NCBI RefSeq assembly: GCF_020149765.1
Contig: NZ_CP083809.1
Location: forward strand, 1,054,001-1,118,000
Direction of reading: 5' to 3'
Length of the DNA: 64,000 bases
DNA from: Pantoea agglomerans
GTDB taxonomy: Bacteria > Pseudomonadota > Gammaproteobacteria > Enterobacterales > Enterobacteriaceae
Shown: one piece after another, positions 1 through 64,000 of the stretch
Layout of the letters: each line of letters starts with the position of its first letter
Position numbering within the stretch: position 1 is the first letter of the stretch
The notes under the pieces: generated by a model
The model's database searches: none
Seen by the model: the letters and a program-made list of their open reading frames with translations, nothing else
What the model was told of the DNA's origin: nothing
Translations under genes and position numbers: made by a program

Positions 1-890
<890 letters not shown>

Positions 891-979
891 TCATTGCGCA
901 ACGACATATGGCGCGCTTGCAAAAAGGCGGTATAATCCCGCGATTTTTTTTTAGCTCAACTCATTCCGGGAGAACACCA

Positions 980-1606
980 ATGAAGATCGTGGAAGTCAAA
1001 CACCCGCTGGTCAAACATAAACTGGGCTTGATGCGTGAGCACGATATCAGTACCAAACGCTTCCGCGAGCTGGCGTCGGAAGTTGGCAGTCTGCTGACCT
1101 ATGAAGCCACCGCCGACCTGGAAACCGAGCGCGTTACTATTGAAGGCTGGAACGGCCCGGTAGAAATCGATCAAATCAAAGGTAAAAAAATCACTGTGGT
1201 GCCGATTCTGCGCGCCGGTCTGGGGATGATGGAAGGCGTGCTGGAGCATGTGCCGAGCGCGCGCATCAGCGTAGTCGGGGTCTATCGCGACGAAGAGACG
1301 CTGGAGCCGGTACCCTATTTTCAGAAGCTGGTCTCCAACATTGAAGAGCGCCTGGCGCTGGTGGTCGATCCGATGCTGGCCACCGGCGGTTCGATGATCG
1401 CCACGATCGATCTGCTGAAGAAAGCGGGCTGCAGCAGCATTAAGGTGCTGGTGCTGGTGGCGGCGCCGGAAGGCATCGCCGCGCTGGAGAAAGCGCATCC
1501 GGACGTTGAGCTTTATACCGCGTCTGTCGATCAGGGCTTAAACGAAAAAGGTTATATCATTCCGGGGCTGGGCGATGCCGGCGACAAAATTTTCGGAACT
1601 AAATAA
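980..1606 (+). CDS. upp: Uracil phosphoribosyltransferase
   Basis: Upp salvages uracil: uracil + PRPP to UMP + PPi, in the cytoplasm. The start at 980 gives 208 residues beginning [16 protein letters not shown], the same length and N-terminus as the E. coli enzyme; an upstream in-frame start would add 38 residues with no homology. The PRPP-binding loop is visible as [10 protein letters not shown] near residue 130, and the uracil-binding end as [17 protein letters not shown] at the C-terminus. GGGAGA precedes the start. It is followed by a terminator/attenuator hairpin and uraA, so uptake and salvage are probably co-transcribed in part. Confidence 0.98.
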
Positions 1607-1613
1607 CTGCATC

Positions 1614-1640
1614 AGCCGACCAGAGAGTCGGCTTTTTTTT
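1614..1640 (+). terminator. Intrinsic terminator between upp and uraA
   Basis: Stem AGCCGAC / GTCGGCT with a six-base loop (CAGAGA), followed by eight T. It lies 8 bp after the upp stop and about 30 bp before uraA, so it probably terminates part of the upp transcripts and lowers uraA expression. Confidence 0.85.
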
Positions 1641-1672
1641 GGCAAAAACAGACCATTTTAAGGGGATAAATG

Positions 1673-2956
1673 ATGACTCGACGCGCCATCGGCGTTAGTG
1701 AACGTCCGCCGCTACTGCAAACCATACCGCTCAGCCTGCAACATCTGTTCGCCATGTTCGGCGCAACGGTGCTGGTGCCCATTCTGTTTCATATCAACCC
1801 GGCGACGGTGCTGCTGTTCAACGGCGTTGGCACGCTGCTTTATCTCTTTATCTGTAAGGGCAAGATTCCCGCCTATCTCGGCTCCAGCTTCGCCTTTATC
1901 TCGCCGGTGCTGCTGCTGCTGCCGCTTGGCTATGAGCTGGCGCTGGGCGGTTTTATTCTGTGCGGCCTGCTGTTCTGCATCGTGGCGCTGATTGTGAAAA
2001 AGGCCGGCACCGGCTGGATCGACGTGATGTTCCCGCCAGCGGCGATGGGCGCTATCGTGGCGGTGATCGGTCTTGAGCTGGCGGGCGTGGCGGCCAATAT
2101 GGCGGGGCTGCTGCCGGCAGAAGGCAGCAGCGCTGACGGTACCACCATCACTATTTCACTGGTCACCCTGGCCGTTACCGTTTTTGGCTCGGTGCTGTTT
2201 CGCGGCTTCCTCGCCATCATTCCGATACTGGTCGGGGTGGTCGTGGGCTATGCGCTCTCCTTCGCTATGGGCATCGTAGACTGGACGCCGGTCTATAACG
2301 CGCCCTGGTTCGCGCTGCCGACCTTCTATACGCCGCGCTTTGAGTGGGCGGCGATGCTGACCATTCTGCCCGCCGCGCTGGTGGTGATCGCCGAGCACGT
2401 CGGGCATCTGGTGGTGACCGCCAATATCGTGAAAAAAGATCTGATCCGCGATCCCGGCCTGCACCGCTCAATGTTCGCTAACGGTCTTTCCACCGTGATC
2501 TCCGGCTTCTTCGGTTCGACGCCGAATACCACCTACGGCGAAAACATCGGCGTGATGGCGATTACCCGCGTCTACAGCACCTGGGTAATCGGCGGGGCGG
2601 CAATCATCGCGATTCTGCTCTCCTGCGTCGGCAAGCTGGCGGCGGCGATTCAGGCGATCCCGGTGCCGGTCATGGGCGGCGTGTCGCTGCTGCTTTATGG
2701 CGTTATCGGCGCATCGGGCATTCGCGTGCTGATCGAATCCAAAGTGGACTACAGCAAGGCGCAAAACCTGATCCTCACTTCCGTTATCCTGATCATCGGG
2801 GTCAGCGGCGCGAAAGTACATATCGGCGCCGCCGAACTGAAAGGCATGGCGCTGGCAACGCTGGTGGGGGTGCTGCTGGCGCTGATCTTCCGCGTTATCT
2901 CGCTGCTGCGCCCGGAAGAGGTGGTGCTGGACGCTGAAGAGAAGGGCGGTCACTGA
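1673..2956 (+). CDS. uraA: Uracil:proton symporter
   Basis: UraA imports uracil across the inner membrane (NAT/NCS2 family). The protein is about 427 residues and near-identical in its first 50 residues to E. coli UraA (MTRRAIGVSERPPLLQ). It is strongly hydrophobic with about 14 membrane segments; the family signature is seen as GLSTVISGFFGSTPNTTYGE around residues 270-290, and the substrate-site glutamate lies in AEHVGHLVVTANIV. Two ATGs lie in tandem at 1670 and 1673; AGGGG at 1661-1665 is spaced better for 1673, which also matches E. coli. It is downstream of upp, supplying uracil for salvage. Confidence 0.97.
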   Translation: MTRRAIGVSERPPLLQTIPLSLQHLFAMFGATVLVPILFHINPATVLLFNGVGTLLYLFICKGKIPAYLGSSFAFISPVLLLLPLGYELALGGFILCGLLFCIVALIVKKAGTGWIDVMFPPAAMGAIVAVIGLELAGVAANMAGLLPAEGSSADGTTITISLVTLAVTVFGSVLFRGFLAIIPILVGVVVGYALSFAMGIVDWTPVYNAPWFALPTFYTPRFEWAAMLTILPAALVVIAEHVGHLVVTANIVKKDLIRDPGLHRSMFANGLSTVISGFFGSTPNTTYGENIGVMAITRVYSTWVIGGAAIIAILLSCVGKLAAAIQAIPVPVMGGVSLLLYGVIGASGIRVLIESKVDYSKAQNLILTSVILIIGVSGAKVHIGAAELKGMALATLVGVLLALIFRVISLLRPEEVVLDAEEKGGH

Positions 2957-2963
2957 GTCGGTG

Positions 2964-2979
2964 CGGGCAGGGATGCCCG
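2964..2979. terminator. Short GC hairpin between uraA and hda
   Basis: CGGGCA-GGGA-TGCCCG forms a six-bp stem just after the uraA stop, with only a weak T-rich tail. It may slow or end uraA transcription before hda; the call rests on the inverted repeat only. Confidence 0.35.
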
Positions 2980-3046
2980 TTATCCTCACCCGGCGAAAAC
3001 TGTGGTAGACTTGCCCCGTTTTTTGCCTGTTCTCTTTGAGGTGCTT

Positions 3047-3748
3047 CTGAACACGCCGGCACAACTGTCACTGCCACTTTACTTACCGGACGACGAGACC
3101 TTCGCCAGCTTCTGGCCGGGGGAAAATCCGTCGCTTATCGCCGCGCTGAAAGGCGCCCTCAGTCAGCAACACGGCAGCTATCTCTATTTCTGGTCGCGCG
3201 AAGGCGGTGGCCGCAGCCATTTGCTGCACGCGGCGTGCGCGGAAATGTCGGCGCGCGGTGAGGCGGTCGGCTATGTGCCGCTGGATAAGCGCACCTGGTT
3301 TGTGCCGGACGTGCTGGACGGCATGGAGCATCTGGCGCTGGTCTGCATCGACAATATCGAGTGCATCGCCGGCGAAGAGGCGTGGGAGATGGCGATCTTC
3401 GATCTCTATAACCGCATCCTGGAAACCGGTAAAACCCGGCTGCTGATTACCGGCGACCGGCCGCCGCGGCAGCTTAACCTTAATCTGCCTGACCTGGCGT
3501 CGCGCCTCGACTGGGGCCAGATCTATCGTCTGCAGCCGCTGAGCGATGAAGACAAACTGCAGGCGCTGCAGCTGCGCGCCGGTATGCGGGGCTTTGAACT
3601 GCCGGAAGATGTCGGGCGCTTTATGCTGAAACGCCTCGATCGCGAAATGCGCACCCTGTTCGAAACGCTGGATCGCCTCGATCACGCCTCGATCAGCGCG
3701 CAGCGCAAACTCACCATTCCTTTCGTAAAAGAGACGCTCGGGCTTTAA
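3047..3748 (+). CDS. hda: DnaA inactivator protein Hda (CTG start)
   Basis: Hda, an AAA+ DnaA paralogue, works with the DNA-loaded beta clamp to stimulate DnaA-ATP hydrolysis (RIDA) and prevent over-initiation. The start chosen is CTG at 3047: it yields 233 residues beginning [10 protein letters not shown], the length known for E. coli Hda, for which a CUG start is also described as far as I recall. GAGG at 3038-3041 sits five bases before it, whereas the upstream in-frame start at 3002 and a GTG at 3041 lack a usable ribosome site. The QLSLPL clamp-binding motif lies at the N-terminus and the sensor-II type arginine region LDREMRTLF near the C-terminus. The gene converges on yfgD with a few bases of overlap. 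Confidence 0.95.
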
Positions 3749-4086
3749 AGGATCGCCAGCACCGCTTCCGGCGGTCGGCCGATGCGCGCCCGATCGCCGT
3801 TAATCACCACCGGCCGCTCCAGCAGCGCCGGATGTGCCGCCAGCGCGTCAAGCAGCTGCGCTTCATCGGCGTTTTCCAGCCGCAGGGTTTTATAAAGTTC
3901 CTCTTTGGTGCGCATCAGCTGCCGGACGCTGCTCATGCCGAGCTTTTGCAGCAGAATTTGCAGCGTCTCGCGATCGGGCGGGGTCTCAAGATAGCGGACA
4001 ATCTCTGGCTTAACGCCGTTCGCCTCCAGCAGCGCCAGGGTTTCGCGGCTCTTGCTGCAGCGCGGGTTGTGATAAAGGGTGACCAT
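3745..4086 (-). CDS. yfgD: ArsC-family glutaredoxin-dependent reductase (YfgD type)
   Basis: A 113-residue thioredoxin-fold protein of the ArsC/Spx family. The N-terminus reads [13 protein letters not shown] with the family's catalytic Cys at residue 10, and the C-terminus contains [17 protein letters not shown], the arginine-rich segment of arsenate reductase-like proteins. It corresponds to E. coli YfgD (119 residues), annotated as a putative arsenate reductase and lying in the same place between hda and bepA. No arsenite pump or arsR is nearby, so a real role in arsenate resistance is unproven. Its stop overlaps the end of the convergent hda. Confidence 0.9.
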
Positions 4087-4092
4087 GCTCGA

Positions 4093-5556
4093 TTATCCTT
4101 TTTGGTACTGTTTAAAGCGAGTTTGCAGCTGACGAAGCTGGTCGATACGCGCGTCGTAGCGCGCCTGCTTCAGGCTGCCGACCGGCACCTGCGCGCTGGC
4201 GCTGCTCAGCGTAGTAATCGCCTGATCGAGCTGACCGTTAAGCGCCAGCGTTTCGGCGCGCGCCGACATCTCTTCATCATTCAGTCCCTGCTGCGCCGAC
4301 GCCTGCGCCAGCAGATCCCAGCCGTTCACATCGTCTGGATGCGCCCAGGTATAGCGATTCAGAATGCGGCTGGCGTTAGCGGGCTGTTTCGCCTCGACGT
4401 AAGCATTCGCCAGATTTAGCTGTACCACCGGGCTGTTTTTAGCCGCGCCCGCGGCGTTAAGCCGGGCGATCGCCTGCTGCGGCTGATTCATACCGATATC
4501 GATATCGGTCATGATGTCGAGATACCAGACGTTGTCGGGCTGCTTCGCCAGCAGCGGCTCGATGATCTTTTTCGCGCTGGCGAAACTTTTCGCCTGTAAA
4601 AACTGCACCGCTTTGCCGTACTGCGCCGCCTGCTGTTCGCGGCTGTTGCCGTGGCTATAGCTCTCCAGCAGCTCGTCGGTCAGCTGGTTACGGCCGGTGG
4701 CGTACATGCCGAGGGCGCGCACTTTCGCCATGTAGTAATCCTGCGAGGACTGCACCATTACCGGGCGCATCTGGTTGGCGCGGTTGCGCGCGTCCGCCAG
4801 ACGGCTGTCGGGCAGGGGATGCGTCAGCAGGATCTCCGGCGGCTTCGACGAGAAGCGGCTCTGATCGGCCAGCTTCTGTAAAAAGTTGGGCATCGCTTCG
4901 GGATCGAATCCGGCGCGCTGCAGCACCTGAATGCCGATGCGATCCGCCTCCTGCTCGTTGCCCTGGGTGAAGCTGATAATGCCCTGCTGGGTGCCTGCCA
5001 GCGTACCGGTCAGCGCCGCCATACCCGCCTGTGGGCTGGCCATCGCCAGCAGAATCGAGCCCAGCGCGCCGACCCAGGTCAGCGGTGCGTTGCGCTTCTG
5101 ATCTTCCATCGCGCGCGCCAGATGGCGCTGGGTGACGTGGGAGATTTCATGCGCCATCACCGACGCCAGCTGGCTCTCATTCTCGGTAAAGCGAAACAGC
5201 GAGGCGTGCAGCACTACGTTGCCGCCGAAGAAGGCGAAGGCGTTAAGCTCGTCGTTCTGGATCAGAAAGAAGTGAAAGGGCGTTTTTACCGAATCGGCAT
5301 GGGCAACCAGTCGCTGGCCGAGCTGATTGATGTACTCATTAAGCAGCGGGTCGTTGATCAAGGGCGCGCTGGCGCGCAGCTGACGCACGTAAAAGTCGCC
5401 CATCTGCATCTCCTGGCCAATAGAGAGCGTCGAGCCTGCGGTCGTGCCCATATCGGGCAGCGAGTCGCTGACGTCGGCCCAGGCGGACGCGTGCGGCATC
5501 AGCATCAGGGTGGGAAGCAGCGCGGCGAGTAGCGTTTTCTTTAACCGGTTCAACAT
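4093..5556 (-). CDS. bepA: Periplasmic beta-barrel assembly chaperone/protease BepA
   Basis: BepA promotes LptD maturation and degrades stalled outer-membrane proteins in the periplasm. The chosen start gives 487 residues, exactly the E. coli length; an upstream in-frame start would add 14 unsupported residues. Signal peptide ([20 protein letters not shown], cleavage near ASAWA-D), M48 metallopeptidase domain with HEISH at residues 136-140 and the third zinc ligand in NEQEADRIG, then a C-terminal TPR region (about 310-487). The long upstream gap (5557-6291) replaces perM, its divergent neighbour in E. coli. yfgD follows after 6 bp and is probably co-transcribed. Confidence 0.96.
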
Positions 5557-6291
5557 GCCTGGATCCTGTAGAGAAACTCTGCGGCCTGGAAAATACAATG
5601 TGCTTTTTCAGGGTAAAAGACGCGTCGCGCCTATCTTAACCAGAGCTTTAAAAGAAAGAAACGGTCTGATCCGCTATTAATCTGCGCTACAGCGACGCTT
5701 TTGCAGCAAAAAATTGAACGTTACGGGCGGGTGCGCTTTCGTTGAAAAACCAAACGCGCATTTATTTCATAAAAGGGAAACGCCGGTATAGCAGCGCCGT
5801 AACAGGCGTCGCTTTTTTAAGCGAGCCGGAGAGGGCAGCTCATTATTATAAATGCGCGAGATCCTCAGCACCCTTTTTAATTAAAGATATGTAAATTTAC
5901 TCAAAAAAACTGAATGTGGCATGTTTTTTTCCAGGCTTACTCTGAAAAAAGCGCGTTATCAGCGCAAAAGGCGCGAAAGCGAAAATCAATAAGTTTTATG
6001 GTATGGCCGCTGAAGCCTCTGCGGTAAATATAAATAGCTGGTATCAGTTTCAGGCTAATTAATTTTATTTAAGGCCACTCCCTGCATAAATATCGATCCA
6101 CTTCAATGTTAAAAGGCGCGCGCTTCGCCATCGAAAGCCTTTATCAATTAGCAGAATGAATAGTTCACCTGGCAATTAACGCACCGCAGGCGGTCAGCGC
6201 CGCGCCCTTTTGCCACGGCGGGGCTGTGGTATAGATAGCTCACCCAATTCGGGATGTGAACCAGCACTACGCTGTTATCCGGAGATAATTT
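5557..6291. other. 735-bp non-coding, AT-rich gap between bepA and the DsrE-like pair
   Basis: No convincing reading frame with a ribosome site is seen on either strand. The stretch is visibly more AT-rich than its surroundings, with many short T/A runs, and presumably carries the divergent promoters of bepA and of the 6292 gene. A weak hairpin with a T tail lies near 5790-5816. E. coli carries perM here; no remnant of it was recognised. Confidence 0.6.
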
Positions 6292-6897
6292 ATGCGTTCA
6301 GCTGTATCTTACGCGCTCATCGCCATTATTGGCGGTGCTGTTGGCGCGGGCGTTACCCAAAGCGGCGCGCTCTATCAAAAAGTCGTTAACCATTTCGCCG
6401 CCAAACCCAGCGATCCCGACGGCTTCTGGAGCACGCCCGCCGTTGACGGCTACGGCAAGATCCACTACGAGCCGGATGCCGCCTTTAAGCCGGTTGCGGG
6501 CCTGAGTAATAAGATCGTTTTCCAGATCACCCGCAGCGACGGCGCCATGACCGACGTCAACCTTGGCCTGGAGCGCGTGGCGCGCGTGGTCAACCTCTAT
6601 GTCGCCTCCGGCGTGCCGGCGGAAGATCTGAAATTCGTTGTCTCGGTAACGGGCGACGCAACGCCTGCCATGCTGGATAACGCCCACTTCAAACAGTTTT
6701 ACGGCGTAGATAACCCCAACCTCAAGCTGATCAGCCAGCTCGATAAGCTGGGCGTGAAGGTTTCCGTCTGCGATCAGTCGGTGGCTTTCCACCATTACCC
6801 CAACGACTGGATCGATAAATCAGTGGTTCATGCGCTCTCCAGTCCAACGACGGTCTCAACCCTGGAAAATCAGGGTTACGCATGGCTACAGATGTAA
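6292..6897 (+). CDS. DsrE-like protein with N-terminal membrane anchor or signal, copy 1
   Basis: A 201-residue protein with an N-terminal hydrophobic segment (residues 4-22) that looks like an uncleaved anchor or signal, then a DsrE/DsrF-like alpha/beta domain. The only cysteine is C160 in KVSVCDQSVAF, which matches the position of the reactive Cys of DsrE-fold proteins (GV-x-V-C-x-x-S). Other family-like stretches are SNKIVFQI, LGLERVARVVNLY and LKFVVSV. GGAG sits 7 bp before the ATG. It is followed after 34 bp by a paralogue of about 55-60% identity by eye. Function is unknown; sulfur-transfer or thiol chemistry outside the cytoplasm is a guess from the fold and the lone Cys. I do not recognise a named E. 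coli counterpart. Confidence 0.75.
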   Translation: MRSAVSYALIAIIGGAVGAGVTQSGALYQKVVNHFAAKPSDPDGFWSTPAVDGYGKIHYEPDAAFKPVAGLSNKIVFQITRSDGAMTDVNLGLERVARVVNLYVASGVPAEDLKFVVSVTGDATPAMLDNAHFKQFYGVDNPNLKLISQLDKLGVKVSVCDQSVAFHHYPNDWIDKSVVHALSSPTTVSTLENQGYAWLQM

Positions 6898-6931
6898 TCA
6901 CACTTTAAAAATAACGAGCAGGAGAATAACG

Positions 6932-7540
6932 ATGCGTCCAGCGGCCTATATTGTGGTGGCAGCGATAGCCGGTTTTATTGGCGGTAATGTATTACAGCTG
7001 CCGGAATTATATGACAAGGTGAGCGGCAAATTTGCCAGTACCCCGACACAGCCAGCAGATTTCTGGAGTACGCCTGCAATTGAAGGCTTTGGCAAAATTC
7101 ACTACGTCGACACGCCCGCTTTTAAACCCGGTACCGTGCCGGGCCTGAGCAATAAAATTGTTTTCCAGATTAACCGCAATGAGGGCGATATTCGTCAGCC
7201 GAATCTCGGTCTGGAGCGCGTTGCCCGCGTGACCAACCTCTATTACGCCGCAGGCGTGCCGCTGGATCAGCTGAAATTCGTGGTGTCGATCAACAGCGAT
7301 GCGGTGCCGGCGGCGCTGAATAACGATCAGTTCCATAAGGCCTACGGCGTGGATAACCCTAACCTTAAACTGATCGACGAGCTGAAGAAGGCGGGCGTGC
7401 AGGTCTCGATCTGCGACCAGTCGGTGGCCTTTCACAATCTGCAGCGCGACTGGATCGATCAGCGCGTGACCCACACTATCTCCAGCGGCACCACGGTGGC
7501 GACGCTGCAGAACGAAGGCTACGCCTTCCTGATGCTGTAA
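6932..7540 (+). CDS. DsrE-like protein with N-terminal membrane anchor or signal, copy 2
   Basis: A 202-residue paralogue of the preceding gene, with the same plan: N-terminal hydrophobic stretch (about residues 3-22), a shared FWSTPA block near residue 44, conserved GLSNKIVFQI, NLGLERVARV, LKFVVSI, GVDNPNLKLI, and the lone Cys (C161) in VQVSICDQSVAFH. The start at 6932 is preceded by AGGAG (6920-6924); a longer frame opening inside copy 1 has no ribosome site. The pair looks like a tandem duplication kept as a two-gene operon, ending at a hairpin (7549-7571). Function unknown. Confidence 0.75.
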   Translation: MRPAAYIVVAAIAGFIGGNVLQLPELYDKVSGKFASTPTQPADFWSTPAIEGFGKIHYVDTPAFKPGTVPGLSNKIVFQINRNEGDIRQPNLGLERVARVTNLYYAAGVPLDQLKFVVSINSDAVPAALNNDQFHKAYGVDNPNLKLIDELKKAGVQVSICDQSVAFHNLQRDWIDQRVTHTISSGTTVATLQNEGYAFLML

Positions 7541-7548
7541 CCCCCCTC

Positions 7549-7571
7549 GACAGCGGCCCCGTGCCGCTGTC
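7549..7571 (+). terminator. Perfect nine-bp hairpin after the DsrE-like pair
   Basis: GACAGCGGC / GCCGCTGTC with a five-base loop, nine bp after the stop of copy 2. There is no T run, so it may be a Rho-independent terminator of poor quality or a 3' stabilising stem. Confidence 0.5.
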
Positions 7572-7631
7572 ATCTGTTCGTCATTCCGCTGCGATTGTTC
7601 TGTCATACAACCCCTTTAGTTTGAGCGCCAG

Positions 7632-7645
7632 TGAGATCGTTCTCA
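7632..7645 (+). promoter_or_regulatory. Candidate LacI-family operator of the transport operon
   Basis: TGAGATCGTTCTCA is a 14-bp near-palindrome (half-sites TGAGATC and TGAGAAC) with the central CG that is typical of LacI/GalR operators. It lies 21 bp before the start of the LacI-type regulator, the first gene of the operon, which is the expected place for autorepression. Inference from symmetry and position only. Confidence 0.55.
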
Positions 7646-7666
7646 TCAGCGTATCAGGGGAAGAAA

Positions 7667-8704
7667 ATGACCGATTTGATAAGCGTAGCGAAACTGGCGG
7701 GCGTCTCGCGCGCCACGGCGGCGCGCGCCTTCTCCGATCCCCATCTGCTGAAAGAGAGCACGCTGCAGCGGGTGCTGGCGGCGTCGGACCAGCTCGGCTT
7801 CCGCCCTAACCATATCGCGCGACAGCTGCGCACCCAGCACTCCACCACCCTTGGCGTATTGCTGCCTTCGCTGCTCAATCCGGTATTTGCTCATCAGCTG
7901 CAGGCGATGGAGCGTCAGGCGCGGCTGGCCGGCTTCGGGCTGCTGGTCGCCACCAGCGACTATCAGGCCGAGCGCGAGGCGGCAATCGTCGAACATATGC
8001 TGCGTCAGCGCGTCGCCGGGCTGGTGTTAACGGTGGCTGACGCGGACCGCAGCGCGGTGCTGCCGACGCTGGCCGCGGCGCAGATGCCCTTTGTGCTGGC
8101 GCACAACGTGCCGCAGTGCGCCAGCTGGCCGAGCGTCTGCGTCGATAACCGGCGCGCGATGGCCGAAGCGGTCGAACATCTGCTGGGGCTGGGGCACGGC
8201 CATATCGGCATGGTGACCGGCCCTGTCTGGCAGTCCGATCGGGCGCAGCAGCGTTTTCTCGGCTACTGCGACGCCATGCGGCAGGCGGGTCTGAAACCCT
8301 TTCCGCTGATCGAGATGCCGAGCCATACGCGCTCCGACTTTCAACAGCTGCAACCGCGCCTGCAGGGGGCTAATCCGCTGACCGCGGTGATCTGCAGTAA
8401 CGACCTGCTGGCCATCAGCCTGATGGGCGCCGCCGCGCGCGCGGGCGTTCAGGTGCCGACGCAGCTTTCCGTTATGGGCTTCGATGGCATTGAAACCGGC
8501 GAGCATCTGACGCCCTCGCTTGCCTCGGTGGTGCAGCCCAGCGATCTGCTCGGTGCCTGCGCCATCGATATGCTGTTACAACACGCCAGCGGCGGGCTTC
8601 GCATGCTGGCGCACCATCTGCGGCTGGGCGAAAGCATCGCGCCCGCACCGCGCTCTACCTTCGTTAATTCCAGGGAATCCACATGTCAACGCACAAGAGA
8701 ATGA
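7667..8704 (+). CDS. LacI-family transcriptional regulator of the downstream ABC/phosphodiesterase operon
   Basis: A 345-residue LacI/GalR regulator. The N-terminal helix-turn-helix is clear (LISVAKLAGVSRATAARAFSD, hinge-helix region NHIARQLRTQ), followed by a periplasmic-binding-protein-like ligand domain (TLGVLLPSLLNPVF, GLVLTVAD, VCVDNRRAMAEAVEHL, GMVTGP, VICSNDLLAISLM, VMGFDG). The ATG at 7667 follows AGGGG; an earlier in-frame start adds 12 residues without support. Its end overlaps the binding-protein gene by 22 bp, so it is cotranscribed with the transporter and most likely senses the imported ligand or a product of it. A symmetric operator candidate lies just upstream. Confidence 0.9.
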   Translation: MTDLISVAKLAGVSRATAARAFSDPHLLKESTLQRVLAASDQLGFRPNHIARQLRTQHSTTLGVLLPSLLNPVFAHQLQAMERQARLAGFGLLVATSDYQAEREAAIVEHMLRQRVAGLVLTVADADRSAVLPTLAAAQMPFVLAHNVPQCASWPSVCVDNRRAMAEAVEHLLGLGHGHIGMVTGPVWQSDRAQQRFLGYCDAMRQAGLKPFPLIEMPSHTRSDFQQLQPRLQGANPLTAVICSNDLLAISLMGAAARAGVQVPTQLSVMGFDGIETGEHLTPSLASVVQPSDLLGACAIDMLLQHASGGLRMLAHHLRLGESIAPAPRSTFVNSRESTCQRTRE

Positions 8705-9705
8705 AAATGTTAAGCGCTGCGGCGCTGCTGGTTGTATGCGGTATAGCGAGCCAGGCTGCCCACGCGGCGGAAAGCGCCATCTGCTACAACTGTCCGCCGG
8801 AGTGGGCGGACTGGGGAGCGCAGCTGAAAGCTATCGCCCACGACACCGGCGTCCAGGTGCCGCAGGACAATAAAAACTCTGGCCAGGCGCTGGCGCAGCT
8901 GGTCGCCGAGCAGGGCAATCCGGTCGCCGACGTGGTCTATTACGGCGTCAGCTTCGGCATTCAGGCGGCGGGCGCTGGCGTTATCGCCGACTATAAGCCG
9001 GCGCGCTGGGACGAGGTGCCGGCAGGCATGAAAGATCCTGACGGGAAATGGGTGGCGCTGCACTCCGGCACCCTGGGCTTTATGGTCAATGTCGATGCGC
9101 TGGGCGGCGCGCCGCTGCCGACCTCCTGGGATGATCTGCTGAAGCCGGAATATAAGGGCATGGTCGGCTATCTCGATCCCTCCAGCGCCTTTGTTGGCTA
9201 CGTCACCGCCGTGGCGGTGAATCAGGCGAAAGGCGGATCGCTGCAGGACTTCACCCCGGCGCTGAACTGGTTCAAAAAGCTACAGGCCAACCAGCCGATC
9301 GTGCCGAAGCAGACCGCCTACGCGCGCCTGATTTCAGGCGAGATCCCCATTCTGCTCGACTACGACTTCAACGCCTACCGCGCAAAGTATAAAGATCACG
9401 CCAACGTCGCCTTCGTGATCCCGCAGGAGGGGACGGTTACGGTGCCGTACGTTATCAGCCTGGTGAAGAACGCGCCGCACGCTGCCAACGGCAGGAAAGT
9501 GATCGATTATGTGCTCTCGGATAAAGGTCAGGCGATCTGGGCCAACGCCTACCTGCGCCCGGTGCGTCCGTCGGCGATCTCCGCCGAGGCCAAGGCGAAA
9601 TTCCTGCCTGACAGCGACTATGCCCGCGCGACCACGGTGAATTATCAGCAGATGGCCGATGTGCAGAAAGCCTTTTCCGCCCGCTACCTGAGTGAGATCC
9701 GTTAA
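8683..9705 (+). CDS. ABC importer periplasmic substrate-binding protein
   Basis: A 340-residue secreted binding protein with a Sec signal peptide (cleavage near AAHA-AES at about 28). It belongs to the iron/polyamine/2-aminoethylphosphonate cluster of binding proteins: SGQALAQLVAEQ, ADVVYYGVSFGIQAA, TSWDDLLKPEYKGMVGYLDPS, GEIPILLDYDFNAYRAKY, VPYVISLVKNAPH. The mature N-terminus carries a CxxC pair (C34, C37), unusual for the group and perhaps a disulfide. AGGGA lies 6 bp before the ATG, inside the end of the regulator gene. The stop overlaps the first permease start (TAATG). The ligand cannot be read from sequence; the linked phosphodiesterase favours an organophosphorus compound. Confidence 0.88.
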   Translation: MSTHKRMKMLSAAALLVVCGIASQAAHAAESAICYNCPPEWADWGAQLKAIAHDTGVQVPQDNKNSGQALAQLVAEQGNPVADVVYYGVSFGIQAAGAGVIADYKPARWDEVPAGMKDPDGKWVALHSGTLGFMVNVDALGGAPLPTSWDDLLKPEYKGMVGYLDPSSAFVGYVTAVAVNQAKGGSLQDFTPALNWFKKLQANQPIVPKQTAYARLISGEIPILLDYDFNAYRAKYKDHANVAFVIPQEGTVTVPYVISLVKNAPHAANGRKVIDYVLSDKGQAIWANAYLRPVRPSAISAEAKAKFLPDSDYARATTVNYQQMADVQKAFSARYLSEIR

Positions 9706-10577
9706 TGTCGCTGCTGGAAACCCGCAGCGGCGCGCCGACGGCCCTGCGCCGTCGGGCGCATCAGGGCGCGCGCTGGCCCTGGATGCTGCTGCCTGTGCTG
9801 CTCTTTTTCGCCGCCTTCTGGCTGCTGCCTTTCGCGCGCCTGCTGCAGACTGGGCTGACGCCGGATCGCACCACCGGGCAGAGCGGCTACTGGACGGCGA
9901 TCGCCCAGCCGCACTATCTGCAAAGCCTGCTCAACACCCTGCTGCTGTCGCTGGCGGTGACGCTGATAACCCTTCTGATCGCCGCCGTGGTTGGCTGTTT
10001 TCTGGCGCGTCAGCGTTTCGCCGGGCGCGGCACGCTGCTGGCGCTGCTGACCTTTCCGCTCGCCTTTCCCGGCGTGGTCGTGGGGTTTCTGGTGGTAATG
10101 CTGGTGGGGCGGCAGGGGTTGCTGGCGCAGTTGAGCATGAGCCTGTTTCACGAACGCTGGACGCTCGCCTATTCGCTCAGCGGCCTGTTTATCGGCTATC
10201 TCTACTTCTCGCTGCCGCGCGCCATCGTCACGCTGGTGGCTGCCAGCGAAAAGCTGGATCGCTCGCTGGAAGAGGCGGCGCGCTCGCTCGGGGCCAGCCA
10301 GTGGCGCATCACCTGGGACGTTATCGTGCCGGGACTCAGGCCGGCGCTGCTCTCCAGCGGCGCGCTCTGCTTCGCCACCAGCATGGGTGCGTTCGGCACC
10401 GCCTTTACCCTCGGCACCAGCCTTAGCGTGCTGCCGCTGACCATTTACGGCGAGTTCACCAACTACGCCAATTTCGCCACCGCTGCAGCGCTGTCGGTGG
10501 TGATGGGCGCGGTCGCCTGGCTGGGTCTGATAGTGGCGCGCGCCTTAACGCACCATTCGGGAGAGAAATCATCATGA
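9705..10577 (+). CDS. ABC importer permease, first subunit
   Basis: A 290-residue inner-membrane permease of the binding-protein-dependent type (CysTW/PotBC-like), with about six membrane segments. The cytoplasmic EAA loop that docks the ATPase is seen as LEEAARSLGASQWRITWDVI around residues 190-210. The start codon shares its A with the stop of the binding-protein gene, and its own end overlaps the second permease by 4 bp (ATGA), so translation is probably coupled. The substrate is unknown. Confidence 0.9.
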   Translation: MSLLETRSGAPTALRRRAHQGARWPWMLLPVLLFFAAFWLLPFARLLQTGLTPDRTTGQSGYWTAIAQPHYLQSLLNTLLLSLAVTLITLLIAAVVGCFLARQRFAGRGTLLALLTFPLAFPGVVVGFLVVMLVGRQGLLAQLSMSLFHERWTLAYSLSGLFIGYLYFSLPRAIVTLVAASEKLDRSLEEAARSLGASQWRITWDVIVPGLRPALLSSGALCFATSMGAFGTAFTLGTSLSVLPLTIYGEFTNYANFATAAALSVVMGAVAWLGLIVARALTHHSGEKSS

Positions 10578-11385
10578 AGCGTCGCACGCTGTTCTGTTTG
10601 CAGGCCGGGATCACCGCGCTGACGGCGCTGTTTATGATTGTGCCGGTGGTGCTGTCGATGCTGGCGGGCGTGACAGAAAACTACTTCGCTGGCCTGCGCA
10701 GCGGCCTGACGCTGAAGTGGGTCGGGCAGGTGTGGGCGCTCTACGCCGATACCTTCTGGCTGTCGCTGCTGATTGCGCTCTGCTGTCTGGCGATCGTCGT
10801 GGTGACGGGTATTCCTGCCGCCTGGGGGCTGCTCAAGGCGCCGCCGCGCTGGGCCGCCCGCATCGAGGAGTGCCTGATGCTGCCGGTGGCGCTGCCGGGC
10901 CTCGCGACCGCGCTCGGGATTATTCTGCTTTACGGCCGGTTTGACGCGCTGCGTGACAGCTGGCTGTTTATTCTGATCGGCCATGTGCTCTTTACGCTGC
11001 CCTTTATGATCCGGCCGGTGCTGGCGGTGATGCAGGCGATTCAGCTGCCGCGCCTCGAAGAGGCGGCCGCCAGCCTCGGTGCCGGTTTCTGGCGCCGCTT
11101 CTTCACCGTGGTGGTGCCGAACTGCCGCAACGGCATTCTGGCGGGGGCGTTTATGGTAATTACCCTGTCGGTAGGCGAGTTCAATATTACCTGGATGCTG
11201 CACACGCCGCTGACCAAAACCCTGCCGGTCGGGCTGGCGGACAGCTACGCCTCGATGCGGCTGGAAGTGGGATCGGCTTATACGCTGATCTTTATCGTCA
11301 TGATTTTACCGCTGTTGCTGATGCTCAACGCCTGCAATCACTGGCTGGCGCGCCAGACGACGCGAAACGCTGTTAAGGAGCTGGC

Positions 11386-11389
<4 letters not shown>
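10574..11389 (+). CDS. ABC importer permease, second subunit
   Basis: A 271-residue inner-membrane permease pairing with the previous one. Multiple hydrophobic segments from residue 10 on, and an EAA loop LEEAAASLGAGFWRRFFTVV near residues 160-180. It overlaps both neighbours by 4 bp, a sign of translational coupling with the ATPase. It resembles permeases of the polyamine/iron/phosphonate importer group. Confidence 0.9.
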
Positions 11390-12375
<986 letters not shown>

Positions 12376-12385
12376 GGAGAGCGTC

Positions 12386-13216
12386 GTGTCCGACAACCCT
12401 ACGCTGATCGCGCAGATCAGCGACCTGCATATCAAGGCGAACGGTCGCCTGTCCTATAAAAAAGTCGATACCCAGGCGGCGCTGCTGCGCGCCATCGAGA
12501 CCCTTAACGCGCTGCGACCGCAGCCGGATATGGTGGTGATTACGGGCGATCTGGTCGATTTCGGCGCGGTGGAGGAGTATCAGACGCTGCGGCAGCTGCT
12601 GCGCCGCCTGCAGCTGCCGTTCCGCCTGATGCCGGGCAATCATGACGATCGCCAGGCGCTGCGCGAGGTGTTTGCCGATCACCTCTATCTTCAGCACGGC
12701 GTCACCCTGAACTGGCAGCTAAAGGTCGGGCCGCTACAGCTGCTTGCGCTCGACTCCAGCGTGCCGGGGCAGCCCTGGGGCGAGGTCGATGCGCATCAGC
12801 TGAGGTGGCTGGAGCAACATCTGGCGCGCGAACCCGCCGCGCCGACGCTGGTGATGCTGCATCATCCGCCTTTTATCTGCGGCATCGACCATATGGATCG
12901 CCAGCGGCTGCGCGACCCCGGCGCGCTGGCGGCGGTGATCGCCCGCTATCCGCAGGTAGAGCGGGTGCTGTGCGGCCATCTGCATCGCAGCCTGCAGACG
13001 CGCTTTGCCGGTACCCTGGCGGTGTGCGCGCCGGGCCTCTCCCATCAGGTGGCCTTTGACCTGCAGCCCGACGGCCCGGCCCATTTCGTGCTGGAGCCGC
13101 CTGGTTTTCTGCTGCACCGCTGGCAGCCGGGGCAGGGCATGGTGACGCATCAGTGCGCCATTGGTGATTATTCTGGCCCCTGGCCCTTCTACGATGAGCA
13201 GGGGCTGATCGATTAG
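12386..13216 (+). CDS. GpdQ/CpdA-like class III metallophosphodiesterase
   Basis: A 276-residue calcineurin-like phosphoesterase with the full metal-site set: ISDLH (D-x-H), TGDLVD, PGNHDD, MLHHPP and CGHLH. It resembles the glycerophosphodiesterase GpdQ of Klebsiella/Enterobacter aerogenes more than E. coli CpdA, including the C-terminal GPWPFYDE segment that GpdQ also carries (GPW-YDE). The start is GTG at 12386, with AAGGAGA at 12374-12380; an ATG frame opening 297 bp earlier lies inside the ATPase gene. No signal peptide, so it acts in the cytoplasm. Being last in the importer operon, it probably hydrolyses the imported phosphodiester; cAMP hydrolysis is an alternative. Confidence 0.85.
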   Translation: MSDNPTLIAQISDLHIKANGRLSYKKVDTQAALLRAIETLNALRPQPDMVVITGDLVDFGAVEEYQTLRQLLRRLQLPFRLMPGNHDDRQALREVFADHLYLQHGVTLNWQLKVGPLQLLALDSSVPGQPWGEVDAHQLRWLEQHLAREPAAPTLVMLHHPPFICGIDHMDRQRLRDPGALAAVIARYPQVERVLCGHLHRSLQTRFAGTLAVCAPGLSHQVAFDLQPDGPAHFVLEPPGFLLHRWQPGQGMVTHQCAIGDYSGPWPFYDEQGLID

Positions 13217-13239
13217 CGCCAGGGGTAAACAGGCGGTTT

Positions 13240-13342
13240 CTGAGAATGTCGGGCTTGAGGGGTGCTCAGGCGGGCGACAGCGTGTACACTTGCCTCTTGC
13301 CTCACCAGGGCAGACAACCTCCAACAAAAACGACATTCTCAG
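13240..13342. repeat. Twelve-bp perfect inverted repeat before the diguanylate cyclase gene
   Basis: CTGAGAATGTCG at 13240-13251 and CGACATTCTCAG at 13331-13342 are exact reverse complements separated by 79 bp, and they fill the gap between the phosphodiesterase and the diguanylate cyclase. A smaller palindrome (GTGTACAC) lies between them. It could form a long-range stem in RNA or serve as paired protein sites; no known element was recognised. Confidence 0.6.
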
Positions 13343-13381
13343 GCCTTTCAGCATGTACTTATCTTTTACGGCGGGTGCGCT

Positions 13382-14968
13382 ATGTTAATGCGCCTGCGTC
13401 CCCGAACCGATCTACGCACGCTTATCGCGTTGCTCGCCATCGTCAGCATTGTGGTTACGCTCACCAACGCGCTCTATGCTACCTGGCGCGTGCAGCGTAT
13501 GGCGCTGATCGACAGCACGCTGGAGGCGAACCGCGCTTACGCCACCAAGCTCGCCTCCACCACCGAAATCTTTTTCCAGCTGGCGCAGTCGCAGCTGCAC
13601 TACAGCGCCAGGCTGCTCGGCGAAAACTTTGAGGATCCCGCGCTGCTGCGTCAGGAGGTCGATCGCCTGCGCGAGCAGACCAGCAGCTTTAACTCGGTAG
13701 CGGTGGTCGACGCTAACGGCGTGGTCAAGGCTATCTCACCGGAATCCCTGATGCTGCAGGGCATGCACCTGACCAGCGATGCGTCGCGTGAGGCGCTCAG
13801 CTCGCGCCAGCCCGCCATCAGCAAGCCGACCATCTCAGCGGCCAATAACCTGATTATTTTTGTCTCCTGGCCCATCTGGAGCCGCGACGGCCGCTATCTC
13901 GGCTACGTGGGCGGCACCATCTACCTGAAAAAGAAAAGCATCTTAAATACGCTGCTCGGCGAGCAGTACTATCGCGACGGCACCAGCGTCTACGTGCTCG
14001 ACAGCACCAGCCAGGTGCTCTATCACCAGAACGGGCAGCTGGTTGGCAAAACCCTGCCCGCGCTGCTGAGCGGGCGCGGTGAAACCACCAACGGCTCGCT
14101 GCAGCTGCGGACGGCGGGCGAGCCGCCGCGCCTTGTCGGATACGCCGTGGTGCCGACCACCGGCTGGACGGTGGTGGCGCTGAAGCCGACCGCCGTTACG
14201 CTGGAGCCGCTCTCTGGTCTGCTGATGCAGGTGCTGAAGCACTCGGTGCCTTTCGCGCTGCTGACGCTGCTGGTGGCGGTGGTGCTGGCGCGGCTGATCG
14301 CGCTGCCGCTCTGGCAGCTGGCGCGTAAGGCGCGTCAGATGGATGCGCCGGGCGTCTCAATGGAGCTGGACACGATTCATGCCTGGTATTTTGAGGCGGC
14401 GCAGGTAAAACGCGCGCTGCTGACCGGCATCGGGCTGGTGCAGGACAAAATCGGCCGCCTGAAGTCAGAGGTGCAGACCGATCCGCTCACCCAGCTGCTT
14501 AACCGGCGCGGCCTGAGCGCGGTGCTCGACTTCTATCATACGCTGCGTCAGCCGTTCGCCGTGCTGGCGCTTGATATCGACCACTTCAAGCGGGTCAACG
14601 ATAGCTGGGGACATGACGTTGGCGATCGCGTAATTAAGCAGGTCGCGAAGACGCTGAGCGCCAGCGCGCGTCAGAGCGACGTGGTGTGTCGCAACGGCGG
14701 AGAGGAGTTCCTGATGCTGCTGCCGATGACCGAGATTGATGAGGCGAGCCGCATTGCCGAACGTATACGCGCCAGCATCGCCGAGGCGTCGATAGCTGAT
14801 GTCGGTGCCATTACCCTTTCCGTCGGAGTAGCCGCCTGGCAGGATGAGGCGCAGCCGCTGGAGCAAAGCCTGAAGCAGGCTGACGCCGCGCTCTATCAGG
14901 CGAAACATGACGGGCGCAACTGCGTGCGGGTCGCGGAGGGGCGGCGGTCAGAGAGCCTGACGCCGTAA
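13382..14968 (+). CDS. Membrane-bound diguanylate cyclase with extracytoplasmic sensor domain
   Basis: A 528-residue inner-membrane protein. Membrane segment 1 lies near residues 13-35, then an extracytoplasmic Cache-like sensor region of about 240 residues (VAVVDANGVVKAIS, WPIWSRDGRYLGYVGGTIY), a second membrane segment near 285-305, and a GGDEF domain with DPLTQLLNRRGL, LDIDHFKRVNDSWGH and an active GGEEF site. RxxD (RQSD) five residues before GGEEF is the product-inhibition I-site, so it should make c-di-GMP and be feedback regulated. The start at 13382 places the first helix normally; upstream in-frame residues have no support. The input signal is unknown. Confidence 0.9.
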   Translation: MLMRLRPRTDLRTLIALLAIVSIVVTLTNALYATWRVQRMALIDSTLEANRAYATKLASTTEIFFQLAQSQLHYSARLLGENFEDPALLRQEVDRLREQTSSFNSVAVVDANGVVKAISPESLMLQGMHLTSDASREALSSRQPAISKPTISAANNLIIFVSWPIWSRDGRYLGYVGGTIYLKKKSILNTLLGEQYYRDGTSVYVLDSTSQVLYHQNGQLVGKTLPALLSGRGETTNGSLQLRTAGEPPRLVGYAVVPTTGWTVVALKPTAVTLEPLSGLLMQVLKHSVPFALLTLLVAVVLARLIALPLWQLARKARQMDAPGVSMELDTIHAWYFEAAQVKRALLTGIGLVQDKIGRLKSEVQTDPLTQLLNRRGLSAVLDFYHTLRQPFAVLALDIDHFKRVNDSWGHDVGDRVIKQVAKTLSASARQSDVVCRNGGEEFLMLLPMTEIDEASRIAERIRASIAEASIADVGAITLSVGVAAWQDEAQPLEQSLKQADAALYQAKHDGRNCVRVAEGRRSESLTP

Positions 14969-14981
14969 AAGAGAGAAGGCG

Positions 14982-15004
14982 GGATGCGGCGCAAGGCCGC
15001 ATCC
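14982..15004. terminator. Hairpin between convergent diguanylate cyclase and bcp
   Basis: GGATGCGGC-GCAAG-GCCGCATCC, a perfect nine-bp stem in the 44-bp gap between two convergent genes. No strong T run on either side, so terminator strength is uncertain, but the position suits both genes. Confidence 0.55.
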
Positions 15005-15012
15005 GCGCCGCG

Positions 15013-15480
15013 TTACGCCGACTTCAGGTAATCCATCACGATGTCGTGATGGTTCGAGGTTTTAAAGTCGTCGAATACCTTTTCAATCGTGCCGTCGGTG
15101 CCCACCAGGAAACTAATCCGGTGAATGCCGTCATAGGTTTTGCCCATAAAGGTCTTTTCACCCCAGACGCCGAACGCCGAGCAGACCTGATGATCTTCAT
15201 CAGAGAGCAGGGTAAAGTTCAGCAGCTCTTTTTCGGCGAAGCGCGACAGCTTTTCAGGTTTGTCGGTGCTGATGCCGAGCACTTCCACGCCCGCTTTCTT
15301 CAGCTCATCCATATTGTCGCGCAGGCCGCAGGCCTGCACGGTGCATCCCGGCGTCATCGCTTTCGGGTAGAAATAGACCAGAACGCGCTGTCCCTGGAAG
15401 TCGGTTAAATTTACCTGTTCGCCATCCTGGTCGGGCAAGCTAAATTTCGGTGCGGTATCACCGGCTTTCAGTGGATTCAT
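15013..15480 (-). CDS. bcp: Thioredoxin-dependent thiol peroxidase (bacterioferritin comigratory protein)
   Basis: A 155-residue peroxiredoxin that reduces peroxides and lipid hydroperoxides in the cytoplasm. The start at 15480 gives MNPLKAGDTAPKFSLPDQDG, as in E. coli (156 residues). The peroxidatic Cys is C46 in TPGCTVQACGLRD and the resolving Cys is C51, five residues later. An upstream start would add 35 residues with no homology; GGAG precedes the chosen ATG. It follows gcvR on the same strand, as in E. coli, with a 142-bp gap. Confidence 0.97.
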   Translation of the reverse strand: MNPLKAGDTAPKFSLPDQDGEQVNLTDFQGQRVLVYFYPKAMTPGCTVQACGLRDNMDELKKAGVEVLGISTDKPEKLSRFAEKELLNFTLLSDEDHQVCSAFGVWGEKTFMGKTYDGIHRISFLVGTDGTIEKVFDDFKTSNHHDIVMDYLKSA

Positions 15481-15622
15481 CACTACTCTCCATTTTTTCT
15501 TTATGCTGTGGGCGACAGACCGCCTGACAAACCGCGCCAGGCGAAAAGCCGCCATCAGGGGATATTGCGCCACATAGCCAGACAACAGTGATGTGGAGGA
15601 ATAGCCCCGGCTTATTTACAGC

Positions 15623-16201
15623 TTAGCGTGAACCCTGCAGCGTCGCCGCATCGTCGTCGGCCAGGCTGTAGAAACGCAGCGTGCCGTCGGCGTTGAGTTC
15701 GCGACACAGGGCGTAAAACGCCTGCTCAAACTGAGAGTCGCCGACGCCCGCCGGGCTGTGCGCCGTGATTTGAATATAGAGCGTCGGCGTCTGATCCGCC
15801 TGACCCGGCTTAATGCGCGACCCCAGTTCAGCGATGTTCATCGCATGTTTGTCAAACAGATCGGTAAAGCGCTCAATTAGGTGGGGCGAATCAGGCACCT
15901 CAACCTGCACCCACACCGTCGCCGGCATCGGCGGACGCGTTCTGGCGCGGGTGCGCTTCATCACAATCAGCAGCTCCAGCTCTGCGCCTTTCAGCGGCAG
16001 CGTCGACTCAATCAGCGCGATAGCGTTCCAGCTGCCGGAGAGCAGCATAATAAAGGTGAACTCATCCCCGAGCATGGCGAGACGGCTGTCTTCGATATTG
16101 CATCCGCAGCTGCTGACGTGACGGGTAATAGTATTGACGATACCCGGACGGTCAACACCCAGAGCGGTGATCACCAAATGGTGGGGCTGAGACTGCGGCA
16201 A
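15623..16201 (-). CDS. gcvR: Glycine cleavage system transcriptional repressor GcvR
   Basis: GcvR binds glycine and inhibits GcvA, so it controls the gcvTHP operon. The 192-residue protein has two ACT-type domains, with HHLVITALGVDRPGIVNTITRHVS at the start (the glycine-binding DRPG region) and VQVEVPDSPHLIERFTDLFDKH in the second half. The start is TTG at 16201 with AGGAA upstream; no ATG fits. It is divergent from dapA, as in E. coli, with a 143-bp shared promoter region. Confidence 0.94.
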   Translation of the reverse strand: MPQSQPHHLVITALGVDRPGIVNTITRHVSSCGCNIEDSRLAMLGDEFTFIMLLSGSWNAIALIESTLPLKGAELELLIVMKRTRARTRPPMPATVWVQVEVPDSPHLIERFTDLFDKHAMNIAELGSRIKPGQADQTPTLYIQITAHSPAGVGDSQFEQAFYALCRELNADGTLRFYSLADDDAATLQGSR

Positions 16202-16344
16202 AGTGGGATTTCCTGTTCATTCGCTAATAACTATAAGGTAAACATAAAAAAAACTGCTGACAAGCGCAGGAGGGGCGTGGCCTGCTTGCTTTTCAACAGA
16301 AGTAAAACGTACCATGAAGCACTTGTTTGTCGAGGGGATCGCCA

Positions 16345-17223
16345 ATGTTCACGGGAAGTATTGTTGCACTCGTTACGCCAATGGATGACAAAGGTAATGT
16401 CTGCCGTGCGAGTCTGAAAAAACTGATTGATTATCACGTCGCCAGCGGCACCGCGGCGATCGTCTCCGTCGGCACCACCGGCGAATCCGCGACCCTGAGC
16501 CATGAAGAGCATGGCGACGTGGTGATGCTGACGCTGGAGCTGGCGGACGGGCGTATCCCGGTGATCGCCGGCACCGGGGCCAACGCCACCGCAGAAGGCA
16601 TCTCTCTCACCAAACGTTTCGAAAACAGCGGCGTGGTCGGCTGTCTGACCGTGACGCCCTACTACAACCGTCCGACCCAGGAAGGGCTCTACCAGCACTT
16701 TAAAGCGATCGCGGAAAGCACGGCGCTGCCACAAATGTTATATAACGTCCCCTCACGCACCGGCTGCGATATGCTGCCGGAAACCGTTGCGCGCCTGGCT
16801 GAAATTAAAAATATTATCGGAATCAAAGAGGCGACCGGGAACTTATCGCGCGTTAGTCAGATCCAAGCACTGGTCGATGAAGCCTTTATCATCGTCAGCG
16901 GCGACGACGCCAGCGCGCTGGACCTGATGCAGCTGGGCGGCAAGGGGGTCATTTCGGTCACGGCCAACATCGCGGCGCGTGAAATGGCTGAGCTGTGCGC
17001 GCTGGCGCAACAGGGCAATTTCATCGAGGCGCGTCGCCTGAATCAGCGTCTGATGCATCTGCACCAGACGCTTTTCTGTGAACCCAATCCGATCCCGGTA
17101 AAATGGGCGGCGAAACAGTTAGGATTAATCGCCAGCGACACGCTGCGTCTGCCGATGACGCCGCTGAGTTCAGCGGCCATACCAAAAGTTGAACAGGCGC
17201 TGATTAAAGCGGGTTTGCGATAA
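16345..17223 (+). CDS. dapA: 4-hydroxy-tetrahydrodipicolinate synthase
   Basis: DapA condenses pyruvate with aspartate semialdehyde, the first committed step to lysine and diaminopimelate. The start at 16345 gives [14 protein letters not shown] and 292 residues, the E. coli length. The Schiff-base lysine lies in [10 protein letters not shown] (K161), the catalytic tyrosine in [10 protein letters not shown] (Y133), and GTTGES forms the pyruvate-binding loop. AGGGGA precedes the ATG. bamC follows after 14 bp, so the pair is an operon as in E. coli. Confidence 0.98.
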
Positions 17224-17237
17224 GTTAGGGAGTTTCA

Positions 17238-18269
17238 ATGAATCATTCTGTAAAGCGCTCAACGGTTGCGACCGTCGTGGCGCTGTCTACTGCGATGCTG
17301 TTAACGGCGTGCTCTAGCGATCAGCGTTACAAACGTCAGGTAAGCGGTGACGAGTCCTATTTACAGGCGAGCGAGCTGCAGGATCTGAAGGCACCCGCCG
17401 GTATGATCCTGCCGGTGGCGCACGGCGACTACGACGTGCCGCACACCGCCGCCAGCGGCAACGTCGGCAAGCAGCTCGACATTCGCCCGCCGGCGCAGCC
17501 GCTGGCGCTGGTAAACGGCGCCCGCGCGCAGTTCACCGGCAACACCGGCGTGCTGATGCTGGAAAACAGCCGCGGCGCCGTCTGGTCGCAGGTGACCAAA
17601 GTTGTTGAGTCGAACAATTTCCCCATTGCGCAGCGCAACGATGCGCGTCAGCAGCTGACCACCGACTGGGTGCAGTGGAATCGCGCCGACGAAGATAACC
17701 AGTATCGCGGCCGCTACGAGATCAGCGTGCAGTCGCAGAGCTACCAGCAGGTGCTGACGGTGCGTCTGCTTGAGCTGCAGCAGCAGGATAAAGCGGTTAC
17801 CGCGCCGGTGCAGATCCAGCGCTATACCGCGCAGATGCTTAACGCCATCAGCGCCGGGCTGGACAAAATTGACGTCGCCAGCGAAAACGCAGCGGCCGGT
17901 CGCGCCAGCGGCAGCATTGACGTACAGAGCGGCGCGGACGATACCGGACTGCCGATGCTGGTGCTGCGTACGCCGTTCAGCGTTGCCTGGCAGCGTCTGC
18001 CGCAGGCGATGCAGCGCGTCGGTATGGAAGTCACCGACAGCAATCGCTCGCAGGGCAGCATGAACGTCACCTACAAGTCGCCGGGCAGCGGCGCGTGGGA
18101 TGAGGTCGGCGCGAAAGATCCAGAGCTGCCGAACGGCGACTATAAAGTGCAGGTCGGCGATCTCGATAACCGCAGCAGCCTGCAGTTTATCGATCCGAAA
18201 GGGCATGTGCTCACCCAGTCGCAGAACGATGCGCTGGTGGCCGTGTTCCAGGCGGCCCTTAACAAATAA
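17238..18269 (+). CDS. bamC: Outer-membrane assembly lipoprotein BamC
   Basis: BamC is a lipoprotein of the BAM complex that inserts beta-barrel proteins into the outer membrane. The 343-residue protein has a signal peptide ending in the lipobox LLTAC (acylated Cys near residue 25), the unstructured BamD-binding N-terminal region ([17 protein letters not shown]) and two helix-grip domains. Length equals E. coli NlpB/BamC (344). It lies in the dapA-bamC operon and ends at a strong terminator. Confidence 0.96.
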
Positions 18270-18279
18270 ATCGCCTCAG

Positions 18280-18307
18280 GGCCGGAGATTCTCCGGCCTT
18301 TTTTTTT
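18280..18307 (+). terminator. Intrinsic terminator after bamC
   Basis: GGCCGGAG-ATT-CTCCGGCC, an eight-bp GC-rich stem followed by nine T. It ends the dapA-bamC operon before purC. Confidence 0.93.
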
Positions 18308-18333
18308 CGTCTCTGGCATAATAGCGCGCGGCG

Positions 18334-18349
18334 AAGTAAACGATTGCGT
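18334..18349 (+). promoter_or_regulatory. Candidate PurR operator of purC
   Basis: AAGTAAACGATTGCGT matches the PurR consensus ACGCAAACGTTTGCGT at 13 of 16 positions including the central ACG, 66 bp before the purC start. purC is a PurR target in E. coli. Confidence 0.6.
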
Positions 18350-18415
18350 CGCGGCAATCCCCCAGCGGCCCGCCGTCGCAGAACACCCGTAATTTTCAAG
18401 TCTGGAGTTAACAAG

Positions 18416-19129
18416 ATGCAAAAGCGAGCTGAGTTGTATCGCGGTAAAGCGAAAACCGTATACAGCACCGACAATCCGGATCTGCTGGTACTCGAGTTCC
18501 GCAACGATACGTCAGCAGGCGACGGAGCCCGAATCGAGCAGTTCGATCGCAAAGGAATGGTAAACAACAAGTTTAACCATTTCATTATGACCAAACTGCA
18601 GGAAGCGGGCATTCCGACCCAGATGGAAGCGCTGCTCTCCGACAACGAAGCGCTGGTGAAAAAGCTGGAGATGGTGCCGGTGGAGTGCGTGGTGCGCAAC
18701 CGCGCGGCTGGCTCGCTGGTAAAACGTCTCGGCGTGGAAGAGGGCATGATCCTCAATCCGCCGCTGTTCGATCTGTTCCTCAAAGATGACGCGAAGCACG
18801 ATCCGATGGTCAATGAATCCTACTGCGAAACCTTCGGCTGGGTCAGCAAAGCGAACCTGGCGCGCATGCAGGAGCTGACCTTCAAAGCCAACGAGGTGCT
18901 GAGCAAGCTGTTTGACGACGCGGGCCTGATCCTGGTCGATTTCAAGCTGGAGTTCGGCTTGTTCAAAGGCGAAGTGGTGCTGGGCGACGAGTTTTCGCCG
19001 GATGGCGCGCGCCTGTGGGATAAAGAGACGATGGATAAAATGGACAAAGACCGTTTTCGCCAGAGCCTCGGCGGCCTGATCGAGGCCTATGAAGAGGTGG
19101 CGCAGCGTCTGGGCGTTAAGCTCGACTAA
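18416..19129 (+). CDS. purC: Phosphoribosylaminoimidazole-succinocarboxamide synthase (SAICAR synthetase)
   Basis: PurC joins CAIR and aspartate with ATP to make SAICAR in purine synthesis. The start at 18416 gives [19 protein letters not shown] and 237 residues, identical in length to E. coli PurC. The nucleotide-binding P-loop-like segment YRGKAKTVY is at the N-terminus, and [16 protein letters not shown] and LVDFKLEFG are family signatures. The upstream in-frame extension is not conserved. A PurR site lies upstream and a terminator follows. Confidence 0.98.
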
Positions 19130-19154
19130 GCTAACCCCTTGTCAGAAGGAGAGA

Positions 19155-19178
19155 GGAGAGCCGCGGCTCTCCTTTTTT
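19155..19178 (+). terminator. Intrinsic terminator after purC
   Basis: GGAGAGCC-GC-GGCTCTCC followed by six T, 25 bp after the purC stop. Confidence 0.9.
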
Positions 19179-19254
19179 CATTTGGCCGCAAGGCTGGTAG
19201 TTGTCTCGCCGCGCAACTAAAATCACGGAAAACTATCTCAATCAGGAGCAGATT

Positions 19255-20115
19255 ATGCGCTGGCAAGGACGTCGCGAGAGCGACAATGTAGAAGACCGTC
19301 GGGATCAAAGCCCAGCCTACAGCGGCGGACGGCAGATTCGTATCCCGCGCGGCAAGGGCGGCATTATTCTGTTAGTGGTGGTCGCGGTTGCCGGCTATTA
19401 CGGTTATGACCTGACGGGACTGCTCACCGGCGGCGGGGTCGCCCCCACCAGCCAGCAGCAGCAGCGCGTCAGCGCCAATGACGACGAGGCGGCAAAATTT
19501 ACCCGCGTCATTCTCGCCTCCACCGAAGATACCTGGAGCAAACTTTTCCAGCAGATGGGCAAAGAGTACAGCGCGCCGACGCTGGTGATGTACCGCGGCG
19601 CGACCCAGACCCGCTGCGGCACCGGTCAGACGGCGATGGGCCCGTTCTACTGCCCGGCCGATCGGCGCGTCTACATCGATCTCTCCTTCTATGACGAAAT
19701 GAAAAACAAGCTCGGCGCGGGCGGCGAGTTCGCGCAGGGCTACGTGGTAGCGCATGAGGTGGGACACCACGTGCAGAATCTGCTGGGTATCGAGCCGAAA
19801 GTGCGTGAGATGCAGCAGGGAGCGAGCCAGACGCAGATCAATCAGCTCTCGGTGAAAATGGAGCTGCAGGCGGACTGCTTCGCCGGCGTCTGGGGCCACT
19901 ACGTCAGCAAAGACAACTGGCTGGAAACCGGCGACCTGCAGCAGGCGCTGAACGCGGCGCAGGCGATCGGCGATGACCGTCTGCAGCAGCGCAGCCAGGG
20001 ACGCGTGGTACCCGACAGCTTTACCCACGGCACCTCGGAGCAGCGCTACACCTGGTTTAAACGCGGCTTCGACGGCGGCGATCCGGGACAGTGCAACACC
20101 TTCGCCGCTAACTGA
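19255..20115 (+). CDS. ypfJ: Putative neutral zinc metallopeptidase YpfJ
   Basis: A 286-residue membrane-anchored protein of the zinc-peptidase family. Start at 19255 ([16 protein letters not shown], as in E. coli YpfJ) with AGGAG six bp upstream. One membrane helix at about 39-58 ([19 protein letters not shown]) is followed by a low-complexity linker and a zinc site HEVGHH near residue 167, with a later ELQADCFAG element supplying the third ligand. Its substrate is unknown. The stop overlaps the tmcA start (TGATG), indicating coupled translation. Confidence 0.93.
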
Positions 20116-22085
20116 TGTCGCCTGAGCAGCTTAGCCAGCAGATGCAGCTGGCGGGCGTCAGGCGGCTTTGCGCAATCAGCGGCGACGCGGCGTGGTCTCT
20201 GGCGCGCGCCGCCGAGTGGCGCGCCGCCCTGCCGGGGGACTGGCTGGTGGTAGGCGACGCGCCGATGGCGGGGCTGCCGCACTGCGCGCCGTCGGCGCTG
20301 CGCACGCTGCTTGGTCGCGAATTCACCCACGCTATTTTCGACGCGCGCCGCGGTTTCCACGCCGAGGCGTTTGCCGCGCTGGCGGGCACGCTGCGCGCCG
20401 GAAGCTGGCTGCTGCTGCTGACGCCGCCGTGGTCGTGCTGGGCGCAACAGCCCGACGAGGACAGCCTGCGCTGGGCTGACGTTGCCGACCCTCTCCCGAC
20501 GCCGCACTTTGTCCGCCATCTGCAGCAGAGGCTGCTCGCCGATCCCGCCGTGGCGCTGCTGCGTCAGGATGCGCCACCGCGTATCGCGCCGCTGGCGCAG
20601 ATGCCGCGCTGGCAGTGTCGCGCTCCGCAGCAGCAGCGGGCGATTCTTCAGCAGCTGCTGGCGATGCCGCCAGGCGTCGCGGTGCTGACCGCGCCGCGCG
20701 GGCGCGGCAAATCGGCGCTGGCGGGCATGCTGGCACAGCAGATCCCGCGCGCGCTGATCGCCGCCCCGGCGAAGGCCGCAACCGACGTGCTGTCGCGCTT
20801 TGCGCAAGATCACTTTCACTTTATGGCGCCCGACGCCATTCTCGCCCAGCCGCATCTGCCTGCTGCCGACTGGCTCATCGTCGACGAGGCGGCGGCGATC
20901 CCGGCACCGATCCTCACGCAGCTGGTGGCGCGCTTTCCGCGCGTGCTGCTGACCACCACGGTACAGGGCTACGAAGGCACCGGCCGCGGCTTTATCCTGA
21001 AGTTCTGCGCCACGCTGGAACAGGTACGTTACTTCACGCTGGACGAGCCGCTGCGCTGGTCGCGTCAGGACCCGCTGGAAGCCTGGCTTAATCAGGCGCT
21101 GCTGTTTGAAGACGCCGCGCCCGCGCCGCTCTCCCTCCCTGGCGCGCCGCGCCCTCTGCCCGCCGACGTCTGGCAGCGCGATCCCGTGCAGCCGGCCGCC
21201 GCTTATCGGCTACTGGCGAGCGCTCACTACCGCACCTCGCCGCTCGATCTGCGCCGCTTAATGGATGCACCCGGCATGACGCTGTGGCTGAGCGGCGAAG
21301 CGCCTGCGCTGCAGGGCGCGCTCTGGCTGGTGGAGGAGGGCGGGTTAACGCCTGAGCTGGCGCAGGCGGTCTGGGCGGGCAGGCGACGCCCGCGCGGCAG
21401 TCTGGTGGCGCAGTCGCTGGCGGCGCACGCCGGCTTCGTCGAGGCGGCAACCCTGCGATCGAGACGCATCAGCCGTATCGCCGTGGCGGCAGAGCAGCGC
21501 AGGCAGGGTATTGGCCAGGCACTGGTCGCCGCCGCGCAGAGGCAGCAGGATGTGGACTTTCTCTCCGTCAGCTTCGGCTACACCGAGGCGCTGTGGGCCT
21601 TCTGGCGCGCCTGCGGCTTTAGCCTGGTGCGTGTCGGCACGCAGCGCGAAGCGAGCAGCGGCTGCTATGCGGCGATGGCGATGCTGGCGCTGACGCCCGC
21701 AGGCAGAGCGTTACAGCAGCGCGCCGCGGCGCGGCTGGCGCGCGACTGGGCGCAGCTGCGTCAGCAGATTGCCGAGCCGATCAGGCTACCGGACGCGCCG
21801 CTGACCTTTACCGACGAAGATGCCTGGCTGACGGCGGGATTCGCCTGGGCGCAGCGGCCGCTGGAGGCGAGCCTGCCGGTGCTGTCTCGGCTCGCCGCCT
21901 GCGCCTCTGTACCGCCGCTGCTGCAGGCCGCGCTGCAACCCCAGGCGGACCCGGTCGCGCTGGCGCAGCAGGCGGGGCTGACCGGGCGCAAGGCGCTGAT
22001 CGCCCGGCTGCGTCTTGAAGCGGGTGCCGCCCTGACCGCGCTGGACGCCGCGCGCGCCGACCGGCTGCGTCGGCAAGTAGAATAA
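20115..22085 (+). CDS. tmcA: tRNA(Met) cytidine acetyltransferase TmcA
   Basis: TmcA makes N4-acetylcytidine at the wobble position of elongator tRNA(Met), using acetyl-CoA and ATP. The 656-residue protein has an N-terminal domain, a RecD-like helicase domain with Walker A PRGRGKSALAG near residue 196 and DEAA (WLIVDEAAAIP), and a GNAT acetyltransferase domain with RRISRIAVAAEQRRQGIGQAL at about 450-470. E. coli TmcA is 671 residues. It is translationally coupled to ypfJ. Confidence 0.95.
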   Translation: MSPEQLSQQMQLAGVRRLCAISGDAAWSLARAAEWRAALPGDWLVVGDAPMAGLPHCAPSALRTLLGREFTHAIFDARRGFHAEAFAALAGTLRAGSWLLLLTPPWSCWAQQPDEDSLRWADVADPLPTPHFVRHLQQRLLADPAVALLRQDAPPRIAPLAQMPRWQCRAPQQQRAILQQLLAMPPGVAVLTAPRGRGKSALAGMLAQQIPRALIAAPAKAATDVLSRFAQDHFHFMAPDAILAQPHLPAADWLIVDEAAAIPAPILTQLVARFPRVLLTTTVQGYEGTGRGFILKFCATLEQVRYFTLDEPLRWSRQDPLEAWLNQALLFEDAAPAPLSLPGAPRPLPADVWQRDPVQPAAAYRLLASAHYRTSPLDLRRLMDAPGMTLWLSGEAPALQGALWLVEEGGLTPELAQAVWAGRRRPRGSLVAQSLAAHAGFVEAATLRSRRISRIAVAAEQRRQGIGQALVAAAQRQQDVDFLSVSFGYTEALWAFWRACGFSLVRVGTQREASSGCYAAMAMLALTPAGRALQQRAAARLARDWAQLRQQIAEPIRLPDAPLTFTDEDAWLTAGFAWAQRPLEASLPVLSRLAACASVPPLLQAALQPQADPVALAQQAGLTGRKALIARLRLEAGAALTALDAARADRLRRQVE

Positions 22086-22158
22086 ATCCACAGACTTGTT
22101 CAAATATTCCCAATAGCGCTCTGCGCAGGGCGGCGTATAGTGATTAGAGGAGGTCACT

Positions 22159-22842
22159 ATGACACTGCAATATGTAATTGTTCAGCAGCCGAGCGCGGAA
22201 GCGCAACAGCTGTTCCTGCTCTATCACGGCGTCGGCGACAATCCCCACTCAATGGCGCAGCTGGGCAGCTGGTTCGCGCGCGAGTTCCCGCAGGCGCAGG
22301 TGGTGGCGGTAGGCGCGCCGTCGCCGGGCCACTACTGGTTCAGCGAAACCGCGCAGCACGACCAGAGCGAGCAGCAGCGGATTAACGCCGTGCTGCCGCA
22401 GTTCGTCGATTCGGTGCGGCACTGGCAGGAGCAAAGCGGCGTGCGCGCCGACGCGACCGCGCTGGTGGGCTTTTCGCAGGGCAGCACCATGGTGCTGGAG
22501 GGCGTGAAGGCGCAGCCGGATCTGGCGGGCCGCGTGGTGGCTTTTAGCGGACGCTATGCGACGCTGCCGGAGCACGCCTCGACGCGCACCACCATTCATC
22601 TGATCCACGGCGAGTATGACGAGCAGATTCCGATGCAGCACGCCGAGCAGGCCGCGCAGCGGCTAACCGCGCTGGGCGGCGACGTGACGCTTGATATCGT
22701 TGAGGATCTGCCGCACGCGGTCGACGACCGCAGCATGGCGCTGGCGCTGAAGCATCTGCACTATACCGTGCCGAAGCGCTATTTCGACGAGGCGCTGAGC
22801 GGCGCGAAACCCGGCGACGACGATGTCATTATGATGATGTAA
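22159..22842 (+). CDS. ypfH: Alpha/beta-hydrolase esterase YpfH
   Basis: A 227-residue carboxylesterase of the phospholipase/carboxylesterase group. The nucleophile elbow GFSQGS gives S107, and the acid and base appear as HGEYDEQIP and DLPHAVDD. It corresponds to E. coli YpfH (232 residues), which has esterase activity; the natural substrate is unknown. AGGAGG lies just before the ATG. It converges on ypfN through a shared hairpin terminator. Confidence 0.93.
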   Translation: MTLQYVIVQQPSAEAQQLFLLYHGVGDNPHSMAQLGSWFAREFPQAQVVAVGAPSPGHYWFSETAQHDQSEQQRINAVLPQFVDSVRHWQEQSGVRADATALVGFSQGSTMVLEGVKAQPDLAGRVVAFSGRYATLPEHASTRTTIHLIHGEYDEQIPMQHAEQAAQRLTALGGDVTLDIVEDLPHAVDDRSMALALKHLHYTVPKRYFDEALSGAKPGDDDVIMMM

Positions 22843-22844
22843 AA

Positions 22845-22870
22845 ACGCCCTCGCGCAGGCGAGGGCGTTT
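22845..22870. terminator. Bidirectional terminator between ypfH and ypfN
   Basis: ACGCCCTCGC-GCAG-GCGAGGGCGT, a ten-bp perfect stem with A run before and T run after, so it can work for both convergent transcripts. Confidence 0.88.
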
Positions 22871-22899
22871 CAGGACGATGGCGCGACTAAAAAGGCCCG

Positions 22900-23088
22900 T
22901 TACTTCTTCTTCGGCCAGTCGTCCTCATCGTCCCATTTATCGTTAAAGTCGCGATGCGGCGGCAGGTCGGGCTTGTTCGCCATAAATTTTTTATGGTCGA
23001 TGCGCTTCAGATCTTTATAAACGTTCATCAACACGCCGACCAGCAACAGGATCACAAGGATCCACCAGTAATCTTTGATAAATTCCAT
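22900..23088 (-). CDS. ypfN: Small membrane protein YpfN
   Basis: A 62-residue protein of the UPF0370 family: one N-terminal membrane helix ([16 protein letters not shown], about 7-23) followed by a charged cytoplasmic tail ([27 protein letters not shown], poly-Lys end). It matches E. coli YpfN (66 residues). The start at 23088 has AGGAGC upstream; a longer frame running into dapE is not supported. It follows dapE by 23 bp as the last gene of the yffB-dapE-ypfN operon. Function unknown. Confidence 0.93.
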
Positions 23089-23111
23089 TTGCCTGCTCCT
23101 CTTGATCGCGA

Positions 23112-24239
23112 TCAGGCGACCAGCTGTTCCATAATGCGCTGATACATGCGGCTCAGCGTCTGCAGATCGGCTGCCTTCACGCACTCATTGATTTTGTGAA
23201 TGGTGGCATTCACCGGGCCAAGCTCGACCACCTGCGCACCCATCCGCGCGATAAAGCGTCCGTCTGAGGTGCCGCCGGTAGTCAACAGCTGCGGCTTGAT
23301 TTCATTATAGTGCGATACCGCCCTGACTACGGCGTCAACCAGCTTGCCGCGCGAGGTCAGGAACGGCTGGCCAGAAACGTTCCACTCCAGCGTATAGCGC
23401 AGCTGATAGCTGTCGAGCAGCGCCGCCACGCGATCCTTAATCATTTGATCGGTGAGTTCGGTGCTAAAGCGGAAGTTGAACTGCACGAAGAATTCGCCGG
23501 GGATAACGTTGTTGCTGCCGCTGCCGGCCTGCACGTTAGCGATCTGCATGCTGGTCGGCGGGAAAAAGGCGTTGCCGCTGTCCCACTCGGTGGCGACCAG
23601 CGCGTTGAGCGCCGGCATGGCGCGATGCACCGGATTATCCGCCAGATGCGGATAGGCAACGTGGCCCTGCACGCCGTGGATAGTCAGGTTCGCGGTCATC
23701 GAGCCGCGACGCCCGTTTTTCACCACGTCGCCCACCACTTCGGTGCTGGACGGCTCGCCCACCAGGCAGTAATCCAGACGCTCGTTGCGCGCCATTAACC
23801 GCTCGACCACTTTTACCGTGCCGTTTTTCGCGCTCGCCTCTTCGTCGGAGGTGATCAAAAACGCCAGGCGGCCTTTATGGCTGGGATGCGCGGCGACAAA
23901 GCGCTCCGCCGCGACCACCATCGCCGCCAGCGATCCTTTCATATCCGCCGCGCCGCGGCCAAACAGCATGCCGTCCCGGATCGTGGGTTCGAAAGGCGGA
24001 TTGATCCAGCGGCTGGCGTCGCCCGGCGGCACCACATCGGTATGGCCGGCGAACGCCAGGGTTTCGCCCTGGCCGCGCGTCGCCCAGAAGTTGAGCGTGT
24101 CGTCGATAACCATCGGCTCAACCTGAAAGCCAATTGCCTCCAGACGCGCAATCAGCAGCGCCTGGCAGCCTGCGTCATCCGGGCTGAGCGAGGGGCGGCG
24201 GATAAGCTGCTGCGCCAGTTCGATTACAGGACAGAACAT
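23112..24239 (-). CDS. dapE: Succinyl-diaminopimelate desuccinylase
   Basis: DapE removes succinate from N-succinyl-LL-diaminopimelate in lysine/peptidoglycan synthesis. The 375-residue M20-family zinc enzyme shows [11 protein letters not shown] (zinc His H66), GRGAADMKG, the catalytic-acid segment [10 protein letters not shown], and the dimerisation domain near [16 protein letters not shown]. Length equals E. coli DapE. Its start lies 1 bp after the yffB stop, so the two are coupled. Confidence 0.98.
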
Positions 24240-24240
24240 A

Positions 24241-24609
24241 TTATGACTTCTCCTGGATAAACGCGTGGTAAGCGGTCTCGCTAAAGCCGACCAGCTGCGT
24301 GCCGTCTGGCGCGCGCAGCACGGGGCGCTTGATAAGGGCAGGCTGCGCCAGCATCAGCGCTTTGGCGCTCTCAGCATCAACAACGGCCTCGCGTTCGGCA
24401 TCCGTCAGCTTGCGCCAGGTGGTACCGCGGGTATTAAGCAGCGTCTGATAGCCTGACTGATCGATAAGCTGCGACAGCAGCGCATCGCTCAGCCCGCTGG
24501 CGCGGTAGTCATGGAATTCAACGTCGATGCCGGCGGCGTCTAAATAGCGGCGCGCTTTTTTTATGGTGTCGCAATTTTTTATGCCGTACATCACCCACTG
24601 CGCTGTCAT
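24241..24609 (-). CDS. yffB: ArsC/Spx-family protein YffB
   Basis: A 122-residue thioredoxin-fold protein of the ArsC/Spx family, with [17 protein letters not shown] (Cys at 13) and [17 protein letters not shown]. It corresponds to E. coli YffB (118 residues), described as a possible glutathione-dependent thiol reductase. It starts the operon with dapE and ypfN, all on the reverse strand. Confidence 0.92.
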
Positions 24610-24991
24610 CAGGATTCCTCGTCTGAAAATAAGGAGGTCAGTTTAACACAGTGAGCCGGGGTGCTAAGCGGTGTCGCAGGAAAAGCGGCGAAATAACGCG
24701 AACAAAATCATTAGGATTTGTCTTAGTAACCGCTTTCATTTGCCGGGTTATTGTCACGCAGTTTATCATGATCCTGTTAAGAATTATCTTAGTGACGTTC
24801 CAGACCCGCTGGTCCGAATCTTTTTACTGTTTCTTTCGTGTTTATAGTAAGTTGCTGAAATGTGCGTCAGCTAGCAGAACGAAAAAACTACAGTAATTAA
24901 TCGACTCTGCCGATAGTGAAAACAGGTGTAACCGTATTCACCTGACGGAAATTTACGCGTAAAATCGTCAGCACAATAAGAGAGGGTTTAT
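24610..24991. other. 382-bp AT-rich promoter region between yffB and ypfM
   Basis: Divergent upstream region of yffB (minus) and ypfM (plus). A frame of 81 codons inside it has no ribosome site and is not believed. Near ypfM there are two inverted repeats, AGGTG/CACCT (24924-24943) and CTGACG/CGTCAG (24942-24971), that suggest a structured leader. Confidence 0.6.
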
Positions 24992-25054
24992 ATGATCGAC
25001 GCTGAAATGGGGAACTGGAAAGAATTCATCGCGGCGATGTTACGCAACAAGTAA
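24992..25054 (+). CDS. ypfM: Small protein YpfM
   Basis: A 20-residue frame, ATG at 24992 to TAA at 25054, encoding MIDAEMGNWKEFIAAMLRNK. It is clearly the counterpart of the 19-residue E. coli YpfM (MIERELGNWKDFIEVMLRK), in the same place between yffB and acrD. GAGAGGG lies 7-12 bp before the start. The peptide is amphipathic-helix-like with no clear membrane span; function unknown. Confidence 0.9.
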   Translation: MIDAEMGNWKEFIAAMLRNK

Positions 25055-25114
25055 CGCGCGGCGGAAAAGGCAGGAGATCTCCCCCTTGCTCTGATTCGGA
25101 CCACACATAGCAAT

Positions 25115-25143
25115 AAGGCAGCCACCCCGGTGGCTGCCTTTAC
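25115..25143. terminator. Bidirectional terminator between ypfM and acrD
   Basis: AAGGCAGCCACC-CC-GGTGGCTGCCTT, a perfect twelve-bp stem, placed between the ends of convergent ypfM and acrD. Confidence 0.85.
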
Positions 25144-25151
25144 TTTTTCCA

Positions 25152-28100
25152 TCAGTCGTGCGGCTTCGCCTTTAGCGGAAAGCGGCGGCGCACCAGCACG
25201 AAGAACAGCGGCACAAAAAATATCGCTAGCACGGTGGCGGAGATCATGCCGCCCATTACGCCGGTGCCGACCGCGTGCTGGCTGCCGGAACCGGCGCCTG
25301 CGCTGATGGCCATCGGCAGCACGCCGAAAATAAAGGCCAGCGAGGTCATCAGAATCGGGCGCAGACGCTGGCGCGAAGCGGAGAGCGTCGCCTCGACCAG
25401 CTCGCCGCCCTTGCTGTTGATCTCGTTGGCGAACTCCACAATCAGAATGGCGTTCTTCGCGGAGAGTCCCACCACCGTCAGCAGCCCGACCTGAAAATAG
25501 ACATCGTTCTCCAGCCCGCGCAGCCAGGTAGCGACCAGCGCGCCAACCACGCCGAGCGGCACCACCAGCATGACCGAGAAGGGAATCGACCAGCTCTCAT
25601 AGAGCGCCGCCAGGCAGAGGAACACCACCAGCAGCGAAAGCGCATAGAGGGCAGGCGCCTGCGAGCCCGACAGCCGCTCCTGATATGAGGCGCCGGTCCA
25701 CTCAAAGCCGACGCCGAGCGGCAGCTTCGCCACCAGACGTTCCATGGCGTCCATCGCCGCGCCGCTGCTGACCCCCTGCGCCGCCTCGCCGACGATTTCG
25801 AGCGAGGAGTAGCCGTTATAGCGCTCCAGACGCGGCGAGCCGGTTTCCCAGCGGCTGGTGGCGAAGGCGGAGAAGGGCACCATGCCGCCGCTGGCGTTGC
25901 GCACGTACCACTTGTTGATATCGTCCGGCAGCATGCGGAAGGCTGGCGCGGCCTGCACGTAGACCTTTTTCACCCGCCCGCGATCGAGGAAGTCATTAAC
26001 GTAGGTCGATCCCCACGCGGTGGTCAGGGTGTCGTTGATGGTGTCGATAGAGAGGCCCAGCGCCTGCGCTTTGCGCTGATCGACATCGATCTGCAGCTGC
26101 GGGCTGTCGTCCAGGCCGTTGTGGCGCACGCGCGACAGTGCAGGATCGGCCCCCGCCATTTCTAACAGTTTATCGCGCATCGCCATTAGCTGCGTGTGGC
26201 CGATTCCGGCGTGATCCTGCAGCTGCAGATCAAAACCAGATGAACTGCCCATGCCGGTAATGACTGGCGGGCTGCTGGCGATAACGCGGGCCTCTTTGAT
26301 GTCGCGGAAGGCTTTTGTGGCGCGTTCGATAATGGCGAATGAGCTGCGATCCGCGCCGGGGCGCGCTTCCCACTCTTTCAGGCGCACAAACAGCCGCGCC
26401 ACGTTCTGGCCGTTGCCGCCCGGCCCCGAGCCGATAGTCGAGAAGACCGACACCACGTTCTCTTTCTCCTGCGTCATATAGTAGTTCTCGACCTTCGCCA
26501 CCACCGCAGAGGTTTGCTGCAGCGTCGCACCTGGCGGCAGCTGCACCTGCGTCAGAAAGACGCCGCGATCCTCCAGCGGCAGAAACGAGGTGGGCAGCCG
26601 GATAAACAGGAACGCCATCAGGGCAATAAGAGCCAGGTAGAGCAGCAGCCAGCGGCCGCCTTTACCCAGGATGCGCGCAACGCCGCGCTGGTAGCGGTCA
26701 GCGTTGTGGTTAAAGTGGCGGTTGAACCAGCCGAAAAAGCCGCGGCGGCCGTGATGTTCTCCCTGCGCCAGTGGCTTCAGCAGCGTGGCGCACAGGGCAG
26801 GCGTCAGGATCATCGCCACCAGCACCGACAGCACCATCGCCGATACGATGGTGATGGAGAACTGGCGGTAGATGGCGCCCACCGTGCCGCCGAAAAAGGC
26901 CATCGGCACGAATACCGCCGACAGCACCAGCGCGATCCCCACCAGCGCGCCCTGAATTTGCCCCATCGACTTACGCGTTGCCGCGCGCGGCGAGAGACCC
27001 TCCTCGCTCATAATGCGTTCGACGTTCTCCACCACCACGATGGCGTCGTCCACCAGCAGGCCGATAGCGAGCACCATCGCGAACATAGTAAGGGTATTGA
27101 TGCTGAAGCCGCAGACGTAGAGCACAGAGAAGGTGCCCAGCAGCACTACCGGCACGGCGATGGTGGGGATCAGCGTGGCGCGAAAGTTCTGCATAAACAG
27201 ATACATCACGCCGAACACCAGTACGATCGCTTCCAGCAGCGTTTTTACCACGTCGTGAATCGAGGCTTTAACGAACGGCGTGGTTTCATAGGCGATTTTG
27301 GCTTCCAGCCCGTGGGGGAAAAAGTGCGACAGCTCTTCCACGCGCTGACGCACCAGCTTATCGGTGTTCATCTCGTTGGCGCCGGAGGCGAGCTTAATGC
27401 CGAGGCCCGACGCCGGCTGGCCGTTATAGCGGCTCAGGTAATCATATTTCTCGGCGCCCAGCACCACCTGCGCCACGTCGCCCAGCGTCACCACCGAACC
27501 GTCGGGATTGGTCTTCAGGGTGATCGCCCGGAACTGCTCCGGCGTCTGCAGCAGCGACTGCGCATTGACCGTGGCGTTCAGCGCCTGCTTGTCCACAGAG
27601 GGCAGGCCACCGACCTGACCCACGGCGACCTGCGCGTTTTGCGCTTCAATAGCGCTGACCACGTCGTCGGTGGTCAGCGAGTAGGCGATCAATCTGGCGG
27701 GATCGAGCCAGATACGCATCGCATACTGTGAGCCGTAGGCGTCCACCTGACCAACGCCGTCGATGCGGCTCAGCGGATCCTGAATATTACTGGCGACATA
27801 GTCTGCAATATCCTGTTTATCCATACTGCCGTCGGTAGAGACGAACGCAAGCATCAGGATATTGCTGTCGCCGGTTTTATTGACCGTCACGCCCTGGGAC
27901 TGCACCGCCTGCGGCAGCTTGCGCAGCGCGGACTGCAGCTGGTTCTGCACCTGCTGGCGCGCTTCGTCGGGATTGGTGCCGGCCGAGAAGGTGAGGGTGA
28001 TCTGCGCCTGGCCGGTATTGCTGCTGTTGGACGACATATACATCAGGTTGTCGATGCCGGTCATGTTCTGCTCGATAACCTGGGTGACGGTGTTTTCCAG

Positions 28101-28268
28101 CGTTTCCGCTGAGGCGCCCGGATAGTTGGCGGTTATGCGCACGTTGGGCGGCGCAAGGTCGGGATATTGCTCAATGGGCAAAGAGATAATCGCCAGCGTG
28201 CCGCACAGGCTGATTAAAATTGCCAGCACCCAGGCAAAAACGGGACGGTCGATGAAAAAATTCGACAT
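25152..28268 (-). CDS. acrD: RND efflux permease AcrD
   Basis: AcrD is an inner-membrane proton/drug antiporter that works with AcrA and TolC to export aminoglycosides and other hydrophilic or amphiphilic compounds. The start at 28268 gives 1038 residues (E. coli 1037) beginning [17 protein letters not shown]. The proton-relay pair is in [15 protein letters not shown], and sequences throughout ([50 protein letters not shown]) fit AcrD better than AcrB. The 20 upstream residues have no homology. It lies 170 bp downstream of narP, and a BaeR-box-like repeat upstream suggests envelope-stress control. Confidence 0.96.
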
Positions 28269-28399
28269 CGAATCGACACTCCTCAGCAGCGTTTCGCTTT
28301 TATTCTCAGAATGCGGCCCACGCTTCACGCAGGCCGTGCGGGCAGGGAAAAGTCACTCTTTCGCTGAAACTTACTCTACGTGCTGCAAATCAGGAAAGC

Positions 28400-28421
28400 G
28401 TGGAGAAATTGTGGAGAAAGT
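28400..28421 (-). promoter_or_regulatory. BaeR-box-like direct repeat upstream of acrD
   Basis: On the reverse strand, ACTTTCTCCACAATTTCT (28421 to 28404) matches about 12 of 18 positions of the BaeR consensus TTTTTCTCCATDATTGGC. TTTCTCCAC occurs twice with an 11-bp period, as expected for tandem binding of an OmpR-family regulator on one DNA face. It is 132-153 bp before the acrD start. acrD is BaeSR-activated in E. coli; binding here is inferred. Confidence 0.5.
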
Positions 28422-28438
28422 GTAAAACCCTCGTCAGG

Positions 28439-29071
28439 TCAGCCGTGGCGATTTTCCAGCCACATAACGGTTGCGGCGACGCGCGAGCGCACGTCGAGTT
28501 TTTTCAGCAGATTGCGGATATGCACCTTAACCGTCTCTTCCGAAATATGCAGCGCGGCGGCGATCTCTTTGTTCGACAGGCCGCGCGCTACCTCCTGCAG
28601 CACGTCGCGCTCACGCTCGGTGAGCAGGCGAAACGGACTGGCGCTGTGCTGGCGCGTGGCGAGATAGTCGTGCACCGCGTCGCTGAAGATTTTCTCGCCG
28701 CGCGCCGCCTGCAGGATCTGACCGGGCAGCAGTTCCGGATCGCTGTCTTTAAGCAGGTAGCCATCCGCGCCGGCATCCACCATCGCGTCGATATCGCTGC
28801 GCGCATCCGACACGGTAAAGATCAAAATGCGCGAACTGATCCCCTCATGACGCAGCGCCTTCAGCGTGTCGAGGCCCGACATGCCTTTCATATTGAGATC
28901 GAGCAGAATGATATCTGGCGCCAGGCGGCGCGCCTCAGCCAGCGCTTCGGTGCCGTTGTTCGCCTCGGCAATCACCTCCAGCCGGGGCTCCAGCGCCAGC
29001 AGCTGGCGAATACCGCGACGCATTAGCGGATGGTCATCCACAATCATTACCGTCAGCGTAGGTTGTTGCAT
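28439..29071 (-). CDS. narP: Nitrate/nitrite response regulator NarP
   Basis: A 210-residue NarL/FixJ-family response regulator. The receiver domain (TVMIVDDHPLMRRGIRQLL, phosphoacceptor Asp in IILLDLNMKGMSGLDTL, GYLLKDSDPE) is followed by a LuxR-type helix-turn-helix (LTERERDVLQEVARGLSNKEIAAALHISE, KVHIRNLLKKLDVRSRV). It resembles E. coli NarP more than NarL. Here it lies 77 bp downstream of narQ on the same strand, so sensor and regulator are a linked pair, unlike E. coli where narP is far away. It would regulate periplasmic nitrate reductase and other anaerobic genes. Confidence 0.9.
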   Translation of the reverse strand: MQQPTLTVMIVDDHPLMRRGIRQLLALEPRLEVIAEANNGTEALAEARRLAPDIILLDLNMKGMSGLDTLKALRHEGISSRILIFTVSDARSDIDAMVDAGADGYLLKDSDPELLPGQILQAARGEKIFSDAVHDYLATRQHSASPFRLLTERERDVLQEVARGLSNKEIAAALHISEETVKVHIRNLLKKLDVRSRVAATVMWLENRHG

Positions 29072-29148
29072 ATTAACTCCCGGCGAATAACGCGAAAAAG
29101 CGCGTCTGAAAAGGTTAAAAAGAGGCGTTGTGCGTCAACGCGATAATA

Positions 29149-30837
29149 TTACGTCGGCGGCGTGGCGGGCCGCGGTGGAAAACGCAGCGCGACCTGCGTA
29201 CCGCGCGCCTGCGCCTGTATCTTCAGCTCGCCCCCCAGCCGCGCCGCGCGCTCCGACATGGTGGTCAGGCCGTAGTGGCCCTGCGGCTCTTCGGTGCTGG
29301 CGATGCCGACGCCGTCGTCCGTCACCGTAAGTAAATGCTCACCTTCCGCATTGCGCTCGTAGCGTACGCTAATCGTGGCGGCATCGGCGTGACGAATGGC
29401 GTTGAGCACCGCCTCGCGGGCAATCTGCAACAAATGCACCTGCTGCTGCGCATCCAGCGTTTCCAGTCCGGGCTGGAAGCTAAAGTTAATTTTAGCCGTA
29501 ACCTGCTCCTGCAACGATGTAATCATCGCCTGCATCGCCGCCACCAGATCGGCCTGCTCAATGGTCAGGCGGAAGGTCGCCAGCAGCTCGCGCAGCTGAC
29601 GATAGGCGTCGGAAAGCGTGCGGTCGACGTCGGCGATGATGCTTTGCGTCTCGGGGCTGGAGGTGCCGAACGTGCGGCGCAGTAGCGTAAACTGAATACG
29701 CAGAAACGAGAGCGCCTGCGCCAGCGAATCGTGCAGCTCGCGCGCGATAGTGGCGCGCTCTTCAATTAACAGCATCTGCTGCACCTGCTTTTGCGTCTGC
29801 CAGATCCAGACGGCGCGCGACAGCATATTGCCTAAACTCTGCATCAGCGCCTGACGCGGCTGAGCCTGTTCGCTTTGCCAGCGCAGCGCGCCGGTCTGCT
29901 CGTCATCCTGCTGCAGCACGACGCTGTGCCAGCCTGCACGCTCATCGCTTTCGCCGACGCTGAAGCGGCCATGCTCGCTCTCCAGCACCAGCGCGCGCAG
30001 GTTTTCGCGCTCGCGTACCTGTGCCATTACGCTTTCGAACAGCGCCGCGCTGAGGGGGCGGGCGGTCAGCATTTGCGAGCTTTCATAGAGCAGCGACAGC
30101 GTACGGTTCGCCTCCTGCAAATCGCGCGTCTTCTCTTCAACCGCGCTGGCCAGCGCCTGATGGTGCGAATGCAGACGCGCCGCCATGGCGCTAAAGGTCT
30201 GCGCCAGCACGCGCAGTTCGTTATTCTGCTCTACCACCAGCGGCGGAAAGGCGAAGTTGCCGCTTTCGACGTAGCGGCTGGCGGTGACCAGCGCATTGAG
30301 CGGACGCACCACCTGGCGGCGGCTAAAGCGAATGGTGGTCAGCGCCAGCGCCACAATTAACACCACGCCCAGCAGGCTGCTGGCCGCCACCAGCTCCATT
30401 TTTCTTTCGCTGTAGCGCTGCAGCCCCATCACAAAGCGATCGATCTCGCCGACGTAGTTCGCCACCTGCTGCTGATAAAGCGCAGCCTCGCCGCGCTGCA
30501 GCTGCTGCTGTAGCGTGGGCCAGGCGGTGCGCAGATGGTGATAGCGGCTGACGACCTCCCGCGGCACCCAGGGGCGATCGAGGTCGCGCAGCGCAGATCT
30601 GTTGAGCGTCTCTTCATACTCCAGCAGATGCTGCCGCAGCTGCTGCGGCGCGCTGGTGCTGTCCCAGGCCAGCCGGTAGCTCTGCATGCGCAGCGAGCCC
30701 GCCAGGTTAATCGCCTCGGCGTCGCGCAGGCTGCTGGAGAGCGTCATCAGCGCCAGTCCGGTGGTCAGCAGCGCCAGCAGCACAATGGCGCTCAGCGCCT
30801 GGGCGATACTGCGAGTCACAGAACGTTTCACAATCAC
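29149..30837 (-). CDS. narQ: Nitrate/nitrite sensor histidine kinase NarQ
   Basis: A 562-residue inner-membrane sensor that phosphorylates NarP/NarL when nitrate or nitrite binds. The N-terminus MIVKRSVTRSIAQ and the periplasmic P-box DAEAINLAGSLRMQSYRL match E. coli NarQ. Two membrane helices (about 15-37 and 147-168), HAMP linker, a signalling GAF-like region, and an HPK7-type histidine in ARELHDSLAQALSFLRI, then the ATP-binding domain ending in GHYGLTTMSERAARLGG. The start is GTG at 30837. It leads the narQ-narP operon and is divergent from a DUF1471 gene. Confidence 0.95.
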   Translation of the reverse strand: MIVKRSVTRSIAQALSAIVLLALLTTGLALMTLSSSLRDAEAINLAGSLRMQSYRLAWDSTSAPQQLRQHLLEYEETLNRSALRDLDRPWVPREVVSRYHHLRTAWPTLQQQLQRGEAALYQQQVANYVGEIDRFVMGLQRYSERKMELVAASSLLGVVLIVALALTTIRFSRRQVVRPLNALVTASRYVESGNFAFPPLVVEQNNELRVLAQTFSAMAARLHSHHQALASAVEEKTRDLQEANRTLSLLYESSQMLTARPLSAALFESVMAQVRERENLRALVLESEHGRFSVGESDERAGWHSVVLQQDDEQTGALRWQSEQAQPRQALMQSLGNMLSRAVWIWQTQKQVQQMLLIEERATIARELHDSLAQALSFLRIQFTLLRRTFGTSSPETQSIIADVDRTLSDAYRQLRELLATFRLTIEQADLVAAMQAMITSLQEQVTAKINFSFQPGLETLDAQQQVHLLQIAREAVLNAIRHADAATISVRYERNAEGEHLLTVTDDGVGIASTEEPQGHYGLTTMSERAARLGGELKIQAQARGTQVALRFPPRPATPPT

Positions 30838-31092
30838 GGCAATATCCCTGTTTCAGGTGTGGGCATTATAAAGGAGCGAGCGCGTAGCCGCCAGGGCCGC
30901 GCAGCTCATCGATACGCCGGCTTACACTCTGCACAAAAAATGAACTCTGCTGACATAACCCAGGAGAGCACGCGGCGCAGCGTGTAAAAAGCAGACAGGT
31001 TTACATCGGCCAGATGTTGGTTTTCATTACGACGCTAATAATTCTTAGCAGTATTAAACAACTCACCTGCAACCCCCTTGAAGGAGCATGCT

Positions 31093-31365
31093 ATGAAAAA
31101 AGGTATTCTGATTCTGGCTGGCGCCCTGTTGGCAACCGCTTCGTTCTCTACGCTGGCGGCCACGCCGGTTGACCAGGAGCAGGCGCAGGGTCTGCAAAGC
31201 CTCGGCAGCGTATCCGTTTCAAACGCGCGCGGCTCGCTGGATGACGCCACGCGTCAGCTTTCGCAAAAAGCTGAAGAGATGGGCGCCAGCCACTACCGCG
31301 TTATCGGCGTCGAGAACCCAGGCGACTCCAGCCTGTGGCGCGGCACCGCAGAGATCTACCGCTAA
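31093..31365 (+). CDS. DUF1471 (YdgH/BhsA/McbA-like) secreted small protein
   Basis: A 90-residue protein with a Sec signal peptide (MKKGILILAGALLATASF, cut near LAA) and the DUF1471 core (LQSLGSVSVSNARGSLDDATRQL, KAEEMGASHYRVIGVEN, WRGTAEIYR). This family comprises periplasmic stress- and biofilm-related proteins in Enterobacterales. AAGGAG lies six bp before the ATG at 31093. It is divergent from narQ and followed by a terminator; its exact role is unknown. Confidence 0.85.
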   Translation: MKKGILILAGALLATASFSTLAATPVDQEQAQGLQSLGSVSVSNARGSLDDATRQLSQKAEEMGASHYRVIGVENPGDSSLWRGTAEIYR

Positions 31366-31399
31366 CCCTCACGCCACGCTTTCCATCCCTGTAGCGCTT

Positions 31400-31427
31400 A
31401 CCGGTCTGCCAATGGCCGGTTTTTTTG
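31400..31427 (+). terminator. Intrinsic terminator after the DUF1471 gene
   Basis: Bulged stem ACCGG...CC-AAT-GG-CCGGT followed by seven T, 34 bp after the stop. Confidence 0.7.
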
Positions 31428-31640
31428 TGCATTAAACCCGATTCTTACAAAACACTTTGTGCACCTTATCGGTATCTTTTGCTTCGTTCAGGCAGAACGG
31501 GTAGGATTCATCGCCGTAATTTCCCCTGCCGCTTTACCTATAACTCACAGGCAGATTAAGCGGATAATTACCCCATTTCACATGGCGTACGCAATCGTTT
31601 GTGATCGCCGTGATTGATGGTCAGGACAAACAGGAAGGCT

Positions 31641-33137
31641 ATGAAATCTACTAAAAAAACCGCAGCCGAAATGCGTGCTGCGAAAAGACGCTGGCTGAAC
31701 TCACATGACACCGGCTACCACAAGGCGATGGGCAATCGTCACGTTCAGATGATTGCTATCGGCGGCGCCATCGGCACCGGCCTGTTCCTCGGCGCAGGCG
31801 GACGCTTACAGGCGGCAGGACCGGCGCTGGCGCTGATCTATCTGGTATGCGGTATCTTCTCGTTCTTTATCCTGCGCGCGCTCGGTGAGCTGGTTCTGCA
31901 CCGTCCCACCAGCGGCAGCTTCGTCTCCTATGCGCGCGAGTTTCTTGGCGAAAAAGCCGCCTATGTCGCGGGCTGGATGTACTTTGTCAACTGGGCCATG
32001 ACCGGCATCGTTGATATCACCGCCGTGGCGCTCTACATGCATTACTGGGGGGCCTTCGGTGACGTGCCGCAGTGGGTGTTTGCGCTGGGCGCACTGGCGA
32101 TTGTCGGCACCATGAACATGATCGGCGTGAAGTGGTTTGCCGAAATGGAGTTCTGGTTTGCGCTGGTGAAGGTGCTGGCGATTGTGATTTTCCTGGTGGT
32201 CGGCGTGGTGTTCCTCGGCACCGGTAAGCCGCTGGACGGCAACGCCACCGGCTTCCACCTGGTGACCGATAACGGCGGCCTCTTCCCGCACGGCCTGCTG
32301 CCGGCGCTGGTGCTGGTGCAGGGCGTGGTGTTCGCCTTTGCCTCTATCGAGCTGGTGGGAACGGCGGCAGGGGAGTGTAAAGATCCGGAAACCATGCTAC
32401 CGAAAGCGATCAACAGCGTTATCTGGCGTATCGGCCTGTTTTACGTTGGCTCTGTTGTGCTGCTGGTCCTGCTGCTGCCGTGGAACGCCTATCAGGCGGG
32501 CCAGAGCCCGTTCGTGACCTTCTTCTCGAAGCTGGGCGTGCCCTATGTCGGCAGCATCATGAATATCGTGGTGCTGAGCGCGGCGCTCTCCAGCCTGAAC
32601 TCCGGTCTCTACTCCACCGGTCGTATTCTGCGCTCCATGGCGATGGGCGGTTCTGCACCGAAGTTTATGTCGAAGATGAACGGTCAGCAGGTGCCCTACG
32701 CCGGGATTCTGGTCACCATCGCGGTCTATGTGATCGGCGTGGTGCTCAACTACTACGTGCCTTCGCAGGTGTTTGAGATCGTGCTTAACGTTGCATCGCT
32801 GGGCATTATCGCCTCCTGGGGCTTTATCGTGATCTGCCAGATGCGTCTGCGCAAAGCGATCAAAGAGGGCAAAGCGGACGATGTCAGCTTTAAGCTGCCG
32901 GGCGCGCCGGTCACCTCCTGGCTGACGCTGCTGTTCCTGCTGAGCGTGCTGGGGCTGATGGCGTTTGATTACCCGAATGGTACTTACACCATCGCCGCTA
33001 TTCCGGTTCTGGCGGTGATTCTGGTGCTGGGCTGGTTCGGCGTGCGCAAGCGCGTTGCCGCTGTGGCGCAGACCGAGCACGATCATCTGCACGACGACGA
33101 AAAGCCGCACGCGCTGGCTGATGACGCCGCGCGCTAA
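31641..33137 (+). CDS. ansP: L-asparagine permease
   Basis: A 498-residue amino-acid permease (APC family, twelve membrane segments) importing L-asparagine. The match to E. coli AnsP is continuous: GYHKAMGNRHVQMIAIGGAIGTG, WAMTGIVDITAVALYMHYWGAF and AAGECKDPETMLPKAINSVIW are nearly unchanged. LysP was considered and dropped because these blocks are AnsP-specific. AGGAAGG precedes the ATG at 31641; an earlier TTG/ATG is less well placed. A histidine- and aspartate-rich tail (HDHLHDDE) ends the protein. A strong terminator follows. Confidence 0.94.
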   Translation: MKSTKKTAAEMRAAKRRWLNSHDTGYHKAMGNRHVQMIAIGGAIGTGLFLGAGGRLQAAGPALALIYLVCGIFSFFILRALGELVLHRPTSGSFVSYAREFLGEKAAYVAGWMYFVNWAMTGIVDITAVALYMHYWGAFGDVPQWVFALGALAIVGTMNMIGVKWFAEMEFWFALVKVLAIVIFLVVGVVFLGTGKPLDGNATGFHLVTDNGGLFPHGLLPALVLVQGVVFAFASIELVGTAAGECKDPETMLPKAINSVIWRIGLFYVGSVVLLVLLLPWNAYQAGQSPFVTFFSKLGVPYVGSIMNIVVLSAALSSLNSGLYSTGRILRSMAMGGSAPKFMSKMNGQQVPYAGILVTIAVYVIGVVLNYYVPSQVFEIVLNVASLGIIASWGFIVICQMRLRKAIKEGKADDVSFKLPGAPVTSWLTLLFLLSVLGLMAFDYPNGTYTIAAIPVLAVILVLGWFGVRKRVAAVAQTEHDHLHDDEKPHALADDAAR

Positions 33138-33160
33138 GCTGATTATCCCGCACTGAAAAA

Positions 33161-33187
33161 GCCTGCCCGCTGACGGCAGGCTTTTTT
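33161..33187 (+). terminator. Intrinsic terminator after ansP
   Basis: GCCTGCC-CGCTGAC-GGCAGGC with an A run before and six T after. Confidence 0.92.
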
Positions 33188-33263
33188 ATTCCCGCCGCTT
33201 ATAGTTTTCCCGCGCGCTTCCCCCTATGATGGCAGGCTCCCCTAAATCGGCAGTGGAGCCACT

Positions 33264-33842
33264 ATGTCGTTCAAGATCAATATCATCAAAGACAAACTTC
33301 TCTCCGACAACTACTTTATCCTGCGCAACTTCACCTATGAGCTTGCCACCAAAAACGGCGAGGTGGTGCGCCACAAGCGCGAGGTGTATGACCGCGGCAA
33401 CGGCGCCACTATCCTGCTCTATAACCGCGAGAAAAACAGCGTGGTGCTGACGCGCCAGTTTCGTATCGCCACCTGGGTTAACGGCAACGCCAGTGGCATG
33501 CTGATCGAGGCCTGCGCCGGGCTGCTGGATAACGACACGCCGGAAGACTGCATTCGCAAAGAGGCGATTGAAGAGACGGGCTATGCGGTGGGCGAGGTCG
33601 AGAAGCTCTACGAAGCCTATATGTCGCCGGGTGGCGTCACCGAGCTGATTCACTTTTTCGCCGCTGAATATAATGAGTCGCTGCGCGATAACGCTGGCGG
33701 CGGCGTAGAGGATGAGGATATCGACGTGCTGGAGATCCCTTTTCCCGAGGCGCTGGCGATGGTGAAGGATGGCCGTATCCGCGACGGCAAAACCATTATG
33801 CTGCTGCAGCATGCCCGACTGGCGGGCTGGCTGAAAGCCTGA
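33264..33842 (+). CDS. nudK: GDP-mannose pyrophosphatase NudK
   Basis: A 192-residue Nudix hydrolase that cleaves GDP-mannose to GMP and mannose-1-phosphate. It matches E. coli NudK (191 residues) over its length, with [32 protein letters not shown] and the Nudix box from about residue 89 (AGLLDND, then KEAIEETGY), and [16 protein letters not shown] near the C-terminus. It stands alone between terminators and keeps the E. coli neighbour ypfG. Confidence 0.95.
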
Positions 33843-34086
33843 CGCGACGCATCAGGATGGAGCCCCGGGCGAGGCGTCGCCGCCTATTGTCCGATAAATC
33901 TGATTGAGATAAATCCGGGCGCTCCCGATGATGAAAAAGGTGATTTCTGTGGCACCGCATCGCATTATAGTATGCTTTTTCAGCAGTTAAGTGCGCTTTC
34001 CGGACGTGGTCACAGTTTAGGTCCAGCCGATCTCCGGCCGTTGCGCTATCATCTTCACTCTGAGATTTTGGGGACCGTTTTTCCTG

Positions 34087-35148
34087 ATGCCGACCTGGAC
34101 GAAGTCACTGCTGGTATTGCCACTCTTTTTTATCGCCTGCGTTAAAGCCGATCCACTGCAAAAGTCGTTTTCCGACTGGCAGGTGACCTGTAATAACGCC
34201 GGGTTCTGCGTGGCGCGCAATATACCTGGCGACAAGGGACTGGTAATGACTATCGCTCGCCATGCCGGCGTCAACGATCGCCCGCTGCTGCGCATCGACT
34301 ACGGCAGCGCCTACAGCGGCGAGCTGCCCGGCGGGCCGCTGCAGGATAATTTACTGCTCGACCAGCGCCGTCTGCGTCCCGACTTCAAACACTGGACGGT
34401 TGAACCGCACCATCTTGCCACCAGCAACGCCATTGCCATTGACGAATTCCTGGCGCAAATCCTCGACGCGGACGCGATCCAGCTGACCTATAACGCGCAG
34501 GCGGCTATTTCACTGCACGGGCTGAAAGCGGCGCTGCTGCTGGTGGATGACGTGCAGGGCAGGGTCAACGGCATGAGCGCGTGGATAAAGCGCGGTTCGC
34601 GCGCGCTGTGGGATGTGCCGCCGCAGCCGCCGCTGCCGCCGCTGCCCGATATGGGCCCGCTGCCCGCCGCGCTGACGCGTGAGGAAACCAGCGGACTGCT
34701 CGATTACGGCACCTGGCGGCTTAACAGCGACGCCTGCTCGCTCGACCCGATGCGGCGCGAAGTCAACGTCGCGCCGCTGACCGACAGCAAAGCGCTGCTG
34801 ATGGTGAGCTGTGAGATGGGGGCCTATAACGTGATCGATCTGGCGTTTGAAGTGACGCGCGCTGCGCCCTATGTCGCACGCGGCATCACGCTGACGCTGC
34901 CCTTTACGCCGCCGCGCGGCGAGCGTCAGCTGGAGCTGATCAACGCCGACTACGACGCCAGCACCGGCCAGCTCTACACCTTCAGCAAAGGGCGCGGGCT
35001 GGGCGACTGCGGCTCCGCCACGCGCTGGCGCTTTAACGGCACCAGCTTCACGCTGGCGGAATATGCTGAGGAGTCCACCTGTGACGCCTGGCACAGCAGC
35101 GACGACTGGCCGACCCTGTGGGTCTCCCAGCCGCCGCCCGCGCCTTAG
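34087..35148 (+). CDS. ypfG: DUF1176 periplasmic protein YpfG
   Basis: A 353-residue secreted protein of the DUF1176 family, matching E. coli YpfG (347 residues). Short signal peptide (LLVLPLFFIACVKA; the ACVK is not a clean lipobox), then LQKSFSDWQVTCNNAGFCVARN, LDYGTWRLNSDACSLDPMRREVNV, GRGLGDCGSATRWRF and a C-terminal WHSSDDWPTLWVS. Several cysteines could form disulfides. Function is unknown. It converges on ampH with 4 bp of overlap. Confidence 0.9.
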   Translation: MPTWTKSLLVLPLFFIACVKADPLQKSFSDWQVTCNNAGFCVARNIPGDKGLVMTIARHAGVNDRPLLRIDYGSAYSGELPGGPLQDNLLLDQRRLRPDFKHWTVEPHHLATSNAIAIDEFLAQILDADAIQLTYNAQAAISLHGLKAALLLVDDVQGRVNGMSAWIKRGSRALWDVPPQPPLPPLPDMGPLPAALTREETSGLLDYGTWRLNSDACSLDPMRREVNVAPLTDSKALLMVSCEMGAYNVIDLAFEVTRAAPYVARGITLTLPFTPPRGERQLELINADYDASTGQLYTFSKGRGLGDCGSATRWRFNGTSFTLAEYAEESTCDAWHSSDDWPTLWVSQPPPAP

Positions 35149-36314
35149 CGAATCGCCTGCACCATCATCGGCGAGCCGTTCTGGTTGCCGACCAGCTCCG
35201 CCAGCATATCGTTGACGCCGTCGCTCATCGCGGTAAAGCGCGTCAGCGGCGAGCGGGTGATCACCACAAATACCCCAACGTTATGCTGCGGCACCATCGC
35301 CATATAGGTGATGAACCCGCCGCCGCCGCCGGTTTTCTGAATAATGCCGGGGCGACCGTTTTTCGGCCCCATATAGACCCAGCCCATGCCAATGGCGTCG
35401 GCTCTGCCCGGCACGTCCATGCCTTCTACCTTCGCCAGCTGATCGCGGCGATAGATCAGCGTCTGCATGCGGTCGACCTGCGGCGAACGCGGGTTAATAG
35501 CCGAGTCGAGGAACTGCTGCATCCAGCGGCCCATATCCTCCGGCGTCGAGTAGACGCCGCCGCTGCCGATAGCGGCGAGCGTGTTATTGCACGGGCTGGC
35601 GCCTTTCTCCGCCACCATCAGGCGATCGCACTGCTCTGGCGAGGGGGTAAAGGTGGTGTCTTTCATGCCGAGCGGGCGGGTGATCAGCTGCTGCAGCAGG
35701 GCCGGATAGGGCATACCGGCGGCGCGCGCCAGCGCATCGCCCAGCAGATCGTAGCCCAGATTCGAATAGGAGGCGTTGGTGCCCGGCGCCGCTTTCAGCT
35801 TCGCACCCGACAGCCACGCCCAGCGGTCGCTGCGCGTCGGCCAGACAAACACCGGACGATGCGCTTTGCCGCCGGGCTGCTCGCGCGGCAGGCCGCTGGT
35901 GTGGGTTGAGAGGTTGATCAGGCGAATCGGCTGCCCGGCGTAGCTCGGCACGCGCGCGCCAGCCGGCGCATATTTGCTCAGCGGATCGTCAAGGCGGATC
36001 TGCCCGCGTTCCGCCATCTTCACCATCACTTCGCTGGTCAGCAGCTTGCTGAGCGAGGCGATGCGGATCAGGGAATCTTTCTGCGGCCGGACGTTGTTGC
36101 CGGGGCGAGTTTCGCCAAAGCTGGCGAAAACGCGCTGGTTGCCGTCGATAGCCACCAGCGCCATGCCGGTCGCGCCGCTGCCGTAAAAAATATGTTCAGC
36201 GTAGCGATCGACGATCTGGGAAGAGAGCAGAGGATCGGGCGCGATCTGCGCCTTGCCTGCCAGTGGCATCAGCGAAACCATTAAGGCGAGTAAATAGGGC
36301 GTACGTTTTTTCAA
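35145..36314 (-). CDS. ampH: D-alanyl-D-alanine carboxypeptidase/endopeptidase AmpH
   Basis: A 389-residue penicillin-binding protein of the class C beta-lactamase fold that trims peptidoglycan in the periplasm. It has a signal peptide ending near GKAQ, catalytic SxxK in SLSKLLTSE, YxN in ASYSNLGYD, and KTG in QKTGGGGG. Long blocks match E. coli AmpH: YAEHIFYGSGATGMALV, ETRPGNNVRPQ, REQPGGKAHRPVFVWPTR. The start is TTG at 36314 with a weak ribosome site. In E. coli ampH is next to sbmA; here it sits beside ypfG and tktB. Confidence 0.93.
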   Translation of the reverse strand: MKKRTPYLLALMVSLMPLAGKAQIAPDPLLSSQIVDRYAEHIFYGSGATGMALVAIDGNQRVFASFGETRPGNNVRPQKDSLIRIASLSKLLTSEVMVKMAERGQIRLDDPLSKYAPAGARVPSYAGQPIRLINLSTHTSGLPREQPGGKAHRPVFVWPTRSDRWAWLSGAKLKAAPGTNASYSNLGYDLLGDALARAAGMPYPALLQQLITRPLGMKDTTFTPSPEQCDRLMVAEKGASPCNNTLAAIGSGGVYSTPEDMGRWMQQFLDSAINPRSPQVDRMQTLIYRRDQLAKVEGMDVPGRADAIGMGWVYMGPKNGRPGIIQKTGGGGGFITYMAMVPQHNVGVFVVITRSPLTRFTAMSDGVNDMLAELVGNQNGSPMMVQAIR

Positions 36315-36426
36315 CGGAGAAGCATCCAGCGAGAGGAAAAAGGGAAAGATCCTATAGTAATGGGTTTACGCAAGCGGTGAAGGGGGCGAGAAAGATTTTT
36401 TTCCGTTTCAGGCTATAAAAGAGAAT

Positions 36427-36453
36427 GGCCCTTCCCGCAGGAGAGGAAGGGCC
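36427..36453 (-). terminator. Terminator after tktB
   Basis: GGCCCTTCC / GGAAGGGCC, nine-bp stem, nine-base loop, directly past the tktB stop; on the reverse strand it is followed by a moderately T-rich stretch. Confidence 0.75.
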
Positions 36454-36460
36454 TGAAGCA

Positions 36461-38461
36461 TTACGCTGGCTTGAGTAACGACTCCGCCTGCGCCACGACG
36501 TTTTCCACCGTGAAGCCGAAGGCAGGGAAGAGTTTGCCCGCCGGCGCGGATTCGCCAAAGGTGGTCATGCCGACGATTTTGCCGTCGATGCCGACATATT
36601 TAAACCAGTAATCGGCGATGCCCGCCTCAACCGCCACGCGCGCGCGCACCGTCGACGGCAGCACCGATTCGCGATAGGCGATATCCTGCTTGTCGAATAC
36701 GTCGGTGCTCGGCAGCGATACCACGCGTACCTTGTGCCCGTCGGCGGTCAGCTTCTCCGCCGCGCCCAGGGTGATCTCCACTTCGGAACCGGTGGCGATC
36801 AGGATGATATCCGGCGTGCCGTCGCTGTCTTTCAGCACGTAGCCGCCGCGGGCGATATTCTCCACCTGCGCCGGGCTGCGTTCCGGCTGCAGCAGGTTCT
36901 GGCGCGACAGGATCAGCGCGGTCGGGCCGTGATGGCGCTCAATCGCGGCTTTCCACGCCACCGCCGTCTCTACCTGGTCGCAGGGCCGCCAGGTGCTGAA
37001 GTTCGGCGTCAGGCGCAGGCTGGCGAGCTGTTCAACCGGCTGGTGCGTCGGGCCATCTTCGCCGAGGCCGATGGAGTCATGGGTATAGACCATAATCTGG
37101 CGCGCCTTCATCAGCGCCGCCATACGCGCGGCGTTGCGCGCATACTCCACGAACATCAGGAAGGTTGCGGTATAGGGAACGAAGCCGCCGTGGTGCGCGA
37201 TGCCGTTGGCGATAGCGGTCATCCCGAACTCGCGCACGCCGTAGTGAATATAGTTGCCCGCCGGATCCTCTTTAATCGGCTTCGAACCTGACCAGATGGT
37301 GAGGTTGCTTGGCGCAAGGTCCGCTGAACCGCCCAGCAGCTCCGGCAGCAGCGAGCCGAGATGCTCCAGCGTATTTTGCGACGCTTTGCGGCTGGCGATC
37401 TTCTGCGGATTAGCCTGCAGCTCGGTGATAAATTTGTGGGTTTCTTTTTCCCACGTCGACGGCATTTCGCCGTTCATGCGGCGCTGATACTCTTCAGCCA
37501 GCTCCGGATGCGCCTGTTTATAGGCTGCCAGCTTGTCGTTCCAGGCGCGCTCGCGCTCGGCACCCGCCTCTTTGGCGTCCCACTGCTGGTAGATCTCCTG
37601 CGGGATTTCAAAGGGAGCAGAGGTCCAGCCCAGCTCTTTACGCGCCAGCGCCACTTCCGCGTCGCCCAGCGCCGCGCCGTGCGACTCCTCTTTACCGGCT
37701 TTGTTCGGGGAACCAAACCCGATAATGGTGCGGCAGATAATCAGCGACGGCTTGTCGGTAACGCTCTGCGCCTCTTTAATGGCGCGGCTTACCGCCTCGG
37801 CGTCGTGACCGTCGATCTCGCCGACGACGTGCCAGTTATAGGCTTCGAAGCGCTTATGGGTGTCGTCGGTGAACCAGCCTTCGGTTTCGCCGTCGATTGA
37901 GATGCCGTTGTGGTCGTAGAAGCCGATCAGCTTGCCGAGACCCAGCGTGCCCGCCAGCGAGCAGACTTCGTGGGAGATCCCCTCCATCAGGCAGCCGTCG
38001 CCCATAAACACATAGGTAAAGTGGTCGACAATATCGTGACCCGGACGGTTAAACTGCGCGCCCAGCGTGCGTTCGGCAATTGCCAGACCCACGGCGTTAG
38101 CCAGCCCCTGGCCCAGCGGGCCGGTGGTGGTCTCCACGCCTGGCGTATAGCCGATTTCCGGGTGGCCTGGGGTTTTAGAGTGCAGCTGACGGAAGTTCTT
38201 CAGCTCTTCCATCGGCAGATCGTAGCCGGTGAGGTGCAGCAGGCTATAGAGCAGCATCGAGCCGTGGCCGTTAGAGAGAATAAAACGGTCGCGGTCGGCC
38301 CATGCCGGGTTAGTCGGGTTGTGTTTCAGGTAGTCGCGCCACAGCACTTCGGCGATGTCCGCCATGCCCATCGGCATGCCCGGGTGACCTGAGTTCGCTT
38401 TCTGTACCGCATCCATACTTAACGCACGAATTGCGTTCGCCAGCTCTCTGCGTGATGACAT
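36461..38461 (-). CDS. tktB: Transketolase 2
   Basis: A 666-residue thiamine-diphosphate enzyme transferring two-carbon ketol units in the pentose phosphate pathway. It has [28 protein letters not shown], the ThDP/metal motif [31 protein letters not shown] with the catalytic Glu, and a C-terminal domain. Length and pairing with talA indicate TktB rather than TktA. It lies downstream of talA with a 68-bp gap, as in E. coli. Confidence 0.96.
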
Positions 38462-38529
38462 AGGGTTCTCCCTTCATTGAGCGGAAGTGCGGGCGGGAAA
38501 CCCGCCCGACGAAATGAAACAGACAAAAA

Positions 38530-39480
38530 CTACAGGCGCGCGGCCAGCACGTCTTCGAGTTTTTGCTGATCGACGGCAAACTGACGGATGCCGTCGGAAA
38601 GTTTTTCGACCGCCATCGGATCCTGGTTGTGCTCCCAGCGGAACTCCGCTTCGGAGAGCGAGGCGGGCTGGTGGAAGCCTTCGGTGGAGGGCTCCAGCTT
38701 GCGCTCAACCGGCGCATCGCTGTTCTGCAGCTCTTCCAGCAGGTTCGGGGAGATGGTCAGACGGTCGCAGCCCGCCAGCGCGATAATCTGCTCTACTTTA
38801 CGGAAGCTCGCGCCCATGATGATGGTGCTGTAACGGTGCTTTTTGTAGTAGTCGTAGATGCGGCGCACAGATTTCACGCCCGGGTCTTCATCGACCACAT
38901 AGGGATCGAGCGGCTTGCGGCTGTTGTACCAGTCATAGATACGGCCAACGAACGGCGAAATCAGGAAGACGCCCGCTTCCGCGCAGGCGCGCGCCTGGGC
39001 AAAGGAGAAGAGCAGCGTCAGGTTGCAGTGGATGCCGTTTTTCTCCAGCTCTTCGGCCGCTTTAATGCCTTCCCAGGTAGACGCCAGCTTGATCAGAATG
39101 CGCGAACGGTCAATGCCGTGCTCTTCATACAGGCGAACCAGTTTTTCCGCTTTGGTCACGCACATGCCACGATCGAAAGAGAGGCGCGCATCTACTTCGG
39201 TCGAAACACGGCCCGGTACGCTTTTCAGGATCTCCATACCGAGGTTAATAGCGACTTTGTCGCTGGCGTTGATAATCTGCGTCTCTTTGCTGCCGCCCTG
39301 CTTTTTCGCATAGTCGATGGCGTCGTCGATCAGGTGCTTGTAGCCTTCGAGGCCGGCAGCTTTCAGGATCAGGGAAGGGTTGGTGGTCGCATCTTCAGGA
39401 TGGTAGTTGCGAATGGATTCGATATCGCCGCTGTCCGCCACAACGGTTGTAAACTGTTTTAATGCCTCTAGCTGGTTCAT
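38530..39480 (-). CDS. talA: Transaldolase A
   Basis: A 316-residue transaldolase that moves a dihydroxyacetone unit between sugar phosphates. The Schiff-base lysine is in [20 protein letters not shown] (near 131), with [16 protein letters not shown] and [16 protein letters not shown] blocks. Length equals E. coli TalA. The start at 39480 has AGGAG upstream. It is the first gene of a talA-tktB operon and divergent from maeB. Confidence 0.96.
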
Positions 39481-39852
39481 CTTTTAACTCCTTGATGAGC
39501 AATTCTTTATTGCGAATGATTTCACCCTGCAACACAGTGCATCAGGCGTTCGATGATGAAAATACTCTTTTTCTGATTATTGCGATGGGTTGAACTCATC
39601 GGGGCCCCGCGCGACGAAAACAGCGTGACGTCAAACAGGGAGAGCCTGCTGCAACATCCTGTCAGCCAGCCGGGGGGCGAAAATCGCGCATCACAAAGGT
39701 TAGCAGAACTGACGGGTTCTGCCGGGTTAACCGCACTTTCCGCCCTGTGCCACCTTTACGCACCGAACTCTCTTATCGCGATCGCCCCAACGTTTTCCTT
39801 TCAGCCAGCCTTTTATACTGCCAGCGCACCGAAGCTGAAAAAGGAACCGACA
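39481..39852. other. 372-bp divergent region between talA and maeB
   Basis: Carries the promoters of both genes. The in-frame upstream extension of maeB (from 39580) is not conserved and has no ribosome site. No operator or RNA element was recognised. Confidence 0.6.
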
Positions 39853-43928
<4,076 letters not shown>

Positions 43929-44138
43929 AGGCTGGTCCATTAGCGGATGATGTGCACAGTGTTATATCGTAACAGTATGCTCGCGGCGAGGGCGGAACCC
44001 TTTCAGCCCATTACTTTGTATGTCAGGTTGCTAACAGAAAAATTGCCGGTTTTTGTTCCGCGCTGCGCTAGCCGGGGTTGCACGCGGCGCCGAATGCGTG
44101 ATAATCAGCAAATTGTGCTTATTTGCAAGGTAAAGAAG

Positions 44139-44564
44139 ATGGAAATCCGCCCCTTCCGCCAGGAAGATTTTGAAGAGGTCATTACGCTCTGGGAGCGTTG
44201 CGATTTGTTACGTCCGTGGAACGATCCAGAGCTGGATATCGAACGCAAGATGAACCACGACGCGGACCTCTTTTTGGTTGCGGAAGTGGGCGGCGAAGTG
44301 GTCGGTACGCTAATGGGCGGCTATGACGGCCACCGCGGCTCCGCCTACTATCTGGCGGTGCATCCCGACTATCAGGGCCGCGGCTTCGCCAACGCGCTGA
44401 TGAACCGGCTGGAGAAAAAGCTGATCGCGCGCGGCTGTCCCAAAATCAACCTGATGGTGCGCGAAGAGAACGATCAGGTGGTGGCGTTCTACGAAAAGCT
44501 GGATTACGAACCGGTGGATTCGGTGCTGCTTGGCAAACGCCTGATTGAAGATCGGGAGTATTGA
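44139..44564 (+). CDS. ypeA: GNAT-family acetyltransferase YpeA
   Basis: A 141-residue cytoplasmic N-acetyltransferase, same length as E. coli YpeA and nearly identical in [21 protein letters not shown]. The acetyl-CoA loop is [25 protein letters not shown] precedes the ATG at 44139; the longer frame opening at 43947 covers the amiA promoter region. Substrate unknown. yfeZ follows with a 4-bp gap. Confidence 0.95.
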
Positions 44565-44568
44565 TGCG

Positions 44569-45021
44569 GTGAAGTATCTGCCGGATGAATATGACGGGAA
44601 AGGGCAGCTGCGGCTGCCGTTTCTTTTTTGGCTGACCCTGCTGCTGCTGGCGCGCACCTGGATCCTGCTGGTGATGGCGGGCGCGTCGCGCCAGCAGGGC
44701 AGCGATCTGCTGGGGCTGTTCTATCCCGATCGCCAGGCGTTCTGGCTCGGGCTGGCGCTCGGCGCGCCCGCGCTGATCGGCCTGCTGCTGACCGGCTATC
44801 GCGCGCGCTGGCCGCGGCTCTGGCAGGCGTGGCGCTGGGTGCTGTCGCTGTCGCTGGCGGTAAACCTGGCGTGGCAGGGGGCAACGTTTGCGTCTGGCGA
44901 TCTGCTCGCGTCGCCCTGGCCGCTGCTGCTGACGCTGTTCGACGGCCTGGCGCTGCTGTGGCTGCTGGTCAACGTCCGGCTGCGCGACTGCTTTCTGCCG
45001 GAACATCAGCTGGCGGAATAA
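44569..45021 (+). CDS. yfeZ: DUF2919 inner-membrane protein YfeZ
   Basis: A 150-residue membrane protein with about four hydrophobic segments, matching E. coli YfeZ (151 residues): MKYLPDEYDGKGQL, FWLTLLLLARTWILLV, GASRQQGSDLLGLFYPDR, LWLLVNVRLRDCFLPE. The start is GTG at 44569, 4 bp after ypeA, with GGGAG upstream, so it is coupled to ypeA. Function unknown. Confidence 0.85.
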   Translation: MKYLPDEYDGKGQLRLPFLFWLTLLLLARTWILLVMAGASRQQGSDLLGLFYPDRQAFWLGLALGAPALIGLLLTGYRARWPRLWQAWRWVLSLSLAVNLAWQGATFASGDLLASPWPLLLTLFDGLALLWLLVNVRLRDCFLPEHQLAE

Positions 45022-45046
45022 ACTTTTTTGCTGCTGGCGACTCCAA
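45019..45046 (+). promoter_or_regulatory. Possible sigma-E promoter of yfeY
   Basis: TAAACTT, 16 bp, then TCCAA resembles the sigma-E pattern GGAACTT-N15/16-TCTGA/TCAAA, 40 bp before yfeY, a reported sigma-E target in E. coli. The match is weak. Confidence 0.3.
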
Positions 45047-45085
45047 TGAGTTCTGCCGTTTGGCACAGTGTTAACAGGAGTTTTC

Positions 45086-45703
45086 ATGAAAGTTTTACCT
45101 ATTTCGCTGCTGGCGGCCGCCGCGCTGCTTAGCGGCTGCGCCAGTTCAGGGTCGGGTTCCGCCTCCGCATCCGACGTAAGCTGGTACAACCCGCTGAGCT
45201 ATCACTGGTCGTCGGCGCTGCCGTGGAACTGGTTTGGTTCATCGCTGACCGCCACCGAGCAGGGCGTCGGCGGCGTCGGCAGCGCCACCGCGATGAGCGA
45301 AAGCGCCATCAGCGACGGCCTGAAAGGCAACTACAAGCTGCGTCAGGGCATGCGCAGCGAGAACGGCGACGTTATCGCTTTCTGGCAGGCGCTCGACGAC
45401 GGACAGGTGAAACTCCAGATCAGCGGCGGCAGCAGCGTAGAGCGTATTGAGGTAACCGACAGCGATATCAGCGCGCAGGACGGCGCTAAAATCGGCGACG
45501 CTTTTAGCGACCGTTTCAGTAAGGCCTTTAACAACTGCAGGCTGGCGGGCGGCGCTGGCAATCACGACGTAGAGTGCCGCGCGCCGGGCAGCCAGCATCT
45601 CTCCTACGTATACAGCGGCGACTGGCACGGCCCGGACGGTTTGATGCCGTCAGACGACGTGCTGAAAAGCTGGAAGTTGAGTAAAATTATCTGGCAGCGC
45701 TAA
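45086..45703 (+). CDS. yfeY: DUF1131 lipoprotein YfeY
   Basis: A 205-residue lipoprotein: signal peptide with lipobox LLSGC (Cys near 18), a serine-rich linker, then the conserved domain (WNWFGSSLTATEQGVGGV, LKGNYKLRQGMRSENGDV, KIGDAFSDRFSKAFNNC, YSGDWHGPDGLMPSDDVLK, W-x-x-SKIIW). It matches E. coli YfeY, about 191 residues. CAGGAG precedes the ATG; the chosen start is 18 bp inside a longer frame. Role in the envelope is unknown. Confidence 0.92.
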   Translation: MKVLPISLLAAAALLSGCASSGSGSASASDVSWYNPLSYHWSSALPWNWFGSSLTATEQGVGGVGSATAMSESAISDGLKGNYKLRQGMRSENGDVIAFWQALDDGQVKLQISGGSSVERIEVTDSDISAQDGAKIGDAFSDRFSKAFNNCRLAGGAGNHDVECRAPGSQHLSYVYSGDWHGPDGLMPSDDVLKSWKLSKIIWQR

Positions 45704-45711
45704 CGTCCTGA

Positions 45712-45736
45712 GCGTCAGCGCTTTCCCGCCTGACGC
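45712..45736 (+). terminator. Hairpin after yfeY
   Basis: GCGTCAG / CTGACGC stem of seven bp with an 11-base loop, 9 bp past the stop; no T run, so a weak terminator at best. Confidence 0.4.
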
Positions 45737-45880
45737 ATAAACTCTTGCGCCCGCTTATGCCATTTTCGACTTTGAAATCATCAAACGATATATAAAACCG
45801 CTACTGCTTTTCATGGGGTTATAAATACACTGGGCGAACGGCTGGCATAAGCCGGATCTCTTGTTTTCTCAGGGTGCCCA

Positions 45881-46897
45881 ATGACCAAAAGAACGATGAA
45901 AAATATCGTTGGCGGTATCGCCTTGTCGCTTAGCCTTGCGGGCGCGGCCGGTGCCACCGAACTGCTTAATAGCTCGTATGACGTTGCGCGCGAGCTGTTT
46001 GTCGCCCTGAATGCACCGTTCCAGAAAGAGTGGGATGCCAGCCATCCCGATGATAAACTCACCATTAAAATGTCACACGCCGGTTCGTCGAAACAGGCGC
46101 TGGCGATCCTGCAGGGGCTGCGCGCTGACGTCGTCACCTATAACCAGGTTACCGACGTGCAGGTGCTGCACGATAAAGGCAATCTGGTCGCGGCCGACTG
46201 GCAAAGCCGCCTGCCGAACAACAGCTCCCCCTTTTACTCCACCATGGCGTTTCTGGTGCGCAAGGGCAATCCGAAGCAGATTCACGACTGGGCCGATCTG
46301 GGCCGCGACGGCGTGAAGCTGGTCTTCCCGAATCCAAAAACCTCCGGCAACGGCCGCTATACCTGGCTGGCGGCCTGGGGCGCGACCAGCAAAGCCAACG
46401 GCGGAGACGAAGCGAAAACCCGCGCCTTTATGGCGCAGTTTCTGAAGAACGTCGAGGTGTTCGACACCGGCGGACGCGGCGCGACCACGACCTTCGCCGA
46501 ACGCGGCCTCGGCGACGTGCTGATCAGCTTTGAATCTGAGGTTAACAATATCCGTAACCAGTACGGCAAAGATGAGTATGAAGTCGTGGTGCCGAAAACG
46601 GATATTCTCGCTGAGTTTCCGGTGGCCTGGGTCGATAAAAACGTCGAGCATAATCACACCGCCGACGCGGCGAAAGCCTATCTCAACTACCTCTACTCGC
46701 CCCAGGCGCAGCAAATCGTCACTGATTTCTACTACCGCGTGAACAACCCGCAGCTGATGGGCGAGCATCAGGATCGCTTCCCGCAGACGCAGCTGTTTCG
46801 CGTAGAAGATCAGTTTGGCGGCTGGGATAAGGCGATGAAAACCCACTTCGCCAGCGGTGGCGAGCTGGATCAACTGTTATCAGCGGGGCGTGGATAA
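45881..46897 (+). CDS. cysP: Thiosulfate/sulfate-binding periplasmic protein CysP
   Basis: CysP captures thiosulfate/sulfate for the CysTWA importer. The 338-residue protein has a signal peptide (ending near AGA-TELLN) and the family blocks [49 protein letters not shown] and [19 protein letters not shown]. Length equals E. coli CysP (338). The 177-bp upstream region should carry the CysB-dependent promoter. Its stop overlaps cysT (TAATG). Confidence 0.97.
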
Positions 46898-47733
46898 TGT
46901 TTGCCTTAACTCAGAAGCGCGTCCTGCCGGGATTTGGTCTTAGCCTCGGCACCAGCCTGCTGTTTACCTGTTTAATTCTCCTGCTGCCGATCAGCGCGCT
47001 GCTGATGCAGCTGTCGAAGATGACGCTGGCGCAGTACTGGGAAGTGATCAGCAATCCGCAGCTGGTAGCGGCCTATAAAGTGACGCTGCTATCGGCGGGC
47101 GTCGCGTCGCTGTTTAACGCGGTGTTCGGCATGATTATGGCGTGGATCCTGACGCGCTATCGCTTTCCCGGCCGCACGCTGCTGGATGGCCTGGTGGATC
47201 TGCCGTTCGCGCTGCCTACGGCGGTGGCGGGCCTGACGCTGGCCGGTCTCTTCTCGGTGAACGGCTGGTACGGCGAGTGGATCTATAACGCCTTCGGCAT
47301 CAAAGTTTCCTATACCTGGCTCGGCATCGCCGTCGCCATGGCCTTTACCAGCATTCCCTTCGTGGTGCGCACCGTTCAGCCGGTGCTGGAAGAGCTGGGG
47401 CCGGAATATGAAGAGGCGGCGCAGACGCTGGGTGCGACTCCCTGGCAGAGCTTCCGCCGCGTGGTGCTGCCGGAAGTGGCGCCTGCGCTGCTGGCGGGCA
47501 CCGCGCTCTCCTTTACCCGCAGCATCGGCGAGTTCGGCGCGGTGATTTTTATCGCCGGTAATATCGCCTGGAAAACCGAGGTCACCTCGCTAATGATTTT
47601 CGTGCGTTTGCAGGAGTTCGACTATCCGGCCGCCAGCGCTATCGCCTCGGTGATTCTGGCCGCGTCGCTGGTGCTGCTGTTTGCCATTAACACCCTGCAG
47701 AGCCGCTTCGGCCGCCGACTGGGAGGTCACTAA
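46897..47733 (+). CDS. cysT: Sulfate/thiosulfate ABC permease CysT (CysU)
   Basis: A 278-residue inner-membrane permease, one half of the sulfate/thiosulfate channel. Six hydrophobic segments and the EAA loop YEEAAQTLGATPWQSFRRVVLP around residue 170. It shares overlapping stop/start bases with cysP and cysW, so the operon is translationally coupled. Confidence 0.97.
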   Translation: MFALTQKRVLPGFGLSLGTSLLFTCLILLLPISALLMQLSKMTLAQYWEVISNPQLVAAYKVTLLSAGVASLFNAVFGMIMAWILTRYRFPGRTLLDGLVDLPFALPTAVAGLTLAGLFSVNGWYGEWIYNAFGIKVSYTWLGIAVAMAFTSIPFVVRTVQPVLEELGPEYEEAAQTLGATPWQSFRRVVLPEVAPALLAGTALSFTRSIGEFGAVIFIAGNIAWKTEVTSLMIFVRLQEFDYPAASAIASVILAASLVLLFAINTLQSRFGRRLGGH

Positions 47734-48608
47734 TGGCGCATATTTCGCACATCAACGCCACCGACCGCCAGCCGTTTAACTGGAGCAAATGGCTACTGAT
47801 CGGCATCGGCGTGCTGGTATCGCTGCTGCTGCTGGTGGTGCCGATGATCTCTATCTTCTACGAAGCCCTGAAGATGGGACTGGGCGTCGCCTTCCAGAAC
47901 CTCGGCGACAGCGACATGCTGCACGCCATCTGGCTGACGGTGCTGGTGGCGCTGATTACCGTGCCGGTCAATCTGGTGTTCGGTACGCTGCTCGCCTGGC
48001 TGGTTACGCGCTTTAACTTTCCCGGCCGCCAGCTGCTGCTGACGCTGTTTGATATCCCGTTCGCCGTGTCGCCGGTGGTGGCAGGGCTGATGTATCTGCT
48101 GTTCTGGGGCGTCAACGGCCCGGCAGGCAGCTGGCTCGACGCGCATAACATTCAGGTGATGTTCGCCTGGCCCGGCATGGTGCTGGCCACCGTGTTCGTA
48201 ACCTGTCCTTTTGTGGTGCGCGAGCTGGTGCCGGTGATGCTGAGCCAGGGCAGCCAGGAAGATGAGGCGGCGATCCTGCTCGGCGCCTCCGGCTGGCAGA
48301 TGTTCCGCCGCGTAACGCTGCCGAACATTCGCTGGGCGATGCTCTACGGCGTGGTGCTGACCAACGCGCGCACCCTGGGCGAGTTCGGCGCGGTCTCGGT
48401 GGTGTCGGGATCGATTCGCGGCGAAACCTATACGCTGCCGCTGCAAATTGAATTACTGCATCAGGATTACAACGTGGTGGGCGCTTTTACCGCCGCCGCG
48501 CTGCTGACGCTGATGGCAATTGTGACGCTGTTTCTGAAAAGCATGCTGCAGTGGCGTTTAGAACAACAGCAGCATCGCCTGCAACAGGAGGAAAATCATG
48601 AGCATTGA
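47733..48608 (+). CDS. cysW: Sulfate/thiosulfate ABC permease CysW
   Basis: A 291-residue inner-membrane permease, the second half of the channel. EAA loop [23 protein letters not shown] near residue 180. Its 3' end overlaps cysA by 11 bp. Matches E. coli CysW in length (291) and order. Confidence 0.97.
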
Positions 48609-49686
48609 GATTAAACAGATCAACAAATCTTTCGGCCGCACCCCGGTGTTGAACGATATCTCTCTGGATATTCCTTCTGGCCAGATGGTGGCGCTGCTGG
48701 GCCCGTCCGGCTCCGGGAAAACCACGCTGTTGCGTATTATCGCCGGGCTGGAGCACCAGAACAGCGGGCAGATCCGCTTTCACAATAAAGACGTCAGCGC
48801 GCTGCACGCCCGCGACCGCCAGGTCGGCTTCGTGTTTCAGCACTATGCGCTGTTCCGCCATATGACGGTGTTTGACAATATCGCCTTCGGCCTGACGGTG
48901 CTGCCGCGCCGTGAACGTCCTTCTTCCGCAGAGATTAAACAGCGCGTCACCCGCCTGCTGGAGATGGTGCAGCTGGCGCATCTGGCGAACCGCTTCCCGG
49001 CGCAGCTGTCGGGCGGCCAGAAGCAGCGCGTGGCGCTGGCGCGTGCGCTGGCGGTTGAACCGCAGATCCTGCTGCTTGACGAACCTTTCGGCGCGCTGGA
49101 CGCGCAGGTGCGTAAAGAGCTGCGCCGCTGGCTGCGTCAGCTGCATGAAGAGCTGAAGTTCACCAGCGTCTTCGTCACCCACGATCAGGAAGAGGCGATG
49201 GAAGTGGCCGACCGCGTGGTGGTGATGAGCCAGGGCAATATCGAGCAGGTAGGCACGCCGGATGAGGTGTGGCGCGATCCCGCCACCCGCTTTGTGCTGG
49301 AGTTCCTCGGCGAAGTGAACCGCTTCGACGGCGAAGTCCACGGCTCGCAGTTCCACGTTGGCGCGCACCACTGGCCGCTGGGCTACACCCCGGCTCATCA
49401 GGGCGCGGTCGAACTTTTCCTGCGCCCGTGGGAAATTGACGTCTCCCGTCAGAGCAGCCTGGAGACGCCGCTGCCGGTCCAGATCCTTGAGGTGAGCCCG
49501 CGCGGCCACTTCTGGCAGCTGGTGGTTCAGCCGACCGGCTGGCAGAGCGAGCCGTTTTCGCTGGTGTTTGACGGCGAAAGAAGCGCGCCGGTGCGCGGCG
49601 AACGGCTGTTCGTCGGCCTACAGCAGGCGCGCCTCTATCAGGGGGCAACGCCGCTGCGCGCTGTTGCCTTTGCCGAGAGCGCCTGA
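48598..49686 (+). CDS. cysA: Sulfate/thiosulfate ABC ATPase CysA
   Basis: A 362-residue ATPase that drives sulfate/thiosulfate import. Walker [10 protein letters not shown], signature LSGGQKQR, Walker [13 protein letters not shown] and VTHDQEEA are intact, followed by a TOBE-type C-terminal domain. AGGAGG just before the ATG is strong. A perfect terminator follows, then cysM. Confidence 0.97.
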
Positions 49687-49705
49687 TATTTTCTCACGCG
49701 ACAGC

Positions 49706-49732
49706 GGGCGGGAATTATCCCGCCCTTTTTTT
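49706..49732 (+). terminator. Intrinsic terminator between cysA and cysM
   Basis: GGGCGGGA-ATTA-TCCCGCCC, eight-bp stem followed by seven T. cysM starts 30 bp on, so it probably acts as a partial terminator within the cysPTWA-M cluster. Confidence 0.92.
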
Positions 49733-49761
49733 GTTCGCTTAGCTTCGCCGGGAAACGCACC

Positions 49762-50643
49762 TTGACCACTCTGCAAAATACCATCGGCAATACGCCGCTG
49801 ATCAAACTCCAGCGCCTGACGCCCGCCAACGGCAGCGAAATCTGGCTCAAGCTGGAAGGCAATAATCCCGCTGGATCCGTCAAGGATCGCGCGGCCTGGT
49901 CGATGATCAATCAGGCGGAGCGGCGAGGTGATATCGCCCCTGGCGACCGCCTGATTGAGGCCACCAGCGGCAATACCGGTATCGCGCTGGCGATGATCGC
50001 CGCGATGAAGGGCTACGCGCTGCGCTTGCTGATGCCTGAGAATATGAGCCAGGAGCGGCAGGACGCGATGCGCGCCTACGGCGCCGAACTGGTGCTGGTA
50101 AGCCGCGAGCAGGGCATGGAGGGGGCGCGCGATATGGCGCTGGCGATGATGGCGCGCGGCGAAGGGCATGTGCTCGACCAGTTTAATAATCCCGACAATC
50201 CGCTTGGCCACTACCAGACCACCGGCCCGGAAATCTGGCAGCAGAGCGCCGGCCGCCTGACCCACTTCGTCTCCAGCATGGGCACCACCGGCACCATTAC
50301 CGGCGTTGGCCGCTATCTGAAAGAGCAAAGCGACAGCGTCGCCATTGTTGGCCTGCAGCCGAAAGAGGGCAGCGCCATACCCGGCATCCGCCGCTGGCCG
50401 CAGGCCTATCTGCCGGGCATCTATCGGCCCGAGCTGGTGGATGAGGTAATCGATATGGGGCAGTCCGAGGCGGAAGAGACGATGCGGGCGCTGGCGCGGC
50501 GTGAAGGCATCTTCTGCGGCGTCAGCTCGGGCGGCGCCGTGGCGGGCGCGCTGCGTATCGCTCAGGCGCGTCCCGGCAGCATTATCGTCGCTATTGTCTG
50601 CGATCGCGGCGACCGCTACCTTTCGACTGGCGTCTATCGCTAA
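49762..50643 (+). CDS. cysM: Cysteine synthase B
   Basis: CysM is the PLP-dependent O-acetylserine sulfhydrylase that uses sulfide or thiosulfate. The 293-residue protein has PLP lysine in NNPAGSVKDRAAW, the [16 protein letters not shown] substrate loop, and GTTGTITGVGRYL with the phosphate cup. The start is TTG at 49762 with GGGA eight bp upstream; E. coli CysM is 303 residues, about ten longer at the C-terminus. Its position after cysPTWA fits thiosulfate assimilation. Confidence 0.96.
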   Translation: MTTLQNTIGNTPLIKLQRLTPANGSEIWLKLEGNNPAGSVKDRAAWSMINQAERRGDIAPGDRLIEATSGNTGIALAMIAAMKGYALRLLMPENMSQERQDAMRAYGAELVLVSREQGMEGARDMALAMMARGEGHVLDQFNNPDNPLGHYQTTGPEIWQQSAGRLTHFVSSMGTTGTITGVGRYLKEQSDSVAIVGLQPKEGSAIPGIRRWPQAYLPGIYRPELVDEVIDMGQSEAEETMRALARREGIFCGVSSGGAVAGALRIAQARPGSIIVAIVCDRGDRYLSTGVYR

Positions 50644-50654
50644 TCTCTCTCTTA

Positions 50655-50696
50655 AACGGCCCGGATGCAGCTGACCGCTGCTGCCGGGCCGTTTTT
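50655..50696 (+). terminator. Intrinsic terminator after cysM
   Basis: AACGGCCCGG / CCGGGCCGTT stem of ten bp with a 19-base loop that itself can fold, followed by five T. Confidence 0.88.
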
Positions 50697-50810
50697 GTCT
50701 ATAGTCATCCTGAGCATCGTCTGACGTCTGATCTGTAAGGAACGCGTAAAACCGGCTGCGTCCGACGCCTGCTCAGGAGAAAATAGCGGCAATTCAGGCG
50801 AGAGACCCCT

Positions 50811-51491
50811 ATGAAAATTTTATTAGTTGATGACGATGCGGAGCTGGGCACCATGCTCAGCCAGTACCTTATTGCTGAAGGCTTTGAAACCCAGCTGGTG
50901 CTCACCGGCAGCGCCGGGATCGAAGGCGCGCTCTCCGGCCGCTACACCGCGATGATCCTCGATATTATGCTGCCCGATATGAGCGGCATCGATGTGCTGC
51001 GGCAGGTGCGACAGAACAGTCGCCTGCCGGTAATCATGCTGACCGCCAAAGGGGACAATATCGATCGCGTTATTGGACTGGAGATGGGCGCGGACGACTA
51101 TATGCCCAAACCCTGCTATCCGCGCGAGCTGGTTGCGCGGCTGCGCGCCGTGCTGCGCCGCTTTGAGGAGCAGACGCCGCAGCCAGATAAAAAAGAGCTG
51201 CTGCGCTGGGGCGAACTCACCCTCAATCCCGCCACGCGCATTACTGAATGGCAGGGTAAAACCTTCGATCTTACCGCCTCGGAATTTAACCTGCTGGATC
51301 TGCTGATGCGCGCGCCGGACCGCGTGGTGTCGAAAGATGAGCTGTCGGAGAAAGGGCTCGGCCGTCCGCGTGAAGCCTACGATCGCAGCGTTGACGTGCA
51401 TATCAGCAACATCCGTCAGAAGCTGGCGGCGCTTACGGCTGACAGCGTGAATATCGAAACGGTGCGCAGCATCGGTTACCGCATTCGATGA
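50811..51491 (+). CDS. OmpR/PhoB-family response regulator (CpxR-like)
   Basis: A 226-residue response regulator. Receiver domain with acidic pocket LVDDD, phosphoacceptor D51 in ILDIMLPDMSGIDVL and the conserved K100 in DDYMPKP; C-terminal winged helix (LTASEFNLLDLLMRAPDRVVSKDELSE, DRSVDVHISNIRQKL, RSIGYRIR). It resembles CpxR, but the true cpxRA would be elsewhere, so I treat it as a CpxR-type paralogue. The stop overlaps the kinase start by 4 bp. Target genes unknown. Confidence 0.85.
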   Translation: MKILLVDDDAELGTMLSQYLIAEGFETQLVLTGSAGIEGALSGRYTAMILDIMLPDMSGIDVLRQVRQNSRLPVIMLTAKGDNIDRVIGLEMGADDYMPKPCYPRELVARLRAVLRRFEEQTPQPDKKELLRWGELTLNPATRITEWQGKTFDLTASEFNLLDLLMRAPDRVVSKDELSEKGLGRPREAYDRSVDVHISNIRQKLAALTADSVNIETVRSIGYRIR

Positions 51492-52852
51492 AGCAGAACT
51501 ACCGTGGGCGCATGTTCTGGAAGATTTTAATCGGCTTCTGGATCGTGTTCGTTATTATCAGCCAGCTGCTCTGGCTCGGCTTCAGCATCGCCGGCAATCG
51601 CCACGAGCCGCCGGAGATTATTGCCACGCGCCGCATCGTTAATCTGCAGATGGCCTCCGCCGTATCGGTGCTGGAGCGGGGCGGGCCTGGCTCGCTGAAC
51701 GATATGATGGCGGACTGGGAGCCTAACGATCGTCAGTTCTTTTCGGTGATCCAGCATGCGCGCCCGGCCCATTCTGAAACGCTGCCGGCAACCTTTAGCC
51801 CGCCGTTTCAGGGCAAATTCCCTGATGTGATCGTACGCTGGGTAAAAGGCGCGGACGGAAAAGAGTATGAGCTGCGCTATAACGTCAAAGGGCTGCGCGA
51901 AGACAGTTCGATGGGCATGGACGGGCCGCGCCGCATTCTTAATATTCCTGAGCCGATGTTTATTTTCGCCGGGACGGTCGGGCTGTTGTTTAGTCTGCTG
52001 CTGGCGTGGAACCTGACGCGGCCGATGCGTCAGCTGCGCGAGGGCTTTTCTCGCGTCTCTAACGGCGATCTCAGCGTGCGGCTCTATCCCATGATGCGTA
52101 AGCGCCATGATGAGCTTTCCAACGTAGCGGAGGCGTTTGACGCCATGGTTGAGCGGCTCGATACCCTGGTGCGCGCGCGTGAGGAGCTGCTGCATGATAT
52201 TTCCCATGAACTGCGTTCGCCGCTGGCACGCCTGCAGCTGGCCACCGGCCTGGCGCGTCAGACGCCGGCCAGCGTAAGCGCCTCTCTGGATCGCATCGAC
52301 GAAGAGGCGCGGCGGCTGGATAAGATGATTGGCGAGCTGCTGACGCTGTCGCGCGCCGAGCATGAGTGCATGCCCGACGAGCAGTATTTCGATCTGACCG
52401 GTCTGGTACATGCGGTGGTAACCGACGTACGCTACGAGGCGCAAATTCCCGGCGTGCAGGTCGATTTCCTGGTTGATGAAAACGCTGATTACACCGTGCG
52501 CGGCAACGCCGAGCTGATCCGCCGCGGCATTGAGAATGTGCTGCGCAACGCGCTGCGTTTCTCGCTGCCCGGTCAGCATATTCAGGTCAGGCTTCAGGCG
52601 GAGCAGCAGTGGCTGGCGATTCGCGTACGCGATCAGGGGCCTGGGGTCGATGAGGAGAAGCTCTCCAGCATCTTCGATCCCTTTGTGCGGGTCAACTCGC
52701 CGCTGCTGGGCAAAGGCTATGGTCTGGGGCTGGCTATCGTACGCAAGGTGGTGCTGGCGCATCACGGCGAGGTGCAGGCGGTGAACCGCCCTGAGGGGGG
52801 GCTGGAGCTGACCATTCGTCTGCCGCGCTGGCAGGCGCAGGATAAGGCCTGA
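51488..52852 (+). CDS. CpxA-like sensor histidine kinase
   Basis: A 454-residue inner-membrane kinase: membrane helices near 14-35 and 157-175 enclosing a periplasmic sensor of about 120 residues, HAMP region to about 230, dimerisation/phosphoacceptor H240 in LLHDISHELRSPLARLQL, and an ATPase domain with RGIENVLRNALRF, DQGPGVDEEKLSSIFDPF and GLGLAIVRKVVLAHHG. The kinase core is CpxA-like; the sensor is not recognised. It is translationally coupled to the preceding regulator, and lies where E. coli has pdxK/yfeK. A symmetric terminator separates it from crr. Confidence 0.85.
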   Translation: MKQNYRGRMFWKILIGFWIVFVIISQLLWLGFSIAGNRHEPPEIIATRRIVNLQMASAVSVLERGGPGSLNDMMADWEPNDRQFFSVIQHARPAHSETLPATFSPPFQGKFPDVIVRWVKGADGKEYELRYNVKGLREDSSMGMDGPRRILNIPEPMFIFAGTVGLLFSLLLAWNLTRPMRQLREGFSRVSNGDLSVRLYPMMRKRHDELSNVAEAFDAMVERLDTLVRAREELLHDISHELRSPLARLQLATGLARQTPASVSASLDRIDEEARRLDKMIGELLTLSRAEHECMPDEQYFDLTGLVHAVVTDVRYEAQIPGVQVDFLVDENADYTVRGNAELIRRGIENVLRNALRFSLPGQHIQVRLQAEQQWLAIRVRDQGPGVDEEKLSSIFDPFVRVNSPLLGKGYGLGLAIVRKVVLAHHGEVQAVNRPEGGLELTIRLPRWQAQDKA

Positions 52853-52876
52853 CGCTGTGCGCCAGAGAACAGAAAC

Positions 52877-52905
52877 AAAAACGGCACCCAGTGGGTGCCG
52901 TTTTT
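52877..52905. terminator. Bidirectional terminator between the sensor kinase gene and crr
   Basis: AAAAACGGCACCC-AGT-GGGTGCCGTTTTT, a symmetric hairpin with A and T runs on both sides, serving convergent transcripts. Confidence 0.93.
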
Positions 52906-52919
52906 CTTAGCTGAATCTG

Positions 52920-53423
52920 TTACTTCTTGATGCGGATCACCGGCGTCTCGCCAACGGTAACCTGACCAGAGAGCTTAACCAGCTCTTTGATCTCGTCCAT
53001 GTTGGAGATCACAACAGGCGTCAGCGTAGATTTCGCTTTCTCTTCCAGCAGCGGCAAATCAAACTCGATCACAACATCGCCTTTCTTGACCTTCTGGCCT
53101 TCTTCCGCGATGCGCTTGAAGCCTTCGCCTTTCAGCTCGACGGTGTCGATACCGAAGTGCACAAACAACTCAATGCCGTTGTCAGACTCGATTGAAAACG
53201 CGTGGTTGGTTTCGAAAATCTTGCCGATGGTGCCATCGACCGGCGCAACCATTTTGTTGCCGGTTGGCTTGATGGCGATACCGTCGCCGACGATCTTCTC
53301 GGCAAACACCACATCCGGTACGTCTTCAATGTTTACGATTTCGCCTGACAGAGGCGCAACAATATCAATCGTCCCAGATGTGCTTTCTGATTTATTGCCA
53401 AAAAGCTTGTCAAGAAAACCCAT
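52920..53423 (-). CDS. crr: PTS glucose-specific enzyme IIA (EIIA-Glc)
   Basis: A 167-residue cytoplasmic phosphocarrier that takes phosphate from HPr, donates it to EIICB-Glc, and signals to adenylate cyclase and permeases. The active histidine is in [18 protein letters not shown], with [15 protein letters not shown] and [18 protein letters not shown] blocks. The E. coli protein is 169 residues. It is last in ptsH-ptsI-crr, 42 bp after ptsI. Confidence 0.98.
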
Positions 53424-53465
53424 ATTCTTCTCCTAAACAGTATTGTTGGGCCAGCGTCTCGTGGA

Positions 53466-55193
53466 TCAGCAGAGTGTTTTCTCTTTGATGAACTTGTTAA
53501 CCAGGTTCATCAGGTCTTCCGCTGTAGGTTGAGCCAGAGCCTGCTCCGCCAGAGCCTTCGCATCTTCGAAATTAGTATTGCGAATAATTTTCTTAATGCC
53601 TGGGATTGAAATGGCACTCATGCTGAATTCGTCCAGCCCCATACCCAGTAACAGTAGTGTAGCACGTTCATCACCGGCCAGCTCACCGCACATGCCGGTC
53701 CATTTACCTTCGGCATGAGAAGCATCGATCACCTGCTTGATCAAATTCAGCACCGACGGGGTCATCGGGTTATACAGGTGGGAAATCAAATCATTACCAC
53801 GATCGACCGCCAGAGTATACTGCGTCAGGTCGTTTGTCCCAATACTGAAGAAGTCGACTTCTTTAGCCAGGTGACGCGCAATCACCGCTGAAGCCGGGGT
53901 TTCCACCATAATGCCGACTTCAATGGTTTCGTCGAACGCTTTGCCTTCTTCGCGCAGCTGCGCTTTCAGGGTTTCCAGTTCGGCTTTCAGGATGCGCACC
54001 TCTTCAACAGAGATGATCATCGGGAACATAATGCGCAGCTTGCCGAAGGCGGAGGCGCGTAAAATAGCGCGCAGCTGAGCATGCAGGATCTCTTTGCGAT
54101 CCATGGCGATACGGATTGCGCGCCAGCCGAGGAACGGGTTCTCTTCCTTCGGCAGGTTCATATAAGGCAGATCTTTGTCGCCGCCGATATCCATAGTACG
54201 CACGATTACCGCCTGCGAGCCGACAGCTTCAGCGACGGCTTTGTAGGCCTGGAACTGCTCTTCTTCGGTCGGCAGCGCGTCGCGATCCATAAACAGGAAC
54301 TCGGTGCGGTAGAGGCCGACGCCTTCTGCGCCGTTGCGCTCAGCGCCTGCGACGTCGCGCACGGTGCCGATGTTGGCGCATACTTCAACCTGATGTCCGT
54401 CCAGGGTAATCGCCGGCAGATCTTTCAGCTTGGCCAGCTCATGTTTTTCGCTCAGATACTGAGTCTGCACCGCTTTCAGCTCTTCCAGCTCGCTCTCTGA
54501 CGGATTAACGTAAACTTTGTTGTTCACGCCGTCCAGAATCAGGAAATCGCCGTTTTTCACCGTGGCGGTGACGTTGCCGGTACCGACAATCGCCGGCAGC
54601 TCCAGCGAGCGCGCCATAATCGAGGTGTGCGAGGTGCGGCCGCCGAGGTCGGTGATAAAGCCCAGCACCTTTTTCAGGTTCAGCTGTGCGGTTTCCGACG
54701 GCGTTAAATCTTTGGCTACCAGAATCGACTCTTCCTGGATAGCGCTCAGGTCGACGATATGCAGACCGAGAATGTTTTGCAGCAGACGTTTACCGATATC
54801 GCGAACGTCAGCGGCGCGTTCTTTGAGGTATTCGTCGTCCAGCTCTTCGAGCGCTTTCGCCTGACCGTCAATCACGGAGTAGGCAGCAGCGTCGGCCGAA
54901 GCGTGATCTTTCTTGATCAGGTCGATGATTTCCTGCTCCAGCTCTTCATCTTCCAGCAACATAATGTGGCCTTCGAAGATAGCTGCTTTCTCTTCACCAA
55001 ACGTCTCACCCGCTTTCACTCTGATCGCTTCCAGCTGCTGCGCAGCCTGAGCACGGCCGTCGAGGAAGCGTTTTACTTCCTGCTCGACCTGGTCATCAGA
55101 AATTTTCTTGCGGTTGATGACGATCTCATCCTCAATCAACAGCAGAGCTTTGCCGAAAGCGATACCTGGTGATGCTAAAATGCCTGAAATCAT
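53466..55193 (-). CDS. ptsI: PTS enzyme I
   Basis: Enzyme I moves phosphate from PEP to HPr. The 575-residue protein matches E. coli in length: [17 protein letters not shown], the active histidine in [19 protein letters not shown], and the PEP-binding domain ([37 protein letters not shown]). It lies 159 bp downstream of ptsH, longer than I recall for E. coli, with a perfect palindrome in the gap. Confidence 0.98.
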
Positions 55194-55274
55194 AACCCTA
55201 CCTTTTAATCACGATGGCTCTTAGACCCAATGCGTTGCCATTGTCGCGGGAGCTGTACTCTACGGATGTGATAA

Positions 55275-55293
55275 CGCGGACAAGTTGTCCGCG
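55275..55293. repeat. Perfect palindrome in the ptsH-ptsI gap
   Basis: CGCGGACAAGTTGTCCGCG: nine bases and their exact complement around a single central base, in the 159-bp space between ptsH and ptsI. It has no following T run on the reverse strand. It could be a transcript processing or stabilising hairpin, or an operator. Confidence 0.75.
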
Positions 55294-55352
55294 ATCAAGA
55301 TGTTTGCACTCAATGGAGCAAAGGAGTCGGTATACAGCAAAAGCTGACTGAA

Positions 55353-55610
55353 TTACTCCAGTTCAGCCATCAGTTTAACCAGATGCTCCACGGCCTGCTG
55401 CTCATCTTCACCTTCTGCGGAGAGCGTCACAACCGTGCCCTGAGTCAGGCCCAGCGTCTGCAGTTTGAACAGGCTCTTGGCGCTGGCGGATTTACCGTTA
55501 GAGGTAACGGTGATTTCTGACTGGAAGGCTTTCGCTTCTTTAACGAACTGCGCAGCAGGACGAGTGTGAAGACCATTAGGCGCGGTGATAGTAACTTCTT
55601 GCTGGAACAT
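55353..55610 (-). CDS. ptsH: Phosphocarrier protein HPr
   Basis: An 85-residue PTS phosphocarrier, same length as E. coli HPr. The phosphorylated histidine is in [12 protein letters not shown] (H15), and [19 protein letters not shown] carries the Ser46 region. It is the first gene of the ptsHI-crr operon. Confidence 0.99.
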
Positions 55611-55997
55611 TCTGTTTCCCCAACGTTATCAGGTTTGGTGTTATGGACTTAAAGTCTAGCCTGGAGCCGTAACTTTAGCCTGTGTAGGTGCGCGGGTATA
55701 GCGTTACGCTGACCATTAAATGCGCTTGAATGAGTGCGTCATTCCAGTTGAAGGGTCAAAATCCCTGTCGAGCGCTTCAGCTGCTAATTATGCCGTGATT
55801 CGCCGTATCGCCAAATGCGTAAATCGATTCAGCTTGATCCACTTCAAAGGCTGATTAATTTCAGGCACCGAAATAATTGGCAGCTTAAATACCAGAGCTG
55901 AGTCACTGAAATCAATCTGGCCGGTGGCGAAAGTGGGATCTGCACCACAAAAAAGCACCCATTTGGGTGCTTTTTTCGACGTTTTCGGAATCTGGCG
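55611..55997. other. 387-bp promoter region of ptsH, with the cysK terminator
   Basis: Upstream of ptsH on the reverse strand and downstream of cysK. A 63-codon frame at 55844-56035 overlaps the cysK end and has no support. CRP and Mlc sites are known for ptsH in E. coli, but I could not place convincing copies here. Confidence 0.55.
55949..55976 (-). terminator. Intrinsic terminator after cysK
   Basis: AAAAAAGCACCC-ATTT-GGGTGCTTTTTT, a perfect twelve-base inverted repeat just past the cysK stop, functional on the reverse strand. Confidence 0.93.
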
Positions 55998-56969
55998 TTA
56001 CTGCTGAAGCTCTTTCTCGGTGAAAAGATCGGCAAACAGCGCGGTACTTAAATAGCGCTCGCCGGAGGAGGGGAGAATAACCACGATGTTCTTATTGGCG
56101 AACGCCTCATCTTCCTGCAGCTTCAGCGCCGCCGCGACCGCTGCGCCGGAAGAGATACCGGCGAGGATGCCTTCCTCTTCCATCAGCTGACGCGCCGTGC
56201 TGATCGCCTCTTCGTTGGTGATCGCTACGACGCGGTCCACCAGATTGAGATCGAGGTTGCCAGGAATAAAGCCAGCGCCGATGCCCTGGATCTTATGCGG
56301 GCCAGGTTTGATCTCTTCGCCCGCGATCGCCTGAGCGATAACCGGGGAGTCGGTCGGCTCCACCGCCACGGTAATCAGATCTTTCTTGCCTTTGGTGTTC
56401 TTGATATAGCGAGAAACGCCGGTGAGCGTACCGCCGGTGCCGACGCCCGCGATAAACACATCAACCGCGCCGTCGGTATCTTCCCAGATTTCCGGGCCGG
56501 TGGTCTTTTCATGGATCTCCGGGTTCGCCGGGTTGCTGAACTGCTGCAGCAGCACATATTTATCGGGATTGCTGGCGACGATCTCTTCCGCCTTGGCGAT
56601 AGCGCCTTTCATGCCTTTCGGCCCTTCGGTCAAGACCAGATTGGCGCCCAGCGCTTTCAGCAGCTTGCGGCGCTCGACGGACATGGTTTCTGGCATGGTC
56701 AGCGTCAGCTTGTAGCCGCGCGCGGCGGCGACGTAGGCCAGCGCAATACCGGTATTGCCGCTGGTCGGCTCGACCAGCTCAATGCCCGGTTTCAAAATGC
56801 CGCGTTTCTCTGCGTCCCAAATCATATTGGCACCGATACGGCATTTAACGCTGAAGCTGGGGTTACGGGATTCTACCTTCGCCAGAATGCGGCCGTTACC
56901 GATGCGGTTCAGTCGAACCAGGGGCGTATGACCAATGGTCAACGAGTTATCTTCATAGATCTTACTCAT
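55998..56969 (-). CDS. cysK: Cysteine synthase A
   Basis: CysK is the main O-acetylserine sulfhydrylase (PLP). The 323-residue protein equals E. coli in length: [23 protein letters not shown] lysine region [16 protein letters not shown], the substrate loop [17 protein letters not shown], and [17 protein letters not shown] 14-bp inverted repeat (ATTGGG-AA-CCCAAT) sits 25 bp upstream of the start. cysZ lies 142 bp upstream on the same strand. Confidence 0.98.
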
Positions 56970-56993
56970 AGCCTGTCCTTAACTGTATGAATT

Positions 56994-57007
56994 ATTGGGA
57001 ACCCAAT
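56994..57007. repeat. Inverted repeat in the cysK leader
   Basis: ATTGGG-AA-CCCAAT, 25-38 bp before the cysK start. It could be an operator or a short RNA hairpin; it is not a recognised CysB site. Confidence 0.4.
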
Positions 57008-57111
57008 GAGCATACCCTTTCTGTCTACGCGCGGAAGGAAAGAAAACGCATATCTATATGTCCCCACGCAATAAGCCTCGCTAAAAAATGCATAAGGCGC
57101 TCTGATAAGTA

Positions 57112-57879
57112 CTAGCGTAGCTCAGCACGGGCCAGCTGCGCGCGATAGCGATCGACCCACATGGCCGTCGCGCCGCAGACTGCAACCGGCATAATCGCCA
57201 GGTTGAGAATAGGGATCATGGTGAACAGGCTGACCAGCGCGCCGAACTGCATATTGGCGCTTTTATGCTGGCGCAGGGCGCTGCGCATCTGCTGAAAGCT
57301 GACTTTATGGTTATCGAACGGATAGTCGCAATACTGCACCGAGAGCATCCACGCGCTGAACAGGAACCAGAGCACCGGTGCCACCGTCTGGCCAAAGCCG
57401 GGAATAAAGTAGAGCAGCAGCAGGCCGAGTGCGCGCGGCAGATAGTAGCCGAGCTTTTGCAGCTCGCGCTTCATAATGCGCGGCACATCCTTCAGCATCG
57501 CCATCCAGCCGCTGTCCGGCAGCGGCTTGCCCGTCAGGCGACCTTCCAGCTGCTCCGCCAGCAGGCCGCAAAAGGGCGCGGCGATCCAGTTGGCAATAGT
57601 AGAAAAGAAGTAGCTAAACACCAGCACAATGGAGACGACCGACAGCGGCCAGAGCAGGTAGCTTAGCCACTGCAGCCAGTCGGGAATATGCGCCATCAGC
57701 TGCGGGATCCAGCTGCCCAACTGGGTGAACAGCCAGGCGAATGCACCGCCCAGCAGCAGGATATTGACCAGCAGCGGAATAATGACAAAGCGCCGAATGC
57801 CTGGCAGACGGATCAGTCTCCAGCCTTCGCTAAAATAGTGCACGCCGTTGAAACTTGAGACAGTGTTCTCGTGGGCCAT
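57112..57879 (-). CDS. cysZ: Sulfate transporter CysZ
   Basis: CysZ imports sulfate across the inner membrane for cysteine synthesis. The 255-residue protein (E. coli 253) has [21 protein letters not shown] near the start and several membrane segments ([52 protein letters not shown]). Adjacent to cysK as in E. coli, and divergent from zipA. Confidence 0.96.
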
Positions 57880-58097
57880 ACAGGCAACTCTCCAGGAAAT
57901 AATCAGGCGAGACCATGATAACCTGGCTTTTTCTCCTGACTATGAGGCGATTGTGTGAAAAAACAGCAAAAAACCGTGGGGTGACTATCTTATTTGTCAG
58001 AAAATACTGCACGAGCTTGCACTTGTTTAGCTGGGCAAATACAGTTAGAGGATAAAGTTTGCCGCGGTGGCAAGGTATTGGAACAACAGAGAATACA

Positions 58098-59147
58098 ATG
58101 ATGCAGGATTTGCGTCTGATATTAATCGTTGTTGGCGCGATCGCCATTATAGCGCTCCTTCTTCACGGGCTGTGGACCAGCCGTAAAGAGCGCTCGTCCG
58201 TGTTTCGCGATCGCCCGCACAAACGGCTCAAACAGCGCGACCAGCGCGACGATGAAGACAGCCTGACCGACGATGAAGAGAGCGTTGGCGAGGTGCGTGT
58301 GCGCCATGAGCGGCCGCATCAGGAGCCGCGTATCGACAATTTCCGCGACGAGCAGCAGGATGATGCGCCGCTCTTCAGCGCAACGCCGGAGAAGCCGCGT
58401 CAGTCCGCCGCGCGCCCGCAGCCTCAGCAGGAAGACGATCCGCTGCTGACGCCGCAGCAGTCGCGTCCTCAGCCGCCGCGTCCGCAACCTCAGCCTGTTC
58501 AGGCGCCAGCGCCGCAGGAACCTGCGCCGCGTTTTGCGCCAGCGCAGCCGATTCAGGCCGATCCGCTGCTCGATTTAGATCCGCTGGAAGCCGCGCAGCC
58601 CGAGCCGCAGTTCCAGGCAGAGCCGCAGCCGCAGCCGCAGCAGCCTGTACGCCATCCGGCGGAGCAGCATGAGCCGCAGCAGGTTGAGCCGGTTCGCCAG
58701 GAAGCGCCTAAAGCGCCAGGCAAGCCGAAAGAGACGGTGCTGGTGCTGCACGTCGCCGCCCATACTGGCGGTACGCTGAACGGGGAAGCGCTGCTGCAGG
58801 GCATTCTGCAGGCGGGCTTCCAGTTTGGCGAAATGAATATTTTCCATCGCCATCTCAGCCCGGCGGGCAGCGGACCGGTGCTTTTCAGCCTGGCGAATAT
58901 GGTGAAGCCTGGCTCGTTCAATCCGGATGAGATGTCTGACTTCTCCACGCCTGGCATCTCAATCTTTATGATGGTGCCTTCCTACGGCGACGCGAACCAA
59001 AACTTTAAGCTGATGCTGCAGTCTGCGCAGCGTATCGCCGATGACGTCGGCGGCGTGGTGCTCGACGACGAGCGTCGCATGATGACGCCGCAGAAGCTGG
59101 AAACCTACAAGAACCGCATACGCGAAGTTATTGAATCGCGAGAATAG
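58098..59147 (+). CDS. zipA: Cell-division protein ZipA
   Basis: ZipA anchors FtsZ to the inner membrane at midcell. The start at 58098 ([20 protein letters not shown]) gives 349 residues with one N-terminal helix, a charged stretch, a long Pro/Gln-rich linker (about 85-220), and a C-terminal FtsZ-binding domain ([47 protein letters not shown]). E. coli ZipA is 328 residues; the linker is longer here. The 13 upstream residues have no support. Confidence 0.97.
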
Positions 59148-59175
59148 GGCAAACCGTTAATCCTGATTCACCAAA

Positions 59176-59198
59176 CCCCCGCCTGTCGGGGGTTTTTT
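59176..59198 (+). terminator. Intrinsic terminator between zipA and ligA
   Basis: CCCCCG-CCTGT-CGGGGG followed by six T, 29 bp after the zipA stop. Confidence 0.92.
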
Positions 59199-59204
59199 AT
59201 CTGA

Positions 59205-61232
<2,028 letters not shown>

Positions 61233-61233
61233 T

Positions 61234-61452
61234 ATGGACAAAGCGCACCTGGTGGAGATCGCCAATACGGTGATGCCGTTCGGCAAATATAAAGGCTGCC
61301 TGCTGATCGATCTGCCGGAGCCTTACCTGCTGTGGTTCGCGCGCAAAGCGGAGTTCCCCTCGGGTCATCTGGGCGAGCTGATGCAGATGACGCTCGCCAT
61401 CAAGATCGAAGGCCTGGAAGGGCTGGTTAAACCGCTTAAACGCAACGCATAA
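61234..61452 (+). CDS. ypeB: DUF3820 protein YpeB
   Basis: A 72-residue small protein, same length as E. coli YpeB, with MDKAHLVEIANTVMPFGKYKG and LIDLPEPYLLWFARK. Start at 61234, 1 bp after the ligA stop, so translation is probably coupled. The family occurs with nucleases in some proteins, but function here is unknown. Confidence 0.93.
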   Translation: MDKAHLVEIANTVMPFGKYKGCLLIDLPEPYLLWFARKAEFPSGHLGELMQMTLAIKIEGLEGLVKPLKRNA

Positions 61453-61476
61453 AAAAGCCCGCTTCGGCGGGCTTTT
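61451..61476. terminator. Bidirectional terminator between ypeB and yfeH
   Basis: AAAAAAGCCCGC-TTCG-GCGGGCTTTT with A and T runs on either side, in the gap between two convergent genes. Confidence 0.93.
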
Positions 61477-61478
61477 CG

Positions 61479-62489
61479 TTATTTTTGCGACTCGACAACG
61501 GTCGGCTTCACCTGCTGCGCCAGCTTCTTCTCGTGGCTGACTTTATAGCGCTGGGCGATCCAGGAGCAGACCATAAGCTGCACCTGATGAAAGATCATCA
61601 GCGGCAACACGATAATGCCCACCGCGCTGGCCGGGAACAGAATATTGGCCATCGGCACGCCGTTCGCCAGGCTCTTTTTCGAGCCGCAGAACAGCACCAC
61701 GATTTCATCGGCGCGGTTAAAGCCGAACAGGCGCGAAGCGCAGAGGTTAATCACCAGCACCAGTGCCAGCAGCAGGATGCAGCCCGCCAGAATCCACAGC
61801 AGGGTATCGATGCCGACGCGATGCCAGATACCGTTAACCACCGCTTCGCTAAAGGCGGAGTAAACCACCAGCAGAATCGAGGTCTGATCGGTTTTACCGA
61901 TCAGGCTGCGATGTCTCTCCACCCAGCCCGCAATCCAGCGACGCGACAGATGACCCAGGATAAACGGCACCAGCAGCTGCAGCATAATCTTGCCGACCTG
62001 CTCAAAACCGTCGGTGGGCGTACTGCTGTGAACATCCATTACCAGGTTCACCAGCAGCGGGGAGATAAAGACGCCCAGCAGGCTCGACGCCGAGGCGCTG
62101 CATACCGCCGCCGCAACGTTGCCGCCAGCCATCGAGGTAAAGGCGATAGCGGACTGCACCGTGGCGGGCAAAATGCAGAGATAGAGAAAGCCGGTGTAGA
62201 TCTCGGCGCTGACGTTAACCGGATGCCACCAGACGATCAGCAGGCCGAGGATCGGAAAGAGCACAAAGGTGCTGAACATAATCCACAGGTGCAGTCGCCA
62301 GTGGCTGCTGCCTGCGATGATCTTTTCCCGCGACAGCTTGGCACCGTGCATAAAAAAGAGCAGGGCGATAGCGGCCGTGGTCAGATAGTCAAAGATATCG
62401 ACAAAAATGCCTTTGGCGGGCAGAAAGGTGGCCAGCAGCACCGTGATGATCAGTTTGATCATCATCGGATCGAGTCGCAGAAATCCCAT
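61479..62489 (-). CDS. yfeH: Bile acid:sodium symporter-family transporter YfeH
   Basis: A 336-residue inner-membrane protein with about ten hydrophobic segments, matching E. coli YfeH (332 residues): TTAAIALLFFMHGAKLSRE, LPATVQSAIAFTSMAGGNVAAAVCSASAS and FCGSKKSLANGVPMANILFP. This family resembles BASS/Acr3 transporters; substrate unknown. It is divergent from yfeR, which may regulate it. Confidence 0.93.
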   Translation of the reverse strand: MGFLRLDPMMIKLIITVLLATFLPAKGIFVDIFDYLTTAAIALLFFMHGAKLSREKIIAGSSHWRLHLWIMFSTFVLFPILGLLIVWWHPVNVSAEIYTGFLYLCILPATVQSAIAFTSMAGGNVAAAVCSASASSLLGVFISPLLVNLVMDVHSSTPTDGFEQVGKIMLQLLVPFILGHLSRRWIAGWVERHRSLIGKTDQTSILLVVYSAFSEAVVNGIWHRVGIDTLLWILAGCILLLALVLVINLCASRLFGFNRADEIVVLFCGSKKSLANGVPMANILFPASAVGIIVLPLMIFHQVQLMVCSWIAQRYKVSHEKKLAQQVKPTVVESQK

Positions 62490-62584
62490 TGTTAAAATCC
62501 GGTTAAAAGTTACATGCTGTGATTGTGCGCGATGCGGGTTTAGAAATAAAATTGATTTATTGCATCAATCTATGAGCGATTTAG

Positions 62585-63505
62585 ATGAATTATACCCTGC
62601 GCCAGCTGCGCACCTTTGTCGCCGTCGCCCATCACGGCGGATTCAGCCAGGCCGGACAGGCGATCGGCCTCAGCCAGTCGGCCGTCAGCCACAGCATTAA
62701 AGAGCTGGAGGCGGTTATCGGCGTGCGGCTGCTCGATCGCACCACGCGCGAAGTGATGCTGACGGAAGCGGGGCGGCAGCTGGCGTCGCGCATGGCGGGT
62801 CTGCTGGGGGAGATGGACTCGACGCTGCTCGATATCCGCAGCTACGGCGAACAGCGAAGCGGCACGGTGCGCATCGCCGCCAGTCAGACCATCTCTGCCC
62901 ATCTGATGCCGCAATGCCTCGCTGCCAGCCAGAAAAGCTATCCAGATATTCACGTTATTCTGCACGACCGGATGCAGCAGGTGGTTTTGCAGAGCGTACG
63001 CAATGCCGAAGTCGATTTTGGCATTGTTATCGGCCCGCTTAGCGACAGCGATCTCGACTGCCAGCCGATCCTGGAAGAGCCTTTTTTACTGCTGTGCCGC
63101 AGCGACGATCCGCTCGCCGCGGTGGATAAGGCGCAGTGGCGCATGCTGGCGGGACGCGACATGGTGCTGCAGGATTACGCCTCCGGCAGTCGCGTGTTGA
63201 TTGACGCAGCGCTGCGTCAGCAGCAGGTGGAGATTAAGGTGGTGCAGGATATCGGGCATCCGGCAACGCTGTTTCCCATGGTCGATGCGGGCATTGGCAT
63301 CAGTATCTTGCCGGCGCTGGCGCTGCCGCTCCCGGCGGGCAGGGCGCTGACGGTGCGTCGACTCTATCCCGAAATCAACCGCAGCCTGATGCTGGTCAAG
63401 CGCAAAAACCGTTCGCTGACGCCGGCGGCGCAGGCCATCTGGCAGGAAGCGCGTCAGCAGGCGATGCTGCTGACGCAACAACGTGTGAGTAATCCGCCGT
63501 TTTAG
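62585..63505 (+). CDS. yfeR: LysR-family regulator YfeR
   Basis: A 306-residue LysR-type regulator, close to E. coli YfeR: winged helix in [20 protein letters not shown]...[12 protein letters not shown] (1-58), then ligand domain ([55 protein letters not shown]). Divergent from yfeH, the standard arrangement for LysR control of its neighbour; YfeR is reported to respond to osmolarity in Salmonella as I recall. It converges on the FlxA-like gene with 4 bp overlap. Confidence 0.93.
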
Positions 63506-63849
63506 ATATAAACGTTTAGCTGATTGGTTGCGGTCGGGCGATTGATGCCGTCGGCGCTCTGGGCGTCGCTCATCTGATTCGCCGGTTCGCTTTTCTGCTG
63601 TGCCTGCTCGTTTTGTTTCTGTTCAAGCTGGGCGATTTGCGCTTCGAGCATTGCGATCTGTGACTGGTACATCTGTTCCATTTCCGACTTCTGCTCGTCG
63701 GTCAGCTCCTGATTATCTGCAAGCTCTTTAACCTGCCTGGTGATGCTCTGGATCTGTTTATTTAGCGCGGAAATCTGCGACGACACGCTGCCGTCGCTCC
63801 CGCCGCTGCTACTAACCGTGCTGGCTAATAAAGCGGATATTGATGACAT
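63502..63849 (-). CDS. FlxA-like protein
   Basis: A 115-residue, mostly helical, cysteine-free protein with a Ser/Gly-rich start and a coiled-coil middle ([46 protein letters not shown]). It resembles FlxA, a class 3 flagellar gene of the E. coli Qin prophage; here there is no sign of prophage. AGGAG precedes the ATG. A sigma-28-type promoter lies upstream. A role linked to motility or chemotaxis is inferred; the molecular function is unknown. Confidence 0.8.
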
Positions 63850-63879
63850 CGGTTTTCTCCTTTTAAGTAGACAAAAACG

Positions 63880-63906
63880 TTATCGGTTGGGGAGAAAAAG
63901 CCTTGA
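63880..63906 (-). promoter_or_regulatory. Sigma-28 (FliA) type promoter of the FlxA-like gene
   Basis: Reverse strand: TCAAGGCT, 11 bp, ACCGATAA. The consensus is TAAAGTTT-N11-GCCGATAA, so the -10 matches seven of eight, the spacing is exact, and the -35 matches five of eight. It lies 31 bp upstream of the start. Confidence 0.65.
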
Positions 63907-63944
63907 GGCAGGAAAGCGTTAAGGTTTGTAAAAGACAGGGAAAA

Positions 63945-64000
63945 CTACCCCTGATTTTTCTCAAACGCCTCACGATGCCAGATAAAGGCGCTGAATCGCT
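63945..64000 (-). CDS. C-terminal end of an unidentified protein
   Basis: From the right edge the reverse strand is open to a TAG at 63945-63947, coding for RFSAFIWHREAFEKNQG, which looks like a real C-terminus. Too short to assign; it might be chance. Confidence 0.35.
   Translation of the reverse strand, partial: RFSAFIWHREAFEKNQG

Follow-up and report, generated by a model that had tools for sequence, protein, structure and literature searches.

In soil, on plants and in the sea, phospholipid-derived diesters are plausibly a major reservoir of organic phosphorus; to our knowledge the transporters of intact diesters are poorly known beyond Ugp. In E. coli, UgpBAEC is accompanied by the cytoplasmic phosphodiesterase UgpQ. 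Ugp-like operons resemble the locus described here: they, too, join an ABC importer for glycerol-phosphate compounds to a phosphodiesterase gene. GpdQ of Enterobacter aerogenes (structures 2dxl, 2zo9 and 3d03) is itself located in a Ugp-like operon, and the same annotated order is found on E. coli plasmid p2D-3. Pho boxes are attributed to E. coli ugp in PMC4415409, and the upstream regions of three GpdQ-carrying operons gave Pho matrix hits of 16.1, 14.5 and 11.1. The Ugp-like operons with GpdQ differ from the present one in that their binding protein and permeases belong to a different ABC family and in their order, permease-permease-enzyme-ATPase-binding protein. No LacI gene adjoins them in the stretches examined, except that one of them, L026, has a 26% match at a distance of about 5 kb.

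Of the named families, the PhnSTUV/AEP importers and AfuABC come closest to the binding protein and ATPase described below, and we know of no phosphodiesterase in operons of either kind. The GpxB family of Phaeobacter presumably differs in Pfam from the PF13343 of our binding protein. GpxB is likened to it here by description: in the excerpted text of PMC12718374 it is a glycerol-1/3-phosphate importer first taken as a phosphonate transporter and assigned to the PhnT family 3.A.1.9 with PhnD, PtxB and HtxB, and that excerpt mentions neither a phosphodiesterase nor LacI. As a sister family of the binding protein GpxB was considered and dropped because of this grouping with PhnD (PMC12718374, excerpt). 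Also likened by description is MED193_11288-11308 of Phaeobacter, a predicted phosphodiesterase with a 'sugar' ABC importer, whose locus numbering makes neighbours of the enzyme and the binding protein, in contrast to the present order. According to PMC10132767, its phosphodiesterase, binding protein and ATPase are raised by phosphate starvation, and in a phoB mutant the enzyme and ATPase were undetected while the binding protein was still raised, at low abundance.

Gene order and its conservation

The window is the whole stretch of 64,000 nucleotides from Pantoea agglomerans that was analysed. From its open reading frames and translations, positions 7667-13216 (+) hold an operon of six genes encoding a LacI-family transcriptional regulator (7667..8704, 345 aa; PF00356 and PF00532, LacI and Peripla_BP_1, over cut-off), a periplasmic substrate-binding protein (8683..9705, 340 aa; PF13343, SBP_bac_6), ABC permease 1 (9705..10577, 290 aa) and ABC permease 2 (10574..11389, 271 aa), both with PF00528 (BPD_transp_1), an ABC ATPase with a TOBE_2 domain (11386..12375, 329 aa; PF00005, ABC_tran, and PF08402, TOBE_2) and a GpdQ-like metallophosphodiesterase with a GTG start (12386..13216, 276 aa; PF00149, Metallophos), all on the + strand. 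The Pfam scan was concordant with the gene names throughout. A preliminary description had reported six same-strand genes that overlap or nearly adjoin, and its coordinates were all reproduced, as were the overlaps of 22 bp (LacI/binding protein), 1 bp (binding protein/permease), 4 bp (permease/permease) and 4 bp (permease/ATPase) and the 10-bp gap from ATPase to phosphodiesterase. Mechanical calls were longer, with LacI starting from a GTG at 7631 and the phosphodiesterase from a TTG at 12089; the starts at 7667 and 12386 given earlier agree better with the conserved N-termini. By eye, the ATPase carries Walker A GPSGCGKTT, signature LSGGQKQR, Walker B LLFDEP and H-loop THDQQEA, so that with the periplasmic binding protein and two permease domains the parts of an ABC importer are complete. 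A pattern scan detected neither a sigma-70-type promoter nor a terminator for the operon.

Co-occurrence of the six genes across genomes, which the preliminary description had proposed to search for, proved conserved. Recognisable copies of all six, in order, were present in 76 of the best 80 loci found via the phosphodiesterase, in Pantoea, Erwinia, Halomonas, Marinobacterium, Pseudomonas and Cupriavidus, and with order and gene content kept to this extent the arrangement is beyond chance. The linkage holds both ways, since in a sample of 149 Pseudomonas genomes searched from the binding protein (E 1e-90) the phosphodiesterase lay at most 4 kb away in all 35 that had it. The bacteria with the six genes include many from plants, soil and the sea. 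Alphaproteobacterial replicons also carry the same six genes, and in Roseovarius Pro17 the cassette stands directly behind pstCAB-phoU-phoB. The neighbourhoods vary between loci and the cassette itself is self-contained. Its occurrence is patchy, with the binding protein found at 60% or more in 3 of 148 order-wide genomes and, at E 1e-60, in 1 of 274 genomes of a class-wide sample, the host itself.

UgpB over cut-off occurs in 18 of 35 cassette genomes, host included, and the cassette substrate may therefore differ from that of Ugp. Of 15 cassette genomes of Pseudomonas that were searched, 14 have no UgpB over cut-off, and there the cassette could fill the Ugp role. In the literature covered, largely outside subscription journals, no paper was recognised as describing the six-gene set; the earlier statement that no characterised system has this exact gene set was borne out by that search, and functional parallels do exist.

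The GpdQ-like enzyme

GpdQ was the best solved sequence match of the phosphodiesterase (E 2e-46) and the nearest to it in fold as well, with a TM of 0.86 over 271 columns against 3d03 at about 35% identity. Its metallophosphoesterase motifs are intact, like those of the ATPase, as the preliminary description had claimed from the translations. In the alignment the seven GpdQ metal-ligand positions are kept, in this enzyme as D13, H15, D55, N85, H159, H198 and H200. CpdA also keeps all of them, so the set is not GpdQ-specific; H217 of GpdQ was tried as a marker against CpdA and dropped, since full-frame CpdA also has H there. In the enzyme tree the branches are long, and the deep forks that would set the enzyme with GpdQ apart from CpdA are unsupported (10/73). 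By eye no signal peptide is visible, and the enzyme is therefore predicted to be cytoplasmic, where it would hydrolyse an imported phosphodiester. Relatives of GpdQ also stand beside other importer types, in Ugp-like operons and with an Opp-like importer within a C-P lyase operon. A metallophosphoesterase operon of Halopenitus was dropped as a relative; its enzyme had no blastp match to the phosphodiesterase at 1e-6 and weak family scores, which makes it at best an analogue.

The enzyme might instead act on a signal molecule inside the cell (cAMP or a 2',3'-cyclic nucleotide) or, in the manner of PlcP, on membrane lipids during starvation, and not on an import. It belongs to the superfamily of CpdA and SpdA (129.6 and 120.1 bits), and a PlcP metallophosphoesterase, likened here by description, rises on phosphate depletion in Pseudomonas according to the excerpt of PMC5082522. 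Both family cut-offs are missed, however, with 129.6 bits against 225 for CpdA (NF008359) and 120.1 bits against 400 for SpdA, the 2',3'-cyclic nucleotide phosphodiesterase (NF050112), and a LacI-controlled importer operon would be an odd setting for a house-keeping signal enzyme. The preliminary description had also named the case of a cAMP-specific enzyme not conserved with the transporter. That case fails on linkage, as the enzyme is transporter-conserved, and the host genome already encodes a separate CpdA of 474.5 bits, against 130.1 bits for the enzyme. Action on an internal signal or on membrane lipids is thus considered very unlikely.

The importer

The N-terminus of the binding protein reads by eye as a signal peptide. 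Its model (pLDDT 84.6) had 5t1p, VcA0625, STM0429, AfuA and P5PA as best solved fold matches, and the nearest named structures are binders of glucose-6-phosphate, aminoethylphosphonate and pyridoxal-phosphate, going by entry titles and molecule names; iron binders rank closely behind these organophosphate binders. Some annotations would make the system a polyamine or ferric iron importer with the phosphodiesterase as a passenger, which is highly improbable given about 22 bits for the binding protein against PotD and PotF (cut-offs 582 and 636), and given the Pho-box repeats and the strict phosphodiesterase linkage, which argue against polyamines and iron alike.

The nearest structures would also suit an importer of sugar-phosphate or glycerol-phosphate monoesters in which the phosphodiesterase has a side role. 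AfuA and VcA0625 bind glucose-6-phosphate, the invariant S66 is the counterpart of the AfuA phosphate ligand Ser37 in the alignment, and a relative in Tistrella lies near GlpR-like regulators and a G3P-oxidase-like enzyme, all below NCBIfam cut-offs. The second AfuA phosphate ligand, T150, aligns with V171, so that one of the two is kept, and the sugar-fixing H205, D206 and E229 (AfuA residues as given in the excerpt of PMC4546632) are replaced by N230, A231 and V254. Monoester import also leaves the strict phosphodiesterase linkage unexplained, and it is quite unlikely.

Among NCBIfam families, aminoethylphosphonate binders were the best matches of the binding protein, and PhnT2 was the nearest to the ATPase, in tests of the two proteins that covered the PhnS/PhnT families NF011620, TIGR03227, TIGR03261 and TIGR03265. 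Every cut-off was missed by the cassette proteins, the binding protein reaching 125.5, 105.3 and 78.5 bits against cut-offs of 310, 395.3 and 392.75, and the ATPase 350 bits against 457.7 for PhnT2 and 305.2 against 432 for the UgpC subfamily NF008653. These matches raise the alternative that the imported compound is a phosphonate ester, formed with glycerol or a sugar for instance, that the enzyme removes the alcohol and that a C-P bond enzyme encoded elsewhere finishes the degradation. A Mesorhizobium C-P lyase operon contains a GpdQ relative and an Opp-type importer, and another on two roseobacter plasmids ends with a 34.6% relative of the binding protein, counted as one instance because the plasmids share protein accessions. 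PhnJ, the C-P enzyme covered, is present in 20 of 35 cassette genomes, host included. On the other side, the phosphonate-binder scores are far below cut-offs, no recognised phosphonate gene is among the conserved neighbours (listed by sequence and partly annotated), and the remaining 15 of the 35 genomes gave no PhnJ match, for which reason C-P lyase was dropped as an obligatory partner of the cassette. Import of a phosphonate ester is fairly unlikely on this evidence.

Predicted control sites

Upstream of the operon lies a Pho-box-like pair of 11-bp direct repeats, CTGTCATCTGTTCGTCAT, at 7567..7584 (+), with 12/14 matches to CTGTCAT-N4-CTGTCAT and a weight-matrix score of 12.9, and a further half-site CTGTCAT is found at 7600-7606, three repeat lengths on. 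The preliminary description does not mention these repeats. Pho boxes are defined as 11-bp direct repeats with CTGTCAT cores in the excerpt of PMC4415409, and by this sequence criterion of two upstream repeats the host operon would belong to the Pho regulon. The simple rule of at least 12/14 found 36 of 77 operon upstream regions and 0 of 683 controls, and a weight matrix of at least 12 found 46 of 77 as against 4 of 683 neighbour-frame and 3 of 2222 random windows; the 77 regions are related, so these counts are not independent. Detection by the simple rule is imperfect: in a positive control with 9 pstS regions only 3, all Pantoea-type, reached 12/14, and the five from Pseudomonas scored 8 to 11. 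Some relatives have poor repeats or none. The four Cupriavidus loci all score low, 7 of 16 Halomonas-group loci stay under 10, and the alphaproteobacterial cassettes scored 12.2 (Agrobacterium), 6.4 (Ruegeria) and 4.5 (Roseovarius).

A palindrome with a central CG adjoins lacI, and is the predicted LacI operator, GTGAGATCGTTCTCAT, at 7631..7646 (unstranded), 14/16 to the family consensus ATGAGATCGATCTCAT. The preliminary description does not mention this palindrome either. In 31 of 32 relatives with the cassette the exact operator core has a single occurrence in the genome, a count for which a wider LacI regulon was dropped, and it stood beside the LacI gene in all 30 cases checked; in one case, G114, no convincing palindrome was found. 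Operator and LacI recognition helix co-vary, the operator being altered where the helix is altered. The host core has one mismatch. Nowhere in the host genome is the core exact; it occurs there with one mismatch at three sites, the operon's included, and with two mismatches at 29. The LacI protein, which has the HTH and the Peripla_BP ligand domain and reached no NCBIfam cut-off, is predicted to be a local repressor of the operon. LacI regulators are mostly sugar sensors according to the excerpt of PMC4052901, which counts against the function proposed below.

Discussion

The evidence is at the level of sequence and fold, and consists of the gene set, its linkage, the regulatory sites and the fold relationships. 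The preliminary description had proposed a dedicated route that imports a phosphodiester and cleaves it in the cytoplasm. The linkage, the Pho-box-like repeats, the self-contained cassette and the organophosphate-binder structures lend good support to a conserved route dedicated to importing and cleaving a phosphorus compound; this compound may be a phosphodiester, which the enzyme would cleave.

The operon is probably a PhoB-activated, substrate-derepressed importer with a cytoplasmic GpdQ-like enzyme, using an organic phosphodiester as phosphorus source. At low phosphate PhoB would bind the repeats at 7567-7584 and activate a promoter without a recognisable sigma-70 pattern, and the LacI protein on the palindrome at 7631-7646 would hold the operon off until an inducer is present, presumably the imported substrate or a product of it, so that expression would require both low phosphate and the right substrate. 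After periplasmic capture of a small organophosphate by the binding protein, import would fall to the two permeases and the ATPase, and the enzyme, judged by its family, would cleave the phosphodiester bond of the imported molecule. Glycerophosphodiesters such as glycerophosphocholine or glycerophosphoethanolamine are tentatively put forward as the most likely substrate, at a little less than even odds; the products would be glycerol phosphate and an alcohol, for which no further dedicated enzyme is needed. The cassette may thus work like Ugp-type systems, its gene set itself having no characterised copy in the literature found.

It is conceivable, if rather doubtful, that the cassette is one of an uncharacterised and widespread class of dual-controlled importers, switched on by PhoB and kept off by LacI until substrate is present, for phosphodiesters or phosphonate monoesters outside the range of Ugp, in which GpdQ-like cytoplasmic enzymes are paired with unrelated ABC families (PhnS-like, Ugp-like, and Opp-like in C-P lyase operons).

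Conserved copies of the cassette occur across alpha-, beta- and gammaproteobacteria, and its Pho-box and operator signals yield clear predictions, the two-signal promoter being a testable case of combined global and local control. If the proposed function is true, proteins now labelled as spermidine/putrescine or aminoethylphosphonate binders would be reassigned, and the six genes would serve as an additional set of markers for the use of diesters when phosphate is short.

Conservation of the cassette

The six genes of the cassette (lacI, binding protein, permease 1, permease 2, ATPase and phosphodiesterase; 7667–13216, + strand) share one strand; successive genes overlap by 22, 1, 4 and 4 bp and the last two are 10 bp apart, as the preliminary description had it in all details that could be checked, and profile scans assigned the six to the families it had named. 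The enzyme (12386–13216, +) is called GpdQ-like here and not GpdQ; its closest match outside the host is that of Pantoea septica, at 91% identity.

Named genomes were scanned with an alignment of 15 phosphodiesterases, by which at least 560 candidate stretches were confirmed and the best 80 kept. All six genes were recognisable, in the same order and on one strand, in 76 of these best 80, a count that includes the Candidatus Pantoea persica locus L033 although its genes are fragmented. Among 149 sampled Pseudomonas genomes the binding protein (8683–9705, +) was matched at E 1e-90 in 35, and in 35/35 the listed coordinates placed the enzyme within 4 kb of it on the same contig and strand. The search for co-occurrence across genomes thus bore out the grouping, with conserved order in the best loci and linkage in all 35 Pseudomonas genomes, and the six-gene set is a conserved unit. 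The enzyme is represented in one more Pseudomonas genome just by a 46% relative, and a second copy of it, at 42–46% identity, is present in four of the 35. The same gene order was found on Ruegeria, Agrobacterium and Roseovarius replicons and, judged by comparing sequences, in Azospirillum. Which genes are conserved next to the cassette depends on the group, differing among Pantoea/Erwinia, Halomonas and Pseudomonas loci, so the cassette is self-contained. Its distribution is patchy: order-wide the binding protein occurred at 60% or more in 3 of 148 genomes, and class-wide at E 1e-60 in 1 of 274, the host itself.

The four loci outside the count are L051, L053, L078 and L097. No lacI was found at L053, and at L078 and L097 the match is close to a contig end. 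At L051 (Pantoea sp. BAV 3049) an apparent internal deletion has spared the first part of lacI, the last part of the ATPase gene and the enzyme gene; this cassette is decaying, as is that of L033, where the genes are in pieces.

Directly upstream of the operon two similar DsrE/DsrF-like proteins (PF02635) with hydrophobic N-termini are encoded in tandem (6292–6897 and 6932–7540), and relatives precede the cassette in 17 of the best 80 of at least 560 loci. Downstream, on the same strand, lies a gene for a dCache-GGDEF protein (13382–14968), which follows the cassette in 21 of those 80. The neighbourhood is of the Pantoea type in all 21, including a few whose records bear the title Enterobacter or Enterobacteriaceae.

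Predicted regulatory sites upstream of lacI

The strongest new clue to the cassette comes from its predicted regulatory sites. A palindrome (7631–7646) with the consensus ATGAGATCGATCTCAT lies upstream of lacI and was matched in at least 14 of 16 positions in 71 of 77 operon upstream regions; a 72nd, at locus L104, sits further upstream. Whole-genome searches found its 14-bp core exactly once per genome in 31 of 32 cases; the 32nd genome has a one-base variant. The core adjoined the lacI gene at 30/30 fetched sites. The host genome has no exact core and three one-mismatch sites, one being the operon copy. Where the recognition helix of the regulator is changed, the palindrome is usually changed too. 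Helix VSRATAAR goes with TGAGATCGATCTCA in gammaproteobacteria (a one-base variant in loci L050 and L052), VSRTTAAR (locus L076) with TGGGATCGATCCCA, VSLATASR (four Cupriavidus loci) with TGAAAACGTTTTCA and CG[VI]ATASR (three alphaproteobacteria) with TGGAAACGTTTCCA. Azospirillum fits more poorly, having the alphaproteobacterial palindrome but helix VSIATVSR, and no convincing palindrome was found in genome G114 (VSPATVSR). On balance these observations make the palindrome a well-supported candidate target of the LacI regulator of the cassette.

About 64 bp upstream of the palindrome lies a Pho-box-like repeat (7567–7584), matching 12/14 in the window; a Pho box consists of two 11-bp repeats with CTGTCAT cores, according to an excerpt of PMC4415409. 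By this simple rule, at least 12/14 was reached in 36 of the 77 operon regions, which are mutually related, versus 0 of 683 controls upstream of neighbouring, mechanically called open frames at the same loci; the figures were 52 versus 5 at 11/14 or more and 64 versus 47 at 10/14 or more, the latter also being reached in 22 of 26 hand-picked representatives. A weight matrix built from seven E. coli sites agreed, with scores of at least 12 in 46/77 operon regions versus 4/683 controls and 3/2222 random windows. As a positive control the simple rule was applied to nine pstS regions and gave 13 in the host, 14, 13 and 10 in other Pantoea and 8 to 11 in five Pseudomonas regions; the rule overlooks real cases and the control is imperfect. 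Matrix scores were at least 10 in 9/16 Halomonas-group loci, 17.5 in G114 and 12.2 in Agrobacterium, low at all four Cupriavidus loci, and weak in Ruegeria (6.4) and Roseovarius (4.5). Despite the latter score, the cassette of Roseovarius Pro17 directly follows pstCAB-phoU-phoB.

A pattern scan found no sigma-70-type promoter upstream of the operon, which fits an activator-dependent promoter. Together with the two sites, this predicts two-condition expression, whereby the operon would be expressed solely at low phosphate with inducer present.

Relatives in other operons

Relatives of the enzyme accompany other importers. Another Erwiniaceae genome (G080) holds a GpdQ, near-identical by eye, inside an operon that is Ugp-like by family scan, and genome G126 has the same layout judged by frames alone. 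The same order, as annotated, recurs around a GpdQ relative on E. coli plasmid p2D-3 (5232–10204), an IncF plasmid where the operon is annotated as a sugar ABC importer and transposase genes are close by; 192 of 232 plasmid records matching the enzyme at 1e-30 are Escherichia, p2D-3 being the one whose gene order was read. A C-P lyase phn operon on a Mesorhizobium sp. AR02 plasmid (490–13090) carries, inserted between phnL and phnN, genes for a GpdQ relative and for an Opp-type importer, an arrangement that hints at phosphonate esters as the nutrient.

On plasmids of Pseudosulfitobacter and Roseovarius indicus (25–10717) the last genes of a C-P lyase operon encode a binding protein 34.6% identical to that of the cassette, together with its ABC components; the two plasmids count as one instance since their protein accessions are identical. 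Tistrella mobilis pTM4 (3198–14423) has a related importer in the vicinity of genes for two GlpR-like regulators and for a glycerol-3-phosphate-oxidase-like enzyme, these assignments scoring under the cut-off; a TRAP importer is present too. Neighbourhoods of the Mycetohabitans and Paraburkholderia relatives held no recognised phosphorus gene. An archaeal plasmid of Halopenitus persicus (6013–11683) carries a 36% binding protein, two permeases, an ATPase and a metallophosphoesterase, with a divergent HAD phosphatase gene; this stretch has no LacI, and sequence comparison detected no closeness of its metallophosphoesterase to the enzyme of the window.

Neither PhnJ nor UgpB is required, since of 35 cassette genomes 20 gave a PhnJ match and 18 a UgpB match over the cut-off. 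Fifteen of the 35 are Pseudomonas by record title, and one of these has UgpB over the cut-off.

Proposed function

The cassette is proposed to work like Ugp with a cytoplasmic phosphodiesterase, but its importer belongs to another family, and it is for this difference of importer family that it is kept apart from Ugp, PhnSTUV and AfuABC. The phosphate ligand Thr150 of AfuA is not kept in the binding protein. Read from sequence, the cassette is most likely a PhoB- and LacI-controlled unit that would import and cleave an organic phosphodiester, glycerophosphodiesters being the best guess for its substrate.
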